From positions 930,001 to 994,000 of the forward strand of contig NZ_CP014855.1 of the NCBI RefSeq assembly GCF_002214385.1: DNA of 64,000 bases. The letters are read 5' to 3'. A program made the position numbers and the translations under genes. This DNA is from Thermococcus gorgonarius (lineage in GTDB: Archaea > Methanobacteriota_B > Thermococci > Thermococcales > Thermococcaceae). Shown one piece after another: positions 1 to 64,000 of the stretch (position 1 is its first letter; each line of letters opens with the position of its first letter). The notes beneath the pieces were generated by a model. It made no database searches. It saw only the letters and a list, made by a program, of their open reading frames with translations, and was not told where the DNA came from.

Positions 1-1264
1 ATGCCGTTAGCACCATTGGATAAAGGAACCGTATGTTCGGAATTACGGGGAAAAGGAGAAGATACATAACGGAGGAGACTACGAGGAGTGGGCCTGCAAC
101 AGACGGCCTTCCTATTTTCTCCCCTCTGCTGAAGTAAAAGAGTAAAACCGTGAAGATAAAGATCAAGGGCACGTAAAAAACAACGAAGTCCGGCTTTTCG
201 TTCGTGAATTTTCTAAGGATAGTTGAAAGGAGGTCAAAGAATCCGGCCAGGGGAATGTACCTGGAACCTTGGGCAAGATACGTCTGGTTAAAGTAATCTG
301 CACTCACACCGAATCCCAGGATGCCCTCTATCACAGCTTTAGGGAGCAGAAAGGCCAGAAGGTACTGAAGGGCCGTTTTTAAGTTCCTGAGAATCAGATA
401 GACAGAGCGCACAATTTTTCTGAGGTAAGATATCCTGAAGATGTAGAGGGTCAGAAAGCCCCAGAGTATCAAAAAGATCCCAGCCGGAATGACGTGTCCA
501 ACAACGTCTATTCCATGCACCCCGGGGAGTATCAGGATGTGTCTCAGCTCATCCGATGGATAAAGCATTACCGCGCCCACGACGAGGAGGGACATGATGC
601 CGTAGGTAACGAGAACAAGAAAAACCTGAACCCTGTTGAGCAGAACCCTGCCGAGGCCATCGAGGTAGGATTCGGTCTCGGCGTCAATGAAGAACACGAG
701 AACAACGTAAAGGGCCGCTGCATAGGGCAGTATCGTAAACTTGGAAGTACTTCCAACTCCCGCCCAGAAGAGTGACCAGAGGGCATCCTTTCTGTTTCTA
801 TGCTTTACGTACCTGACGAAGTAGTAGAGGGAAAGCAGAGTGAAAAGCTCAATCGTGGTCTCGTGAAACACGAGGCCGTTCATATGAACCATTATGGGAT
901 CCATAGTAACAACGGCCGAGAAGAGAATTCCAGTTTTCCAATCGCGAAGCTCCCGGCCGACAAGGTAGGCGACTAAAGCAGCCAGAAGTCCCAGAAAAAC
1001 GGAGAGGAGTCTTCCAACGACGTAGCTGTCTCCAAAAATGCGGAGCCAGAGGGCGAGAAGGTAGTAATAAAAAGGTGGATGAACAGCGTAAATATCGCGG
1101 TAAGGCAGCACTCCGTGGTTGATGAACCTGGCTATCATTAGGTATGTGCCCTCGTCGTAGTCGAAATACTCGTTCATAGCAGACGAGATTCCCCAGAGGC
1201 GGGTCACGAGGTAGTAGGCTAGAAGAATTGAAAGGAGCATCGCACTCTTTTTCCTGTCCTTCAT
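1..1264 (-). CDS. GT-C family (GT39/ArnT-like) membrane glycosyltransferase, 3' end missing
   Basis: The reading frame is open from ATG at 1264 to the left edge, about 421 codons, so the C-terminus lies outside the window. The start follows a GGAGGAGA ribosome-binding site. The N-terminus has one hydrophobic segment, then a loop with Asp-Tyr-Asp-Glu followed by a HPPFYYYLL-type segment, the arrangement of the first extracytoplasmic loop in GT39/ArnT-type enzymes that use polyprenyl-phosphate sugars. Many further hydrophobic segments follow. By family it would transfer a sugar from a dolichol-phosphate donor on the outer face of the membrane. The acceptor cannot be told from sequence. Confidence is good for the superfamily and low for the substrate. 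Confidence 0.72.
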   Translation of the reverse strand, partial: MKDRKKSAMLLSILLAYYLVTRLWGISSAMNEYFDYDEGTYLMIARFINHGVLPYRDIYAVHPPFYYYLLALWLRIFGDSYVVGRLLSVFLGLLAALVAYLVGRELRDWKTGILFSAVVTMDPIMVHMNGLVFHETTIELFTLLSLYYFVRYVKHRNRKDALWSLFWAGVGSTSKFTILPYAAALYVVLVFFIDAETESYLDGLGRVLLNRVQVFLVLVTYGIMSLLVVGAVMLYPSDELRHILILPGVHGIDVVGHVIPAGIFLILWGFLTLYIFRISYLRKIVRSVYLILRNLKTALQYLLAFLLPKAVIEGILGFGVSADYFNQTYLAQGSRYIPLAGFFDLLSTILRKFTNEKPDFVVFYVPLIFIFTVLLFYFSRGEKIGRPSVAGPLLVVSSVMYLLLFPVIPNIRFLYPMVLTA

Positions 1265-1265
1265 T

Positions 1266-1373
1266 TCATCTCCTCCACACCGTGATGTAGAGCGCACATG
1301 GGAAGTCGTCCTCATGGAGGTGGACACCGTTTATCTTGTTTTTGCCCTCTATGCTTGATTGCCTCCTGCCCAT
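1266..1373 (-). CDS. Possible 35-residue small protein upstream of the glycosyltransferase
   Basis: A short open frame starts at ATG 1373, is preceded by GGGGGT at a normal spacing, and ends one base before the start of the glycosyltransferase gene. A TATA-like box sits 30 bases upstream, so this frame would be the first in the transcript. The product is basic at the N-terminus (MGRRQS) and ends in a Trp-Arg-Arg tail, with no membrane segment. I do not recognise it. It could be a real small protein, a leader peptide coupling translation to the downstream gene, or the tail of a decayed gene. The evidence is position and ribosome-binding site only. Confidence 0.35.
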   Translation of the reverse strand: MGRRQSSIEGKNKINGVHLHEDDFPCALYITVWRR

Positions 1374-1402
1374 CTGATACCCCCAAGAATCTGATATCGG
1401 AG

Positions 1403-1411
1403 AATAATAAA
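1403..1411 (-). promoter_or_regulatory. TATA-like box for the small ORF and glycosyltransferase
   Basis: On the minus strand the sequence reads TTTATTATT after an A-rich run (possible BRE). The predicted transcription start lies about 25 bases downstream, near 1382, which leaves a leader of roughly 10 bases ending in the GGGGGT ribosome-binding site of the small ORF. Confidence 0.5.
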
Positions 1412-1423
1412 CTTTTTCCAAAC

Positions 1424-3763
1424 TTACGAATCGGCCAATAGTTTGATTTCCCTTATCAACAGGGGGCCACTTTCAACCGAGAGCGATACGAAGGTAAGCC
1501 TGTCCTCAGGCAAGGTAACGGGAATCTCCAGACGGTTTTCTCCGGCCTTAAGTTCAAAATCCTTTAGCACGGGTTTTCCATTTACGGTAACGTTTATGGC
1601 CTGCTCTGTGAAGGAGTAAAGTTCTATCAACAGACCCCGATAGTCTTTACAGGGGGCGAATCCCACGATACCTTTTCTACCACCCATCCAGGCATATTCA
1701 AGGCCTTCCAGATACATACTTCTCACACCAAAGTACTTCTTTTTAAAGCCGTAGACGAAGTACTTTCCGTATCTCTCAGTATTACCTGGTATGGAATCCT
1801 CACAGAGTCTCAGAGCCAAAGCCGCAGTTTTCTCGTTCATAGATGTGTCTAAAGATGAGAGATCAAAAATCCAGTTGTTTCCGTTTACTCTTAGAAGCCG
1901 ATATTTTTGAAAGAAGTCAAGAGGGTTCAAACTGGGGGCGTTGGTGTCTATGTACGCTATATAGCCAGGAAGGATTTGACTTTCGTTCAACAGCTTTGCT
2001 GCAAATTTTGAAGGGGTCATATTCCAAATCCGGCATCTTTTAATCCTGCTGTTGAACATCACTGTTATGTTGCCCTGGGGCTCAAAGAAGGGCATCCACT
2101 GTGCTGAATCAAGGGTGCAGGAGTTCAACACGGTCACGTTGGGAAAGTTGATGGAAATCCAGCGGAAGTCCTCGAGGTTGTCGGCCCTGACGTAAAAGTT
2201 AGCCTCCGCCGCGAGGAGGTCATGAGCAGTGCCAACTGCGGGGATCAGGAAAAAGGCCCCTACAATGCTTAAATACAGAATTTTCTTGCTTATCTCTCTA
2301 ACTGCGGGTTTGGATACAATCTCCCCAAACCAAAAAAGGCCCGCCCCGACGAAAAGGGGAAACACAGGGACCAGCCAGAGGAACATCCTCTCAATGGCCG
2401 CGGTGCTGTAGAAAGGTACGGGGACGTTTATTGTCAGTCTGTCAAGTATTAGAAACATAACAAAAGCGAAAAAGACCACGAGCGAGAGTCCCTTTCTCCT
2501 GAACTCTCTTTTGTACACAAGATAAGTTCCACCTAGGATCATGAAGAGCACTCCAAGGTAGTTGTCGTTTCTGACCGTTGCCCATCTGGTAAAGAGCTCG
2601 AAGTACCACCATGTGTCTCTAGGGTTCTTGCCTCGGAATACAGAAAGTTTAGAGACAACGACACTAACGGAAGAAGCCCATGGATACTCCAGTTTGACAT
2701 GAGCCAATGAGGGGAACCAAACGTAGGGATTAATGACCGCGTGGATGAAAAGCGGGATGACAAAAAGAATGAAAGCACGTTTCAATAGGAAGATGAACCT
2801 GCGAACACTTAAACTTTCAGAGAGAAGCCTCAGGACAAGGTACACCAAAGCAACGAAAACGTAATTTTGGTAACTGTAAGGATGAACCAAGACGGCACCC
2901 ACGCTTATGAGAACCAATATGAGGTATTTTTTCATATCGAGCTTTTCACCCATCTTGACGAAAAGAGCAAGGAGAACTGCGAAGAAGTAGAATCCCAGAA
3001 AGTTCGGCGCTATGTAAACGAGAAGGTAGTAGTGAAGCAAGTTCACACCGAGCATGGCTAAAAGGGTGTAATTGGCAACCTTTCGTCCGAGCCAGATGTA
3101 CGAGAGGGCGTAAATACCCATGGCCAGAAAAGCCCACGCCCAGAGCCTCAGCTCCAGCATGATCTTGGGTATTACCTCCTCTCCACTTAGAATCATTACA
3201 AAAGACGCCAGAGAATGATAACCCGCCGGATATGTTAGAACATTGAAAATGGGAACCACTGGAGGATAAGTAGTGTCGTACCTCAGCATGTACTCGATTT
3301 TGGTTGCGTGGAAGAAGTTGTCAACGTTGTCCGTTGGATAAGTATAAACAGCCCAGTGTACAAGCACAATAATCAGTATTGGAACAGCCCACCTGAGAAT
3401 ATCACCCTTTTCGCGAACTGAACTCGTCACCAATTCCAAAAGCTCCGACCACGAACGAGCCAAAAGTATGATGGCCAGTATAACCAAAAAAACAGTCCCC
3501 GTTTTTATTCCAGCTCCAAACAGACTGAAGATATGGAAGGTTATTGCCAAAATCGATATTCCGACGGCCGGTGCAACTGAAAGCTTGATAGTCACTGGAA
3601 ACTCAGGGAAAAAACAGTCCACCAAAGACAAACCAAGAAGCCAGACCAAGACAACCGCCCAGCAAGGGCAAAGAAAGCGAGAGAGAGCTACCATAGAAAT
3701 CACTAGAAGAAAACTGACCGCAAGTGATCCCGGTGACTTTTTCAGTGTTTCACGTGCGACCAT
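1424..3763 (-). CDS. Large polytopic membrane protein, putative GT-C glycosyltransferase
   Basis: The 779-residue protein has about a dozen hydrophobic segments in roughly residues 15-520, then a soluble C-terminal region of about 260 residues that should lie outside the cell. An Asp-Asn-Val-Asp-Asn-Phe-Phe-His loop after the early membrane segments resembles the acidic catalytic loops of GT-C enzymes, but I cannot assign a named family. ATG 3763 has no ribosome-binding site. A TATA-like box about 30 bases upstream suggests a leaderless transcript. It lies next to another GT-C-type gene on the same strand, which supports a role in surface or protein glycosylation. Its base composition looks more AT-rich than the ribosomal and tRNA-related genes nearby, by eye. 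Confidence 0.5.
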   Translation of the reverse strand: MVARETLKKSPGSLAVSFLLVISMVALSRFLCPCWAVVLVWLLGLSLVDCFFPEFPVTIKLSVAPAVGISILAITFHIFSLFGAGIKTGTVFLVILAIILLARSWSELLELVTSSVREKGDILRWAVPILIIVLVHWAVYTYPTDNVDNFFHATKIEYMLRYDTTYPPVVPIFNVLTYPAGYHSLASFVMILSGEEVIPKIMLELRLWAWAFLAMGIYALSYIWLGRKVANYTLLAMLGVNLLHYYLLVYIAPNFLGFYFFAVLLALFVKMGEKLDMKKYLILVLISVGAVLVHPYSYQNYVFVALVYLVLRLLSESLSVRRFIFLLKRAFILFVIPLFIHAVINPYVWFPSLAHVKLEYPWASSVSVVVSKLSVFRGKNPRDTWWYFELFTRWATVRNDNYLGVLFMILGGTYLVYKREFRRKGLSLVVFFAFVMFLILDRLTINVPVPFYSTAAIERMFLWLVPVFPLFVGAGLFWFGEIVSKPAVREISKKILYLSIVGAFFLIPAVGTAHDLLAAEANFYVRADNLEDFRWISINFPNVTVLNSCTLDSAQWMPFFEPQGNITVMFNSRIKRCRIWNMTPSKFAAKLLNESQILPGYIAYIDTNAPSLNPLDFFQKYRLLRVNGNNWIFDLSSLDTSMNEKTAALALRLCEDSIPGNTERYGKYFVYGFKKKYFGVRSMYLEGLEYAWMGGRKGIVGFAPCKDYRGLLIELYSFTEQAINVTVNGKPVLKDFELKAGENRLEIPVTLPEDRLTFVSLSVESGPLLIREIKLLADS

Positions 3764-3785
3764 GGCGTGAGGTTAAGGAAGGAGA

Positions 3786-3797
3786 ACCTTTTAAGTG
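3786..3797. promoter_or_regulatory. Shared AT-rich promoter box between divergent genes
   Basis: The CCTTTTAAGTG-type element lies between the divergent membrane-protein gene (start 3763) and the HEAT-repeat gene (start 3829). Read leftwards it is about 25-30 bases before ATG 3763. Read rightwards it predicts a transcript start near 3817, just upstream of the ribosome-binding site at 3819-3823. One AT box may therefore serve both directions. Confidence 0.4.
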
Positions 3798-3828
3798 TTA
3801 ACATTGAAGCATTCTGATGGTGACCACA

Positions 3829-4398
3829 ATGTCCTTCCTATCATTTGGCCCCAAAAAGGGTAAAGTCAGAAAGATGCTCGAGAGCGACCAGCTCCAGCTT
3901 GTGGTGGAGGAGGCAGCAAAGGACAAAAAGACGAGAGAGGCTCTCTTCGAGCTCCTCCAGGACGATAACCCCGGTGTTGTCGGTGATGCCCTTCTCACAA
4001 TGGTCACACTGATGGACACTAACCCCGATGCAATCAGGCCCCACCTGAACGGGGGGGCCATCAAAAAGCTTCTGAGCCTCGTGGAGTCGAAGAACCCCTA
4101 CGTCAGGGAAAACGCAATGATACTCCTCTACAGCCTAGCGAAGAGTCTCCCCGACCTGGCGTCAAAGTACCGCGGTCTTATAATAGAAGAGGCCGAAAGG
4201 GTCCTTGAAAGCGGCGACAAAAACCAGAAGGGCTTTATCTTGATCCTCATAGGCGAACTCGGCCTGAAGGAGCTCGAATCCAGGGTCAAGGAACTGGTCG
4301 GCGTGGAGGACAAGGTCATACTCCCCTTCGAGGGCAGGAAGTGGGTGAAGCTGGGGGACATAGCCAGCGAAACCCTTGAGAAACTATCGGAGGCATGA
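3829..4398 (+). CDS. HEAT-repeat protein
   Basis: The 189-residue product is almost wholly alpha-helical, with repeated helix pairs typical of HEAT repeats (a DDNPGVVGDAL stretch near residue 45, then NPYVRENAMILLYSL near residue 90). It is cytoplasmic, with no signal or membrane segment. Such repeats are protein-binding scaffolds and no enzyme motif is visible. I chose ATG 3829 over the upstream in-frame ATG at 3817 because GGTGA at 3819-3823 is a ribosome-binding site for 3829. The stop overlaps the start of the BofA-family gene by four bases (ATGA), so the two are translationally coupled and probably act together. Confidence 0.65.
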   Translation: MSFLSFGPKKGKVRKMLESDQLQLVVEEAAKDKKTREALFELLQDDNPGVVGDALLTMVTLMDTNPDAIRPHLNGGAIKKLLSLVESKNPYVRENAMILLYSLAKSLPDLASKYRGLIIEEAERVLESGDKNQKGFILILIGELGLKELESRVKELVGVEDKVILPFEGRKWVKLGDIASETLEKLSEA

Positions 4399-4637
4399 AA
4401 GTGCTGGAACTCTTGATCCTTCTCACCCTACTGGTGGCGGTTGGCTACGTAGTCCTAAAGCTGACACTGGCGGTTCTCAAGTGGTTAGCCGTCAACGCGA
4501 TAACCGGGCTTCTGCTCATCGGGATACTGAACTTCCTTGGAATCACCCACATTCAGCTCAACCTAATCAACTTCCTGATAATAGCCGTTGGAGGCGTTGT
4601 CGGGGTTTTCATCCTGATCCTGCTCTCCCTCATTTAA
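4395..4637 (+). CDS. BofA-family small membrane protein
   Basis: The 80-residue protein is nearly all hydrophobic, with two to three membrane segments. Its pattern (an Asn-Ala-Ile-Thr-Gly-Leu-Leu-Leu stretch at mid-length, then an INFLIIAVGGVVGVFILILL end) matches the BofA family. In Bacillus, BofA holds an intramembrane protease inactive during sporulation. Archaea do not sporulate, so the name gives only the fold and the idea of regulating a membrane partner. Its ATG overlaps the stop of the HEAT-repeat gene, pointing to a joint membrane/scaffold function. No protease gene is adjacent. Confidence 0.6.
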   Translation: MKVLELLILLTLLVAVGYVVLKLTLAVLKWLAVNAITGLLLIGILNFLGITHIQLNLINFLIIAVGGVVGVFILILLSLI

Positions 4638-4702
4638 ACTCCAAACCTTTATAAATTCGCCTTTTCATGCTTTTACGGCGAGAGAATTTAGAGGTGATGC
4701 TC

Positions 4703-5950
4703 ATGTCTCATAAATCCGCTGAGATGTACGAACTCAAAAAGAAGGTCGAGGAGCTCAAAAGCTATCGAGGTCGCGCAACGGAACTGGTGAGCCTCTACAT
4801 TCCAGCCGGATACGACATAAACAAGGTCATGCAGCAGCTCCGCGAGGAGTACGGAACGGCCCAGAACATCAAGAGCAAGTCAACGCGAAAGAACGTCCTC
4901 GGCGCCCTCGAAAGGGCCATGCAACACCTTAAACTTTACAAGCAGACTCCAGAGAACGGTCTTGCTCTGTTCGTCGGCAACGTCAGCGAGCAGGAGGGGG
5001 TTAGCGACATAAGACTCTGGGCTATAGTCCCGCCCGAGCCGCTCAACGTCAGACTTTACCGATGCGACCAGACCTTTGTCACTGAACCTCTGGAAGAGAT
5101 GCTCCGAGTTAAAGATGCTTACGGCCTCATCACGGTCGAGAAGAACGAAGCGACCATAGGCCTGCTCCGAGGGAAGAGGATTGAGGTAATCGACGAGCTC
5201 ACATCAAACGTTCCGGGCAAGACAAGGGCCGGTGGTCAGTCGGCGAGGCGTTACGAGCGCATTAGGGAGCAGGAGACCCATGAGTTCATGAAGCGCATAG
5301 GCGAGCACGCCAACAAGGCCTTTCTCCCGCTCCTTGAGAAGGGCGAGCTCAAGGGTATAATAGTCGGCGGTCCCGGGCCGACCAAGGAGGAGTTCGTTGA
5401 GGGGGACTACCTCCACCACGAGCTGAAGAAGAAGATTATTGGTGTCGTTGACATAAGCTACAGCGGTGAGTACGGCCTCAGAGAGCTTGTCGAGAAGGCG
5501 AGCGATATCCTCAAAGATCACGAGGCTGTTAAGGAGAGGAAGCTTATCCAGGACTTCTTCAGGCATCTCGTAAAAGATACGGGCATGATAACCTACGGTG
5601 AGAAAGAGGTCAGGCAGGCCCTTGAGCTTGGAGCAGTAGATACTCTCCTGATCAGCGAGGGCTACGACAAGGTTCGCGTGAGGGTGAAGTGCAACAACTG
5701 TGGCTGGAGTGAGGAGAAGACCATGAGCGAGCAGGAGTTCCACGTCTACAGAAAGAAGCTCACTCACTGTCCCAAATGCGGCAGCCAGAACCTCACCTTC
5801 GAGAAGTGGGATGTTGCCGAGGAGCTCATAAAAATGGCCGAGGAGGCAGGCTCGAACGTTGAGATAATATCCCTCGATACTGAGGAAGGCCAGCAGTTCT
5901 ACAAGGCCTTCGGTGGCCTTGGAGCGTTTTTGAGGTATAAGATAAGGTGA
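4703..5950 (+). CDS. prf1: Peptide chain release factor aRF1
   Basis: This is the archaeal class I release factor, which reads all three stop codons in the ribosomal A site and triggers release of the finished protein. Visible motifs are NIKS at residues 55-58 (stop-codon recognition), a YRCDQTF segment (YxCxxxF motif) and GGQ at 177-179 (peptidyl-tRNA hydrolysis). Two CxxC pairs near residues 332-358 suggest a small zinc site in the C-terminal domain. The start at 4703 gives 415 residues, the usual length, and follows GAGGTGA. In-frame ATGs at 4667 and 4697 are less likely. The gene has its own AT-rich promoter around 4650. Confidence 0.96.
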
Positions 5951-6027
5951 CACCACTGCCCTCTACCCCTCTTTTCTTTGGGTGCCAAAATCAGCATGAA
6001 CCACTTGTTTTTGGCCAGCATTTCATT

Positions 6028-6041
6028 AAGATTCAAATCTT
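6028..6041. promoter_or_regulatory. Inverted repeat upstream of the tungstoenzyme operon
   Basis: AAGATT-CA-AATCTT is a perfect inverted repeat 16 bases upstream of the TATATAG box (about 6057-6064) that precedes the ferredoxin gene. Its position upstream of the TATA box would suit an activator site. No regulator is known to me for this exact sequence. Confidence 0.3.
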
Positions 6042-6098
6042 CACGTTATCGCAACAGTTATATAGTTTGAAAACGGTTTCATAGTTTAGGTGTTCCCT

Positions 6099-6620
6099 AT
6101 GGGCGATGAGGAAAGATTGTGGATTCTGGTAACCCCTGACAAGTGCAGCGGCTGCAGACTCTGCGAGATAGCCTGTTCCCTGGAGCACGAGGGAATAATA
6201 TGGCCCGAGGCTTCCCGCATCAGGGTATACGAGTTCCTCCCCGGAGTCAACATCCCCCACACCTGCGTCCAGTGCCCGGATTATCCGTGCGTGAACGCGT
6301 GCAACTTCGATGCGCTGAGCGTGGACGAAGTGACCGGTGCCGTGCTGGTGAACGAGGAGAAGTGCACCGAGTGCGGAGCCTGCGTTCTGGCATGTCCCGG
6401 CAACGTCCCGAGGATTCCAGCAGGAAAGGGGAGCGTCGTGATATGCGACCTCTGCGGCGGGGAGCCGAAGTGCGTGGAGGTCTGCCACGAGGCCGGTCAC
6501 GACGCTTTAACGCTCGTTAAGGGCAACTATCGCTCGATCTACAGGACATTCGCGAAGGATCCGGTCGAGAAGAGCGCCGAGCTTGCGAGAAAAATGTACG
6601 GGGAAGAGTTTCTGGGGTGA
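6099..6620 (+). CDS. Polyferredoxin-type subunit with four [4Fe-4S] motifs, partner of the tungstoenzyme
   Basis: The 173-residue protein has four cysteine groups: CSGCRLCEIAC near the N-terminus, CVQCPDYPCVNAC, CTECGACVLACP and CDLCGGEPKCVEVC. This is the HycB/DmsB type of four-cluster electron-transfer subunit. ATG 6099 was chosen because TTTAGGTG precedes it; a GTG at 6090 is the alternative. Its stop overlaps the tungstoenzyme start region, so the two are translationally coupled. In Pyrococcus furiosus, WOR5 is purified with a small polyferredoxin subunit of about 19 kDa, the size seen here. It should carry electrons between the tungsten enzyme and ferredoxin in the cytoplasm. Confidence 0.85.
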   Translation: MGDEERLWILVTPDKCSGCRLCEIACSLEHEGIIWPEASRIRVYEFLPGVNIPHTCVQCPDYPCVNACNFDALSVDEVTGAVLVNEEKCTECGACVLACPGNVPRIPAGKGSVVICDLCGGEPKCVEVCHEAGHDALTLVKGNYRSIYRTFAKDPVEKSAELARKMYGEEFLG

Positions 6621-6625
6621 TGGGA

Positions 6626-8497
6626 ATGAAGGGCTACGCTGGAAAGCTCCTTGATGTTAATCTGAGCACGGGGAAGGTGAAAACCGTCGAGCTCGACGAG
6701 GACATGCTCCGCTTCTACGGCGGCAGGGGGCTCGGCACTTACCTCCTCTGGAGGGAGCTCGGCGAGAGGTGGGAGAGTATTGACCCGCTCGGCGAGGAGA
6801 ACCTCCTCCTGATCCTCACCGGCCCGCTGACCGGCTACTATCCTGGAATGAAAACCACAGTGGTTTCAAAGTCCCCGGAGAGCAACGGTGTGGTGGGAAG
6901 CGTCCTGAGCAGCGAGGTGGGGATAGAGCTCAAGAGCGCGGGCTACGACGGGATAATAATCCGCGGAAAGGCCAGTGAGCCGGTTTACCTTTTCATCAAC
7001 GACGACGAGGTGGAAATCAGGGACGCCTCAAAGTACTGGGGCATGGGGGGCCTTGAGCTCCACAAGACCCTGCTTAGGGAAGTCCACGAGGAGCTGAGGA
7101 AAAAGGGCAAACTGAAGGGAGTCCCGAAGGAGCCGGCGATGATGTACATTGGAAGAGGCGGAGAGGGGAAAGTGAGGTTCGCGGCGATAATGAGCAAGCT
7201 GATGCACGCCGCTGGTTACGGCGGCTTTGGGGCTGTCATGGGGAGCAAGAACCTCAAGGCGATTGTGGCTAAAGGCAACGGGCCGTTGCCTGAAGTCCAC
7301 GACCCGGAGAGGTTCAAGGCAATGCTCCGCGAGTTCCAGAGGGAGCTTTTGACCCTCACCACCTTCCGCCAGTGGGGGACAGGGGCAGGCGGTTACAGCG
7401 TCGGTAAAGACCACTCAAGCCAGCCGATCAGAAACTGGCAGGAGGAGTACCACGACGACGAGAGGATAAGCGTGGTGAACTTTGAGCTCAAGGCCTGGGT
7501 GAAGAAGTACTGGGCCGACTACGGCTGTCCCGTCAACTGCATGAAGATATCCTACCTCCGCTACGGGCCGTATAAAGGCGCAATAACAGACGCGCCCGAC
7601 TACGAGCTCATGGCATACATGGGGACCAACCTCGGGATATTCGAGCCCGAAAAGATTGTTTACCTCTCCTACCTAGTTGATGAGCTCGGCCTCGACGGGA
7701 TAAACGCGGGCAACGTCCTCGGCTTCGCCGCGGAGCTCTACCAGAGGGGAATCCTCACGGAGGAAGACCTCGGCTTCAAGCTCGAATGGGGTGACGAGAA
7801 GGCCTTCGCGAGGCTCCTTGAGCTGATAGTCAGGGGAGAGGGCATCGGAAAAGTCCTCGCCGAAGGGACCTACCGCGCGGCGAAGCGCATCTCGGAGATG
7901 AAGGGCGTGGATGCTATGCGCTACGCTGTCCACGTCAAGGGGATTGGAGTGGGTGCCCACGGTGTCAGGAGCGGCCTTGACTACACTAGGGACATAAGCT
8001 ACGCCGTCTCGGTCCAGGGAGGCGACCACACTGCAACCGCCGGCCTGCCCGCGAGGAGCTACGAGGGTGAGCTGGTGAATGCCTTCTACGACTCTGCCGT
8101 TATATGCATGTTCACGACGAGACCGGGCTTCGAGCGCATCATAGAGTTCGGAAACGCGGTTACGGGCTTTGAGCTGACGCCGGAGAAGTGGTTCAACGAG
8201 GTGGGTTTGAGAATAATCCACCTGCAGAGGATCCTTCTCCTCCTCGGAGGGCCCGACGTTTACTGGAACCCAAGAAAGGACGATGACAACCCGCCCAGGT
8301 TCTACGAACCACTGCCCAGCGGCCCGGTTAAGGGGGGTGCGCCTACCAAGGAGGAGATAAGGGAGAAGGTTCGCCAGTACTATGAAGAGGTCGGCTACGA
8401 CGAGCACGGGATCCCAAGGGAGGACGTCTTGGAGGAACTCGGCCTGGGTGAGGCGAAGCGCGAGGTGAAGCGTATAAGAAAGCGCCTCGGCCTCTGA
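6626..8497 (+). CDS. Tungsten-containing aldehyde:ferredoxin oxidoreductase family protein (WOR type)
   Basis: The 623-residue protein matches the AOR family throughout: the GRGLGTYLLW stretch near residue 34, GPLTGYYPGMK, the GFGAVMGSKNLKAIV stretch, and the C-terminal catalytic domains. These enzymes oxidise aldehydes to acids at a tungstopterin centre and pass electrons to ferredoxin. The expected CxxCxxxC cluster motif reads Asp298-Tyr-Gly-Cys301-Pro-Val-Asn-Cys305, so the first cysteine is aspartate. The distal ligand is probably Cys494. A linked polyferredoxin gene favours WOR5, while the Asp change brings WOR4 to mind, so I leave the subtype open. ATG 6626 follows GGGGTGA. A MoaD-like gene lies just downstream. 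Confidence 0.88.
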   Translation: MKGYAGKLLDVNLSTGKVKTVELDEDMLRFYGGRGLGTYLLWRELGERWESIDPLGEENLLLILTGPLTGYYPGMKTTVVSKSPESNGVVGSVLSSEVGIELKSAGYDGIIIRGKASEPVYLFINDDEVEIRDASKYWGMGGLELHKTLLREVHEELRKKGKLKGVPKEPAMMYIGRGGEGKVRFAAIMSKLMHAAGYGGFGAVMGSKNLKAIVAKGNGPLPEVHDPERFKAMLREFQRELLTLTTFRQWGTGAGGYSVGKDHSSQPIRNWQEEYHDDERISVVNFELKAWVKKYWADYGCPVNCMKISYLRYGPYKGAITDAPDYELMAYMGTNLGIFEPEKIVYLSYLVDELGLDGINAGNVLGFAAELYQRGILTEEDLGFKLEWGDEKAFARLLELIVRGEGIGKVLAEGTYRAAKRISEMKGVDAMRYAVHVKGIGVGAHGVRSGLDYTRDISYAVSVQGGDHTATAGLPARSYEGELVNAFYDSAVICMFTTRPGFERIIEFGNAVTGFELTPEKWFNEVGLRIIHLQRILLLLGGPDVYWNPRKDDDNPPRFYEPLPSGPVKGGAPTKEEIREKVRQYYEEVGYDEHGIPREDVLEELGLGEAKREVKRIRKRLGL

Positions 8498-8517
8498 TTT
8501 TCCTTTTGGTGGTTCTC

Positions 8518-8736
8518 ATGAAGATAACTTTGATACTCTACGGCGAGCATGCCCTAAAACACGGCCCGCGAAAGGAGCTTGAGGTGGAAGAGGGGAAGAG
8601 CGTCAGAGAGCTGCTGCGGGAGCTTGGGGTAAGCCCGGCCGAGCACCACATCTTGGTGAACGAGAGGAAGGTCAATGACTGCAGGCTCAAAGACGGGGAC
8701 GTCGTTAAGGTGCTCCCGGTTGTTTACGGGGGCTGA
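8518..8736 (+). CDS. MoaD/ThiS-family small sulfur-carrier protein
   Basis: The 72-residue protein has the beta-grasp pattern of MoaD and ends in Gly-Gly, the residue pair that is adenylated and thiocarboxylated in this family. MoaD gives sulfur to form the dithiolene of molybdopterin, and in this organism the pterin would carry tungsten. It lies 20 bases after the tungstoenzyme gene on the same strand and probably shares its transcript. ATG 8518 follows GGTGG. The TTG at 8506 is a poorer start. A role in thiamine or tRNA sulfuration cannot be excluded, but the neighbour argues for tungstopterin. Confidence 0.82.
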   Translation: MKITLILYGEHALKHGPRKELEVEEGKSVRELLRELGVSPAEHHILVNERKVNDCRLKDGDVVKVLPVVYGG

Positions 8737-8760
8737 AAGGCTAAAAAAGAAGTAAGACGC

Positions 8761-9642
8761 TCAGCCCAACACCTCGTTCAACAATTCCTTTATCTTTTCC
8801 CTAACGGCCTCGCCGTCCATGGTGTAAGGCGGTCTCAGGACGGGTTTTATCGAGAAGCCCCGCAGAGACATTGCCAGCTTTATAGCCGAGCCGAAGGACG
8901 AAGCGAGGTCGTAAACCTTTGAGAGCTTCGCCAGCCTTCTCGCCCCTTCGAAGGCCTCTTCAAAGCGCTTCTCCTGGAAGGCCTTCCACACCGCGAGGTG
9001 TATCTCGGGGGCGAAGTTGGCGCAGGCCATTATCCCGCCGTCGCCGCCGAGGATGAGCGTGTTGAGGAAGTGCTGGTCAAGGCCCGTGAAGACCTTGAAA
9101 TCCTTTCTCTCGCCTTTAACCTCAAGGATGACATCCCTGATGTGGTTTACACTGTCTATTGTCTCCTTCACGCCCGCGATGTTGGAGTACTCAAGGGCAA
9201 GGCGTTTGATAAGCGGGACGCTCAGGGGGTTGGCGCAGGAGGGGATGTTGTAGAGTATGATGGGGATGTCCGTTTTCTCGGCCACCATTGAGTAGTGTTT
9301 GAATAGCGCCTCTTCGCTCAGAGAACAGTAGTAGGGCGGTGCTATGACCGCGTAGTCCGCGCCTATGTCTTGAGCGTGCTTGGTGAGCTCGATGACCTCA
9401 AAGGTGTTTGAGGATGCCGTTCCCACGAGGTAGAAGGTGGAAGTGACCAGCTCACGGCCTTTCTCAGCGAGAAACTTCCTTTCCTCCGTGCTAAGGCTCG
9501 TGAACTCTCCGGTTGTCGCGTTGATGAATATCCCGTGGACGCCAGCCTTCTGAAGGTACTCAACGTGCTCCTCAAGTGCCGGGACGTCTATGGAGTAGTC
9601 CTCGTTGAAGGGGGTAACAAGGGGAACTGTAACACCGCGCAT
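8761..9642 (-). CDS. DapA/NanA-family aldolase (dihydrodipicolinate synthase superfamily)
   Basis: This 293-residue TIM-barrel protein has the Schiff-base lysine at Lys159 (GVKE), the catalytic tyrosine at Tyr131 (YNIP) and an ATTGE version of the GTTGE motif near residue 42. Members condense or cleave 2-keto acids such as pyruvate with an aldehyde. Thermococcales make lysine by the LysW-carrier alpha-aminoadipate route, so a true DapA role is unlikely. A sugar-acid or hydroxyproline-type aldolase is more plausible, though I cannot name the substrate. ATG 9642 follows GGTGG; the track-length frame to 9690 would overlap the divergent promoter. It is transcribed away from the ATPase gene. Confidence 0.78.
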   Translation of the reverse strand: MRGVTVPLVTPFNEDYSIDVPALEEHVEYLQKAGVHGIFINATTGEFTSLSTEERKFLAEKGRELVTSTFYLVGTASSNTFEVIELTKHAQDIGADYAVIAPPYYCSLSEEALFKHYSMVAEKTDIPIILYNIPSCANPLSVPLIKRLALEYSNIAGVKETIDSVNHIRDVILEVKGERKDFKVFTGLDQHFLNTLILGGDGGIMACANFAPEIHLAVWKAFQEKRFEEAFEGARRLAKLSKVYDLASSFGSAIKLAMSLRGFSIKPVLRPPYTMDGEAVREKIKELLNEVLG

Positions 9643-9672
9643 GGGACCACCGGAGGATTTAGGCGAAGGATG

Positions 9673-9680
9673 TATTTTAG
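9673..9680. promoter_or_regulatory. Bidirectional TATA-like box between aldolase and ATPase genes
   Basis: The element TATTTTAG (its complement CTAAAATA) sits about 30 bases before the aldolase ATG on one strand. On the other strand it predicts a transcript start near 9700, at the edge of the palindromes. The same AT box may serve both promoters, so occupancy by one would affect the other. Confidence 0.4.
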
Positions 9681-9699
9681 GGTTGTCCATGGAAAGCCT

Positions 9700-9721
9700 T
9701 AAGTATCGGTACCGATACTTA
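9700..9721. promoter_or_regulatory. 22-bp perfect palindrome, candidate operator copy 1
   Basis: The sequence is a perfect palindrome over 22 bases, with core GTATCG-GTAC-CGATAC at 9703-9718. It lies at the predicted transcription start of the ATPase gene, where a bound repressor would block initiation. A second copy of the same core follows at once. Confidence 0.6.
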
Positions 9722-9737
9722 GTATCGGGGGCGATAC
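9722..9737. promoter_or_regulatory. Second GTATCG-N4-CGATAC site, candidate operator copy 2
   Basis: The core half-sites match copy 1 exactly and flank a GGGG spacer. The two sites are 19 bases apart centre to centre, close to two helical turns, so two dimers could bind side by side on one face. The GGGGG within it may also serve as ribosome-binding site for GTG 9740, so binding or RNA structure here could affect translation too. Confidence 0.55.
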
Positions 9738-9739
9738 CT

Positions 9740-10810
9740 GTGCTGTTCGATCCGAGACCGAAGGAGAGGAGGAGTGAGATATTTGACAGGGATGAAGAAA
9801 TAAAGGCTCTGCTAGAGGGTATGAAAAACTACCCAATAACACTCCTCATTGGAATACGACGAGTTGGCAAAAGCTCCATTCTCAGAGTGGCCCTAAACGA
9901 GTGCGAGGGGATTGGAATTTACATCGACGCTAGAAGGCTCTATTCCACAGGTGGAAGCGTGAGCCAGGCCGCATTGGTAGGGGAGATAAGAAACATTCTT
10001 GCAGGAAAGGGACACGTGGGTTTTTTGCGGGGAATCTCTGTGGAAAGGGTAACCATCGCGGGAGTGCAACTCAAACCAAGGGAGACCACCTTCGTTGACC
10101 TCTTGGAGTTCCTTAACTCCCTGGGAAGGAAAGCCGGCAAAAAAGTCATCATAGCCTTCGATGAGGCCCAGTATTTAAGGTTCTACGGTTCAAGGGGAGG
10201 AAAGGAACTTTTAGCTGCCATAGCGTATGCGTACGACTCCCTTGAGAGCCTGGGCTTCGTTTTCACTGGTTCCGAAGTTGGACTTCTTCACGACTTCCTG
10301 GGCCTCGAGGACTACTCCAGCCCGCTCTATGGGCGAATATACGAGGAAGTCGAGGTCAAACCTTTCCGAAGGGAGCTTTCTAGGGAGTTCCTCAGGAGGG
10401 GCTTTGAGGAGGTTAACATGAGAGTCCCCGCGGAGGAAATAGAAGCCGCCGTCGAGGAGCTTGACGGAATCCCCGGCTGGCTGGTCGAGTTCGGCTTCCA
10501 TTACTGGAAGAGGGGGGACTTCGAGCGGGCCCTCGACATGACGATGAGAAAGGCCAGGGCCCTCATCAGGGAGGAACTCCTAGAGCTTGAGAAAAGGAGC
10601 GGGAGATACAAGCTCATACTCCATGCCGTGGCGATGGGGCTGACCAGCTGGAGTTCCATTAAAGACTACGTAGAGGCCAGGGCAGGCCCCATAACCAATG
10701 CACGGCTGAGTGAACTTTTGAGGAACCTGGAAAAAATGGGATGGATAACCAAGGAAGAAGGAAAATACCGGATTATAGACCCCATTGTGGAAAAAGTGCT
10801 GAAGGAGTAG
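9740..10810 (+). CDS. Archaeal AAA-type ATPase (PF01637-like) with C-terminal winged helix
   Basis: The 356-residue product begins VLFDPRPKERRSEIFDRDEEI, the usual opening of this Thermococcales family. It has a Walker A motif (GIRRVGKSSIL, near residue 35), a Walker B (IIAFDEAQ, near residue 140) and a TGSE sensor segment. The last 70 or so residues read as a winged-helix DNA-binding domain. Function in this family is mostly unknown. The frame stays open upstream to 9605, but that part would translate the palindromes, and GTG 9740 with GGGGG before it fits the family start. It converges on argS with one base between stops. Self-regulation through the upstream palindromes is an inference. Confidence 0.82.
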   Translation: MLFDPRPKERRSEIFDRDEEIKALLEGMKNYPITLLIGIRRVGKSSILRVALNECEGIGIYIDARRLYSTGGSVSQAALVGEIRNILAGKGHVGFLRGISVERVTIAGVQLKPRETTFVDLLEFLNSLGRKAGKKVIIAFDEAQYLRFYGSRGGKELLAAIAYAYDSLESLGFVFTGSEVGLLHDFLGLEDYSSPLYGRIYEEVEVKPFRRELSREFLRRGFEEVNMRVPAEEIEAAVEELDGIPGWLVEFGFHYWKRGDFERALDMTMRKARALIREELLELEKRSGRYKLILHAVAMGLTSWSSIKDYVEARAGPITNARLSELLRNLEKMGWITKEEGKYRIIDPIVEKVLKE

Positions 10811-10811
10811 C

Positions 10812-13086
<2,275 letters not shown>

Positions 13087-13090
<4 letters not shown>

Positions 13091-13665
13091 AGAAGTTGCC
13101 TTTCGCCTCCCATCGGACCAAAGATAAAGCAAAGGAGTACTTTGTTTTACTCACGCTGGGGTTTACTATAGCGATGGTCTTTGGTGTGATAACTGCCCTG
13201 ACCGTACCCCAGAGAGCACTAGGGATTTTTGAGAACATCGGAAGGTCCATAGCCGGAAAAATCGACATCAAGAGCCAGTTTCACACGTTTCTTTCGATAT
13301 ACCTCAACAACCTAGGCGTTGCGACCTCGGCGTATGCCCTCGGAGTATTCTTCGGTATCGTCCCCTGGCTTGTAGTTATGTTCAACGGCTTCATTCTCGG
13401 TCTTGTCGTAACCTTGGTGATTTCCCAAGGACTCATGAGCCCGGTCCAGGCCCTTCTCGCCATAGTTCCCCACGGGATATTTGAAATACCTGCCATACTT
13501 CTCTCGGCAACGGCGGGCATAATGCTCTACAGAGGAGTACTCAAAAAAGAGGGTTTAGACGTAGTCTACTTCTCCCTAAGACTCTATGCCCTCTCGGCGG
13601 CAATCCTGCTCCTAGCGGCATTTATAGAGGCCTTCATAACCCCAGCAGTTGCTGGTATCGGGTGA
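13087..13665 (+). CDS. SpoIIM/DUF95-family membrane protein
   Basis: The 192-residue protein has about five membrane segments and the family hallmark PHGIFEIPA near residue 124, within the last third. Bacillus SpoIIM takes part in engulfment, but archaeal members have no known function. The FNGFILG segment near residue 98 is also typical. It starts at GTG 13087, overlapping the stop of the LplB-like gene, so the two are translated together. It ends three bases before the stop of the convergent secreted unknown. Nothing visible links it to lipoate beyond gene order. Confidence 0.8.
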
Positions 13666-13668
13666 GGG

Positions 13669-14337
13669 TTATGAGCCTTCCAGGAACTCGTTAAGCTGGG
13701 TCGCTATTTCCTTAGCTATCATCCTATAGGAATCTCCCTTTCTGAGCTTTCCTATCACGGCCCTCAGGTTCCACCAGTAGGCAACCGACATCGACTGGTT
13801 TAAAACGCGTTCCTCCTTCAGCCTCTCAACGCTTGAAGAACTGAGTTCGAGGGCCAGTTTTTCGATTGTTTCCCTGGTTTCCTCGGGAACGTTTCTGCTG
13901 CGCATAAGCTCGGCAAAGGTTTTGGCGTCGCCGGGGTAGGAGTAGTAAAGGATTCCCGAGACGCCGTACTCACTGCGGAGGAACCCGTCTTCCGAAAAGT
14001 CCATGGGGAGATAAACGATCACGATCCTTCCCTTAAGGTCGTAGTCGGCTATCGATCCGTTTACGTAAACCGGCTTCAGACCGTGGGAGCGGGTTACGTT
14101 GTCGAGGGCGCTTTTAATGGCTTCCCTGAGTTTGAGGTTTGGGACGACAATTGATATGTAAACGGTTTTGGGATCCTCTGGGGCACTTTTCCAGCCGGAA
14201 TCACTCAGAATAGCGGAGGAGTACTGATGTTCCCCCGAAAGGTCCGAGAAAACACCGAGTTCACTGGCCAATGCCGCCGCAACGAGCGAAAGAACGATCA
14301 CAACTGAGAAGCCGAGGACCGGGATCACGCGCCCCAT
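13669..14337 (-). CDS. Secreted or membrane-anchored protein of unknown function
   Basis: The 222-residue protein has a hydrophobic N-terminal segment (residues 4-24, VIPVLGFSVVIVLSLVAAAL) that looks like a signal peptide or anchor, followed by a soluble domain. The NLKLREAIKSALDNV helix, then KGRIVIVYLPM strand, suggests a mixed alpha/beta fold. I do not recognise a family. ATG 14337 follows AGGTGAGAAC. Its stop is convergent with the SpoIIM-family gene, and the radical SAM gene lies upstream on the same strand, 44 bases away. An extracytoplasmic location is the only clear inference. Confidence 0.6.
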   Translation of the reverse strand: MGRVIPVLGFSVVIVLSLVAAALASELGVFSDLSGEHQYSSAILSDSGWKSAPEDPKTVYISIVVPNLKLREAIKSALDNVTRSHGLKPVYVNGSIADYDLKGRIVIVYLPMDFSEDGFLRSEYGVSGILYYSYPGDAKTFAELMRSRNVPEETRETIEKLALELSSSSVERLKEERVLNQSMSVAYWWNLRAVIGKLRKGDSYRMIAKEIATQLNEFLEGS

Positions 14338-14381
14338 GTTCTCACCTAAAATGAGATATTGGAAGATTACCTTTAAAATGG

Positions 14382-15641
14382 TTAAACCTCAGTCCCTATG
14401 TAAATCCCGTGCCTCGTCCTGACTATCCTGACCTTTATTCTGTCCCCCACTTCTGCCTTCGTGCCTATTACTTCAATGAGCCTGTTCCTAGCCTTGGCCA
14501 GCATTTCTCCCTCTATCCTCCCGGGCAGAACAACCTCGGCCTTGACGACTTCACCCGGCCTGAAGACGAGGGGTATGAATTCCCTCTTCTCCATTCCGAA
14601 GTGGCTCGGCTTGAGAACTAGGGGCCTCATGCCAGTTTTCTCTTCAAGGGCCCTTAGCCACGCGTAGAACTCCTTGAAGGGAACCACCTTTGCTATCGTC
14701 GGGTTTCTGCCGAACTTGTAGGGGACGTAGTTCTGGAAGCCAAGGGCGGGCCAGCGCTTTCCTGCCCCAATCTTCCTTGCGAACTCTATGAAAGCTTCGG
14801 CCTCATCGTCGTTGACCCCGAAGATTATGACAGGGGCTATGAGAACGTCGATTCCCGCGTTTACTAAGGCTTCGGCCATCTCGAGAACGTGCTCAAGGTC
14901 GTAGCTCTTCATCCCCATGAGCATCTTGGCCTTGTCTGGGTCGAGGGAGTGTATCGAGAGGTTCACCCTGTCGAGGCCAGCCTCCGCCAGCTCCTCAACC
15001 AGCTTGTCATTCAAGAGAGTCCCGTTGCTCTGCATCGAGATGACGGAGACGTTCGGGTGCTCGCGGAGGGCCTGAACGAGCTCGACGCGGAAGGGGTAGA
15101 TGAGAGGCTCGCCCTGACCGTCGAGGTGAGCCTCAAGGCCTTTGCCCTTTATCCTGGCCACGTCATCAAACCACTTCATCAGGTAGTCGATGTCCACTAC
15201 GTAGTCAAGCTTCCTTGTTCGCGAATAGGGGCCCTCATCGACGGAGCAGAAGACGCAGCTCAGGTTGCAGCCGCTGACGCCCCTCACCTGGATAAGGTTT
15301 GTCCCCCTGTCAATCAATCCAAAGGCGTTATAGCCGAGAAGAGGAACGTCCATGCCCTCATGGATGTAGAGGACCTTTCTGCCGGTGTAGCGGTTCCTCA
15401 AAAGTGCGCCGAGGTTGTTCTGGATATAGATAGCCAGGTACTTCTCGACGCCTGGATAGTCGGTATCAATGAAGAGTCTCCCGTCCCTAACGATTATCTC
15501 AGGTTTAACCCGATACTTTCTCCTCAAAATCCTTTGAAGCTCTTTCTTGTCGAAATCAGCGTAAAGAGTCTCCCTCCAGATGAGTCTCACGCTTTCATCC
15601 GTTTCCTCAAACTTTACATTGGGAAGAGAAACTTCTATCAT
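14382..15641 (-). CDS. Radical SAM protein with C-terminal TRAM-like domain
   Basis: The 419-residue protein has the radical SAM cluster motif CNLSCVFC (CxxxCxxC) near residue 147, followed by the GQGEPLIYP segment that binds SAM, and an NLSIHSLDPDKA segment. The last 60 or so residues, ending RIKVRIVRTRHGIYIGTEV, look like a TRAM-type RNA-binding domain, so an RNA or tRNA substrate is plausible. I cannot name the reaction. The start is unsure: in-frame ATGs lie at 15737, 15695 and 15641. None has a good ribosome-binding site. I prefer 15641 because a TTTTTAAG box about 25 bases upstream would make it leaderless. Confidence 0.78.
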   Translation of the reverse strand: MIEVSLPNVKFEETDESVRLIWRETLYADFDKKELQRILRRKYRVKPEIIVRDGRLFIDTDYPGVEKYLAIYIQNNLGALLRNRYTGRKVLYIHEGMDVPLLGYNAFGLIDRGTNLIQVRGVSGCNLSCVFCSVDEGPYSRTRKLDYVVDIDYLMKWFDDVARIKGKGLEAHLDGQGEPLIYPFRVELVQALREHPNVSVISMQSNGTLLNDKLVEELAEAGLDRVNLSIHSLDPDKAKMLMGMKSYDLEHVLEMAEALVNAGIDVLIAPVIIFGVNDDEAEAFIEFARKIGAGKRWPALGFQNYVPYKFGRNPTIAKVVPFKEFYAWLRALEEKTGMRPLVLKPSHFGMEKREFIPLVFRPGEVVKAEVVLPGRIEGEMLAKARNRLIEVIGTKAEVGDRIKVRIVRTRHGIYIGTEV

Positions 15642-15742
15642 GCCCAGTGATTTTTTGAAATCTCTTAAAAATTCGCCGATGGAGATTTTATCCATCTTAA
15701 GCTTTTTAAAGAATATTAACTGTCCCCATGCGGGCATGGAAA

Positions 15743-15753
15743 CATTTTAATAT
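15743..15753. promoter_or_regulatory. AT-rich promoter between radical SAM and ACT-domain genes
   Basis: ATTTTAATATT can be read as a TATA box in both directions. Rightwards it predicts a transcript start near 15774, 26 bases before the ACT-domain gene. Leftwards it predicts one near 15722, which argues against the most upstream ATG (15737) of the radical SAM gene. Confidence 0.4.
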
Positions 15754-15795
15754 TAGTGATGCAAAACGTCTAGTGATGGACTTAAGTGGGTGATG
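15754..15795 (+). repeat. Three GTGATG-containing repeats at 17-base spacing
   Basis: TAGTGATG occurs at 15754 and 15771 and GGGTGATG at 15788, each exactly 17 bases apart. The third copy is the ribosome-binding site of the ACT-domain gene. The bases between copies are not conserved. Confidence 0.5.
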
Positions 15796-15799
15796 GATC

Positions 15800-16300
15800 A
15801 TGTGGGGTAAGATTGAACACTACTTCGACGAATACCCGGTCAGAAAGCTCATAGCTAAGACCCTTCTCAAGTACGGCCTCAGGGTCTCCGATGACATGAA
15901 GATAAAGGCCGGAGACATAGAGGTTCCTTACACCAAGATAGCCAAGGCCCTCGACGTCGACAGGAGAGTCGTGAAAGAAACCGTTGGGATGATTCTCAAG
16001 ATACCGGAGCTAAGGGAGATCTACACCAACCTTGAACCGACTGTCCACATGAAGTACGTGGGGAGACACGTTGGGTACGGTGTAATTGAGATCGAGCCTG
16101 AACCAAGGGCAGTTGGAATATTGGCAAAGATAGCTCAGAAGATAGCCGACAGGAACATAAACATCGTCCAGGTCGTTGCGGAGGATCCCGAACTATACCC
16201 CGAGGCTACCCTGACAATAATCACAGAGAAGCCAATTCCGGGTGACCTCATCAACGAGCTCTCGAAACTCGAAGGAGTCAAAAGGATATCGATCTATTAG
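15800..16300 (+). CDS. ACT-domain regulator with N-terminal helix-turn-helix (COG2150-like)
   Basis: The 166-residue protein has an N-terminal helical region with a helix-turn-helix (residues 20-70, including PYTKIAKALDVDRRVVKETVG), and a C-terminal ACT domain (from about residue 95, EPRAVGILAKIAQKIADRNINIVQVV), a fold that binds amino acids. It matches the archaeal group described as predicted regulators of amino-acid metabolism. ATG 15800 follows GGGTGATG. It would be a cytoplasmic transcription factor sensing a small ligand. Its target is unknown; the MBS operon begins 225 bases downstream but has a separate promoter. Confidence 0.8.
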   Translation: MWGKIEHYFDEYPVRKLIAKTLLKYGLRVSDDMKIKAGDIEVPYTKIAKALDVDRRVVKETVGMILKIPELREIYTNLEPTVHMKYVGRHVGYGVIEIEPEPRAVGILAKIAQKIADRNINIVQVVAEDPELYPEATLTIITEKPIPGDLINELSKLEGVKRISIY

Positions 16301-16303
16301 TCG

Positions 16304-16314
16304 AATTTTTTCTG
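16304..16314 (+). terminator. T-rich end after the ACT-domain gene
   Basis: A run of six T (GAATTTTTTCTG) directly follows the stop codon, as is common for transcript ends in Thermococcales. There is no hairpin. The rest of the 225-base gap holds further T tracts and the MBS promoter, with no gene I can support. Confidence 0.4.
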
Positions 16315-16455
16315 CTTGTACCTCTTCATTTTTAAAGATTTTTGGGAAACCAACCCCACAAGAATTCCCTAATGCTGTCTTTTTTGGAGTGATGGACAAA
16401 TTAGGCCCCTCCATTTTAACCAAAAGTTCTGAACCTTTTTTCTTTGCAGATAACG

Positions 16456-16462
16456 TTTATAA
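16456..16462 (+). promoter_or_regulatory. TATA box of the MBS operon
   Basis: TTTATAA, preceded by a GATAACG stretch, predicts transcription start near 16485. It is the only strong promoter before the 13-gene operon that follows without internal gaps. Confidence 0.6.
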
Positions 16463-16468
16463 GGTATC

Positions 16469-16485
16469 GTTGGGAACCTCCAGTT
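16469..16485 (+). promoter_or_regulatory. SurR-type binding site GTTn3AACn5GTT in the MBS promoter
   Basis: The bases read GTT-GGG-AAC-CTCCA-GTT, an exact match to the extended consensus published for SurR, the redox-responsive sulfur regulator of Pyrococcus furiosus. It lies downstream of the TATA box and ends at the predicted transcription start, the position for repression. This fits the known behaviour that SurR holds down sulfur-reduction genes until elemental sulfur oxidises it. SurR itself is not encoded in this window. Confidence 0.7.
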
Positions 16486-16517
16486 AGCAGTCTAGAACTG
16501 CTGAGACTCTCTGGAGG
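16477..16517 (+). promoter_or_regulatory. Nested inverted repeats over the MBS start and ribosome-binding site
   Basis: An outer pair CCTCCAG (16477-16483) and CTGGAGG (16511-16517) encloses an inner pair AGCAGT (16486-16491) and ACTGCT (16497-16502). The right outer arm contains the GGAGG ribosome-binding site of the first MBS gene. If transcription starts near 16485 only the inner hairpin is in the RNA; if it starts earlier the outer stem could hide the ribosome-binding site. Confidence 0.45.
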
Positions 16518-16525
16518 GTTGATGA

Positions 16526-17059
16526 ATGGAGGAAGCAAGCAACGTTAGCAGGTACCTCTACACTCTTATAGTACTGTTTTTGATATGGCTGGCCCTAACA
16601 GCGAGCCTAGATCCTCAGGAGCTAACCTTTGGCCTCATTTTATCGGCGATAGTGGCAGCTATAACCTACCCAATCTTTACCACCAGGGGACTGGCAAACC
16701 TCCATCCAAAGAGGGTTACCTACGCAATAGCCTACGTGCCATATTTCCTCTGGGCAATGATAATGGCTAACCTTGACGTTGCCTACAGGGTTCTCCATCC
16801 CAAAAAGCCCATAAGGCCTGGAGTGGTCCACTGCAAGACGGTTCTCAAAACCAATCCAGGAAAACTCTCTTTAGCCAATTCAATAACTCTAACACCAGGT
16901 ACCATAACCCTCGACGTCGACGGTGACGACTACTTCATACACTGGATCTGGGTTCCAGACGAGGTTCTTTCAGCTAAAAGCGAGGAGGAACACGTTGAAA
17001 GGGCTTCTGAAAACATAACTAGACCCTTTGAAAAATTCCTGAAGGTGATCTTCGGATGA
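16526..17059 (+). CDS. mbxA: MBS subunit A (MnhE/MrpE-like)
   Basis: This is the first of 13 overlapping genes whose order (A B C D F G H H' M J K L N) matches the P. furiosus mbx operon, now called MBS, the membrane-bound sulfane-sulfur reductase. The complex oxidises ferredoxin, reduces polysulfide and pumps ions. The 177-residue protein has two membrane segments near residues 10-52, further hydrophobic segments, then a soluble domain with the NSITLTPGTITLDV motif of MrpE. ATG 16526 follows GGAGGG. Its stop overlaps the next start by four bases. Confidence 0.9.
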   Translation: MEEASNVSRYLYTLIVLFLIWLALTASLDPQELTFGLILSAIVAAITYPIFTTRGLANLHPKRVTYAIAYVPYFLWAMIMANLDVAYRVLHPKKPIRPGVVHCKTVLKTNPGKLSLANSITLTPGTITLDVDGDDYFIHWIWVPDEVLSAKSEEEHVERASENITRPFEKFLKVIFG

Positions 17060-17310
17060 TAGGGATTGGGGTTTATCTGGCTCTAATAGCGATAGCAACC
17101 CTGCTAAGCATGTATCGGTTCATGGTCGGGCCAACGACACCAGACAGACTGGTAGCGGTGGACATAATGACAACGATAACGACGGGGCTAATGGTACTCT
17201 TTGCCCTCTACTACAGGCGCATGATATTCCTCGATGTTGCACTCGTCTACGCAATACTAGCCTTTGGTGGAGTTATAGCCTTCGCACGCTACATGGAGGG
17301 AGGCCTATGA
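17056..17310 (+). CDS. mbxB: MBS subunit B (MnhF/MrpF-like)
   Basis: The 84-residue protein has three membrane segments. The MVGPTTPDRLVAVDIM stretch near residues 23-38 is the signature of MrpF in multisubunit Na+/H+ antiporters. It is part of the ion-translocating arm of MBS. Start and stop each overlap the neighbouring genes by four bases (ATGA), so it is translated with its neighbours. Confidence 0.92.
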   Translation: MIGIGVYLALIAIATLLSMYRFMVGPTTPDRLVAVDIMTTITTGLMVLFALYYRRMIFLDVALVYAILAFGGVIAFARYMEGGL

Positions 17311-17708
17311 ACGCGCTCGCTGCTTTAGGTGAAGCACTCGTACTCATAGGAACGTTCTTCTACTTTCTCTCTGCATTAGGTTTAATCAGGATGCCCGACG
17401 TCTACAACAGAATGCAGACCTCAACAAAGAGCGCCACCCTTGGTTCGCTGGGAGTTCTCGTGGGAACCGGGCTCTGGGCTGTTGGAGACGGCCTCTCGTG
17501 GGCATGGTTCGTAAAGGCTACGGTCATCGCGGTTTTCCTTCTGCTGACAAACCCAATCAGCGCCCACGCGCTCATAAGGGCAGCCTACAAGAGCGGCATT
17601 CCCCTCTGGCAGGGCAGCGTTGTTGACAAGTACCGCGAGCACATTGAAGCCAAGGCCTCTCCCGGGGCCGCTGAGAGTGAAAGTACTGAGGAGGGTGGTG
17701 AGGAATGA
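17307..17708 (+). CDS. mbxC: MBS subunit C (MnhG/MrpG-like)
   Basis: The 133-residue protein has three membrane segments, with GLIRMPDVYNRMQTSTKSATLG near residues 25-46, typical of MrpG. The last 30 residues (from about residue 104) form a hydrophilic acidic tail rich in Glu and Ser that is longer than I expect for plain MrpG. It belongs to the antiporter-like arm with A and B. Confidence 0.9.
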   Translation: MNALAALGEALVLIGTFFYFLSALGLIRMPDVYNRMQTSTKSATLGSLGVLVGTGLWAVGDGLSWAWFVKATVIAVFLLLTNPISAHALIRAAYKSGIPLWQGSVVDKYREHIEAKASPGAAESESTEEGGEE

Positions 17709-17989
17709 ACTGCGTTGCCTGCATTGAATACATTATAGTGGCGCTCATGGTAGCTTCAGCGATTTTTGCAGTGGAGTGGAGAGACCTCCTGGCGGCAGCC
17801 GTTGGAATGGCCGCGGTTAGTTTATTCGCCTCCATCCTGTTCTTCATCCTCCAGGCACCAGACGTTGCAATGACGGAAGCGGCCATAGGGGCAGCCCTAA
17901 GCGGTGCAGTTGTTGTTTTTGCCATTAAACGGACTAGGAGATTCGAAACCGAGGAAGAGGAGAAGCCCGGGTGGTGGGTGAGATGGTGA
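17705..17989 (+). CDS. mbxD: MBS subunit D (MnhB N-terminal/DUF4040-like)
   Basis: The 94-residue protein has two to three membrane segments and the APDVAMTEAAIGAALSGAVVV motif near residues 57-77. That motif is shared with the C-terminal part of MrpA and with MbhD. Its end overlaps the start of the next subunit. A short charged tail (TEEEEKPGWW) should face the cytoplasm. Confidence 0.9.
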   Translation: MNCVACIEYIIVALMVASAIFAVEWRDLLAAAVGMAAVSLFASILFFILQAPDVAMTEAAIGAALSGAVVVFAIKRTRRFETEEEEKPGWWVRW

Positions 17990-18699
17990 GCTTACTCAAG
18001 AGATCACTCGCGATAATCTCAATCCTGATAATAGGGTACTGGCTCGCCCAGGGATTGGCTGGAGTACCCTTCGGGCAGGATAAGATGTTGGTTGGTCACT
18101 ATTACCTCCAGCACGTCAAAGAACAGACCGGAGCAGTCAACGCCGTCACCGCTATAGTTGTAAACTACCGTGGATTCGATACCCTTGGTGAGGTCACCGT
18201 TCTGTTCATAGCATCAACTGGCGTTGGAGCACTCCTCTGGAGAAAGAAGAGAGAACGGACTGCTAAAACTGAGGGTTCGGTAGTCCTCACCACCGGCGTC
18301 GAGCTTCTCTTCCCGTTCATAGTGATGTTCGGAAGCTACATCTTCATCCACGGACACCTGACACCGGGTGGAGGCTTTCCGGGCGGAGCCACCATAGCGA
18401 CGGCATTCCTGTTGCTGTACATGGCCTTCATCAGCTACGAAATTCCGCACAGACTCTTTGAGAATCTCGAGGGCATTGCTGGAATGAGTTACGTCCTCGT
18501 TGGCCTCATAGGCCTTGCCATCGGCGGTTACTTCCTCTTCGACTGGATATGGCAGACCTGGCACTGGGGCACCAGCAACCTCGGTAGGCTCTTCAGCGGC
18601 GGATTCATACCAGTAATCTATACAATAATCGGCATTAAAGTCGGCACAGAGCTCAGCGGCATCGTTGATAACATGCTCAAGGAGGAGGTGGGAGAATGA
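17983..18699 (+). CDS. mbxF: MBS subunit (MnhB/MrpB-like; MbxF, MbsE in newer naming)
   Basis: The 238-residue protein has a single N-terminal membrane segment, a loop containing the NAVTAIVVNYRGFDTLGE motif found at the end of MrpA-type proteins, and a C-terminal MrpB domain with the HGHLTPGGGFPGGA motif near residue 122. It thus combines the pieces encoded by MbhE and MbhF. ATG 17983 was chosen; a GTG at 17971 is in frame. It overlaps the D subunit by seven bases. Confidence 0.88.
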   Translation: MVSLLKRSLAIISILIIGYWLAQGLAGVPFGQDKMLVGHYYLQHVKEQTGAVNAVTAIVVNYRGFDTLGEVTVLFIASTGVGALLWRKKRERTAKTEGSVVLTTGVELLFPFIVMFGSYIFIHGHLTPGGGFPGGATIATAFLLLYMAFISYEIPHRLFENLEGIAGMSYVLVGLIGLAIGGYFLFDWIWQTWHWGTSNLGRLFSGGFIPVIYTIIGIKVGTELSGIVDNMLKEEVGE

Positions 18700-19052
18700 G
18701 CCTTCCCAGCATAAGCGTTTACTACTTCGGGGCAATATCGCTGGTTCTCATAGGCCTCTACGGCGTTCTGGTAAAGAAGAACCTAATGAAGATACTCATC
18801 AGTCTGAGCATTATGGAAACCGGCGTGAATCTTCTTCTCATAAGCATAGGCTACGTTTCAGGAAAGAGCGCTCCAATACTCAGCGAAGGAATAGGGCCAG
18901 CTCAAGCAGTTGATCCCATCCCACAGGCGCTAGTCCTTACCGCAATAGTTATAGGCGTCGCAACAACGGCCCTCGCCCTTAGCACCGCCATGATAATCTA
19001 TGAGAAGTACGGCACCCTCAATATCGAAGAGATAAGGAGGTTGAGAGGATGA
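18696..19052 (+). CDS. mbxG: MBS subunit G (MnhC/NuoK-like)
   Basis: The 118-residue protein has three membrane segments and a NLMKILISLSIMETGVNLLLI stretch near residues 28-48, with the membrane glutamate of the MrpC/NuoK family. QALVLTAIVIGVATTALALS near residue 76 is typical too. Stop and start overlap its neighbours by four bases. Confidence 0.92.
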   Translation: MSLPSISVYYFGAISLVLIGLYGVLVKKNLMKILISLSIMETGVNLLLISIGYVSGKSAPILSEGIGPAQAVDPIPQALVLTAIVIGVATTALALSTAMIIYEKYGTLNIEEIRRLRG

Positions 19053-20536
19053 ACGGGCAGTACGCTTCACTCCTCATAGCCTTACCCCTCATAAGCGCTT
19101 TCTTTGTCCCTCTGATAAAAGGGCTGGGAAGAAAGGCTGTAATGGGATATCTCGTGCTGATAACTGCCATTCAAACGGGAATAGCTGGCTGGGTATTCAG
19201 CGAAGTATACTCCACCGGAAAGCCAATAATAGTCATGGCCGGCGGCTGGAAACCACCGGTTGGAATCAACCTCTACATCGGCCACTTCGCTGCGCTCTTC
19301 GTTTTAATAGTGGCTATAGTCAGCTTTTTCATGGCAATATTCAGTTACAAAGCAGTTACAGTTGAACCCATCGATAAGTACGCCATGCTGTTCCTGCTCC
19401 TCATGCTCGGAGCAACTGGAATGATAGCGACGGGAGACATCTTCAACCTCTTCGTCTTCATGGAGATAACCTCAATAACCGCTTATGCACTCACGGCCTA
19501 TAACAAAACCGGTGAGGCAGCAGAGGCCTCAATGAAGTACATCGTTCTTGGTGGAATCGGCTCAAGCTTCTTCCTGATTGGTGTTGCCCTGATTTACGGT
19601 GCAACGGGAACCCTTAACATGGGCCACATAGCCCAGCTCGCCGGAACAATGAACGCCACTGCCGCTCAGGTTGGGCTGGCCCTGGTTATCTTTGGTCTGG
19701 CTGTCGAGGCCGAGCTGTTCCCGCTCAACGCGTGGGCGCCCGATGCTTATCAAGCCGCTCCACACCCGATAACGGCCATGTTCTCAGCATTTGTGGTCAA
19801 AGCTGGTCTATACGCAATGGCCAGGCTTATTTACATCCTCCAGAATGCAAACGGCTGGAGCGATATTTTAAAGCTCGTCATAGCCCTAGCCACTTTGACC
19901 GTTGTCGTCGCTGAGTTCTCGGCACTCAGACAGAGAGACGTCAAGAGGATGATAGCATATTCATCGATAAGCCAGGTGGGTATGATAGCCTTTGCCCTGG
20001 CCCTAGGAACACAGGCAGGAATCAGCGCAGGAGTCTTCCACATGGTGAACCATGCCATAGTCAAGGCTCTCCTTTTCCTCACCGTTGGCTACGTTGGGAT
20101 AACCCTTGGAGGAACTAAAATTGAGAACTTCGCTGGGCTGGGCAAGAGAATGCCCCTAACGGCACTAACGCTGACAATAGGCTCTCTGGCCGCGGTGGGG
20201 ATACCGCTGTTCAACATCTTCTGGAGCAAGGTCAGAATCCTGCTGGCAGGTGTCGAGGCGGGCTATTCGTGGAGCGTCGCATTAATCCTTGGAGCCAGTG
20301 TTGTCGAGGCCGTCTATTACCTCAGGCTCATTCACACCATGTGGTTCGTTGGAAATGGAGAAAGGATCAGGGAGAACTTCGCGATAGGGGTCATTGCGAT
20401 ATTCCTAGCAGCTTTGATAGTTGTAATAGGCATTTACCCTAACGACCTGTGGACCCTTGTACAAAAAGCCGGTCAGGACATCTTCAACGTGGCAAACTAC
20501 ATTAGCCACGTTCCCTTAATGGGGGTGGGATCATGA
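19049..20536 (+). CDS. mbxH: MBS subunit H (MnhD/NuoN-like antiporter subunit)
   Basis: The 495-residue protein has about 14 membrane segments and the proton-translocating module pattern: FVFMEITSITAYALTAY with its membrane glutamate (near residue 143), FPLNAWAPDAYQAAPHP (near residue 225), the IAYSSISQVGMI lysine/serine region (near residue 305) and FHMVNHAIVKALLFL. It is one of two large antiporter-like pumps in this operon, distinguishing MBS from the hydrogenase MBH, which has one. Confidence 0.93.
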   Translation: MNGQYASLLIALPLISAFFVPLIKGLGRKAVMGYLVLITAIQTGIAGWVFSEVYSTGKPIIVMAGGWKPPVGINLYIGHFAALFVLIVAIVSFFMAIFSYKAVTVEPIDKYAMLFLLLMLGATGMIATGDIFNLFVFMEITSITAYALTAYNKTGEAAEASMKYIVLGGIGSSFFLIGVALIYGATGTLNMGHIAQLAGTMNATAAQVGLALVIFGLAVEAELFPLNAWAPDAYQAAPHPITAMFSAFVVKAGLYAMARLIYILQNANGWSDILKLVIALATLTVVVAEFSALRQRDVKRMIAYSSISQVGMIAFALALGTQAGISAGVFHMVNHAIVKALLFLTVGYVGITLGGTKIENFAGLGKRMPLTALTLTIGSLAAVGIPLFNIFWSKVRILLAGVEAGYSWSVALILGASVVEAVYYLRLIHTMWFVGNGERIRENFAIGVIAIFLAALIVVIGIYPNDLWTLVQKAGQDIFNVANYISHVPLMGVGS

Positions 20537-22419
20537 ACGAGATTGCGGTTATGCTCTTCACTCCACTCATAGCTGGAATACTCGCTTGGATAATAAACGT
20601 CAAAGGAATTAGGGAAACGATAGGAGTTTTGGGAGCACTCGTGCCTTTTGCCCTCCTGGTGAAGGAATACTCCACAGTAGTCAACAACCTCTACAATCCA
20701 CCAACATACCAGCTGACGGTAAGTGGCTTTAACATAACCTTCAAGCTGGGAACCCTCAACTGGTACTTTGCCGCGGTGGCTTCCTTGGTAGGAGTTGCCA
20801 TGGCCTTCGGAATGATCTCGACAAGCAGAAACAGCTACGACTGGCTCTTCGCCATGATGAGCTACACCGGTGTCCTGGGAGTCTTCCTCAGCTGGGACTT
20901 TGTGAGCTTCTTCCTTCTCTGGGAGCTCATGACCTTTGCCAGCTTCATGATGGTGCTCAAGAGGAACAGGCACGAATCCCTCAAGTACTTCGTCCTCAGC
21001 GTCATAGGAGCCTACGCCATGCTCCTGGCGATAGCGCTCATATACGCCAAGACAGGCGCTTTAAACTTCGATGACATAAGACACGCCATGTACCTCGACG
21101 CCATAATGGGAGGAATGAGCAAGAGCGAAACGATACTCATCTTCGCCCTGTTTTTGACGGCCTTTGGCGTTAAGGCAGGTGCCTGGCCCCTCCACGTCTG
21201 GGCGCCTGGAGCTTACAGCGAGAACGACCAGAGCTACACAGCCTTTTTCAGCGGCGCCCTCAGCAAAGCTGGAGCCTACGGCTTTCTCCTGCTCTACATC
21301 CTGATGATGGTGAAGCTATACTACGTCATGGGACCCTTCCACGGTCACCTGACCTTCGCGTACATCATAGCATGGATAGGGGCCATAACAGTTGTAGTTG
21401 CAAGCTTCCTGGCAGTCCTTCAAGAAGACATCAGAAAGCTCTTTGCCTACTCCTCCATCGGACAGGTCGGCTACATTCTGCTGGCCTTTGGAGTGGGCAC
21501 ATGGATGGGATTCGCGGGTGGACTCTTCCACGTCCTCAGTCACGCGGTATTCAAGGGACTCTTCTGGCTTGTAACTGCTGCAATAATACTCCAGACTGGA
21601 AAGACCCGCTTTGAGGACTTTGGTGGATTAGCTGAGAAGATGCCAATAACGTTTGCAATGTCCCTTATAGCGGTGCTCAGTCTGGCTGGAATACCCCCGA
21701 TGGCGGGCTTCGCCAGCAAGTGGCTCATCTACGAGGCAGCTATACAGGCACACATGCCGCTGGTTGCCGGTGCAATATTCCTCGGAAGTGCACTGGCATT
21801 CGCCTACGTCGTCAGGTTCCTCTATGCCGTATGGTTCGGACAGAGACCGAGCGACCTCGAGGACGTCCAGGAGGCCCCGCTACCGCTCCTCATAGGAATG
21901 GCTATACTGGCCATACCAAACGTAGTCTTTGGAGTCGCACCCGGCCTAGTTACGAAGTACATAAACAAGGTGCTCTCATACATGCTCTTCCTTTTCGGGG
22001 AGAGAAAAGTCGACGTAAGCATCGTCACCGGAAGCTACTATAAGCTGGTCACTCCAACTGGAACCTACAACGCCCTCACCGTTACCCTCATGCTGGTCGT
22101 TGGCCTCGCCATAGCCGGATTGATCTACATATACGGTGCTAAGGCCAGAAGAATACCCGTAACCAACACCTACCAGTCGGGTAACCCGGTTACAGAGGAC
22201 TACAACCTCTCCATAAGGAGGAACTTCTACAGGCCTCTGGCGGAAGCCCTCGAGTTCTGGCTCAAGTACAGCTTCGACAGGTTCTACGAGAGACTAGCCG
22301 GCATAGCTGAAGACTTCGCCGACTGGCTAAGAGAGGGATTCTACAACGGAAACGTGCAGGCATACTCCTGGTACCTTGCAATAGTACTCCTAATCCTAGC
22401 TCTGTGGGGGGTGTTGTGA
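20533..22419 (+). CDS. mbxH': MBS subunit H' (second NuoL/MnhD-like antiporter subunit)
   Basis: The 628-residue protein has about 14 membrane segments in its first 500 residues with the module motifs FLLWELMTFASFMMVL (near residue 129), WPLHVWAPGAYSENDQSYTAF (near 219) and LFAYSSIGQVGYI (near 302). A further 120-residue C-terminal part has an amphipathic region and a last membrane segment, the layout of NuoL with its lateral helix. Its presence after H is diagnostic of the Mbx/MBS operon. ATG 20533 overlaps the H stop. Confidence 0.93.
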   Translation: MNEIAVMLFTPLIAGILAWIINVKGIRETIGVLGALVPFALLVKEYSTVVNNLYNPPTYQLTVSGFNITFKLGTLNWYFAAVASLVGVAMAFGMISTSRNSYDWLFAMMSYTGVLGVFLSWDFVSFFLLWELMTFASFMMVLKRNRHESLKYFVLSVIGAYAMLLAIALIYAKTGALNFDDIRHAMYLDAIMGGMSKSETILIFALFLTAFGVKAGAWPLHVWAPGAYSENDQSYTAFFSGALSKAGAYGFLLLYILMMVKLYYVMGPFHGHLTFAYIIAWIGAITVVVASFLAVLQEDIRKLFAYSSIGQVGYILLAFGVGTWMGFAGGLFHVLSHAVFKGLFWLVTAAIILQTGKTRFEDFGGLAEKMPITFAMSLIAVLSLAGIPPMAGFASKWLIYEAAIQAHMPLVAGAIFLGSALAFAYVVRFLYAVWFGQRPSDLEDVQEAPLPLLIGMAILAIPNVVFGVAPGLVTKYINKVLSYMLFLFGERKVDVSIVTGSYYKLVTPTGTYNALTVTLMLVVGLAIAGLIYIYGAKARRIPVTNTYQSGNPVTEDYNLSIRRNFYRPLAEALEFWLKYSFDRFYERLAGIAEDFADWLREGFYNGNVQAYSWYLAIVLLILALWGVL

Positions 22420-23313
22420 ATGGTGGCATGGAAACTCATCCTTGAAGCCATAGGAATACTCATTTATGCCACGTTAATGGGCTTCATCTTCATGGGTATC
22501 GAGAGAAAGGCAATGGCGAGAATCCAGAGGAGGGTAGGACCTCCAATCTACCAGCCCCTCATCGATACCCTAAAACTACTCGGAAAGAAGGAAAGCGTCA
22601 GCCACGGCTTCATCTACGACTTCGGACCGGTCTTTGCTCTCGGAGCCAGCATAGCGGCGCTCCTCTTCATCCCGATAGCAAACTTCCAGCTCTTCAGCAG
22701 CAGCGCGGACTTAATCGTTGTTGCGTACCTCCTTGAGGTGCCAATGCTTGGAATAATGCTCGGTGCCATGAGCTCGGGCAACCCCTACTCGGCTTTAGGT
22801 GTCCAGCGTGGCCTTCTCACCATGGTTGCCATGCAGCTTCCCTACGGTCTGGCGATAATAGCACTCGTCCAGCACTGGGGAACCTTCAAGCTGAGCGAAA
22901 TAGTGGCCCTCCAGCAACTCCACGGGTGGAGCATACTCGTTCCGGCCCTGCTCATAGCTATGATAGTCTTCGACATAGTCTTCCAGGCAATGCTAGGCCT
23001 CGAGCCCTTCGACATCATAACTGCACCTGCAGAAATCTCCATGGGTCCGATGGTCGAGTACGGCGGAAAGCACGCGGCTTTACTCTTCACCCAGCACGCG
23101 GTACAGCTCTTCGCCGAGACGGCCTTCTTCGCCGTGCTCTTCCTTGGTGGGGCAAGCAACCTCCTCGAGCTACTCATCAAGCAGATAGCCGTGCTCTTCA
23201 TAGCGATATTCGTGGCCAGCATCTACCCGAGGTTTACCATCGATCAAGCCGCGAAGTTCTTCTGGAAGTGGCCGACCATACTCGGAATAATAGCCGTGCT
23301 CCTGACGATGTGA
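22420..23313 (+). CDS. mbxM: MBS subunit M (NuoH-like)
   Basis: The 297-residue protein has about eight membrane segments, with IERKAMARIQRRVGPP near residue 27 and the ALGVQRGLLTMVAMQLPYGLAI and GLEPFDIITAPAEI segments of the NuoH/HycD family. It links the soluble arm to the antiporter modules, and in complex I it lies under the quinone site. The gene begins directly after the H' stop with GGGTGTT-type spacing. ATG 22420 is the first codon after it. Confidence 0.93.
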   Translation: MVAWKLILEAIGILIYATLMGFIFMGIERKAMARIQRRVGPPIYQPLIDTLKLLGKKESVSHGFIYDFGPVFALGASIAALLFIPIANFQLFSSSADLIVVAYLLEVPMLGIMLGAMSSGNPYSALGVQRGLLTMVAMQLPYGLAIIALVQHWGTFKLSEIVALQQLHGWSILVPALLIAMIVFDIVFQAMLGLEPFDIITAPAEISMGPMVEYGGKHAALLFTQHAVQLFAETAFFAVLFLGGASNLLELLIKQIAVLFIAIFVASIYPRFTIDQAAKFFWKWPTILGIIAVLLTM

Positions 23314-23323
23314 GGTGGTGGGG

Positions 23324-23929
23324 ATGAGCGAGATGAATGAAATGAGAAACGAGAACGACGGAATCATAAGCTACGAGCTCAAGGAGTTCAAGCTCTTCGA
23401 GCCCCTCTTTAGATGGGCCCGGAAAAAGAGCCTCTGGATAGTGGCGTTCTGTACAGGCTGTGGCGGTATCGAGATGCCGCCTCTAGCCACTGCCAGGTAC
23501 GACTTCGAGCGCTTCGGAATAATGCCCAACCCCGCTCCGAGGATGGCCGACCTGTTCCTCATCACGGGCTACGTGACGCCGAAGACGCTCAAGAGGATAA
23601 TAATAACCTACGAGATGATGCAGGACCCCAAGTATGTCCTGGCCCACGGTTCCTGCCCGATCAACGGCGGTGTTTACTGGGACTCCTACAACGTGGTCAA
23701 ACAGCTCGACAAGTACATACCCATCGATGTTGCCATAGCCGGCTGTATGCCGAGGCCAGAGGCGGTAATGGACGGCATAATGGAGATAATGCGCAAGATA
23801 GAGAGCGGTGAAGCCGACGGCTGGAAGCGCTACAGGGAGAACTACGAGTATTACAAGAAGAATCAGGACGAACTGTTTGGTGAAGGATGGCGCGAGAAGG
23901 AAGCCAAGAGGTGGTTGGCATGGATATGA
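23324..23929 (+). CDS. mbxJ: MBS subunit J (NuoB / NiFe-hydrogenase small subunit-like)
   Basis: The 201-residue protein holds the proximal [4Fe-4S] cluster. Its ligands are Cys43, Cys46 (CTGCGG), Cys111 (GSCPINGG) and Cys141 (GCMPRPEA). In the MBS structure this cluster is the one closest to the reaction site and is thought to take part in sulfane-sulfur reduction. ATG 23324 follows GGTGG. A GTG at 23315 is in frame. It overlaps the K gene start by ten bases. Confidence 0.93.
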   Translation: MSEMNEMRNENDGIISYELKEFKLFEPLFRWARKKSLWIVAFCTGCGGIEMPPLATARYDFERFGIMPNPAPRMADLFLITGYVTPKTLKRIIITYEMMQDPKYVLAHGSCPINGGVYWDSYNVVKQLDKYIPIDVAIAGCMPRPEAVMDGIMEIMRKIESGEADGWKRYRENYEYYKKNQDELFGEGWREKEAKRWLAWI

Positions 23930-24504
23930 ACGAGAAAAAGGTTGAAGAAAAGATAGAGAACGCTCAGCCAGTTGAGGAGAAGCCGACCCTTCCTGACACC
24001 AAGGAGGGAAGGCTCGTAAAGCTCATCCTTGAGAAGGCCCCCTACGCTGAAGGCAACGTCAGGCGCGAGAGGCGCGTCGAGTTTAAAGTTCCGGCCGAGA
24101 GGATACACGAGTTCCTGGAGCTGGCAAGCGAGAAGTTTGAGATGCTCATGCAGATAAGCACCGTTGACTGGCTCAAGGAGGGCGAGTTCGAGCTCGTCTA
24201 CCAGCTCTGGAGCGTCAGTGAGGGCGTCCACGCCTTCGTCAGGACGAGGGTACCAAGGGAGAACGCGAAACTCCCGACGGTCATGGACATATGGCCGGTC
24301 GCGGAGACCTACGAGAGGGAAGCCCACGAGTTCTTCGGGATAATCTTTGAGGGCAATCCACGCCTTGGACCCTTCATCCTCGAGCCGAGGGAGTACGAGA
24401 AGCACCCGCTCAGGAAGGACTTCAACACGCTCAGCTACGTCAAGACCATCTACGGCGAGGACTTCGACAGGTACGATGAGAGTAAGACGAACTACGTGAT
24501 ATGA
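23920..24504 (+). CDS. mbxK: MBS subunit K (NuoC-like)
   Basis: The 194-residue protein matches the 30-kDa NuoC family, with DIWPVAETYEREAHEFFGI near residue 125 and a C-terminal HPLRKDFNTLSYVK stretch. It is a structural soluble subunit that packs against L. Residues 1-30 are charged and probably flexible. I chose ATG 23920, which follows GAGGTGG; ATG 23926 is an alternative. Confidence 0.92.
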   Translation: MDMNEKKVEEKIENAQPVEEKPTLPDTKEGRLVKLILEKAPYAEGNVRRERRVEFKVPAERIHEFLELASEKFEMLMQISTVDWLKEGEFELVYQLWSVSEGVHAFVRTRVPRENAKLPTVMDIWPVAETYEREAHEFFGIIFEGNPRLGPFILEPREYEKHPLRKDFNTLSYVKTIYGEDFDRYDESKTNYVI

Positions 24505-24514
24505 GGTGATGATC

Positions 24515-25699
24515 ATGGCTAACCTTGAAGTCCCAAAGGAATTGAGGGAAGAGGCAAAGAAGCATGACATGTATCTCCACCCCATAGCCAAGGACACCTA
24601 CGAGCTGTTCTTCGGTCCACAGCACATGGCAACGGAGAACTTTAGCATAATCCTCAAGATGGACGGCAACAGGGTGGAGAAGGCCATAGTCAACCCCGGC
24701 TTCCTCCACAGAGGTTTCGAGAAGCTCGCCGAGCAGAGGCCCTACTTCACCAACATTGCTTTGCTCCTGCGTATCTGTGTCCCCGAGAGCGACGTTCCCG
24801 AGAACATCTACTCAATGGCCGTCGATGAGATCGTCGGATGGGAAGTACCTGAGAGGGCTATATGGATAAGGAACGTCGTCCTTGAGATGGCGAGGTTAAG
24901 TGCCTGGATGTTCTGGATAATGGGCTTTGGAAACGAGATAGGTCTCTACACAGCCGGTCAGTGGGCTGCCGCTTATCGTGAGAGGTTCATGCGTCTCTTC
25001 GAGGAGTTAACCGGTGGAAGGGTCTATCACATCTACACCGTCCCCGGTGGAGTCAGAAGGGACATACCAGGCGACCGCTGGCTTCGCCAGCTCCGCGACA
25101 CCGTCGAGTATCTGAAGTCAAAGCTCAAGGACTTCGACGAGATACTCTTCGACAACTACGTCATGTTCGAGAGGACTGAGGGAGTTGGCGTTATGGACAA
25201 GAAGTTCGCCCTCAAGCACGCGGTAACCGGTCCAAACCTCAGGGCCGTCGGTGTCCCCTACGATGTCAGGAAGGACGACCCGTATTACCTCTATCCAGAG
25301 CTCGACTTCGAGGTTCCTGTCCTCAAAGAGGGCGACAGCCTCGCAAGAGTTCTCGTCAGGAGGTACGAGATGGAGCAGGACCTCTACATACTCGAGCAGC
25401 TGCTCGATATGGGACCGCCAAGTGGGCCCTACATGGTTCAGGACGCCAGACTCAAGGCCCTCCCGAGGTTCAAGCCGCCCAAGGGTGATGCCTACGCTCA
25501 TGTCGAGAGCACGAAGGGTGACTTTGGAGCCTACGTTGTCAGTGATGGAACTCACAAGCCGTACAGGGTTCACATAAGGGGCCCGAGCCAGAGCCACGGC
25601 GTTACCGTACTTGAGGAGCTCCTGAAGGGAGCGCGCCTTGCAGATGTGCCGGTCATATTGAAGACCCTCGACAACTGCCCGCCTGACATAGACAGGTGA
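24515..25699 (+). CDS. mbxL: MBS subunit L (NuoD / NiFe-hydrogenase large subunit-like)
   Basis: The 394-residue protein has the fold of hydrogenase large subunits but has lost the full nickel-iron ligand set. The N-terminal CGIC motif reads Cys88-Val-Pro-Glu91 and the C-terminal CPPC motif reads Cys388-Pro-Pro-Asp391. Only the first cysteine of each pair is kept, so it cannot bind NiFe in the usual way. This separates MBS from the hydrogenase MBH and fits reduction of polysulfide rather than protons. ATG 24515 follows GGTGATG. Confidence 0.94.
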   Translation: MANLEVPKELREEAKKHDMYLHPIAKDTYELFFGPQHMATENFSIILKMDGNRVEKAIVNPGFLHRGFEKLAEQRPYFTNIALLLRICVPESDVPENIYSMAVDEIVGWEVPERAIWIRNVVLEMARLSAWMFWIMGFGNEIGLYTAGQWAAAYRERFMRLFEELTGGRVYHIYTVPGGVRRDIPGDRWLRQLRDTVEYLKSKLKDFDEILFDNYVMFERTEGVGVMDKKFALKHAVTGPNLRAVGVPYDVRKDDPYYLYPELDFEVPVLKEGDSLARVLVRRYEMEQDLYILEQLLDMGPPSGPYMVQDARLKALPRFKPPKGDAYAHVESTKGDFGAYVVSDGTHKPYRVHIRGPSQSHGVTVLEELLKGARLADVPVILKTLDNCPPDIDR

Positions 25700-25704
25700 T
25701 GAAG

Positions 25705-26409
25705 ATGCCCGCGAGAGTTGTTGGCGAGGAAAAGGTCAAGCTCAAGAAGTCCTTCATCAAGCCCTGGATGGGCATCAAGTACCTGTTCAAGAAGCCGGTA
25801 ACAATCAAGATACCCTTCGAGAAGATAGAGCCCGCGCCGAAGTACAGGGGTTTCCACACCCTCGACTGGAAGAAATGCATTGGCTGTAACTTCTGCGGCC
25901 AGATATGTCCTGCTAGAGCAATAGAGATGACGTGGATAGAGGGCGAGAAGAGGCCACACCCGAAGGTGGACTATGGAAGATGCACCTTCTGCCAGTTCTG
26001 CGTAGATGTGTGCCCGACGGGAGCGCTCGGCTTCAGCGAGAACTTCTACCTGACCACGGGTGGCCTGGAGGAAGACCTTGAGCTTTACGACTGGGTTCCC
26101 ATCGATCCTCAGAAGGTTAGGGAGCTCAACGAGCGCTTTGGAGACTATCGCTTCCCTGTCGAGAGGATAAAGTTCAACAGGGAGACCAGGGAGGTAACGT
26201 ACTACCTCAGGGACGGAACGGAGTTTAAGTTCAAGATCCTGGGCTACGGCCTCAAACCCCCTGCCGCCGCCAAGCCCAAGCCCGCTGCAAAGCCCGCGGC
26301 AAAAACTGCCCCCAAGCCAGCTGAGAAGAAAGAAGCCAAGACTGAGAAGCCAGCCGAAAAGCCGACCGAGAAGAAAGAAGAGCCCAAGGCCGAGGAAAAG
26401 AAGGAGTGA
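25705..26409 (+). CDS. mbxN: MBS subunit N (NuoI-like, two [4Fe-4S] clusters) with long charged tail
   Basis: The 234-residue protein carries two ferredoxin motifs, Cys58/61/64/68 and Cys93/96/99/103, which pass electrons from ferredoxin to subunit J. From about residue 187 to the end the protein is a low-complexity tail of Ala, Lys, Pro and Glu, likely unstructured. ATG 25705 follows AGGTGATG, just past the L stop. It is the last gene of the operon. Confidence 0.93.
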   Translation: MPARVVGEEKVKLKKSFIKPWMGIKYLFKKPVTIKIPFEKIEPAPKYRGFHTLDWKKCIGCNFCGQICPARAIEMTWIEGEKRPHPKVDYGRCTFCQFCVDVCPTGALGFSENFYLTTGGLEEDLELYDWVPIDPQKVRELNERFGDYRFPVERIKFNRETREVTYYLRDGTEFKFKILGYGLKPPAAAKPKPAAKPAAKTAPKPAEKKEAKTEKPAEKPTEKKEEPKAEEKKE

Positions 26410-26411
26410 AC

Positions 26412-26430
26412 CTTTTCCTTTTTTAACTTA
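26412..26430 (+). terminator. T-rich terminator of the MBS operon
   Basis: CTTTTCCTTTTTTAACTT begins three bases after the last stop codon and has runs of four and six T. No stem precedes it, in line with T-tract termination in Thermococcales. It also separates the operon from the convergent permease gene. Confidence 0.55.
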
Positions 26431-26466
26431 CTTTCCCAGAGTTTTTGAGGGAAAATAAAGAGAAGT

Positions 26467-27768
26467 TCAGAGGAGCCTGTCGAGGATTATAGCCGTTAAA
26501 GCTCCAACGGCCATCCCCGACTCAAGAATGCTGGCTATGAGTTTTGGAAAGTGCTCCAAGAACTCCTGCGGAAGTTGTGGTGCCCCGAGGCCCGCTATCA
26601 GCGCCGCAGCCAAGATGAGCGTGTTCCTGTCGGTGAACTCGACTTTCTCCTTTATCAATCTCAGCCCCGTGACGCTTATCATGCCGTAGAGGGCAAGCGT
26701 CAGCCCACCGAGGACGGGAGCCGGCATCGAGGCGAGTATTCCGGCGAACTTCGGCAAGAGGGAGAGGAATATCAGTATCACCGCACCCGCTTGCACTACG
26801 TGCCTGCTGCCAATCTTTGTGAGTGCAACGACTCCTATGTTCTCGGAGTAGCTTGTCGTTCCACAGGCGCCAAGGAGACCAGCTACCGAGCAGGCCAGAC
26901 CCTCTGCACTTATACCCCTTGCGATGTGTTTTTCTGTTATCTCTGAACCCGTTACCGCGGCTATAGCATGGTAGTCTCCAACGCTCTCGATGATGCTCAC
27001 CATGAAGGCAAACAGGAGTAGGACTATGGCGCTGGCATTGAAGACCGGTGTCCCCCACGGGAAGATAGAGGGAACACCAAGAACCGGCAGGCTCTTCACA
27101 AGGTCGAAGTCGGTTAGGCCGAGCGGGACGCTGATAAGGTAGCCGACGAGAGCACCCACCACTACGGGCATGGCCTTCAGGCTTCCCCTAGCCCTGAGCG
27201 CTACGAAGACAGTGGTGAGGAATGTTACCAGGGCCACAGCACTGGACTTCACAAGTGTTTCGCCGGCCGGATCGGCGTAGAAGTTGAAGAAGTTCTTTAT
27301 CGCAACGTCTGCCAAGCTGAAGCCGATGAGGGTTATCGTTACGCCTGTAACCAGGGGAGTGAAGAGCTTCCTGACCTTTCCTATTATCCCGAGCCAGCCG
27401 ATCATAGCCTCAATTAGACCGCCAATGAGTAGTGCACCCTGGACGGCGGCCATCCCGAGGGAAGAGCCTATCGATATAAGCCCCGGGATGAAGGCAAAGC
27501 TCGACCCCTGGACTATTGGATAGCGGGAACCTATCGTCGTCTGGAGCAGCGTCGCTATGCCCATCGCCAGCAGAACCGCCTGTATCATGAGGGCAATCTG
27601 GTCGCCGCTCAGTCCTATGGCCCCTCCGACAACGAGTGGCACTGTCACGGTCGCTCCAAACATCGCAAGAACGTGCTGAAGGCCAAAAACCAAAGCCTTC
27701 GCGGGCTCAACCTTTTCCTCAATTCCAACCTTCAAAACTGGATTTTCCACTACCTCGACGTTCTCCAT
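26467..27768 (-). CDS. NCS2-family nucleobase permease (UraA-like)
   Basis: The 433-residue protein has about 14 membrane segments. FGLQHVLAMFGATVTVPLVVGGA near residue 28 and the QGSSFAFIPGL motif near residue 88 are typical of NCS2 permeases, as is the later TSYSENIGVVALTKIGSR stretch (residues 305-322). These take up uracil or xanthine/uric acid with protons. The residues do not tell me which base. ATG 27768 has a weak ribosome-binding site and a TTTTTAAAC box about 40 bases upstream. Confidence 0.88.
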   Translation of the reverse strand: MENVEVVENPVLKVGIEEKVEPAKALVFGLQHVLAMFGATVTVPLVVGGAIGLSGDQIALMIQAVLLAMGIATLLQTTIGSRYPIVQGSSFAFIPGLISIGSSLGMAAVQGALLIGGLIEAMIGWLGIIGKVRKLFTPLVTGVTITLIGFSLADVAIKNFFNFYADPAGETLVKSSAVALVTFLTTVFVALRARGSLKAMPVVVGALVGYLISVPLGLTDFDLVKSLPVLGVPSIFPWGTPVFNASAIVLLLFAFMVSIIESVGDYHAIAAVTGSEITEKHIARGISAEGLACSVAGLLGACGTTSYSENIGVVALTKIGSRHVVQAGAVILIFLSLLPKFAGILASMPAPVLGGLTLALYGMISVTGLRLIKEKVEFTDRNTLILAAALIAGLGAPQLPQEFLEHFPKLIASILESGMAVGALTAIILDRLL

Positions 27769-27855
27769 TAAAGCCCGCTCAACCTGTGTAAAAGTTTGTT
27801 TAAAAAGTTTTCGATAGAGGGTAAGATTAACAGAAAAATGTTAAAAACGAGCTGC

Positions 27856-29193
27856 TTACCAGCCCTGAACCTTCTCCAGAACGCTGTCCGGAACCTTCCC
27901 CTCCTCGACGTCTTCTATTGCCTCCTCAAGCCTGTCAAGGCCTTCCTCCAGTAGTTCCTCCTCTATCGTTAGCGGTGGCTGAATCCTCAGGACGTTGCCC
28001 TGCAGGAAGGCAACTATGAGGCCCAGCTCGTAGGCCCTCCAGACGACCTTCTTGGCCTCGTCGTAGGCCCTCTCCTTGGTCTCCCTGTCCTTCACAAGCT
28101 CAACGCCGAGCATCAATCCAAGTCCCCTAACGTCGCCGATGAGCTCGTGCCTCTTCTTCATTTTCTCCAGCCTGCCCTTGGCTTTCTTGCCGAGCCTTTC
28201 GGCGCGCTCTAAGAGGTTTCGCTCCTCGATTTCCTCGATAACAGCCAAGGCCGCGGCACTCGCAACCGGGTTCCCGCTCAGGGTGAAGGCGTGGCCGAGA
28301 GGCGGCAGGGAATCCATTATCTCGCCTCTTCCGACGACGGCGCTTATGGGCAACCCACCGCCAAGGGGCTTGGCCAGGGTTATTATGTCGGGCTCAACTC
28401 CAAAGTGTTCTATGGCGAACCATTTTCCCGTCCTTCCGAGACCGCTCTGGACTTCATCCACGGCTAGGAGAATACCGTGCTCGTCTAAGATTTTCTTTAG
28501 CCTCCTAAAGTAGCCTTCGGGGGGAACGACCATCCCCGCATCGCCCTGTATAGGCTCCGCGAGGAGCAAAGCTACACCTTCAGCGTGAACTTCCCCTTCA
28601 AACTTCTCTTTGAGGTATTCCAAACACTCCATTCTGCACTTTCCAGGTTCCTTGCCAAAGGGACAGCGGTAGCAGTTTGGATACGGGATGAAGTGCACGT
28701 CGCTGAGCTGGCCGACCTTGGAGCGAACCTCGAAGTCGAGCCCGGTAACGCTCATCGCACCGTAGGTTGAACCGTAGTAGCTCCGCAGGTAGCCGATTAC
28801 CGCTCTCCTGCCGGTGTAGGCCCTCGCGAACTTTATGGCCCCATCGTTTGCATCGCTTCCGCTCAGCCCAAAAGCCACCTTTGAGCTTTCTATGGGCGCT
28901 ATTTCGGCCAGCTTTTTCGCCAGGAGGTAGGGCTCAACGGGAAAGCCGTAGATGAAAGTGAAGTGGAGCAATCTCTCTGCCGTTCCCTTCACGGCCTCCA
29001 CAACGCGCGGGTTGTTGTGTCCGACGTTCTGAACGGCAGCATCGCTCAGGAAGTCTATGTACTCCCTCCCCTCAACGTCCCATACAAGGGCGTTCCGAGC
29101 TTTGTAGGGCACTATTGGGGCATAGGTAACATGCGAGGCCCTTGAAATGTAGAGGGAGTACCCTTCGATGACCTCCTCCTTTCGGGGCAACAT
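27856..29193 (-). CDS. Class III PLP-dependent aminotransferase or amino-acid racemase
   Basis: The 445-residue protein has the fold-type I pattern with the PLP lysine in [11 protein letters not shown] (near residue 275) and the [14 protein letters not shown] segment before it. A cysteine-rich insert, [17 protein letters not shown] (residues 165-181), is seen in a Thermococcales subgroup that includes ornithine aminotransferases and broad-substrate amino-acid racemases. I cannot separate these activities by sequence alone. ATG 29193 follows GGTGGTCCC. It is divergent from an Lrp-family regulator gene across a 115-base AT-rich gap, suggesting control by amino acids. Confidence 0.82.
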
Positions 29194-29222
29194 GGGACCA
29201 CCGTTGCTTATTTGCGTTTGAA

Positions 29223-29273
29223 ATTAATAGATATTTCGGTTAATTTCTGCTGATTTTTTAGAAAATTTTAAAA
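29223..29273. promoter_or_regulatory. Divergent AT-rich promoter region, aminotransferase/Lrp
   Basis: A TATTAAT box (minus strand, near 29223-29229) lies about 30 bases from the aminotransferase ATG, and TTTTAAAA (29266-29273) lies about 36 bases before the Lrp start. The 50 bases between are very AT-rich, as expected for Lrp-family binding sites, though I see no clear repeat. Confidence 0.45.
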
Positions 29274-29308
29274 ATAACATGCTAAAAACTGAAAATTGGT
29301 GGATTAAA

Positions 29309-29770
29309 ATGGCGGAAATAGAAAAGCTGGACGAGCTCGACAGGGCGATACTGCACATACTCCAGGAGGATGGCAGGGCGAGTTACTCTGAAATAGCAAG
29401 GCGCCTGAAAGTGCCCGAGTCAACGGTCAGGCTAAGGGTGAAGAAGCTCGTGGAGAAGGGAATCATAAGGAAGTTCGCCGCACTTATAAACCCCTTCAAA
29501 GCCGGCTATTCAATAGTGGCCTTCATAGCAGTTGACGTCGAGCCGAATAAAATCAAGGAGGCCGTTGAAAAGCTAAAGGAGTTGCCAGAGGTTGACGTCC
29601 TCGGCATAGCCACGGGTGCTCACGACATTCTAATGCAGGTTACAGTTAAGGATCTCCAAGAGCTTGAGAACTTCCTGATAGAAAAGCTCGGCAAGATTGA
29701 TGGAATAAAGAGCACTGAAACGTCTATCCTCACGAGCGTCAAGAAGTGGGGCTACGCGAGGGTGTTCTGA
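29309..29770 (+). CDS. Lrp/AsnC-family transcriptional regulator
   Basis: The 153-residue protein has an N-terminal winged helix (residues 8-55, with EIARRLKVPESTVRLRVKKLVEKGII) and a C-terminal RAM ligand-binding domain (from about residue 65, AFIAVDVEPNKIKEAVEKL). Family members form octameric discs and respond to amino acids. ATG 29309 follows GGTGG; the ATG at 29279 lies at the predicted promoter and is less likely. The divergent aminotransferase/racemase is its most probable target. Twelve bases separate its stop from that of the next convergent gene. Confidence 0.9.
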   Translation: MAEIEKLDELDRAILHILQEDGRASYSEIARRLKVPESTVRLRVKKLVEKGIIRKFAALINPFKAGYSIVAFIAVDVEPNKIKEAVEKLKELPEVDVLGIATGAHDILMQVTVKDLQELENFLIEKLGKIDGIKSTETSILTSVKKWGYARVF

Positions 29771-29782
29771 AAAAGAGAAAAG

Positions 29783-31546
29783 TCAGCCGAGGAGGACCTG
29801 AAGGATTGCTTCCTCACCCGGCTTCAGCTCATCCACTTCCCATATCACTCTGGAACCCTCAATCCGGACTTTACCCCTCTTCGCCCTGACCTCGACGGCG
29901 TTCATGCCCCTCTCCCACCTGAAGTTCAGGAGCGGCCTCATCCTCGGCGCTTTCAGCTTGACGAAATAGTACCTGTCAAGTTCTTCCTCCACAACGTGGG
30001 GTCTAGCAAGGGCCAGATAAGAACTGCCTGCCAAGCCCATAAGAGAGAGTACAACCACGAGAATCGTCTTTAAATCTGGCAGTTGGGATTTTTCACCGCC
30101 TCCTCCAGGGAGAGTTGAAGTTGAAGTGGTGTTTTTTCCGGGACTTGTCGAAGTTTTTCCGAGGGTTGAGAGGTCAATTATCCTGCTGTACTTCAGGTAG
30201 CCCTTGGCCTCAGCGGTCAGGACGAACTTCTTGGAGCCCAGCTTATCGAGTGGGATGAAGATTTTGCCGTCATCATTGGTTCTGAAGGAAAGTGTCCCGT
30301 TGGAGAATGTTTCAATAACAACGGTGACGTTTGGAAGGGGGCTTCCGCTGGAATTGATGACCGTTAGGACGAGGACATCCGCGCTTACTTCGTGGACCAC
30401 CAGCAGTTTATCCACCTTAACCGAAACCTTTTCAGTGCAGTGATTGAGATATAGCTCGGCTTCGTAAACGCCCGTTTGGTTGACTCTAAAGGCAGCCAGG
30501 CCATTTTCATCAGTGAACAGCGTCTGGCCAAGAAGATTGATCCGGATCCCCGAAACCGGGCTTCCGTTCTCATCGGTCACCCTGATCCAGACACTCCCGT
30601 TCTCGTACCAGGCCCGGTAGGAGTAGGAGCATTTAACATCGACGAGCTTTGTAACGATCACCCCATCCAGGTTTAATCTGACCAGATAAACTCCCTGCCT
30701 GGGAGGAACAAAAACCGCCTCACCGTTTTCATCGGTGTAGAGCGTTGTCCCGTTGATCCAGATTTCAATGTCTTTGGCTGGCCTTCCGTCAGCGAAAGAG
30801 ACCTTAACGAGGATCACCCCTCCCTTAAATTCCGCCGAGTAGCTGTACTTCCTGGCCATGACCTTGAAGCTTTTCTCCAGTCTCTGGGAAACGTTTGAGA
30901 GATCCGCGAGTATAACCAGAGTATAATTCCCCGCGTCAAGGCTCGGTATCCTTATCATCTCGCTCCACTTCATTCCCGGATCAATGGAAACTGTGAAGTT
31001 CCAGGAGCTTACCACGGACTCGTTTCCGTTGAGAACAAAAACCCTGACTGTGCCTTGGATGGGCACGTTGGACTTCGAGATCACCTGGATGTGGGAGATT
31101 ATATCCCAGCCAGCAGTGTAGAATCCACCGATATCTGAGCTTAGGGAGTAACGGATGAGCTTTTCAACCCTTACAGCAACACTGCGCTCAAGGGTGAAGT
31201 TTCCAAACTTCCCCTCGATCTTGACCGGGTACTCCCCCGGAGGTAAAAGGGGAACCTTCACCCTGAGATGTACTATAGTGCTCTCCGAGGGGCCCAGGGA
31301 TAGCGTTTCATTGGCCGTTAAAGCCACATCCCCCGCTTTCCATACAAGGCTTACGGTCAAGCCAGAGAGGCTCTCGTTAAGGAGGTTGGTGACGTTGACC
31401 GGAACATCAAGTTCCTCGCCGGGGAAAGCATCAAAAACACCGATAACAGGGGCCATGCTGAAGGGGGGAGACTCTTCAGCAAATCCGGGAGAACTAAAGA
31501 ATGCCCCTATGAGAACAACGATCATCAGGATCCTAGTCACTTTCAT
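29783..31546 (-). CDS. Surface protein with Ig-like repeats and C-terminal membrane anchor
   Basis: The 587-residue protein has a signal peptide (residues 1-23, ending SSPGFAEE), a NEW3/CARDB-like domain that follows, then three related beta domains near residues 240-450 of the Ig or carboxypeptidase-regulatory type, each containing a DENG(E/L)A(V/A)F-like turn. A Thr/Ser linker near residues 470-490 leads to one membrane segment (about 497-517). About 70 residues follow on the cytoplasmic side. No enzyme motif is seen, so adhesion or display is likely. ATG 31546 follows GGAGGTG and overlaps the end of hjc by 14 bases. Confidence 0.72.
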
Positions 31547-31934
31547 CCTTCAACACCTCCAGCAGGTTTCTCTGGACTCCCAGAAGTTCTTCAAGAGTCA
31601 TTCCGCTGTTTGAGTACGTTATCTTGTAGTTTTTTCCAGATTTTACCAGATTGTCCAAGTCAAAAAAGCGCCACCCTCGATTTATGAACTTAACGGCCAG
31701 GACGGCCTTTCCGCCGAATCTTTTGGAGAACTCGGCAAGTTTTCTGACGTCTTCATCACCGAGGTAAACCCTGTCGGAGTGGGTACTCTTAACCTCGATG
31801 CAGAGGTAGAGCTTTCCGTTGCCCGCAATCACGTCAACCTTTTTGCTTCCTGCCGACCTAACGACTGCGAAGCCCTTCTCCTCAAGGGCTTTTATCAGCT
31901 CCCTTTCAGCGCTCGCTCCCCTGTGGTACCTCAT
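31533..31934 (-). CDS. hjc: Holliday junction resolvase Hjc
   Basis: The 133-residue nuclease cuts four-way DNA junctions during recombination. The catalytic residues of the family are at Glu10, Asp34, Glu47 and Lys49 (IEVKS), one position from those of the P. furiosus enzyme. The N-terminal RG[11 protein letters not shown] and the [11 protein letters not shown] segment match closely. The C-terminus is slightly longer than in P. furiosus (about 123 residues). A TATA-like GATAAATA box lies about 40 bases upstream. The overlap with the surface-protein gene suggests co-transcription but no shared function. Confidence 0.94.
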
Positions 31935-32021
31935 AGTCCCAACCCCTCGTAACTTTGCAGGCCTGTATTTATCTTTTCCTGTCGTTCACGGTGGCCGAAG
32001 CATCAGAGTTCGTCGGGTTAA

Positions 32022-32033
32022 CTTTTATAAAAG
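32022..32033 (+). promoter_or_regulatory. TATA box of the carbonic anhydrase-uppS operon
   Basis: CTTTTATAAAAG is itself a 12-base palindrome and is followed directly by a second one, AAGGGCCCTT (32031-32040). The box predicts a transcript start near 32053, with GGTGATG as the ribosome-binding site. Confidence 0.5.
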
Positions 32034-32063
32034 GGCCCTTCAACTTTAAATTGGTGATGATGA

Positions 32064-32588
32064 ATGGCGATATACTCTCTAGGCGATAAAAAGCCGAAGA
32101 TACACGAGACCGCTTACATTGACGAGAGTGCATCTGTTATAGGGGACGTTGTTCTTGAAGAGAACACGAGCGTTTGGCCCTCCGCGGTTCTAAGGGGAGA
32201 CATCGAGCAGATATACATCGGTTGCTGCTCCAACGTCCAGGATAACGTGAGCATACACACCTCCCACGGCCTTCCGACAAAGATTGGCAAGTACGTGACG
32301 ATAGGCCACAACGCCGTTGTCCACGGAGCGACCATCGGCGACTACACCATCATCGGCATGGGCGCGATAATCCTCGACGGGGCAAAGATTGGAAAACACG
32401 TCATCATAGGAGCGGGAGCGCTCGTCCCGCCGGGCAAGGAGATACCAGACTACAGCCTCGTCGTCGGCGTTCCTGGAAAGGTAGTCAGGCAGCTGAGCGA
32501 GGAGGAAATCGAGTGGACGAAGAAGAACGCCGAAATCTATATGGAGCTGGCCAAGCTGCACCGGGAAAAGAGAACGAAACTAGAGTGA
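32064..32588 (+). CDS. Gamma-class carbonic anhydrase-like hexapeptide protein
   Basis: The 174-residue protein is a left-handed beta-helix of hexapeptide repeats with a C-terminal helix. The three zinc or iron ligands of gamma-carbonic anhydrases are present as His65, His82 and His87. It resembles Pyrococcus horikoshii Cap. The acidic loop of Methanosarcina Cam is absent, as in other CamH-type members, so activity is not certain. The start follows GGTGATGATGA. It is five bases upstream of uppS and probably shares its transcript. Confidence 0.85.
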   Translation: MAIYSLGDKKPKIHETAYIDESASVIGDVVLEENTSVWPSAVLRGDIEQIYIGCCSNVQDNVSIHTSHGLPTKIGKYVTIGHNAVVHGATIGDYTIIGMGAIILDGAKIGKHVIIGAGALVPPGKEIPDYSLVVGVPGKVVRQLSEEEIEWTKKNAEIYMELAKLHREKRTKLE

Positions 32589-32593
32589 TCCCA

Positions 32594-33388
32594 ATGCTCT
32601 ACAGGTTAATATCCAAGGTTCCTCCCATTATTTTTAAGCCTGTCTATGACCTTTACGAGTCCTACCTACTTGAGAAGGTCAAATCTGGTGAGATCCCGAA
32701 GCACGTGGCCATAATTATGGACGGAAACAGGAGATGGGCCAGAAAGCTGGAGAAGCCCCCCTGGTACGGCCACCTGTTTGGTTCAAACAAACTGGAAGAG
32801 ATACTGGAGTGGTGCAGAGAACTGGGCATAAGAACGCTGACAGCCTACGCCTTCTCCACAGAGAACTTCAAACGCTCCCCGGAAGAGGTTAACGCCCTCA
32901 TGAACCTCTTCGAGCAGAAGTTTAAGGAGCTTATCAAAGACGAGAGGGTACACAGGTACGGTATCAGAGTCAACGTGATAGGCAGAAAAGAGCTCCTACC
33001 GGAGAACGTGAGAAAAGCAGCAGAAGAAGCAGAGAGAGTTACCAAAAAATACAACAATTACACTCTCAACCTGGCAATAGCCTACGGGGGAAGGAGCGAG
33101 ATAACCGATGCGGTGAGGGAGATCGTTCGAGACGCACTTGAGGGGAAACTAAGCCCTGACGAGATAGACGAAGACCTGATAAAGCGCTACCTCTACCATC
33201 CCAACATGCCAGATCCCGACATCGTGATCCGAACCGGGGGAGAAGTGAGGATAAGCAACTTCCTCCTGTACCAGATAGCCTACAGTGAGCTCTTCTTCGT
33301 CGACGTCTACTTCCCCGAGTTCAGGAAGATAGATTTCCTGAGGATAATAAGGGAGTACCAGAAGAGGCAGAGAAGGTTTGGGAGATAA
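32594..33388 (+). CDS. uppS: cis-Prenyltransferase (undecaprenyl/dolichyl diphosphate synthase family)
   Basis: The 264-residue enzyme adds isoprene units in cis to make the long polyprenyl diphosphate used as dolichol sugar carrier. The IMDGNRRWAR motif with catalytic Asp43, the LTAYAFSTENFKRS stretch and the C-terminal PDIVIRTGGEVRISNFLLYQIAYSEL are all intact. ATG 32594 follows a weak GTGATC, and the longer frame starting at 32513 overlaps the previous gene. The product would feed the GT-C glycosyltransferases found elsewhere in this window. Confidence 0.93.
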   Translation: MLYRLISKVPPIIFKPVYDLYESYLLEKVKSGEIPKHVAIIMDGNRRWARKLEKPPWYGHLFGSNKLEEILEWCRELGIRTLTAYAFSTENFKRSPEEVNALMNLFEQKFKELIKDERVHRYGIRVNVIGRKELLPENVRKAAEEAERVTKKYNNYTLNLAIAYGGRSEITDAVREIVRDALEGKLSPDEIDEDLIKRYLYHPNMPDPDIVIRTGGEVRISNFLLYQIAYSELFFVDVYFPEFRKIDFLRIIREYQKRQRRFGR

Positions 33389-33406
33389 ACAACCCCCGGT
33401 GATCTC

Positions 33407-34126
33407 ATGAATAGAATAAAAGTTCTGGCGATTGTCTCCGCATTTTTAATAATCATATCAACGGGAATAGTGTGGCTGATCACGGCTGACATCAATATCA
33501 CGCTGGCCGTGTTAACGTTGGCTTCAACGATAGCCACGGTGATGATGGCAGTCACGATATACGAACTCGACATAGCCATCAAAGAGCTCAACTTTGAAAC
33601 AGTCTCAAAAACCTACGAGATGATGGATGAGAAACTGAAGAAACAGCTAGGAGAAATAAAATCCTGGAAACTAAAAAAACTTTCCGTCGAGGAGTTCCTG
33701 AGAGATTCAGAGAAAACGAAAACCGTGAGAGAAGCCAGTAAAACACTCAACAGGATTGGATACTTTGTCTACAGGGAGTTCATTGGAGATTGGTTCATCC
33801 AAGAACAGTACGCCGGGTTAGTACTCGATTCCTTCCTGGCCATGAAGGAGTACCTCAAGGCACTCCGTGATTCAGCTGAGTGTGAAAAAGACGGCCTCGG
33901 TAATAATGAAAAAGAGGCCTGTAAAAAAGGCCCCTGGTTCATGCGTCGTTTTTATCTTCTCCTCGTCGTAATCAGCTACGCTTACCTATGCGAGAGGTTT
34001 CCACAGCAATGTGAGGCACTCTTTAGAGGATACGGACTCGAACCAGACAACCCAGTCCCAAGTGAGTGGCTTGAAAAAGATGTAAAGAAGTGGCTCAAAA
34101 GAAAAGGGTACGGAAAGTACTTATGA
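33407..34126 (+). CDS. Membrane protein of unknown function
   Basis: The 239-residue protein has two membrane segments (about residues 5-27 and 32-54) in hairpin form and a long helical cytoplasmic domain. The layout is like DUF4760-type proteins, but I am not sure of membership. Four cysteines occur in the second half. The gene looks more AT-rich than its neighbours by eye. GTGATCTC precedes ATG 33407. The last six bases overlap the end of the convergent tgtA gene. It follows uppS by 18 bases and may be in the same transcript. Confidence 0.6.
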   Translation: MNRIKVLAIVSAFLIIISTGIVWLITADINITLAVLTLASTIATVMMAVTIYELDIAIKELNFETVSKTYEMMDEKLKKQLGEIKSWKLKKLSVEEFLRDSEKTKTVREASKTLNRIGYFVYREFIGDWFIQEQYAGLVLDSFLAMKEYLKALRDSAECEKDGLGNNEKEACKKGPWFMRRFYLLLVVISYAYLCERFPQQCEALFRGYGLEPDNPVPSEWLEKDVKKWLKRKGYGKYL

Positions 34127-35866
34127 TTTCTCCACTCCCCTCCTCACCTTCACAGCTAAACCACTCTGGAAGACCTTAAGCTCCTCGCCGTTAAGGAGCG
34201 TCTGGCCCGTTGCTAAGAGCTCATCCTTCTCGTTCACAACCAAAACCTCGTCGTAGGGCCTTATCTCCGGGTCGGCATCTACCACGAACTTGGCGAAGAC
34301 GTTCTTTCCCTTCCTCGCGAAGGGTTCGGCATCCTCATTGACCACGACGCGCATCCGTGGAAATGGCAGGAGTTCACGAAGCCTTCTCGCCCCTTCTATT
34401 CCGAGCGTTAATAGGCCATCCTCGGCCCTGAAGGTGGCGAGGTGCTTCCCCTTCGCCTTAACCTGCCTTGGCATGCCAGTTTTCCTCGAGAGCTCGACAA
34501 AGGCGTCTTTGAAGGCCTCACCAGCCCCCTCACCGAACTGGTATTCCGCAACGGCCATTACGTACTTTTTAGCCTCATCCTTCCGCGGCTTTTCTATCGT
34601 AAAGTCCTCCTCGCCCTCGCTCTGGGCGAAGGGGTAGCTCAGGCTCAGGTACTTAGGCACTTCATCGAATATCGGGTGCTCTACCGTCTCAGGGAACTTA
34701 CCCTTAACGCGCTCCGCCCTCTCCTTAGCTCTCACCGCCGTCGGCCACCTCAGGGATTCCTCGCTCACCTTGAAGAAAGCGGAAGCCTTTGTTACCGGCT
34801 CGTTCTTCTCAAGGTAGTCCCTGTACTCAAGCAAGCGCTTGTAAGCAGCGAAGAGCTTCGGATGACTCCTCGCCCTCTCGTCCACCAGCTCCCAGAGGGT
34901 TCCCTCCTTTATGGCCTGCTTTACTCTGTTGAGCTCCTCTCTTATGACCCAGAGGTTGTGAATTGCGAGCAGTCTCGTTCTCTCTTCCTTCGGCATCTCC
35001 CTGAGCTCCTGGGGAGTGTAGCGCGAACAGACTGGACAGGAGCAGGGGAAGTACTCAAGCTCGTCCAAGCGTTTCGTTCCCTCTGGCGTTAGATAGCGGT
35101 CGTCTTTGGCATACAGGGCGTAGCTGGCAGAATCGAAGAGGTCTACTCCCATTGCCACCGCCAGCGCAAAAATCATGGGGTGACCAGCACCAAAGAGGTG
35201 AACGGGTCTGTCCGGCCTGAGACCCCGCTTTGAAGCGATTACGACGTCAACCAAGTCGCGGTAGCGGTAGCTCTCCATCAGCGGGACGACGGCACCGATG
35301 GGGTGAATTTCGAAGTTCATCTCGCTCAGCTTCTTTGCCGCGTAGGTTCTAAGGTCCGGGTAGGTAGAACCCTGCACCGCCGCGTTCATTGCTATTTTCT
35401 TTATCTCCTCCGCCTCCTTTGCCCTTTCCAGCGTTATCCTAAGGTCTTCCTCTGCCTTTTCCCTCGAGGCGCCTGGCGGAGTAGGTATGTCGAGAAAAGT
35501 CCCTACATCAACGCCTATGTCGTGCTGGAACTGGACTATCTCGCGGTTGGTGACCTCAACATCACCGTAGCGCATAAGCTGGAAAGAGCCGGAATCAACC
35601 TCGATTATTCCGTCGTAGTCGAGCAGCTTATGGATTCCAACCTCAAGGGCTCTCTCCCTCAGCTCGGGCGTCTTGTAAATTATGTAGGAGTTCGTGATGA
35701 TCATACCAAAGCCCATTTCCTTAAGCTCTTTCGGCGTCACGATGAGCTGTTTCGGGTTGATGACCGGCATTATGGCCGGCGTCTCTATCGTCTTCCCGTT
35801 AACGGTCAGCTTTCCAATTCTTCCAGCCGCGTCTCTCGCCCGGATCTCGAACCTGAAGTCGGTCAT
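34121..35866 (-). CDS. tgtA: tRNA-guanine(15) transglycosylase, archaeosine biosynthesis
   Basis: The 581-residue enzyme swaps guanine 15 of archaeal tRNA for preQ0, the first step to archaeosine. The N-terminal catalytic barrel carries the active-site region VDSGSFQLMRYGD (near residue 92) and a DIPTPPG stretch. The zinc site is CSCPVC near residue 280. The C-terminal region holds a PUA domain (about residues 505-580) that binds the tRNA end. ATG 35866 follows GGAGGTGAG and gives the usual length. The upstream extension to 35980 overlaps the next gene and is not typical. Confidence 0.95.
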   Translation of the reverse strand: MTDFRFEIRARDAAGRIGKLTVNGKTIETPAIMPVINPKQLIVTPKELKEMGFGMIITNSYIIYKTPELRERALEVGIHKLLDYDGIIEVDSGSFQLMRYGDVEVTNREIVQFQHDIGVDVGTFLDIPTPPGASREKAEEDLRITLERAKEAEEIKKIAMNAAVQGSTYPDLRTYAAKKLSEMNFEIHPIGAVVPLMESYRYRDLVDVVIASKRGLRPDRPVHLFGAGHPMIFALAVAMGVDLFDSASYALYAKDDRYLTPEGTKRLDELEYFPCSCPVCSRYTPQELREMPKEERTRLLAIHNLWVIREELNRVKQAIKEGTLWELVDERARSHPKLFAAYKRLLEYRDYLEKNEPVTKASAFFKVSEESLRWPTAVRAKERAERVKGKFPETVEHPIFDEVPKYLSLSYPFAQSEGEEDFTIEKPRKDEAKKYVMAVAEYQFGEGAGEAFKDAFVELSRKTGMPRQVKAKGKHLATFRAEDGLLTLGIEGARRLRELLPFPRMRVVVNEDAEPFARKGKNVFAKFVVDADPEIRPYDEVLVVNEKDELLATGQTLLNGEELKVFQSGLAVKVRRGVEKS

Positions 35867-35910
35867 TTTTCTCACCTCCAGGGGAGTTGGCACCTTTTGT
35901 TTAAAAAGCT

Positions 35911-36825
35911 TCAAAGGCTGGAAAAGAGCCTTATCAGGGCAAAAGCCAGAAGGCCAGCTCCTAGGGGAGCCGTTACCCAACCTCTCAGGATCCCCTCTAG
36001 GGCCTTTTTGTTAACCGGTTCTCCCTTGTAAACGCTCACCCCAGATATAGCCCCAACAATGGCCTGGCCCGAACTCACAGGTATTCCAAAGAAATTGGCC
36101 ATTGTAACTGCTAGTGAGGCGCCCATCTGGGCGGAAAAGCCCGAAGTTGGATCCAGTGGTGCCAGATCCTTACCGACGGTCATCATGACCTTATAGCTAA
36201 AAGTCAACGTCCCCAGTCCCAGGGAAAGAGCCAAAAAGACCCTGCTGGAAAACCCTCCGTCTATAAGGCCAATAACGTTGGCAAGCTCGTTCGTTCCGAG
36301 GTTGAAGGAGGCGTAAGCCGCCGCTGTAAACGCCAGCCACTTTTGCGTCAGTTCCAGCACTCCCAGATGCTTTATTCTGTTGAGAACTCTTTTGTAGGCG
36401 ATGTATATTGCAATTGAAAACGCCCCCGCCAGTACAGGTGATACAACCCAGGTCAGAGTTATTTTACCAGTTACTCCCCAGTTTACGGGGAGCCCTGACG
36501 CCAGGGAAGCCCCAACGAGGGCTCCTATTATGGCCTGGGTCGTTGATATGGGATTGCCCCACAGGCTGGCAAGGGTTACGGCAGAGGCGGCGCTGAAGAG
36601 AACGAGCCCAATCCTAGACCAGCCCATGCCACTGGCTAACCCGGCCACCGTGTTTGAAACGCTGGAACTGCCGATAAGGGCTCCTACGGTAACAAAGGCC
36701 CAGATCAGCAGGACTGCCCTTTTAAATCCGATTATTCCCGAACCAACGGCTGTTCCAACTGCCTTTGCACTGTCGTTGGCCCCTATCGCCCAGGCCATGA
36801 AGGCAGCTGTCAATAACACGAGCAT
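35911..36825 (-). CDS. PiT-family inorganic phosphate transporter
   Basis: The 304-residue membrane protein shows the duplicated PiT signature: IGANDSAKAVGTAVGSG near residue 14 and a second, weaker GTNELANVIGLIDGG near residue 178, plus GNPISTTQAIIGALVG and IPVSSGQAIVGAISG in matching positions. It would take up phosphate with H+ or Na+. At 304 residues it is at the short end of the family. ATG 36825 follows GTGAT, and an AT-rich TATATAG-like region lies about 45 bases upstream. Confidence 0.88.
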   Translation of the reverse strand: MLVLLTAAFMAWAIGANDSAKAVGTAVGSGIIGFKRAVLLIWAFVTVGALIGSSSVSNTVAGLASGMGWSRIGLVLFSAASAVTLASLWGNPISTTQAIIGALVGASLASGLPVNWGVTGKITLTWVVSPVLAGAFSIAIYIAYKRVLNRIKHLGVLELTQKWLAFTAAAYASFNLGTNELANVIGLIDGGFSSRVFLALSLGLGTLTFSYKVMMTVGKDLAPLDPTSGFSAQMGASLAVTMANFFGIPVSSGQAIVGAISGVSVYKGEPVNKKALEGILRGWVTAPLGAGLLAFALIRLFSSL

Positions 36826-37000
36826 AAGCTATCACTATAGTTCACTTGTCAATAAATAATCTATATAGTCTCAGTCCACATTGTTCAGCTCAAGTTTGTT
36901 TAAAAAGATTGCGGCCCCAACATTGGTTGAGTTCAGCACGAGTTGTTGAGCAATTAAAGAAGAAACAGAAACCGGCAAAATGAACAATAAAAGGACATAA

Positions 37001-38227
37001 TCATCTGCCCAGTTCCTTGTGGGCCTTGGCTAGGTGCTTCGCCGCTATCGCCGCGAGGAGCGAGAGTTCCCCAGCGAGGACCGCACCTGCGACTATCTCG
37101 GCGAATTTTTTGGCGTTTGTTCCAGGCGGGTCCCCTCCGCCGGCGACGCCCATAATGCTCAAAGCCTCCCTCTGCGTTGGGACTCTCGTTCCACCGCCCA
37201 CGGTTCCTATCTCAAGGCTCGGCATGGTTACGCTTATGTAGAGGTCCCCCTCTGGAGTAACTTCCGCCAAAGTTATACCGTGCGAGCCCTCGGTTATCTG
37301 GGCCTCGTCCTGGCCCGTAGCTAAGAAAATGGCCCCAACTATGTTGCCGAAGTGGGCGTTGAAGCCGTAGGAACCGGCCTGGGCCGAGCCGACGAGGTTT
37401 TTGCGATAGTTGACTTCGGCTATGAGCTCCGGCGTTGTCTTGAGCTTCCTCTCAACTATCTCCCTCGGTACTATCGCCTCGGCTATGACGGTCTTGCCCC
37501 TTCCAAGGATGAAGTTGGCTGCGTTCGGTTTCTTGTCCACGCAGAGGTTGCCCGAGAGGGCAAGGTACTTCACGTCCGGAAACTCTTCCTCTATGACCTT
37601 CATTATCTCCTCGCTCGCTATCGTCACCATGTTCATGCCCATTGCATCGCCCGTTTCGAATTCAAAGCGGAGGTAGAGGTTGTTGCCGACTATGAAGGGT
37701 TTAACGCCGCGGAGCTTTCCGTGCCTGGTAACCTTGCTTACCGCCTTCTCCTGGAGGTAGTCGAGGTTGTTCTTAACCCACTCCGCTACTTCCCTTGCCC
37801 TTCTTGCGTCTGGGCACTTGAGTAAAGGAGCGCGAGTCATTTTGTCATCTATGAGCGTCGTCTTAACCCCACCGGCTTCAGTTAAAGCGGAACAGCCGCG
37901 GTTTACACTGGCGACGAGCGCTCCTTCAGTTGTGGCAAGTGGGATGTAGAACTCTCCCTTCGCGTATTCACCATTAATTTTAAGCGGTCCGGCGACGCCC
38001 ATTGGTATCTGAACGACACCGATCATGTTTTCGATGTTCTTACCTATGAGCTGGTTTGGATCTAGGGAGTAGTGTCCGATGTTGTCAAGCTTCACCCCAA
38101 GCTTCTTCTCGAGGGCTTTTCTCCTTATTTCAGTGGCGAGCTTCTTGTCGCCGTTGGTGTACTTCTCAACCTGGTGCAGTTTTATTTCGCCATTTGCAAC
38201 TTTCTCAACAAGCTCTTCAAACTCCAT
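37001..38227 (-). CDS. hmgA: 3-Hydroxy-3-methylglutaryl-CoA reductase
   Basis: The 408-residue enzyme makes mevalonate from HMG-CoA, the committed step to archaeal isoprenoid lipids. Class I signatures are present: TTEGALVASVNRG with the catalytic glutamate (near residue 92), GDAMGMNMV with the NADPH-site region (near residue 190) and GTVGGGT near residue 336. The catalytic histidine is probably His395 or its neighbours in AAKHLAKAHKELGR. ATG 38227 follows GGGGGTG. It lies 20 bases after a MinD-like gene on the same strand and shares its transcript. Confidence 0.95.
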   Translation of the reverse strand: MEFEELVEKVANGEIKLHQVEKYTNGDKKLATEIRRKALEKKLGVKLDNIGHYSLDPNQLIGKNIENMIGVVQIPMGVAGPLKINGEYAKGEFYIPLATTEGALVASVNRGCSALTEAGGVKTTLIDDKMTRAPLLKCPDARRAREVAEWVKNNLDYLQEKAVSKVTRHGKLRGVKPFIVGNNLYLRFEFETGDAMGMNMVTIASEEIMKVIEEEFPDVKYLALSGNLCVDKKPNAANFILGRGKTVIAEAIVPREIVERKLKTTPELIAEVNYRKNLVGSAQAGSYGFNAHFGNIVGAIFLATGQDEAQITEGSHGITLAEVTPEGDLYISVTMPSLEIGTVGGGTRVPTQREALSIMGVAGGGDPPGTNAKKFAEIVAGAVLAGELSLLAAIAAKHLAKAHKELGR

Positions 38228-38247
38228 TACAACACCCCCAGAAGTGA

Positions 38248-38991
38248 TCATCCGAAGATCCAGCTTTCGAGAACTTCTCCGGCTTCGGCAAAAGCCAAAG
38301 CGGCGTCACTTTTCGGTTTGTACGCGAGAACTGGAATTCCGACGTTAATTGACTCTGGAACGGCCTCGTCAAAGGGAATCCAGCTCAAAACAGGAACCCC
38401 CAGCTCGTTTTCGATGATGTCGATTATCTTGTCGACAAAGTCAGCACTTTCCCTAACTTTGTTTAGTACCACACCGATTTTAAGGCCATACTCCTCGCCG
38501 AGGGCCTTTAGTTTGTTCACTTCGTTCTCAACCATGACTTCAAAGGAATATATCGGAGACCTCTCGATTTCAACCACTATTATCTGATAATCAGCAACCT
38601 CAAAAGTTGGAAGGGTATCAAACGGGACCCCTGTTGGAGAATCAACGAAGACAACACCGAACTTGTACTTTATTTCCTCAACAAGATCCCTGAGTCTTTG
38701 AGGAGAAATGCCAACTACATCCTTAAGGTTAGTACTCCCGGGCATTACGTAAACACCAGTTTCCTGGTGCCTGTATATAGCCCATTCCGGATTCAGACTT
38801 GGGTCTCTAAGAATTGAATGAACAGTGTACTTAACGTTGTCCATCCCAAAATGGAAGCCGAGATTGGGCAGATAGAGATCACCATCAATTGCCAGAACAC
38901 GATACTCCCTTTGAGCCAGGTATGTGCTTAGATTGGCGGTTGTGGTCGTCTTCCCTGCCCCGCCTCTCCCGGTCATGACTATTACTGCCAT
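38248..38991 (-). CDS. MinD/ParA-family P-loop ATPase
   Basis: The 247-residue protein has the deviant Walker A of the family, GRGGAGKTTT at residues 8-17 (Lys14), a DGDLYLPNLGF switch region near residue 39 and a VVFVDSPTG segment near residue 114. Such ATPases position proteins or load metal clusters. There is no clear amphipathic membrane-targeting helix at the C-terminus. ATG 38991 follows a GGAGGGGAG stretch; the frame extends to 39057 but lacks a good site there. It precedes hmgA in an apparent operon. Confidence 0.85.
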   Translation of the reverse strand: MAVIVMTGRGGAGKTTTTANLSTYLAQREYRVLAIDGDLYLPNLGFHFGMDNVKYTVHSILRDPSLNPEWAIYRHQETGVYVMPGSTNLKDVVGISPQRLRDLVEEIKYKFGVVFVDSPTGVPFDTLPTFEVADYQIIVVEIERSPIYSFEVMVENEVNKLKALGEEYGLKIGVVLNKVRESADFVDKIIDIIENELGVPVLSWIPFDEAVPESINVGIPVLAYKPKSDAALAFAEAGEVLESWIFG

Positions 38992-39114
38992 CTGCTCCCC
39001 TCCACCCCTTAGGTTTTTGAAATTCGTTTTTATTAACTTTTCCTCTGCCTTACCCAACTCAATGCAAAAACTGTCCGGGAACAGATAGAAAAAAGAGAAT
39101 AAAACTTAAAAAAT

Positions 39115-39339
39115 TCATCCAACAACCTCGGCAAAGGCAAAACGCTCTTTCACGTTCTTTATCTCAATCTCCACCTCGTCCCCAACGTTGGTTTTGGGAA
39201 CGAATATCACAAAGCCTTTAATCCTGGCGATGCCATCTCCTCCCCTGCCGAGGGATTCAATCCGAACCCTGTAGTGCTCCCCCCTCTTAACAGGGGGCTT
39301 CCTGCTTTGGAATCCACTCCTCTCCAACTTAGACACCAC
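39115..39339 (-). CDS. TRAM-domain RNA-binding protein
   Basis: The 74-residue protein is a single TRAM domain (KRGEHYRVRIESLGRGGDGIARIKGFVIFVP) preceded by a short basic stretch. Stand-alone archaeal TRAM proteins bind RNA and some act as RNA chaperones. It starts at GTG 39339 (GTG 39336 is also possible), after a GGGTG ribosome-binding site. A TTAAATA box lies about 33 bases upstream of the start. Confidence 0.88.
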   Translation of the reverse strand: MVSKLERSGFQSRKPPVKRGEHYRVRIESLGRGGDGIARIKGFVIFVPKTNVGDEVEIEIKNVKERFAFAEVVG

Positions 39340-39507
39340 CCAAGCGATGTCTCTTAAGATAGAGAAAGAAGGGTATTTAACGTCTATGTCAGACTAATGA
39401 ATGAGAAAAGGCAGAAATAGACGAAATTCAAACTTAATTTTAATTGAAAGTTCGAATCTCGATAAAATCTTAAGGGCGATGTCCAACAGAGTTCAACCGT
39501 AAAAAAG

Positions 39508-39514
39508 TTTATAT
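39508..39514 (+). promoter_or_regulatory. TATA box of tdh
   Basis: TTTATAT, preceded by an AAAAAAG run that could act as BRE, predicts transcription start near 39538, 16 bases before ATG 39554. The rest of the 214-base gap (39340-39553) is AT-rich and holds the promoter of the divergent TRAM gene. Confidence 0.55.
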
Positions 39515-39553
39515 CCACGACAAATCTATGCATCAGTGTAGGAGATGATAGCC

Positions 39554-40606
39554 ATGACCGAAAAGATGCAGGCCATTATGAAGACGAAGCCGGCTTACGG
39601 AGCCGAGCTCGTCGAGGTTGACGTTCCAAAGCCAGGTCCGGGCGAGGTTCTCATAAAGGTTCTCGCAACAAGCATCTGTGGAACCGACTTGCACATCTAC
39701 GAGTGGAACGAGTGGGCGCAGAGCAGAATCAAACCGCCCCAGATAATGGGCCATGAAGTGGCCGGGGAGGTCGTTGAAGTCGGTCCCGGCGTTGAAGACC
39801 TTCAGGAGGGCGACTACATCAGCGTTGAAACCCACATCGTCTGCGGCAAGTGCTACGCTTGCAAGCACAACCGCTACCACGTCTGCCAGAACACGAAGAT
39901 ATTCGGCGTTGACATGGATGGTGTTTTTGCCCACTATGCCATAGTTCCGGCCAAAAACGCCTGGAAGAACCCAAAGGACATGCCGCCGGAATACGCAACC
40001 CTTCAGGAACCCCTCGGAAACGCCGTTGATACAGTTTTAGCCGGCCCAATAGCGGGGAGGAGCACGCTCATCACCGGAGCGGGCCCGCTCGGACTCCTCG
40101 GAATAGCGGTTGCAAAAGCTTCGGGAGCTTACCCCGTCATCGTGAGCGAGCCGAGCGACTTCAGGAGGAAGCTGGCCAAGAAGGTCGGCGCCGACTACGT
40201 CATCAACCCCTTCGAGGAGGACCCCGTTGAGGTGGTCATGAGCATAACCGATGGTGCAGGCGTTGAGGTCTTCCTCGAGTTCAGTGGCGCTCCCAAAGCC
40301 CTTGAACAGGGCCTCAAGGCAGTAACTTCTGGCGGAAGGGTCTCCCTGCTCGGCCTCTTCCCGAGGGAAGTGACGATAGACTTCAACAACCTCATCATCT
40401 TCAAGGCCCTTGAAGTCCACGGCATCACCGGAAGGCACCTCTGGGAGACCTGGTATACTGTCTCAAGCCTCATACAGAGCGGAAAGCTCAACCTCGACCC
40501 GATAATCACCCACAAGTACAAGGGCTTCGACAAGTTTGAGGAAGCCTTCGAGCTCATGCGCGCTGGCAAGACCGGAAAGGTCGTCTTCTTCCCGCACAAG
40601 GGTTGA
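39554..40606 (+). CDS. tdh: L-threonine 3-dehydrogenase
   Basis: The 350-residue zinc enzyme oxidises threonine to 2-amino-3-ketobutyrate with NAD+. The N-terminus [16 protein letters not shown], the catalytic zinc region ([24 protein letters not shown]), the structural zinc cysteines ([15 protein letters not shown]) and the Rossmann [11 protein letters not shown] are all as in Thermococcus and Pyrococcus Tdh. ATG 39554 follows GGAGATG. An upstream ATG at 39545 is less likely. Confidence 0.97.
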
Positions 40607-40668
40607 AGTCTTCCTTTACCTCGCAACCTTTTTTAGCATGAAGAACGAATAAGCTAAGCGGTGAGAAC

Positions 40669-40890
40669 ATGGCAGAGAGCATTCACGTGCTCATCAGTCG
40701 CATCGAGAGGATAGAGAAAGAACTCGAAGACCTAAAACAAGAGCTCCTCAAACTCAAGGCGGAAAAAGAGGAAGCCGAAATTATTCCAGAAGAAGAGTAT
40801 CAGGAACTGAAACGAAAAGCCGAACACCTCAAAAACAACCCCTCGGAAGGACTAACCGCAGATGAGGCCATTCGAGAACTCATGGGTTAG
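40669..40890 (+). CDS. relB: RelB-type antitoxin
   Basis: The 73-residue protein is a long charged coiled-coil (residues 5-35) and an acidic C-terminal part, like archaeal aRelB, which wraps around the toxin. GGTGAGAAC precedes ATG 40669. The stop is followed nine bases later by the toxin start. A CTTTTTTAGC box about 38 bases upstream could be the promoter. Small antitoxins diverge fast, so the call rests mainly on its size, shape and the RelE gene downstream. Confidence 0.72.
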   Translation: MAESIHVLISRIERIEKELEDLKQELLKLKAEKEEAEIIPEEEYQELKRKAEHLKNNPSEGLTADEAIRELMG

Positions 40891-40899
40891 GTGGGGAGA

Positions 40900-41180
40900 T
40901 TGTACACGGTCATCGTGGACAAGAGAGTCATCAAGAAGGCCAAGAAATATCTCAAGCCAGCCCAGCGACAAAAACTGGCCGAGTTCATTGAGACCCTTAA
41001 AACAAATCCCTATCCAAAGCCCCCATACGACTTGAAACCTGTAAGAGGGGAGAGAACGGAACAAACCAACACCTATCGCCTTAGAATTGGCGACTACAGG
41101 CTTTTCTATACCGTGTACTGGGACGAAAAAATTATCATCGTAACGACCTGAAACCACGGGAAACCGCGTACAAGAGGTAA
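40900..41180 (+). pseudogene. relE: RelE-type toxin with C-terminal frameshift
   Basis: The frame starting at TTG 40900 (or GTG 40891) encodes an aRelE-like toxin: KKYLKPAQRQKLAEFIETL, then RLRIGDYRLFYTVYWDEKIIIV. It stops early at 41149-41151. From 41148 the +1 frame reads [10 protein letters not shown] and then stops at 41178-41180, which matches the conserved C-terminal tail of archaeal RelE (KLKPRGRAYK in P. horikoshii). A single base is therefore missing near 41146-41148. The tail holds an arginine known to be needed for toxicity, so the toxin is probably inactive, unless this is a sequencing error or the ribosome shifts frame. Confidence 0.8.
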
Positions 41181-41268
41181 AACAACACCTCCCATAGAAT
41201 TTCACGAAAGACTTAATCACCGCAATTCTCTTAAGCTCCCTTACCCACCCACACCGGGAGGTGGCACT

Positions 41269-42771
41269 ATGGAGCTTAGCTATCAGGAAAAACTCACGCT
41301 CATAAAACTTGGAGAGCTCAAGAAGGCTAAATTCGAGGAGCTGGTGGAGAAGACGGGCCTCGACCAGGTCGCCGTTATGCGCTCCGTCCTAGGTCTGCAG
41401 GCTAAGGGTCTGGCAAAGCTCCACGAGAGGAGCGAGAAGGTCGTTAGACTCACCGAGACCGGGAAGGAATACGCCAGAATCGGTCTTCCCGAGTGGAGAG
41501 CCCTGAAGGTTCTGAAGGAGAAGAAAAAGGTTACGCTCGACGACCTTTCGGAGGTTCTCAGCGAGGACGAACTCAAGCCCATCGTTGGCCTTCTCCGGAA
41601 GGAAGGCTGGGCAAACGTGAGGAAGGAAGAAGGAAAGTTAATCCTTGAGATTACTGAGAAAGGCCTTAACGCCGAGGAGAGGCCCATTGATAAAGCACTA
41701 AAACTTCTGGCCGAGAGGGGAAGCGTCCCAGTGAGGGATATTGAAAAGCTTATCCCGGCCAAAGAACTCAAGAGAAGGAAGATAGCCGAGGAAGAAACCG
41801 TCACCGAGAGGGAAGTTAAGATAACCCCCTCTGGAGAGGAGCTGGTAAGGAAGGGCATCGAGCTGAAGAGGGAAGTTTCCGTTCTAACGCCCGAGCTCAT
41901 AAAGTCGGGAAAATGGCGCGAGGTCGAGTTCAGGCGCTTTGACATCAAGACCCCCGTGAGGAGGATCTACCCGGGTAAGAAGCAGCCTTACCGCGCTTTC
42001 CTCGACAAGATAAGGAGAAGGCTCATCGAGATGGGCTTCATCGAGATGACCGTCGAGAGCCTCATAGAGACCCAGTTCTGGAACTTCGACGCGCTCTTCC
42101 AGCCCCAGAACCACCCGGCTCGTGAGTGGACCGACACCTACCAGCTCAAGTACCCGAAGAGCGGCTACTTGCCAGAGAAAGAGCTAGTCGAGAGGGTCAA
42201 AGAAGCACATGAGAGGGGTTTAGCTGGCTCGCGCGGCTGGGGCTACGTCTGGTCGCCGGAGAGGGCGATGCTCCTGATGCCCCGTGCCCATGGAACAGCC
42301 CTCAGCGGGAGACAGCTGGCTAAAGGCGTCGAGATACCGGGCAAGTACTTCACGATTCAGCGCGTCTTCCGTCCAGACGTCCTCGACAGGACACACCTCA
42401 TCGAGTTCAACCAGGTGGACGGCTTCGTTGTCGGTGAAGACCTAAACTTCAGGCACCTCCTTGGGATCCTCAAGCGCTTCGCCGTTGAGATAGCTGGAGC
42501 AAAGAAGGTCAAGTTCCTGCCTGATTACTACCCGTTCACTGAGCCGAGTGTCCAGATGAGCGCCTACCACCCAGAGCTCGGATGGGTCGAGTTCGGCGGA
42601 GCTGGAATATTCCGCGAGGAGATGACAAAGGCCCTTGGAATAGACGCACCGGTTATAGCTTGGGGAATAGGAATCGACAGATTAGCCATGTTCAAGCTCG
42701 GAATAGACGACATCCGCTACCTCTTCAGCTACGACCTACGCTGGTTGAGGGAAGCGAAGCTGGTCTGGTGA
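41269..42771 (+). CDS. pheS: Phenylalanyl-tRNA synthetase alpha subunit
   Basis: The 500-residue class II catalytic subunit has the N-terminal winged-helix repeats of archaeal/eukaryotic type (residues 1-200), and the catalytic core after about residue 215 with motif 2 ([21 protein letters not shown]) and motif 3 ([20 protein letters not shown]). GGGAGGTG precedes ATG 41269. It forms an alpha2-beta2 enzyme with PheT, encoded ten bases downstream. Confidence 0.97.
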
Positions 42772-42780
42772 GGTGATACC

Positions 42781-44487
42781 ATGCCGAAGTTCGACGTTTC
42801 AAAGTCTGACCTTGAGAGGCTCATCGGGAAGAGCTTCACCGTCGAGGAGTGGGAGGACCTCTTCCTCTATGCGAAATGTGAGCTCGACGACGTCTGGGAG
42901 GAGAACGGTGAAATCTACTTCAAGGCAGATTCCAAGGACACAAACAGGCCCGACCTCTGGAGCGCCGAGGGGATAGCAAGGCAGATTAAGTGGGCGCTTG
43001 GAATGGGGAGGGGCCTGCCGAAGTACGAAGTTGAGAAAAGCGACGTTGTGGTTTACGTTGACGAGAAGCTGAAGGACATCCGTCCCTACGGTGTCTACGC
43101 CATAGTTGAGGGCCTTCACCTCGATGAAGAGGCTCTCAAGCAGATGATAAACCTCCAGGAGAAAGTGGCCTTAACCTTTGGAAGGCGCAGAAGGGAAGTG
43201 GCCATTGGTATCTTCGACTTCGACAAGGTTAAACCGCCGATCTACTACCGCGCCGCCGAGAAGACTGAGAAGTTCGTCCCCCTCGGCTTCACCGAGGAGC
43301 TAACGCTCGAGGAAATCCTCGAAAAGCATGAAAAAGGGAAAGAATACGGGCACCTGATAAAGGACAAGCCCTATTACCCGCTCCTCGTCGACAGCGAGGG
43401 TAAGGTCCTCTCGATGCCACCGATCATAAACTCAGAGATAACTGGACGAGTAACGACCGAGACGAGGAACGTCTTCGTTGACGTGACCGGCTGGGACTTG
43501 AGAAAGATTATGCTGGCCCTCAACGTCGTCGTTACAGCCCTAGCCGAGCGCGGTGGGAAGATAAAGAGCGTCAAGGTGGTTTATCCTGACTTTGAAATCG
43601 AGACGCCAGACCTAACTCCAAAGCCCTTTGAAGTCGAGCTGAATTACATAAGGAAACTGGCCGGCCTTGAGCTGAGCGACGAAGAAATCAAAGACCTCCT
43701 CGAGAGGATGATGTACGAGGTTGAGCTCGAAGGTGGAAAGGCAAAGCTCCTCTATCCGGCCTTCCGCGACGACATAATGCACGCAAGGGACGTTCTGGAG
43801 GACGTTCTCATAGCCTACGGCTACAACGAGATTGAGCCGGAGGAGCCGAAGATTGCCGTCCAGGGCAGGGGCGACAAGTTCGTTGAGTTCGAAGATGCCG
43901 TGAGGGAACTCATGGTCGGCTTTGGTTTGCAGGAGGTAATGACCTTCAACCTCACCAACAAGGAGGCCCAGTATGATAAAATGAATCTCAAATACGGCAA
44001 CGATTACTTCAACCATCCCCCCGCTGAGCTCGTCGAGATAGCGAACCCGATAAGCCCCAAGTGGTCAGCCCTTAGGAACTGGTTGCTTCCGAGTCTGCTC
44101 GACTTCCTGAGCCAGAACACCCACGAGGAGTATCCGCAGAGGATCTTTGAAGTGGGCAAGGCTACACTGATAGATGAGAGCAGGGAGACCAAAACGGTAA
44201 GCGAGAGCAAATTAGCGGTTGCTCTGGCACATCCGCGCGTCACCTTCACCGAGGCCAAGGAGATACTTGACTCGGTAATGAGACATCTCGGCTTTGAGTA
44301 CGAGCTGGAAGAAGTCGAACATCCGAGCTTCATCCCGGGCAGGGCTGGGAAAATAGTCGTTGGAGGGAAAGCGATAGGAGTTATAGGGGAGATACATCCT
44401 GCGGTGCTGGAAAACTGGGGTCTAGAGATGCCCGTCGCGGGCTTTGAGCTCTTCCTTAGGCCCCTCTATACAGAGCCCTACCTATGA
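42781..44487 (+). CDS. pheT: Phenylalanyl-tRNA synthetase beta subunit
   Basis: The 568-residue protein has the archaeal PheT layout: N-terminal segment (MPKFDVSKSDLERLIG), a B3/4 editing domain around residues 100-210, the B5 domain (KPFEVELNYIRKLAGLELSDEEI, near residue 281) and a C-terminal class II-like core. It clears mischarged Tyr-tRNA-Phe and supports the alpha subunit. GGTGATACC precedes the start. The gene ends at a CCTCCCCC-to-T-rich stretch. Confidence 0.97.
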   Translation: MPKFDVSKSDLERLIGKSFTVEEWEDLFLYAKCELDDVWEENGEIYFKADSKDTNRPDLWSAEGIARQIKWALGMGRGLPKYEVEKSDVVVYVDEKLKDIRPYGVYAIVEGLHLDEEALKQMINLQEKVALTFGRRRREVAIGIFDFDKVKPPIYYRAAEKTEKFVPLGFTEELTLEEILEKHEKGKEYGHLIKDKPYYPLLVDSEGKVLSMPPIINSEITGRVTTETRNVFVDVTGWDLRKIMLALNVVVTALAERGGKIKSVKVVYPDFEIETPDLTPKPFEVELNYIRKLAGLELSDEEIKDLLERMMYEVELEGGKAKLLYPAFRDDIMHARDVLEDVLIAYGYNEIEPEEPKIAVQGRGDKFVEFEDAVRELMVGFGLQEVMTFNLTNKEAQYDKMNLKYGNDYFNHPPAELVEIANPISPKWSALRNWLLPSLLDFLSQNTHEEYPQRIFEVGKATLIDESRETKTVSESKLAVALAHPRVTFTEAKEILDSVMRHLGFEYELEEVEHPSFIPGRAGKIVVGGKAIGVIGEIHPAVLENWGLEMPVAGFELFLRPLYTEPYL

Positions 44488-44504
44488 GCCCTCCCCCAGA
44501 TTTT

Positions 44505-44515
44505 TCTTTACTATT
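44505..44515 (+). terminator. T-rich end after pheST
   Basis: A TTTTTCTTTACT tract follows the pheT stop by about 20 bases. No hairpin precedes it. The remainder of the 207-base gap up to thyX contains no gene I can support. Confidence 0.4.
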
Positions 44516-44694
44516 GTATACATCAACTCGAAATTTGTCAAGTTTACCAAGAGTTCTACATCGAGTGTCTCAACCATAGCTGATCACTGTATCAAGTTTG
44601 AGAGAGGAGTTTATCAATCTTCTGCTGGAAATGCTGAACAAGTGTCAAATAAGACAGAAAACTTCAGAAAATTTTGATGATGTGACAAAAATCG

Positions 44695-45444
44695 TCAACC
44701 TTTTTTTGCTGTGGAAATCAGCATCTTCCACTTCTCCCTCGTCCTCTTCCAGCAGCCAGGCGGCATGAGCTCGCCCTCCGGACAGTAACCGATTTGGATA
44801 CACCGCGGTCCCAGCTTCGCCCACTTTATAATCGGCCTCAGCTCCTCGTTCTTCGCTATCTCCTCCAGCATCTTCCAAGCGACTTCCCTTATCTCCCACT
44901 GGGCCCTCTCGCAGGCTCTTAAACCGAGGAAGTGCTTGAGCTCGCGGAGGTTCATCGTGACGACAATCTTCGTTCTTACTGCTTGAGGCAGGATGAAGCG
45001 GGCGTCCTCCTGGTGAACACCGGCCTTATAACTCTCCTCGTAGAGCTCGATGGAGTTTTTCAGGAATTCCTTCCACTTTTGGTAGAGCTCGGGCTTTTCC
45101 TTAACGCTCTCAGGGATTACAAAGGTCTCTTCCACATCATTTGGGTTTAATTTGATATAGCGCTGTGACTGCTGGGTATAGCTCGCAAGCCTGTGGCGGA
45201 CTAGTTGATGACTACAAACACGAGAACAGCCCTCAATTGCAAAGGTTAGCGTCGCGTGCTCAAGAATTGACTCATGGCCGTAGCCAAGAACCCTTGGCAG
45301 GTGCATCTCGACGTCATTCGTGGTCATCCGCTCAAAGGCCTCTGTTTCCCAGCTCTCCCAGTAGCTTATCAGGGCTGACCATGTGACAGTTTCGAGCGGT
45401 TTTTTTGTATAGTTGACAAGAGTCACGCGGATTTTATCGTTCAT
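44695..45444 (-). CDS. thyX: Flavin-dependent thymidylate synthase
   Basis: The 249-residue enzyme makes dTMP from dUMP with methylene-tetrahydrofolate-type cofactor, FAD and NADPH. The ThyX motif RHRxxSxxxxSQR is intact at residues 83-95. HESILEHATLTFAIEG before it and LREL-x-HFLGLR near residue 172 are typical. ATG 45444 follows GAGGTGA. The GTG at 45453 is less likely. The last 15 residues after the CIQIGYCPEG stretch are basic. Confidence 0.96.
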   Translation of the reverse strand: MNDKIRVTLVNYTKKPLETVTWSALISYWESWETEAFERMTTNDVEMHLPRVLGYGHESILEHATLTFAIEGCSRVCSHQLVRHRLASYTQQSQRYIKLNPNDVEETFVIPESVKEKPELYQKWKEFLKNSIELYEESYKAGVHQEDARFILPQAVRTKIVVTMNLRELKHFLGLRACERAQWEIREVAWKMLEEIAKNEELRPIIKWAKLGPRCIQIGYCPEGELMPPGCWKRTREKWKMLISTAKKG

Positions 45445-45650
45445 ATTTTTCACCTCATCTCAAGGGGCCCCTCCCCCTTATTATGATTTCCGCTTCCATT
45501 TTTGAACCGCTGGCAGGAGTATCCGTACAATCGGATCTGATGTGCAAAACCATCACCTAAAACTTGCCGTACTGCCCTTACGTTTGGAAACATTATCGAA
45601 CCTTTGACTTAAAACTCTCCAGTGCCAAGGTTATTTTGCCGACGAAAGGG

Positions 45651-45659
45651 TTATTAAAT
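45651..45659 (+). promoter_or_regulatory. TATA box of argF
   Basis: TTATTAAAT predicts transcript start near 45681, eight bases before ATG 45689. The 244-base gap to thyX also contains a GGGGCCCC palindrome (near 45466-45473) in the thyX leader. No gene is visible there. Confidence 0.5.
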
Positions 45660-45688
45660 TCAGAAGACAGCTTTAGACGGTGATGCAC

Positions 45689-46636
45689 ATGGTGGTTAGC
45701 CTCGCAGGAAGGGATGTTCTCTGCCTCCAGGACTTCACGAGGGAGGAAATTGAAACTATTCTCAAGACGGCCGAGATGATGAAGATATGGAACAAGATTG
45801 GAAAGCCCCACCGCGTTCTCGAGGGCAAGACCCTCGCCATGATATTCCAGAAGCCCTCTACGAGGACGAGGATTTCCTTCGAGGTCGGCATTTATCAGCT
45901 CGGAGGCTACGGCCTCTACCTCAACGCCCAGGACCTTCAGCTCAGGCGCGGTGAGACCATCGCCGACACCGCCAGGGTTCTCAGCAGATACGTCGACGGG
46001 ATAATGGCGAGGGTTTATGCCCACAAGGACGTGGAAGACCTCGCCAAGTATGCGAGCGTCCCGGTCATAAACGGTCTGAGCGACTTCTCCCACCCGTGCC
46101 AGGCTCTGGCCGACTATCAGACCATACTCGAAAAGAAGGGCAGGATTGCCGGCCTCAAGATCGTCTACGTCGGTGACGGAAACAACGTCGCCCACTCCCT
46201 CATGATAGCGGGAACCAAGCTTGGAGCTAACGTTGTTGTCGCCACACCGGAAGGCTACGAGCCCGATCCGAAGGTCATTAAGTGGGCGGAGCAGAACGCG
46301 GCCGAGAGCGGCGGAAGCTTCGAGCTCCTCCACGACCCCGTTAAGGCCGTCAAAGATGCGGACGTCATCTACACTGACGTCTGGGCGAGCATGGGTCAGG
46401 AAGCCGAGGCCGAGGAGAGGAGAAAGATATTCATGCCCTTCCAGGTCAACAAGGAACTCGTCAAGCACGCTAAACCTGACTACATCTTCATGCACTGCCT
46501 CCCAGCCCACCGCGGAGAAGAGGTCACCGACGACGTCATAGACAGCCCCAACAGCGTCGTCTTTGACCAGGCCGAGAACAGGCTTCACGCTCAGAAGGCC
46601 GTTATGGCCCTCGTCATGGGCGGGATTAAGGTTTAA
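45689..46636 (+). CDS. argF: Ornithine carbamoyltransferase
   Basis: The 315-residue enzyme makes citrulline from ornithine and carbamoyl phosphate. The carbamoyl-phosphate motif STRTR is at residues 57-61 and the ornithine-site HCLP near residue 270. Close similarity to the P. furiosus enzyme is visible along the whole length (LCLQDFTREEI, VGDGNNVAHSLMIAG). ATG 45689 follows GGTGATGCAC. Earlier in-frame ATGs at 45680 and 45683 are less likely. A T-rich tract near 46650 probably ends the transcript. Confidence 0.97.
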   Translation: MVVSLAGRDVLCLQDFTREEIETILKTAEMMKIWNKIGKPHRVLEGKTLAMIFQKPSTRTRISFEVGIYQLGGYGLYLNAQDLQLRRGETIADTARVLSRYVDGIMARVYAHKDVEDLAKYASVPVINGLSDFSHPCQALADYQTILEKKGRIAGLKIVYVGDGNNVAHSLMIAGTKLGANVVVATPEGYEPDPKVIKWAEQNAAESGGSFELLHDPVKAVKDADVIYTDVWASMGQEAEAEERRKIFMPFQVNKELVKHAKPDYIFMHCLPAHRGEEVTDDVIDSPNSVVFDQAENRLHAQKAVMALVMGGIKV

Positions 46637-46696
46637 TCCGTTTATCCCCTTTTTCTCTTATGTGCACTGTAAGAATAAACAAAGATAGGAGTAGAA

Positions 46697-48791
<2,095 letters not shown>

Positions 48792-48957
48792 CTCATCACC
48801 CCCAAAGTTTTTTGAGAAACCTGTTTAAAACCGAAGGTTTTACACTTTAAGTTTCTTTTCCTGAAGTTTTTGGCAAAACGACATGGATTCTCCAAATTCG
48901 GGAAGCCTAATTCGTCAACGGGACAAAAGTTATTAGCTGATTAAATAACTGAAATCC

Positions 48958-49761
48958 ATGATCGAGATAGACCTGAACGGAATGGGAGTCCTCGTAACAG
49001 CTTCCTCCCGAGGGGTAGGCTTCAACGTCGCGAGGGAGCTTTTGAAGAGAAACGCGAGGGTTGTTATAAGCTCCTCCAGAGAAGGAAACCTCCAGAAGGC
49101 CGGGGAAGACCTCTCCCGGTTTGGGGAAGTTTATGGAGTGAAGGCAAACCTTAAAGAGAGAGAAGACCTGGAAAACCTCATCAGAGAGGCGTGGAATCTT
49201 TTAGGCGGTATTGACGCCCTCGTCTGGAACGCCCCGAACGTGCCCTGCGAACCCTGCCTTCTCCACGATGCTCGCTATAACGACTGGCTAGAAGCTTCCC
49301 TGCTACACACCGTCGCCCCGGGCTACATCACGACCCTGCTCGTTAAGAAGTGGCTGGAAAAAAAGATGGCCGGAGTTCTGGTTTACCTCAACTCCGTCTC
49401 GATAAAAGAGCCGATGCCTCCGCTGGTTCTGGCGGACGTTACGAGGGCTGGACTGGTTCAGCTGGCAAAGAGCGTTTCGAGAACCTACGGGAAGTTCGGG
49501 ATAAGGGCCTATTCAGTTCTGCTGGGGAGCTTTGATACCCCCGGCGCAAGGGAGAACCTGAGAAAGGTAGCTGAAGAGAGAAGAGAACTCTTTGAAAAAG
49601 TCTGGGAACAGGAGGTTCTCGGCAGGACTCCGCTACACAGGACTGGAAAGTGGGACGAGCTGGGTTCTCTGATAGCGTTTCTTCTGAGCAATGAAGCCGA
49701 ATACATGCTCGGTTCGACGGTTGTTATCGATGGGGCGATGACGAGGGGCGTTTTCCTCTGA
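48958..49761 (+). CDS. Short-chain dehydrogenase/reductase
   Basis: The 267-residue Rossmann protein has a cofactor motif varying from the norm (VTASSRGVGFNVAREL, residues 13-28), a WNAPN segment in place of the usual NNAG near residue 90, and a C-terminal part that fits the family. The active-site Ser is in LNSVSIKEP; the usual YxxxK is not seen, the matching position reading DVTRAGLVQLAKS, so tyrosine is replaced. Activity is therefore uncertain. The ATG has no ribosome-binding site; AAAAGTTATTAG at 48925-48936 predicts a leaderless mRNA. Confidence 0.82.
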   Translation: MIEIDLNGMGVLVTASSRGVGFNVARELLKRNARVVISSSREGNLQKAGEDLSRFGEVYGVKANLKEREDLENLIREAWNLLGGIDALVWNAPNVPCEPCLLHDARYNDWLEASLLHTVAPGYITTLLVKKWLEKKMAGVLVYLNSVSIKEPMPPLVLADVTRAGLVQLAKSVSRTYGKFGIRAYSVLLGSFDTPGARENLRKVAEERRELFEKVWEQEVLGRTPLHRTGKWDELGSLIAFLLSNEAEYMLGSTVVIDGAMTRGVFL

Positions 49762-49804
49762 GAATTTAAGAGAAACCTACCAAAAGCAGGAAAAATAGGG
49801 GGAA

Positions 49805-50677
49805 TCAGAAGTAAATCCCCATCTCCTCGGCTATCTTCCTGAGCCTCTCTATTCTTGCCTCGGTCGGCGGGTGAGTTGAAAAGAGGTTCACTATGCTCAT
49901 TCCTCTGAATGGGTTTACAATGAACATGTGGGCTGTCGCGGGGTTGCCGTTTCTCATCGGCCTGTAGCGAACCGCCTGCTCTATCTTCATCAGAGCGCTG
50001 GCGAGGGCGTGTGGCTTGCCGCTGATCTTTGCACCTCCTTCATCAGCTAAGAACTCCCTTGAGCGGCTTATTGCCGCTTGGATGAGCATTGCCGCTATTG
50101 GAGCTAAAATCGCCACGAGTACCGCCGCTATGACATCACCACCCTCGTCCCTGTCCCTGCTGAAGCCGCCGAAGATGGCTATCCATCTCGCCCAGTATGC
50201 GAGCTGCATTATCGCGCCAGCCATAGCCGCGGCTACCGTGCCTATCAGTATGTCCCTGTTCTTGATGTGGGTCAGCTCGTGGCCGATGACACCCTCAAGC
50301 TCGTCCCTGTTGAGTATCCTGAGGAGGCCTTGGGTTACCGCAACGACTGCATGTTTGGGATCCCTCCCCGTTGCGAAGGCGTTTGGTGTGTCCGTTGGGA
50401 TTATCGCAACCCTGGGCGTTGGAAGGCCTGCCCTCTCCGCGAGCTTCCTGACTATAGCGTAGAGCTCAGGCGCCTCGTACTCGTCAACCAGCCTCGCGTT
50501 GTACCAGCTCAGCACGATTTTGTCACTGTACCAGTAAGTGATGAAGTTGAAGAACATGGAGAATAGGAACATGATGAACGCCACATTGGGGCCGCCGAAG
50601 AGGTAGCCTATCCCCATCAGCAGGCCCGTGAGTATGGCCATAAGCAGGCCAGTTCTGAGCCACATTACGAGTCCCAT
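49805..50677 (-). CDS. htpX: HtpX-type membrane zinc metalloprotease
   Basis: The 290-residue protease has two N-terminal membrane segments (residues 8-28 and 31-50), the zinc motif HELTH at residues 133-137, a second membrane pair after it and the third ligand in the [15 protein letters not shown] segment. HtpX degrades misfolded membrane proteins. ATG 50677 follows GGAGGTGAG. It is downstream of an unknown gene on the same strand, with 56 bases between. Confidence 0.94.
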
Positions 50678-50733
50678 ACCCTCTCACCTCCAACTTAAAA
50701 TCACCGATTGATACTAAAACTTTTTGGTTGATT

Positions 50734-51258
50734 TTATACTGAAAGTTTTTTCCTGCACTCCTCGATCTTTTCCATGAACTCCTCTCTGGTTAGACATTCC
50801 TGACCGCGTTTTAGCTTCACCGCCGCCACCTTGTAGTTGCCCTTTCCAAAGAAGCGACAGGCCTTTTCGGGCTCATCGACAAGCCTTGCAACTGCCAGGA
50901 CTTCTTTTCCACACTCGACGTAGTCTATAACAGTGTCCTGAAAGCCGGTGAATACCACAACGCATTTCCTTGAAGGGTTGAGCGGTTTCAGGTCTTCCTC
51001 TATCGGGGGAAGTTTCTTGACGACGCAGGACTCCGGATAATTCCCGGACTTAATGGCCTTTATCAAATCCGGAAGCTCTCCAATCTCTTCAAACCGCTCT
51101 ATCTCCTCCTTAGAAACGTCCACAGGCTTTAATGAATAGCAGAGCGTCTTTTCATCGTGGTACATCAGGTAGGTGCCGTCCTTAAGGAACATAAACGCTA
51201 TTCTCTCCCGGGGGAGGTCGAAGATGTAGCCAGCAGAGCTCTTCTTTACTTGATACAT
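50734..51258 (-). CDS. Protein of unknown function
   Basis: The 174-residue soluble protein has no signal or membrane segment. It contains five cysteines, including LTREEFMEKIEECRKK near the end, and two strand-rich halves. I do not recognise a family. ATG 51258 follows GGGTGATGAA. It lies between the thermosome and htpX genes on the same strand, 73 bases after the thermosome stop, so it may be co-expressed with protein quality-control genes. That link is gene order only. Confidence 0.6.
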   Translation of the reverse strand: MYQVKKSSAGYIFDLPRERIAFMFLKDGTYLMYHDEKTLCYSLKPVDVSKEEIERFEEIGELPDLIKAIKSGNYPESCVVKKLPPIEEDLKPLNPSRKCVVVFTGFQDTVIDYVECGKEVLAVARLVDEPEKACRFFGKGNYKVAAVKLKRGQECLTREEFMEKIEECRKKLSV

Positions 51259-51331
51259 TTCATCACCCAATCAACGCTTGTAGAAACGACTTATAAGACT
51301 CTCTGGACAGAAAAGGGAAGTGGAAGGGGCA

Positions 51332-52984
51332 TCACATGCCCATGTCCATACCGCCCATTCCACCCATGCCGCCAGGCATTCCGCCCTCGCCCTTCTCGGG
51401 CTTGCTTGCTTTGGCGGCAATAACGTCGTCTATGCGGAGGATCATTATGGCGGCCTCGCTGGCGCTCTTGATGGCCTGCTTCTTAACCCTCAGCGGCTCG
51501 ATGATGCCCTTTTCGAGCATGTCTGCAGGCTTGCCCTCGAAGACGTCGATGCCTATCCCAACGCCCTTGTTCTTGTGCTCGCTGATAACTTTGACGAGCA
51601 TCTCGACGGTGTCGAGACCGGCGTTTTCAGCGAGAGTCTTCGGGATTATCTTGAGGGCGTCTGCAAAGGCCTCTATAGCGAGGGCCTCCTTTCCGCCAAC
51701 GGCTTTAGCATACTCGTCGAGCTTGATGGCCAGCTCGATCTCCGGGGCACCGCCCGCTGGAAGTATGTAGCCGTCTTCCATGACATCCTTGACGACCTTG
51801 AGGGCATCCTCAAGGGCTCTCTCGACTTCATCGATGACGTGCTCGGTGCCGCCGCGGATGAGTATGGTCACGGCCTTCGGGTTCTTGCAGCCCTCGACAA
51901 AGATCATGCTCTCGCCGGCGATCTTGCGCTCCTCAACGAGCTCGGCATAGCCGAGATCTTCAGGGGTGAGATCCTTGACGTTGGTAACGATCTTTGCTCC
52001 CGTAGCTTTCGCGAGCTTCTCCATGTCGCTCTTCTTGACCCTTCTAACTGCCATTATGCCCTTCTTGGCCAGGTAGTGCTGGGCGAGGTCGTCAATACCC
52101 TTCTGAACGAAGACGACGTTGGCACCCGTTTCTGCTATTTTCTCGACCATTTCCTTGAGCATCTTCTCCTCCTGCTCTATGAAGCTCATGAGCTGGTCCG
52201 GGCTGGTGATGTTTATCTTCGCATCGGTCTCGGTCTTCTTAACCTCAAGGGCCTCGTTGATGAGGGCTATCTTGGCGTTTTCAACCCTCTTGGGCATCCT
52301 CGGGTGGACGACCTCCTTGTCGATGACGACACCGCGGATGAGCTCGCTCTCCTCCACGCTCTCGCCGGCCTTCTTCTCGATCTTGATGTTGTCGATGTCA
52401 ACCATGTATCTACCGTCCTTCTTCTCGGCAACCTGCTTGACGGCCTCAACGGCAAGCCTTGCAAAGAGTTCCTTGTGGCTCTCGGCGTTCTTGCCCGTTA
52501 TTGAGGTCATGGCTATCTTCATGAGGGTCTCCTCATCGTCCGGATCAACCTCAATGGCTATCTCATCGAGTATTTCCTGGGCCTTCTCCGCGGCCAGTTC
52601 ATAACCCTTGATGATTATGCTCGGGTGGATGTTCTGGTCGAGCAACTCTTCAGCCTTCCTGAGGAGTTCTCCAGCGATGACAACGGCAGTGGTGGTTCCA
52701 TCACCGGCCTCCTTGTCCTGAGTCTTCGCAACCTCAACCATCATTTTAGCGGCCGGGTGCTGGAGATCGATCTTATCAAGAATTGTGGCACCATCGTTCG
52801 TAACAACTATATCTCCGAGGCTGTCGACGAGCATCTTGTCCATGCCCTTCGGGCCGAGGGTGGTTCTCACTGTCTCGGCTATTATCCTTGCGGCCAGAAT
52901 GTTGAGCCTCTGGGCGTCCCTTCCGACGTACCTCTGGGTCCCCTCGGGCAGAATAACAACCGGCTGTCCACTAAGCTGTGCCAT
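51332..52984 (-). CDS. Thermosome subunit (group II chaperonin)
   Basis: The 550-residue ATP-dependent chaperonin subunit has [15 protein letters not shown] near residue 41, the ATPase motif GDGTTTAVV near residue 93 and the Gly/Met-rich end typical of the family. It forms a two-ring complex that folds proteins in the cytoplasm. Thermococcus usually has two such genes (cold- and heat-induced). I cannot tell which one this is. The TATA box CTTTTTATAGA is at 53035-53045 (minus strand) and GGAGGAATG precedes the start. Confidence 0.97.
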
Positions 52985-53034
52985 TTGACATTCCTCCTAT
53001 CAGATTCCTTTTTGCAGAAACGCTTCGTCAGCGT

Positions 53035-53045
53035 TCTATAAAAAG
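53035..53045 (-). promoter_or_regulatory. TATA box of the thermosome gene
   Basis: On the minus strand the element reads CTTTTTATAGA with AAAAC before it. It predicts a leader of about 30 bases that contains GGAGGAATG. A GCTGACGAAGCG stretch lies within the leader. I do not see a clear heat-shock regulator (Phr) site. Confidence 0.6.
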
Positions 53046-53174
53046 TTTTGGTTCAAAAATTTCAAAAAAAAGCTTTAAAATTGTAATAATGACAAAAATT
53101 CTAGGAATTATGGGGGAAAGGACTAAAACCCTTTCCAGGAAGTTCTAATGGAGGAGAGAGAAAGGGGTGATATC

Positions 53175-53843
53175 GTGAAACTCATAGCTCAAGGAGCCGA
53201 GGCAAAGATCTACGAGGCCACTTTTGAAGAGGTGTTCGGTGCGCCTCTGCTAAAGGAGAGGGTAATAGTCAAGCACAGGATCCCAAAGCGTTACAGGATA
53301 AGGGAGATAGACCTCAAGCTGAGAAAAGAGAGAACTGTAAGGGAGGCAAGGATACTCCACAGGGCAAAAGAATTCGGCGTAAACTGCCCCCACGTGTACG
53401 AAGTTGACCTTAGAGACATGAAGATTATAATGGAATTCATAGAGGGACATCGCCTTAAAGAGCTGCTGGAAAAAGTCGAAATGGAAGAGAGGCTGAGCCT
53501 TTGCAGGGAAATCGGGAGGCAGATAGGAAGGCTTCACAAGGCAGGGATAGTCCACGGCGACTTAACGACAAGCAACATGATACTTAGGAATGGTAAAGTC
53601 TATCTAATCGACTTTGGTCTGGCGGATTTTGATTCAACTCTCGAAGCTAGGGGTGTTGACCTCCACCTCCTGAAAAGGGCAATGGAGAGCACCCACTACA
53701 ACTGGTTCGAAAAGGGCTTTGAGGCTGTCTTAGAGGGCTATGCTGAGATTATGGGCGAAGACCTCAGGGACGAAGTGGAAGAAAAGATACGGGAAATAGA
53801 GAGCAGGGGACGCTATAGGGAGAGAAGCTGGATATCTGGGTGA
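53175..53843 (+). CDS. bud32: Bud32-type kinase of the KEOPS complex
   Basis: The small atypical kinase/ATPase of KEOPS, needed for the t6A modification of tRNA. The N-terminal KLIAQGAEAKIYEA replaces a P-loop, followed by VKHRIPKRYR with the ATP-site lysine. HGDLTTSN is the catalytic loop and IDFGLAD the metal motif. The C-terminal end is basic. GTG 53175 follows GGGGTGAT and matches the family start, giving 222 residues. ATG 53148 is an in-frame alternative (231 residues). It is divergent from the thermosome gene. Confidence 0.94.
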   Translation: MKLIAQGAEAKIYEATFEEVFGAPLLKERVIVKHRIPKRYRIREIDLKLRKERTVREARILHRAKEFGVNCPHVYEVDLRDMKIIMEFIEGHRLKELLEKVEMEERLSLCREIGRQIGRLHKAGIVHGDLTTSNMILRNGKVYLIDFGLADFDSTLEARGVDLHLLKRAMESTHYNWFEKGFEAVLEGYAEIMGEDLRDEVEEKIREIESRGRYRERSWISG

Positions 53844-53933
53844 ATTTCTCAATTTTGAGTTTCGGTACTTCAGTTTATGGTGGAGAGGGAAGGTTTTTAA
53901 ATGGAGTGAAAGAGAGGGCCCCAGGTGGTGGAG

Positions 53934-54545
53934 GTGAAGTTTAAAGGCTGGGCCTTCGGCTCAACCGCAAGGATTGAATTTGACATAATGACTCTGGGCG
54001 AGCTTAAAGTTGAAGACTTCCGGGACTTCGACATTGATTCAATTAGGCTAGAATTCAGGCCCAGCTCGTCCGGGATAAAGATAATCGGGATATGGGAAGG
54101 TCCCATTGAGAAAGCCGGTGAGGGCATTAAAAAAGCCCTCGAGGAGAGCTCGAAGTTAAGGGAGAGAATAATGCGCAGGATAAAAGCCAAAACCGATTCA
54201 ATAAGAGGTACTATGCTTCAGCTGGGTTTCAAGGAAGAGGTTGTGGGGTATGGAAGCGCTCTTCGCTTCACAAAAAAGATAGGGTCGTATGAAATAGTAG
54301 TCGTTGTCTCAACAACAGACAACGTGGTTCGGGTTGAGGTCTACGGAAACGACAGAAAGGTCATCAGTCCCGAGCTGGAGAGTATATTTGGGGAAGTTGA
54401 AGTTGAGGAACTTGAGGTCTACGACTTGGAAGACAGCCGTGAAGAGCGCCTTGTAATAAACCTCGAGATCCCCAAAGACGATGAAAAACCTGAAAAGAAA
54501 ATAGCAGAAGCTATCAAGATCATTGAAAACATGCTCATGACCTAA
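53934..54545 (+). CDS. Protein of unknown function
   Basis: The roughly 203-residue soluble protein alternates strands and helices, with an acidic C-terminal half and no membrane segment. I do not recognise the family. The first codons are GTG GTG GAG GTG, so the start may be 53925, 53928 or 53934; the last has the best-placed GGTGG. A TTTTTAAAT box about 35 bases upstream is the likely promoter. The DUF257 gene follows 61 bases later on the same strand, from its own promoter. Confidence 0.58.
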   Translation: MKFKGWAFGSTARIEFDIMTLGELKVEDFRDFDIDSIRLEFRPSSSGIKIIGIWEGPIEKAGEGIKKALEESSKLRERIMRRIKAKTDSIRGTMLQLGFKEEVVGYGSALRFTKKIGSYEIVVVVSTTDNVVRVEVYGNDRKVISPELESIFGEVEVEELEVYDLEDSREERLVINLEIPKDDEKPEKKIAEAIKIIENMLMT

Positions 54546-54574
54546 GACAAACTTTTTATGTTCAAAACCTTAAC

Positions 54575-54584
54575 TTTTTTATAG
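54575..54584 (+). promoter_or_regulatory. TATA box of the DUF257 gene
   Basis: TTTTTTATAG predicts a transcript start at about 54606, one base from the GTG at 54607, and no ribosome-binding site is present. The mRNA is probably leaderless. Confidence 0.5.
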
Positions 54585-54606
54585 ATCGAGTTGCTAAAAT
54601 ATAGTA

Positions 54607-55389
54607 GTGGTTCCAGTGAACGTGGAGAAAATTGAAGACTTGTTTAAGACTATAACCCCTGGAACAACGGTCTCGTTCATCTATGAAACGTACTCAATGA
54701 GCTGGGAGCTCCCACTTGTTCTGATAAAATATCACATAGAAAATGGAAACGCCGCCGTGATCTCAAACTATTCACGGCCTGTCGGGCACCTTTTCAGAGA
54801 TTTAAAAATCCTTGGGATGAACGTAAAAGAGGTTATTAAAGAGGACAGGCTATTCATAATTGATGTTTTTGGTTCAAGACATCGTATAATAGAGGGCGGA
54901 AAAAACATCTTCTACCTTGACAGTGTGGAGCCAGAAACTCTAAACCCCAAAATCTGGCGTATTTACGAGGAAAACATTATACCCAGAATCAAAGACAAAT
55001 GGCTTCTACGGGTCATATATCCCCTCCATGGTGTTGTTCACTTTGCCGGAGAGGAACCCACAATCAAGATAATGAGTCAGGTAATAGCCAAATACTCTTT
55101 GAACCTCCCAAACAGCACCATGGTACTGGTCTTCAACAGGGACACCGTTTCGAAAAACTTCACGGCATGGACAGTAGAACTAAGCGACTACGTCTTCTTA
55201 TCAAAGGTCTTCCTTGGGAAGGGGGCCATTGAGGAACATCTTTACTTCCTGAAGGCACCGGTTCCAGGATTTAAACCCAAAGAATACCGTCTGATAAAGA
55301 CTGGAAAAAGGGGAAGTGGAATGTTCAGAATAAAGAAGGTGGGGGAATCATCCCCTGAACTTCGGCCTCCTGCTGATGAGAAGCGGTAG
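54607..55389 (+). CDS. DUF257-family protein
   Basis: The 260-residue protein resembles the Thermococcales family DUF257. Its strand-helix order ([38 protein letters not shown]) looks like a RecA-type ATPase core, as in GvpD or KaiC relatives, but the Walker A lysine and Gly-Lys-Ser/Thr loop are missing, so nucleotide use is doubtful. It is soluble, with a basic tail. The end overlaps the end of the convergent thrS by 42 bases. The gene looks more AT-rich than thrS by eye. Confidence 0.7.
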
Positions 55390-57228
55390 GGGCCTTGGTT
55401 TGTATGGGAAGCCCTCGGTTTTTTGCCTTATCTCCCTTATCAGGTCTTCCAGCTGCATCTCGAGTTGTTTGCCGTCCTCTCTTCTTCTCACCGTCACGGT
55501 GTTCTGCTCCCTCTCGTTCTTGCCGACGACGATGATGTAGGGAATCCACTCCTTCTCGGCCTTCCTTATCTTCTTGTTGAGCCTGTCGTTGGTGTCGTCA
55601 ACGTCCACCCTTATCTTAGCGCCTTCGAGCTTGCCGGCGACGTAGAGGGCGTAGTCCATTACATCGTCGCTGACCGGTATAACCCTAACCTGTATCGGGC
55701 TGAGCCAGAGCGGGAACATCGGTTTCTTGCCCTGAGCCTGCAGCTTTGCCTGCTTCTCGAGTATCGCGTACATCACGCGCTCAATGGCACCGCTCGGGGA
55801 GCAGTGGAGTATGAGCGGGTAGCGCTCCTTGCCCTCCTCGTCGTAGTAGGTTATTCCGAAGCGCTCGGCGTTCTCGACGTCGATCTGGACGGTGCTCAGA
55901 GCTGCAGCTTTGTCGAGGTTGTCGACGAAGTTGAACTCAAACTTGAGGATGAAGTAGAAGAACCTCTGGTCCCACATCTCAATGAGGACGGGCTTGCCTA
56001 TGATCTTGGCCAGCTCGACGATGAAGTCTCTGTTCTCCTCCCAGAAGTCTCTGGTAAAGCGTATAGCGACCTCGTAGTCATCTGGCGTTAGGCCAACTCC
56101 CTTAAGGACTTCCATGCTGAGCTTGTACTGCTTCTTGAACTCGTCCATGGCCTGCTTGAGGTCCTTCGCTACGGTGTGCATATCGGGCATCGTGAAGGCC
56201 CTTAACCTTCTCAGACCGCTGAGCTCACCACTCTTTTCGCGCCTGAAGGAGTAGCGCGTAAGCTCGTACATCCTGAGCGGCAGGTTGCGGTAGCTTATGG
56301 TCGCGTCCTTCTTTATGAGGAACTGACCGAAGCACGCGGCAAACCTAAGGAAGAACTTCTTGTCGCCGCTCTTAACTATGTACTGCCTCGCTGGGAAGCG
56401 GTTGAGATACTTCTCAAGCGCCGGGTGCTCGAAGTCGTACATGATCGGCGTTTCCACTTCCATTGCACCGTACTCAACGACTTTCTCAGTTACGTACTGC
56501 TCAAGGAGGCCCTTTATCAGTCTGCCCTTTGGATAATACCTGAGGTTGCCCTGATCGCTTCCGGGCTCATAATCAACGAGCTCGTGTTCCAGCATGAGCT
56601 TAACGTGCGGAGGCTCCCTGTCGGCAACCCTGTTCTTGCTTATCTCGTAGTTGGCGAACTTCTTGAGGTTCTCGTGGCCGGTGAAGTCGAACTTGTCAAC
56701 CTCGATGAGCTCACCTTCAGGAGTGAGGATGTACCAGTAGCTCTTCAGCTCTTCCTCCTTCTCAAGGGCTATGTTGCGTTCCTCCTTGCTCACCTCTTCC
56801 CCGCTCGGGACTACCGTCCTGCTGAGCTCAGCGAGTGGGTGTCCCTTGCAGCTCAGCTTGAAGGCCTTGTAGTAGCCGAAGGGCGCTCTCTTAACCTCGA
56901 AGCCCTCTTCCTTGAGCTTCTCTTCGATCTTCTGGAGAACCTTGAGTGCAACGTCCGGCTTTGCCAGCTCACTGCTCAGGTGAGCGAAGGGATAGACAAA
57001 GACCCTCTCGGCTTTGACCTGCTCTGCTACGTCCTTGATCTCCTTCACGGCTTTCTCAACGACCTCGTCCGGGTTTGACTCATCGACCTTCTCGACGCTT
57101 ATGAAAACCGCCAGAACTTCGTCAAGTCTTCCCTTCTTCTGCTCTTCACTTATTGGCTCGGGGTTCTTCAGGGCCTTGTCCTTGACCTCGTATTCGAGGT
57201 AGTCTGAGTGTATTAGAAGCATTCTCAT
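55348..57228 (-). CDS. thrS: Threonyl-tRNA synthetase
   Basis: The 626-residue enzyme has the archaeal N-terminal editing domain (residues 1-145, related to D-aminoacyl-tRNA deacylase), starting [25 protein letters not shown] as in Pyrococcus. The class II core follows with [36 protein letters not shown] (motif 2 region) and the anticodon domain is at the end. ATG 57228 follows GGTGGTTGAGG; ATG 57222 and TTG 57234 are also in frame. The last 42 bases overlap the end of the convergent DUF257 gene. Confidence 0.97.
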
Positions 57229-57316
57229 CCTCAACCACCACCCATAGCTGGAGGTAAATTACTAAAAGTTTTCCCTTTGGCTTATAAACCTGTCCAAAGA
57301 GGAGGAAAAATGTTGC

Positions 57317-58411
57317 TCAGCTTTCCCCCTCCCCCTCGACCTTTATCCTTATGGGCTCCGCGAACCAGTTGACCCTCTGCGGGAACGGTATCTCTATGCC
57401 CTCTCTGTCAAGGGCTTCTTTGACCCTCTGGACTATCTGAGTCCTCACGTCAAACCACTTCTCGCTGGGCACCCATGCCCTAACGGCTATGTTGACGCTG
57501 TTGTCCCCGAGATTGTCCACGAAAACAAGAGGCTCTGGCTCTGCCAAAACGTAGGGCATCTCGTCAAGGGTTTTCTTTATCACGTCTATCGCTTTCCCCG
57601 CATCCTCTTTGTAGGCTATGCCAACTATAATATCAACTCTCCTCGCCGGGTACTTTTGCAGGTTTTTTATCTCGCTGTTGAAGAGCTTCTCGTTTGGAAT
57701 CCTCACGAGAAGGCCGTCCCACGTCCTTATCCTGGTTGAGAGGATTCTGATGTCGTGCACTATTCCGGAATAGCCGGCCACCTCAACGGGGTCGCCTATC
57801 CTGAGGGGCTTATCAAAGTACATGAATATGCCCGAGATGAAGTTGGACACGACAGTTTGAGAGGCAAAACCGAGGACGATACCTGTTATACCAGCCGCCG
57901 CGAGGAGCGTTGTCAGCCTGCCCGTGAAGCCAGCAATGTTGAGGGCTATGAAGAACGCAAGGGTAACGAGGGTGTAGTAGAAGAGCTTCGCCTTGACCTG
58001 AACCTCCGGAAGATTTTTCGTTGAAGAACGCATTATCATGTAGTCTTTTGACTTCTTGGCAAGGAGGTAAGAGAAATAGAACACGAGGAAGGCCGTGAGG
58101 AGGTTGCTTATATTTACTCCCCCAATCTTAAAGGACGTAACCCCAAGGGCATCAAAGGCATAAACGAGGGTTATAACCACTATCAGGTTGTGGAGCGTTG
58201 ATGCAGTGTCCTCGTTGATTATCCAGACGTACTTGGTACTCCTGGAGAGGTTGAGGAGATACCTCCTTACCAGCCTTGCAATTATGAAACCCGCGATGAG
58301 TATGAGCAGTGCTTTGGTGATCTCTCCGATGGTTATACCGAGGATTAGGGTCTGGCCAAAAGCACCCTGCTCCCAGAATGAAGTCGTGTTCTGAACCACT
58401 GTAGAGTTCAT
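57317..58411 (-). CDS. mscS: MscS-family small-conductance mechanosensitive channel
   Basis: The 364-residue protein has about four N-terminal membrane segments, then the pore-lining helix AAAGITGIVLGFASQTVVSNFISG near residue 175 and FDKPLRIGDPVEVAGYSG, the MscS beta-domain start. The C-terminal cytoplasmic domain is complete. It releases solutes under hypo-osmotic shock. ATG 58411 follows GGTGG and lies two bases after the DUF432 stop, so the two genes are co-translated. Confidence 0.92.
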   Translation of the reverse strand: MNSTVVQNTTSFWEQGAFGQTLILGITIGEITKALLILIAGFIIARLVRRYLLNLSRSTKYVWIINEDTASTLHNLIVVITLVYAFDALGVTSFKIGGVNISNLLTAFLVFYFSYLLAKKSKDYMIMRSSTKNLPEVQVKAKLFYYTLVTLAFFIALNIAGFTGRLTTLLAAAGITGIVLGFASQTVVSNFISGIFMYFDKPLRIGDPVEVAGYSGIVHDIRILSTRIRTWDGLLVRIPNEKLFNSEIKNLQKYPARRVDIIVGIAYKEDAGKAIDVIKKTLDEMPYVLAEPEPLVFVDNLGDNSVNIAVRAWVPSEKWFDVRTQIVQRVKEALDREGIEIPFPQRVNWFAEPIRIKVEGEGES

Positions 58412-58413
58412 CC

Positions 58414-59055
58414 TCACCACCTCATCAGAAAGTTTGGAAGCGAAAGCTGGTTGCCCAAGGCGTTCAGCCCCTCCTTGGGTGGTTTCCCCGTGTTGTTGAC
58501 CTCCGGAATGTGGTTTTTAATTGTAACAACAAGCAGGGGATAATACGCCTTATCCTCCGTATAATACATTGGGCTCCCTTTTATTGGGACTATAACCTTC
58601 TCAAGGGATTTCCACTCGCTTGAGGGATTCGAGATGATCAGCTTAACCACGCCTAAACTCTCGGGCTCTTCCAGGTAGAACGGGCTCACATGATAGCGGC
58701 ATATAACCCCCGCCTCAAGCGTTCCGTAGAGGGCGTATTTTTCCTTTCCGACAATAAAGTGATCTACGCTCAGATCACCAACCTTAACATCAATCTCCAC
58801 TGGGGCTTCAATAAACCCCACCAGAGAATCCCGAGGGGGAACCACAACGGGTTCCCTGAACTTCACCATGAGGAGCCTGACTCCATAACCCACCGCTGGG
58901 GAAGGCAGAATTTTGAGTTTTTCCCCGTTGCTCTTGATGAGTTTTTCAATTTCATCCCGCCTGTACCTGATGATACCACTTTTGTCCTCAAGCAGGTGTA
59001 TCTTTTTATCGCCGATTTTTATGAACCCTGTTTTTAGTTCATGTTCTCCAAACAT
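58414..59055 (-). CDS. DUF432-family protein
   Basis: The 213-residue soluble protein matches archaeal DUF432: MFGEHELKTGFIKIGDKKIHL near the N-terminus and the VVPPRDSLVGFIEAPVEIDV stretch near residue 75 are typical. Mostly beta structure is expected. Function is unknown. It is the first gene of a two-gene unit with mscS, suggesting a link to the channel. ATG 59055 is used. An AATATAAATTTAAAAG stretch about 20-40 bases upstream is the likely promoter, shared with the divergent csl4. Confidence 0.78.
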   Translation of the reverse strand: MFGEHELKTGFIKIGDKKIHLLEDKSGIIRYRRDEIEKLIKSNGEKLKILPSPAVGYGVRLLMVKFREPVVVPPRDSLVGFIEAPVEIDVKVGDLSVDHFIVGKEKYALYGTLEAGVICRYHVSPFYLEEPESLGVVKLIISNPSSEWKSLEKVIVPIKGSPMYYTEDKAYYPLLVVTIKNHIPEVNNTGKPPKEGLNALGNQLSLPNFLMRW

Positions 59056-59147
59056 GGCAAAGGTCTATTCATCCAATATAAATTTAAAAGTATCGCCCTG
59101 GCAAAGGCTTAAAAAATCTCCCAGAAATTTCCTAAGTGGGTGAGGGG

Positions 59148-59735
59148 ATGGAGGTTAAAAAGACACCAAAAGAAGGCGATTTAGTGCTCCCCGGGGATCA
59201 CCTGGGAGTTATTGAAGAGTATCTCCCGGGTGAGGGCGTGAAAGAAGAAAACGGCGAGTTAATAGCTACAAGAGCAGGAAGGGTTAGAATAGATAAGGAG
59301 AAAATGGAAATCCACGTCGAGCCCGTGACGGATATACCACCCCTTCCAAAAGTTGGGGACATAGTTCTGGCACAGGTCATTGATGTTAAGCCCCAGGCGG
59401 TTATAGCCCATCTTCTTAGAATAGAGGGAGAAGGCGGAAGAGAAATCGCTACTTCAAAACTGGCCGGAATCCATGTCTCCCAGATCAAAAACGGTTTTGT
59501 CGAGGACATAAGCAACGAGTTCAAAATAGGCGATATAGTCCGCGCTAGGGTAATCTCTAACGAAAAGAGCCCAATTCAGCTTACTACAAAAGATCCAGAC
59601 TTGGGAGTAGTTTACGCATTCTGCTCCAAATGCAGAACGCCTCTCATAAGAAGAGGGGACAAACTGATCTGCCCCAAGTGCGGAAACGTTGAAACAAGAA
59701 AGCTCTCAAGGCTCTACCGCAAGCTGGTGATCTGA
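59148..59735 (+). CDS. csl4: Exosome RNA-binding cap subunit Csl4
   Basis: The 195-residue protein has the N-terminal domain (GDLVLPGDHLGVIEEYLPG), a central S1 RNA-binding domain (VGDIVLAQVIDVKPQAVIAHL ... IHVSQI) and a C-terminal zinc ribbon with CSKC and CPKC pairs (about residues 159-180). In archaea Csl4 caps the Rrp41/Rrp42 ring and guides RNA in. ATG 59148 follows GGGTGAGGGG. The next gene begins directly after its stop. Confidence 0.95.
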   Translation: MEVKKTPKEGDLVLPGDHLGVIEEYLPGEGVKEENGELIATRAGRVRIDKEKMEIHVEPVTDIPPLPKVGDIVLAQVIDVKPQAVIAHLLRIEGEGGREIATSKLAGIHVSQIKNGFVEDISNEFKIGDIVRARVISNEKSPIQLTTKDPDLGVVYAFCSKCRTPLIRRGDKLICPKCGNVETRKLSRLYRKLVI

Positions 59736-60380
59736 ATGTCCAGGGCAAAGAGGGTTATAACAATACACGTGAGGAGCGAGGAGGAGAAGGAGGAACTGCT
59801 TAAGGAGATTCAGAAGCTCAGACTGCCGGCTTTCATATACGTTCACGGAAAGCTGGATTCAATCAAGATAAACGTCCAGGGAACAAAAGATGAGATAAGA
59901 GAAGCCATAGGAAAAATAAGGGCCATCCACAATAGGGTCAGGGCGAAGCTCTACCCGGATAAGAGGGGACTCTACCACTACTCTCCCGATGACCTGTTCA
60001 GGGAAGCGGGAACCAGCGTCTCTCTGCCGGTTCTCCTCAGGACACTCCGGCTAAAGGGAGAAACCGTGATTTTCGATGAAGACAAGAAAGAGCTCGTAAC
60101 ATCGCTCCCCTGGACAGAAGCCCTAAGGCTAGTTAGAGAGCTGGGGCAAGCTCTGGCAGAGATATCCCTCCAAACAACCCGCCAGATAAGAGAGGTAGTC
60201 CTCCCTGTGTCTGTGGTCTACGGTATCCCGGCGGAAGACGTTCTTGAACTCTTGGTAGAGCTTGGCCTGGCAGAGTGGAAGGAGGATAAGTTTAAATACG
60301 AACTTATAAAGAACAAGGAGCAGGCCTTAGAAGAGGTCATCAAACACCTCTCCAAAGAGGGTGAGGAAGATGAAGATTGA
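59736..60380 (+). CDS. DUF2067-family protein
   Basis: The 214-residue soluble protein fits archaeal DUF2067: [28 protein letters not shown], the [29 protein letters not shown] stretch near residue 80, and a helical C-terminal half that may hold a winged helix. No catalytic motif is seen. It starts next to the csl4 stop and its end overlaps the rpoL start by eleven bases, so it is made together with an exosome and an RNA polymerase subunit. That context favours a role in RNA metabolism. Confidence 0.8.
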
Positions 60381-60657
60381 GGTCATCAAAAGGGAAGACA
60401 ACAAACTTGAGTTTTACCTAGAGGGTGAGGATCACACCTTCGCCAACCTACTGGTCGAGGTTCTCCACGAGGACGAACACGTTAAATTCGCGGCTTACTC
60501 AATAGATCACCCAATTCTCATGGCCAGAAAACCGAGGTTCAAGGTTGTAACGGACGGCAATGAAAGTCCCGAGGAAGCACTTGAAAAAGCTGCCCAGAAG
60601 ATATTCGACAGGGCCAGGGAAGTTCTTGAGGCCTGGAAGAGCGCAATTTCCTCTTGA
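60370..60657 (+). CDS. rpoL: DNA-directed RNA polymerase subunit L (Rpb11-like)
   Basis: The 95-residue subunit pairs with RpoD to nucleate RNA polymerase assembly. [31 protein letters not shown], near residues 16-46, is its signature. ATG 60370 follows GAGGGTGAGG. It overlaps the end of the DUF2067 gene. A T-rich TTTTTTAAATTC just after the stop is also the promoter of the next gene. Confidence 0.95.
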
Positions 60658-60702
60658 GTTTCTGGCGACAATTTTTTAAATTCTTAAAGTATACCACTCA
60701 CC

Positions 60703-62040
60703 ATGAGAAAGTTAAAATTAAGCCAGGGGAAAGAGCGTTCGTTTTACATTCTCTTGGTTATACTACTCCTGTCACTCTCGATCAGGCTTTATATAGCGCC
60801 CCACTCGACCGGAAGCGATATTACCCAGTTCTATGGCTTCGCCGGAACGATGCTCCACCACCCCCTTGACTTCTATTCCTACGCCGATGGGGAACACTGG
60901 CAAGAAGAAGGATGGCCCTACAACTGGCCCTACGTCTACGGTCCGGTTTTGGCATATTTGCTGGCCCTTCTGAGGATTATCGTGGGCGAGGGAGCCGTTA
61001 AGTTCTTCTGGGACGCCTCCGGCTATCATGTCTTCGCCTCCAGATCGTGGATTATGGCCGTAAAATCACTGTTCATCCTCGCTGATGCAGGGACAGGAAT
61101 CCTTCTTTATATCCTCCTGAGGAAAAAATCGGAAAAGCTTGCTCTGGTTGTTTCCTCGCTGTACCTTTTCAACCCCATGGTTATCTACGTCTCCTCGGTA
61201 TACGGCATGTTCGATGGGCTTGCACTTCTTCCCTTCCTGCTCGGGCTTTATTTTGTTGAGAAAGGAAGGAAAAACCTTGGTTATGGCCTGATTGGCTTCG
61301 GCCTGGCGGTCAAGCATACGCTAATTTTTCCAGCCCTGATAGTTCTCTGGGATGAACTACTCGACAGCTGGAAAAACCCGGAGGCACTCAAAAAATCCCT
61401 CAGGAGTTTTGTGGCCGGGATAGTTATTCCGTTCCTGCCCTTCCTCCTCAAACCATCATCTTTGCTTGAGATACCCGATCTGCTTCAGGGTATGAAGCCG
61501 GACTACACCTACCCAATAGCTTACAACCTCAACGGAATAGTTTCCCTCCTGACCTTCATTCACGAAATTGGAAACCTGGACACGCTTTTCTACATGAAGC
61601 ACTGGGTTATTTTCTCAGTTTTAGCCCTAACAGTCGTTCTTTTCATCCACTACAGGCTAAGAAACCTGCGAGTTTCTATCGCCCTTGCCTATGCAGCGTT
61701 CCTCCTCACCTACTGGAGGGTTAACACCCAGTACACCCTTCCACTAATAGCGTTCCTCCTTCTTGCCCTGCCTGAACTTGACTGGCCGTCGAGGGTAGTA
61801 ATGTTCCTCCCGATAATACCCCCCACCATCTGGCCCATAGCCTTCCCCACCAGCTTCTGGTTCCACGTTCACATTGAACATCCAAACTGGGACATGGTTA
61901 AGATGGTGGACAGGCTAACCTTCATGATCTTTGAGACGGGGCCCTTTGTGGTGATATCGGTTTTATTCACGCTTTCGCTCTTTGCCCTAATGGTCTGGAT
62001 GCTCGCAATTTCGTTCGAACTGAGGAGGTGCAACGGTTGA
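60703..62040 (+). CDS. GT-C-like membrane glycosyltransferase candidate
   Basis: The 445-residue protein has about ten to twelve membrane segments and, after the first one, a loop with SDITQFYGFAGTMLHHPLDFY, whose acidic residue fits the catalytic loop of GT-C mannosyltransferases. SSVYGMFDGLALLPFLLGLYFVEKGRK near residue 163 resembles PIG-M/ALG-type proteins. The sugar donor is likely a dolichol-phosphate sugar. No ribosome-binding site precedes ATG 60703; a TTTTTTAAA box 25-30 bases upstream suggests a leaderless mRNA. The stop overlaps the next start. Confidence 0.65.
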   Translation: MRKLKLSQGKERSFYILLVILLLSLSIRLYIAPHSTGSDITQFYGFAGTMLHHPLDFYSYADGEHWQEEGWPYNWPYVYGPVLAYLLALLRIIVGEGAVKFFWDASGYHVFASRSWIMAVKSLFILADAGTGILLYILLRKKSEKLALVVSSLYLFNPMVIYVSSVYGMFDGLALLPFLLGLYFVEKGRKNLGYGLIGFGLAVKHTLIFPALIVLWDELLDSWKNPEALKKSLRSFVAGIVIPFLPFLLKPSSLLEIPDLLQGMKPDYTYPIAYNLNGIVSLLTFIHEIGNLDTLFYMKHWVIFSVLALTVVLFIHYRLRNLRVSIALAYAAFLLTYWRVNTQYTLPLIAFLLLALPELDWPSRVVMFLPIIPPTIWPIAFPTSFWFHVHIEHPNWDMVKMVDRLTFMIFETGPFVVISVLFTLSLFALMVWMLAISFELRRCNG

Positions 62041-62441
62041 AGGAAAGACCCAGGATAAATTACTCAAGGGATTTCAGAGACAAGGGACTCTCAACCCTCG
62101 GTGATTCGCTCGTGAACTTCATTTACTCCATAGCTCTCAGCGGATACACCGGAAAGCCAACCGGTGGAAGGGTTCCAAACGCTTCGCTGGCAATCGCCCT
62201 CGAGAGAGCAGGGTTAAGGCACCTTGTTCCGCCGAGGACGGACAAGCACGGCAAGGGCGATATAGCAGAGGCAATAATGGCCTACGCGTGGCTCGAAGGA
62301 GTCATAACGATTGAAGAATGCGTTAGAATCCTCATTGAGAACTTTGAGGAGGACGTTCTCCACCCCTACCGAAGAAAAGAGGCCCTTGGCAAGGCCTTCG
62401 GGGAGCTCCTCAAGGTTGTAAAGGATAGGCTTTCCCTCTGA
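62037..62441 (+). CDS. Ribonuclease III-family protein (archaeal, stand-alone)
   Basis: The 134-residue protein resembles the catalytic half of RNase III: LSTLGDSLVNFIYSIALSG (residues 19-37) is like the signature helix and DKHGKGDIAEAIMAYAWLEG supplies the acidic pair (GD...E) of the second metal helix. There is no double-stranded RNA-binding domain. It would cut structured RNA if active. TTG 62037 follows GGAGGTG and overlaps the previous stop. A GTG at 62028 is in frame. Confidence 0.72.
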   Translation: MKERPRINYSRDFRDKGLSTLGDSLVNFIYSIALSGYTGKPTGGRVPNASLAIALERAGLRHLVPPRTDKHGKGDIAEAIMAYAWLEGVITIEECVRILIENFEEDVLHPYRRKEALGKAFGELLKVVKDRLSL

Positions 62442-63011
62442 TCAAACCTTCGGCTCTATCAGTCCCCTCTTTCTGAGCTCCTCGTAGGCCCTTCGCAGGG
62501 CGTTTCTTATGAGATACCTTTTGTTTAACCCACCCAGCCGATAGGCAGCCTTTCTAAGGCTCCCGGTTTTCAAAAAGAGCTCTATCAGCTTTCTATCTTC
62601 CTCCGGAAGATCCAGGTATTTCAGGGCTTTCTCAGCTATCTCAACCGGGAGGTTCCCCTCGTATGCGTAGTCAGAACTCGTAACGGGCTTATCGAACTTC
62701 TCTATCAACCTAAAGACCACCACATGGGCCTTTGAGTCTTCGTTTACCCACTTGTAGTGTTCTTTGAGGGCATTTATGAGTTCCTCCCTGCTGGAAAAAC
62801 CATCTAAAAAGGCGTCCTCATCGGTCAGCTCTCCAACGGTCTTGCTCTCGATACGCTCTATAATAGCCTTTCCCAGGACGTAGCCGCCCGAGTGAATGAG
62901 AACCACGTCCCCTTCTTTCAGGTTGGGCCTTTTACCGAGCCTAACGGTTGCCCGCTTCTTCCCCTTCAAGATAGCCCCGGCGTATTTTCCGTCGAACTCA
63001 AGGTGCTTCAT
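62442..63011 (-). CDS. ASCH-domain protein with C-terminal helical domain
   Basis: The 189-residue protein has an ASCH domain (residues 1-105, with [32 protein letters not shown]-type residues, holding the GxKxxxxR motif) and a C-terminal helical part from about residue 120 with [33 protein letters not shown], which looks like a helix-turn-helix. ASCH domains resemble PUA domains and bind RNA or nucleosides. The start overlaps the end of the second ASCH gene by four bases. The stop abuts the convergent RNase III-family gene. Confidence 0.82.
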
Positions 63012-63346
63012 TTTTCACCACCGATGAGCTTGAACTTTATGGCCATCACCCCATACCGGTTCTCCTTCCACTTTGGGTACATTCCGTGGAAACGCTTCAG
63101 GGCCCTCTCAAAGCTGGGCTCGTCTGGAAAGATCTTTTTTATGGGCTCTTCCCTCAGCACCTGCCTGAAGGTTTCGTACCTCTTAACCTCTGTAACAACG
63201 GCTGGGATGGAGTCGTTGAATATTATTCTGTCTCCTGGTTTGATGCCCCTCAGCTGGGGGTACGCTACCCTGACCTCAATTCTCTTCTCACCAGAGCGTA
63301 TAAACTCGAGATACTCCTCGTGCACCTTTAATCGATAAACCCTCAT
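63008..63346 (-). CDS. ASCH-domain protein
   Basis: The 112-residue protein is a single ASCH domain: [26 protein letters not shown] near residues 18-43 holds the GxKxxxxR motif, and the helix after it ([18 protein letters not shown]) is typical. It has been suggested that some ASCH proteins act on modified nucleosides or RNA. It is translated just before the larger ASCH protein through a four-base overlap. ATG 63346 has AGGGACC just before it, with no clear ribosome-binding site; the promoter is likely the TTTTTAAATCATT region at 63372-63384. Confidence 0.84.
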
Positions 63347-63442
63347 GGTCCCTCACAGTTTAGAGGTGGGAATGATTTAAAAAGATTGGCAGGGAAACCC
63401 TTAAATCATGGGAACGCCAGAGATAGATGTAGGTGGATGATG

Positions 63443-63607
63443 ATGAAGCGGGCTCAAACTGCCATAGAGTATCTCTTCATGCTCGCAGCTGCCCTGATTC
63501 TTGTGAGTATAGCAATGAAAACCGTTATTGACACAAGCAAACAGCTCGAGACTACGATTTCCAACTACACAAAGACCGTTAGAGAGAGGGTTCTGGAAAA
63601 CCTTTGA
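63443..63607 (+). CDS. Type IV pilin-like protein with class III signal peptide
   Basis: The 54-residue protein begins MKRAQTAIEYLFMLAAALILVSIAM. The basic start, Gln then Glu five residues on, and the following hydrophobic helix are the class III signal peptide (QxxxExxxL) of archaeal pilins and archaellins. The mature part is only about 50 residues and ends in an amphipathic helix. Of three in-frame ATGs (63437, 63440, 63443) the last has the right distance from AGGTGG. A prepilin peptidase gene follows 16 bases later. Confidence 0.82.
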   Translation: MKRAQTAIEYLFMLAAALILVSIAMKTVIDTSKQLETTISNYTKTVRERVLENL

Positions 63608-63623
63608 TACTGGAGGGAAAGGA

Positions 63624-64000
63624 ATGGAGTGGTACAGTGTACTCATTATCCTAGTTGGATCACTGATGGGGATTTTTACTTCATACACTGACATCAAAAC
63701 TGGGTTCATATTCGATAATCATGTCTTCCCCACCCTTTTTCTTGTGGAAAAGGCAAAAGGACTGGAAAACGAAGAGGAAGAAGTCCAGCTTCCGAAATGG
63801 ATGGAAAAAATAATAATCCCTGCAACGGAGATCGGTTTTATAGTCTACCTCTACCTCGGGCTCATCAAAGGAGACTATCTGCTGGCAATTTCCGGAATCC
63901 TGGGCTTTTTCATCGGGCTGGTTCTTGGGCTGATTCTGTATTACACGGGAGCGTGGGCTTCTGGAGATGTCCTGATTTTGGCCGCATTCTCAGCTCTCCT
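63624..64000 (+). CDS. Type IV prepilin peptidase (A24/FlaK-PibD type), 3' end missing
   Basis: The frame runs from ATG 63624 (after GGAGG) to the right edge, 125 codons. The first membrane segment ends in SYTDIKTGFI, holding the first catalytic aspartate of the family. The later ASGDVLILAAFSAL matches the GxGD-type motif with Ser in the variable position and the second aspartate. The enzyme removes class III signal peptides at the membrane. The pilin-like gene just upstream is its likely substrate. Confidence 0.85.
   Translation, partial: MEWYSVLIILVGSLMGIFTSYTDIKTGFIFDNHVFPTLFLVEKAKGLENEEEEVQLPKWMEKIIIPATEIGFIVYLYLGLIKGDYLLAISGILGFFIGLVLGLILYYTGAWASGDVLILAAFSAL

Follow-up and report, generated by a model that had tools for sequence, protein, structure and literature searches.

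In the archaeon Thermococcus gorgonarius, two copies of the palindrome GTATCG-N4-CGATAC stand in tandem immediately before the start codon of a gene encoding a winged-helix ATPase. The pair is probably a cis-acting autorepression operator, private to this gene and bound by its own product. Comparable pairs precede homologous ATPase genes in dozens of genomes, and each ATPase subfamily has its own spelling of the half-site.

Architecture of the locus

The window analyzed here is a stretch of 64,000 nucleotides (positions 930,001 to 994,000 of contig NZ_CP014855.1), and coordinates are those of the window unless the genome is named. The distal copy is a 22-bp perfect palindrome, TAAGTATCGGTACCGATACTTA (9700 to 9721, no strand assigned), whose core GTATCG-GTAC-CGATAC occupies 9703-9718. 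The proximal copy, GTATCG-GGGG-CGATAC (9722 to 9737, likewise assigned to no strand), follows at a pitch of 19 bp. A first-pass annotation had described two identical cores 19 bases apart with the first inside a 22-base perfect palindrome, and this description is exact. No other exact match to GTATCG-N4-CGATAC occurs in the 1.67-Mb genome, where the next best site carries two mismatches. Among the ∼64,000 positions of the window, the pair is also the top-scoring dyad pair at a 19-bp pitch, matching at 13 of 14 arm positions (runner-up, 11).

The ATPase gene (9740 to 10810, plus strand) opens with a GTG codon at 9740, two bases past the proximal copy, and encodes 356 amino acids. Its product carries a PF01637 ATPase_2 domain (87.9 bits; curated cut-off 33.2) and, as had been proposed, a C-terminal winged helix of its own, which Pfam assigns to the MCM_C type (residues 284-345; 47.3 bits against a curated cut-off of 27). 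These are the only domains that Pfam detects in the protein, and none of the recombinase, transposase, integrase or nuclease type is found. PADLOC returned only weak, domain-level matches. With both domain cut-offs passed and a full-length match to 2QEN, the protein belongs to the PF01637/MCM_C ‘Walker-type’ archaeal family (2QEN family). A Walker-type ATPase family with 28 members in Pyrococcus was reportedly described in a 2005 crystallization paper. The structurally solved relatives, the P. abyssi Walker-type ATPase 2QEN and SSO1545 (2FNA), align over their full length with E-values of 1e-109 and 4e-57, respectively, and 2QEN is nearly identical to the product of a class C gene (locus L084; the classes are defined below). 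The literature searched yielded neither a DNA site nor a function for 2QEN or SSO1545. For context only, a divergent DHDPS-family gene (PF00701; 8761 to 9690, minus strand) lies upstream, though this gene may begin further inward, near 9643, and the convergent argS gene (10812 to 12764, minus strand) lies downstream.

The predicted promoter (9691 to 9706, plus strand) consists of a BRE-like GGAAAG (9691-9696) and a TATA-like TTAAGTAT (9699-9706), as judged from a profile built on 93 distinct upstream regions of homologues. When these are aligned on the operator, the A-rich BRE falls at -11 to -9 and the TATA box, TTWTAA, at -5 to 0, so that the latter extends into the first base of the distal arm. 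Every class shows an overlap of the TATA box with that arm, and at this locus TTAAGTAT does so too. Given the usual TATA-to-start spacing of 26-27 bp (PMC4158304), transcription should begin in the proximal copy, some 26-27 nt beyond the TATA-like element and near 9725-9731. The first-pass annotation had placed both copies at the predicted transcription start and running up to the GTG codon; this holds for the second copy, which spans the predicted start together with the G-rich spacer, but the first copy touches the BRE/TATA instead. The proximal spacer reads GGGG or GTGG in 104 of 109 homologues, while the distal spacer is variable. Such a G-rich spacer fits a Shine-Dalgarno role, and the G run at 9727-9731 is a possible site of this kind. 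In Thermococcales, sites located downstream of the BRE/TATA repress transcription and those upstream activate it (PMC4158304). Since the palindromes lie downstream, repression is the expected sign of regulation.

Conservation and subfamily-specific spelling

Exact copies of GTATCG-N4-CGATAC are present in 46 of 94 Thermococcaceae genomes, usually as two copies at 19 bp, compared to 0-2 per genome for a reversed-pattern control. In most of these genomes an orthologous ATPase begins a few bases past the pair, so the motif does mark PF01637 ATPase genes, which was the check suggested at the outset; its absence upstream of orthologues, or a random scatter across genomes, is excluded by this family-wide conservation. 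Twenty-nine motif loci were read in detail, a count that leaves out some short-contig matches (e.g. in G064, G065, G068 and G085): 21 hold an intact ATPase gene, two a decayed one and six none, these six all at the same end of argS. This is the usual location, as the locus adjoins the 3′ end of argS in most Thermococcus genomes; a site in G036 (1262332) lies elsewhere. In one relative, the region 5′ of the ATPase gene (L064; G063:C68:14963-15035) holds four identical copies of GTATCGGGGGCGATAC in a row at a 19-bp pitch rather than two.

Beyond the orthologues, about 107 homologous ATPase genes were read, and in 89 of the 107 the best dyad pair lies just before the start codon at a pitch of exactly 19 bp. 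What differs is the spelling of the half-sites, which sorts the genes into classes: GTATCG in class A, to which the gene described above belongs, GTAAYG in class B, ACTTAYG in class C, ACTTACC or ACTTACG in class D, and ACTTGYR in class E. Further half-site types are ACTATCR, ACTACTG and ACTAGTA, and the remote subfamilies F, L and L173 have one palindrome only, between the TATA box and the start. The motif is strictly linked to its gene, is spelled by subfamily and keeps a fixed geometry relative to promoter and start codon.

The T. gorgonarius genome encodes six such ATPases with six different sites (genome coordinates: class A, 939740; class C, 918971; class D, 1302022; class E, 122778; two more at 216609 and 779389). 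The five other PF01637 genes of this genome, outside the subfamily, have no tandem pair. A search of the genome for further exact class A or class E sites found none and hence gave no sign of a wider regulon. Two isolated class C/D-like matches (469380 and 1557764) were considered as regulon sites and set aside; both fall within coding sequence and appear to be chance occurrences. Elsewhere in the genome, a 483-codon frame with a PF01637 match (L185; 50144-50770) lacks a tandem pair and has a single ATATTAC-N7-GTAATAT dyad just upstream. Several relatives share with T. gorgonarius an extra inverted repeat, CCTTTGCGCGAGCAAAGG, on the upstream side of the class E promoter (L206; near 123930).

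The division into site classes matches that into ATPase subfamilies, and distances between operators correlate with distances between proteins. The recognition helix also begins with residues that differ by class, reading TNARLS or TNARFS in class A, PNSRLA or PKSRLA in class B, PEPRLY in class C, NDAKFS in class D and NDSNFS in class E. In a partial Mantel test, operator distance correlated with the ATPase domain at 0.26 and with the winged helix at 0.15. As the former correlation is at least as strong as the latter, the test demonstrates joint divergence of operator and protein, not which domain reads the site. One homologue that is 57% identical to the query and has a class B site (L066) was rejected as proof that the site tracks the winged helix, because class B is the closest match for its ATPase domain too.

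Similar arrangements were seen on three contigs binned to other groups. A homologue on a contig binned as Staphylothermus (L174) has tandem ACTAGTA-type palindromes at a 19-bp pitch and is a possible case outside Thermococci. On contigs binned as Thermotogales and Methanoculleus, where the binning may be wrong, homologous ATPases (L162 and L163) have tandem GTTCTGA..TCAGAAC palindromes at a pitch of ∼18 bp and a separate Shine-Dalgarno site.

Bracketed genes and solo pairs

In some subfamilies the same palindromes recur at the stop codon of the ATPase gene, in some cases overlapping it. They were found in 8 of 12 class D genes, 6 of 27 in class C and 5 of 15 in class E, with only ∼50 bases of downstream sequence available for many of the class C and E genes; the counts are 0 of 31 in class A and 0 of 19 in class B. 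In class E, where the copies are distinguishable, the 3′ pair is in direct orientation relative to the 5′ pair. Class C genes occupy several different chromosomal places in different species, which indicates that the site travels with the gene.

One class C locus, beside a radical-SAM gene, exists in three forms. Three genomes (G047, G050 and G055) have a pair on either side of the ORF, four (G070, G022, G042 and G039) have the 5′ pair and the ORF, and 14, T. gorgonarius among them with a decayed version, have a solo pair without the ORF. The solo pair joins the outer flank of the 3′ pair to the promoter flank of the 5′ pair, which matches the expected product of recombination between two direct repeats. 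Judging from these junctions, the gene can drop out cleanly in some relatives and leave the pair behind. In T. gorgonarius, the decayed solo pair (L280) lies just 3′ of the radical-SAM gene (G000:C1:1140479-1141561), and an intact class C ATPase gene stands beside valS (918971-920020); together they look like the trace of a relocation, or of a loss and a gain.

Class A also has solo pairs, at argS, with junctions common to G013, G030, G036 and G037 and, separately, to G021 and G043. Between argS and the DHDPS gene of four further genomes (G026, G069, G067 and G066; loci L026, L213, L217 and L218), class A solo pairs are inverted, with the G-rich copy towards the DHDPS gene and no ATPase gene. 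Among the class C solo sites, 26 of 84 TATA-box positions (31%) have changed, against 17 of 350 in the palindromes (5%), a contrast whose p-value is overstated as the sites are related by descent. It suggests a role for the pair where the ORF is missing, for example binding a copy elsewhere in the genome or acting as a recombination site.

Probable autorepression and its alternatives

The favored reading, autorepression by the cognate ATPase, draws on the exact pair being kept upstream of orthologues in dozens of genomes, with the same architecture and class-specific half-sites in the other subfamilies, on the overlap of the TATA box with the distal arm in all classes together with the position rule for Thermococcales, on the class-specific beginning of the recognition helix and on the restriction of class A and E sites to their own genes. 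As in archaeal operators of the repressor type, the site overlaps and follows the BRE/TATA, and its spelling changes together with the regulator. The ATPase would bind four half-sites through its C-terminal winged helix. These alternate in orientation ∼9.5 bp apart, and would therefore lie on roughly one face of the helix, and the protein on DNA would probably form two dimers or a short oligomer. Once bound, it would cover the downstream edge of the TATA box, the point where transcription starts and the G run for ribosome binding, repressing its own promoter until released by its nucleotide state or another signal. We infer binding, repression, stoichiometry and signal alike. The ATPase or a paralogue had been put forward as the binder; the motif marks orthologues and co-diversifies with subfamilies, a pattern that would follow from each ATPase acting at a site of its own, but a paralogue is disfavored by the five other such ATPases of the genome, each with a differently spelled site.

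Autorepression alone does not explain the 3′ copies in classes C to E, nor the conserved palindromes of sites without an ORF. These features are accommodated if the pair is mainly an att-like recombination site of a one-gene cassette, its operator role being secondary or additional. A pair-ORF-pair arrangement would then arise by recombination of a one-pair gene into a solo pair already in place, with excision restoring the solo pair, as in solo-LTR formation. Consistent with this are the bracketing of the ORF by pairs in three classes, the presence of class C at several loci, the coexistence at the radical-SAM locus of three states of which the solo form is the expected recombinant, the shared junctions of the class A solo pairs and the retention of palindromes where the TATA box decays. 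However, the protein lacks a recombinase or nuclease domain, the 3′ pair is missing from classes A and B, and searches of plasmids, phages and viral contigs for a carrier found none. Occupied and empty forms with repeats at both ends are seen for class C and not for class A, which has the 5′ pair only. As solo sites keep the pair, they do not define a pristine pre-insertion site against which a target-site duplication could be read. Solo sites can moreover be read either way, as loss or gain, and ordinary homologous recombination between direct repeats accounts for the scars, so a dedicated cassette mechanism is possible and not required. We regard this explanation as unlikely. A fuller version, in which the pair is both private operator and recombination site and the ATPase binds the pairs at both ends, represses its own expression and helps its ORF to be lost or gained while solo pairs persist as landing sites, is speculative and appears quite unlikely.

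Control of the ATPase genes by an unlinked transcription factor that binds the pair would sit well with a co-variation that does not single out the winged helix. It would, though, demand a separate factor for every subfamily with its own spelling, and where the gene has changed locus the site has gone with it; we consider such a factor improbable. The palindromes could instead form RNA hairpins in the mRNA leader, given their symmetry, their place beside the start codon and the fact that some T-G dyad mismatches would become G-U pairs. But the distal copy, overlapped by the TATA box, is predicted to be untranscribed, and A-C mismatches, which would break an RNA stem, are common. T-G (90) and A-C (58) account for most dyad mismatches, against 34 for the eight remaining types combined, so that transitions of both kinds predominate. 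An RNA stem would tolerate the T-G kind only; this and the predicted start site argue for recognition as double-stranded DNA and render hairpins very improbable. Chance palindromes are a negligible prospect for a motif conserved in dozens of genomes, with the best score in the window and controls near zero. Autorepression by the cognate ATPase therefore remains the preferred reading.

Relation to known systems

The closest parallels in the same archaeal order are the TGM (TATCAC-N5-GTGATA; TrmBL1/Tgr) and TrmB (TACT-N3-AGTA) sites of Thermococcales, also inverted repeats beside the BRE/TATA, where a site downstream of the TATA box goes with repression (PMC4158304). The ATPase pair differs in sequence and spacer, in its two copies at a fixed 19-bp pitch, in serving one cognate gene rather than a sugar regulon and in the protein family concerned; with GTATCG-N4-CGATAC as site and PF01637 as protein, it does not belong to the TrmB/TGM system. 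DnaA and the Orc1/Cdc6-type AAA+ initiators likewise combine an ATPase with a DNA-binding domain, and DnaA represses its own gene (PMC8203912). Unlike in these initiators, each paralogue here has one private site, with no link to a replication origin seen. The sRkB RNA of P. abyssi, beside a putative ATPase gene, was also considered, but is a long leader RNA and not this motif (PMC3124441).

The bracketed subfamilies call to mind other elements. In RAYT/REP systems, LTR elements and integron cassettes, a gene is flanked by cognate repeats. Some ATPase subfamilies are similarly bracketed by cognate short repeats, and precise loss leaves one repeat; in contrast to those elements, there is no transposase or integrase domain and the repeats are not dispersed in the genome. 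The first-pass annotation knew of no published Thermococcales regulator with this consensus. Our literature search, which covered PF01637, 2QEN/PAB2304, Thermococcales palindromes and ATPase autoregulation mostly outside subscription journals, agrees with it, having found no report of the motif.

Implications

What had been described as a DNA signal at one gene belongs to a set of self-operators that seem orthogonal to one another; in sister subfamilies the gene stands between two such pairs, and a pair stays as a scar after the gene's loss. The pairs offer a functional lead for a large Thermococcales ATPase family that is structurally solved and functionally blank. With a cognate site for each subfamily, they provide six or more seemingly orthogonal protein-DNA pairs, making a recognition code approachable, and the bracketing and solo-pair scars represent an unexplained way for archaea to gain and lose genes.
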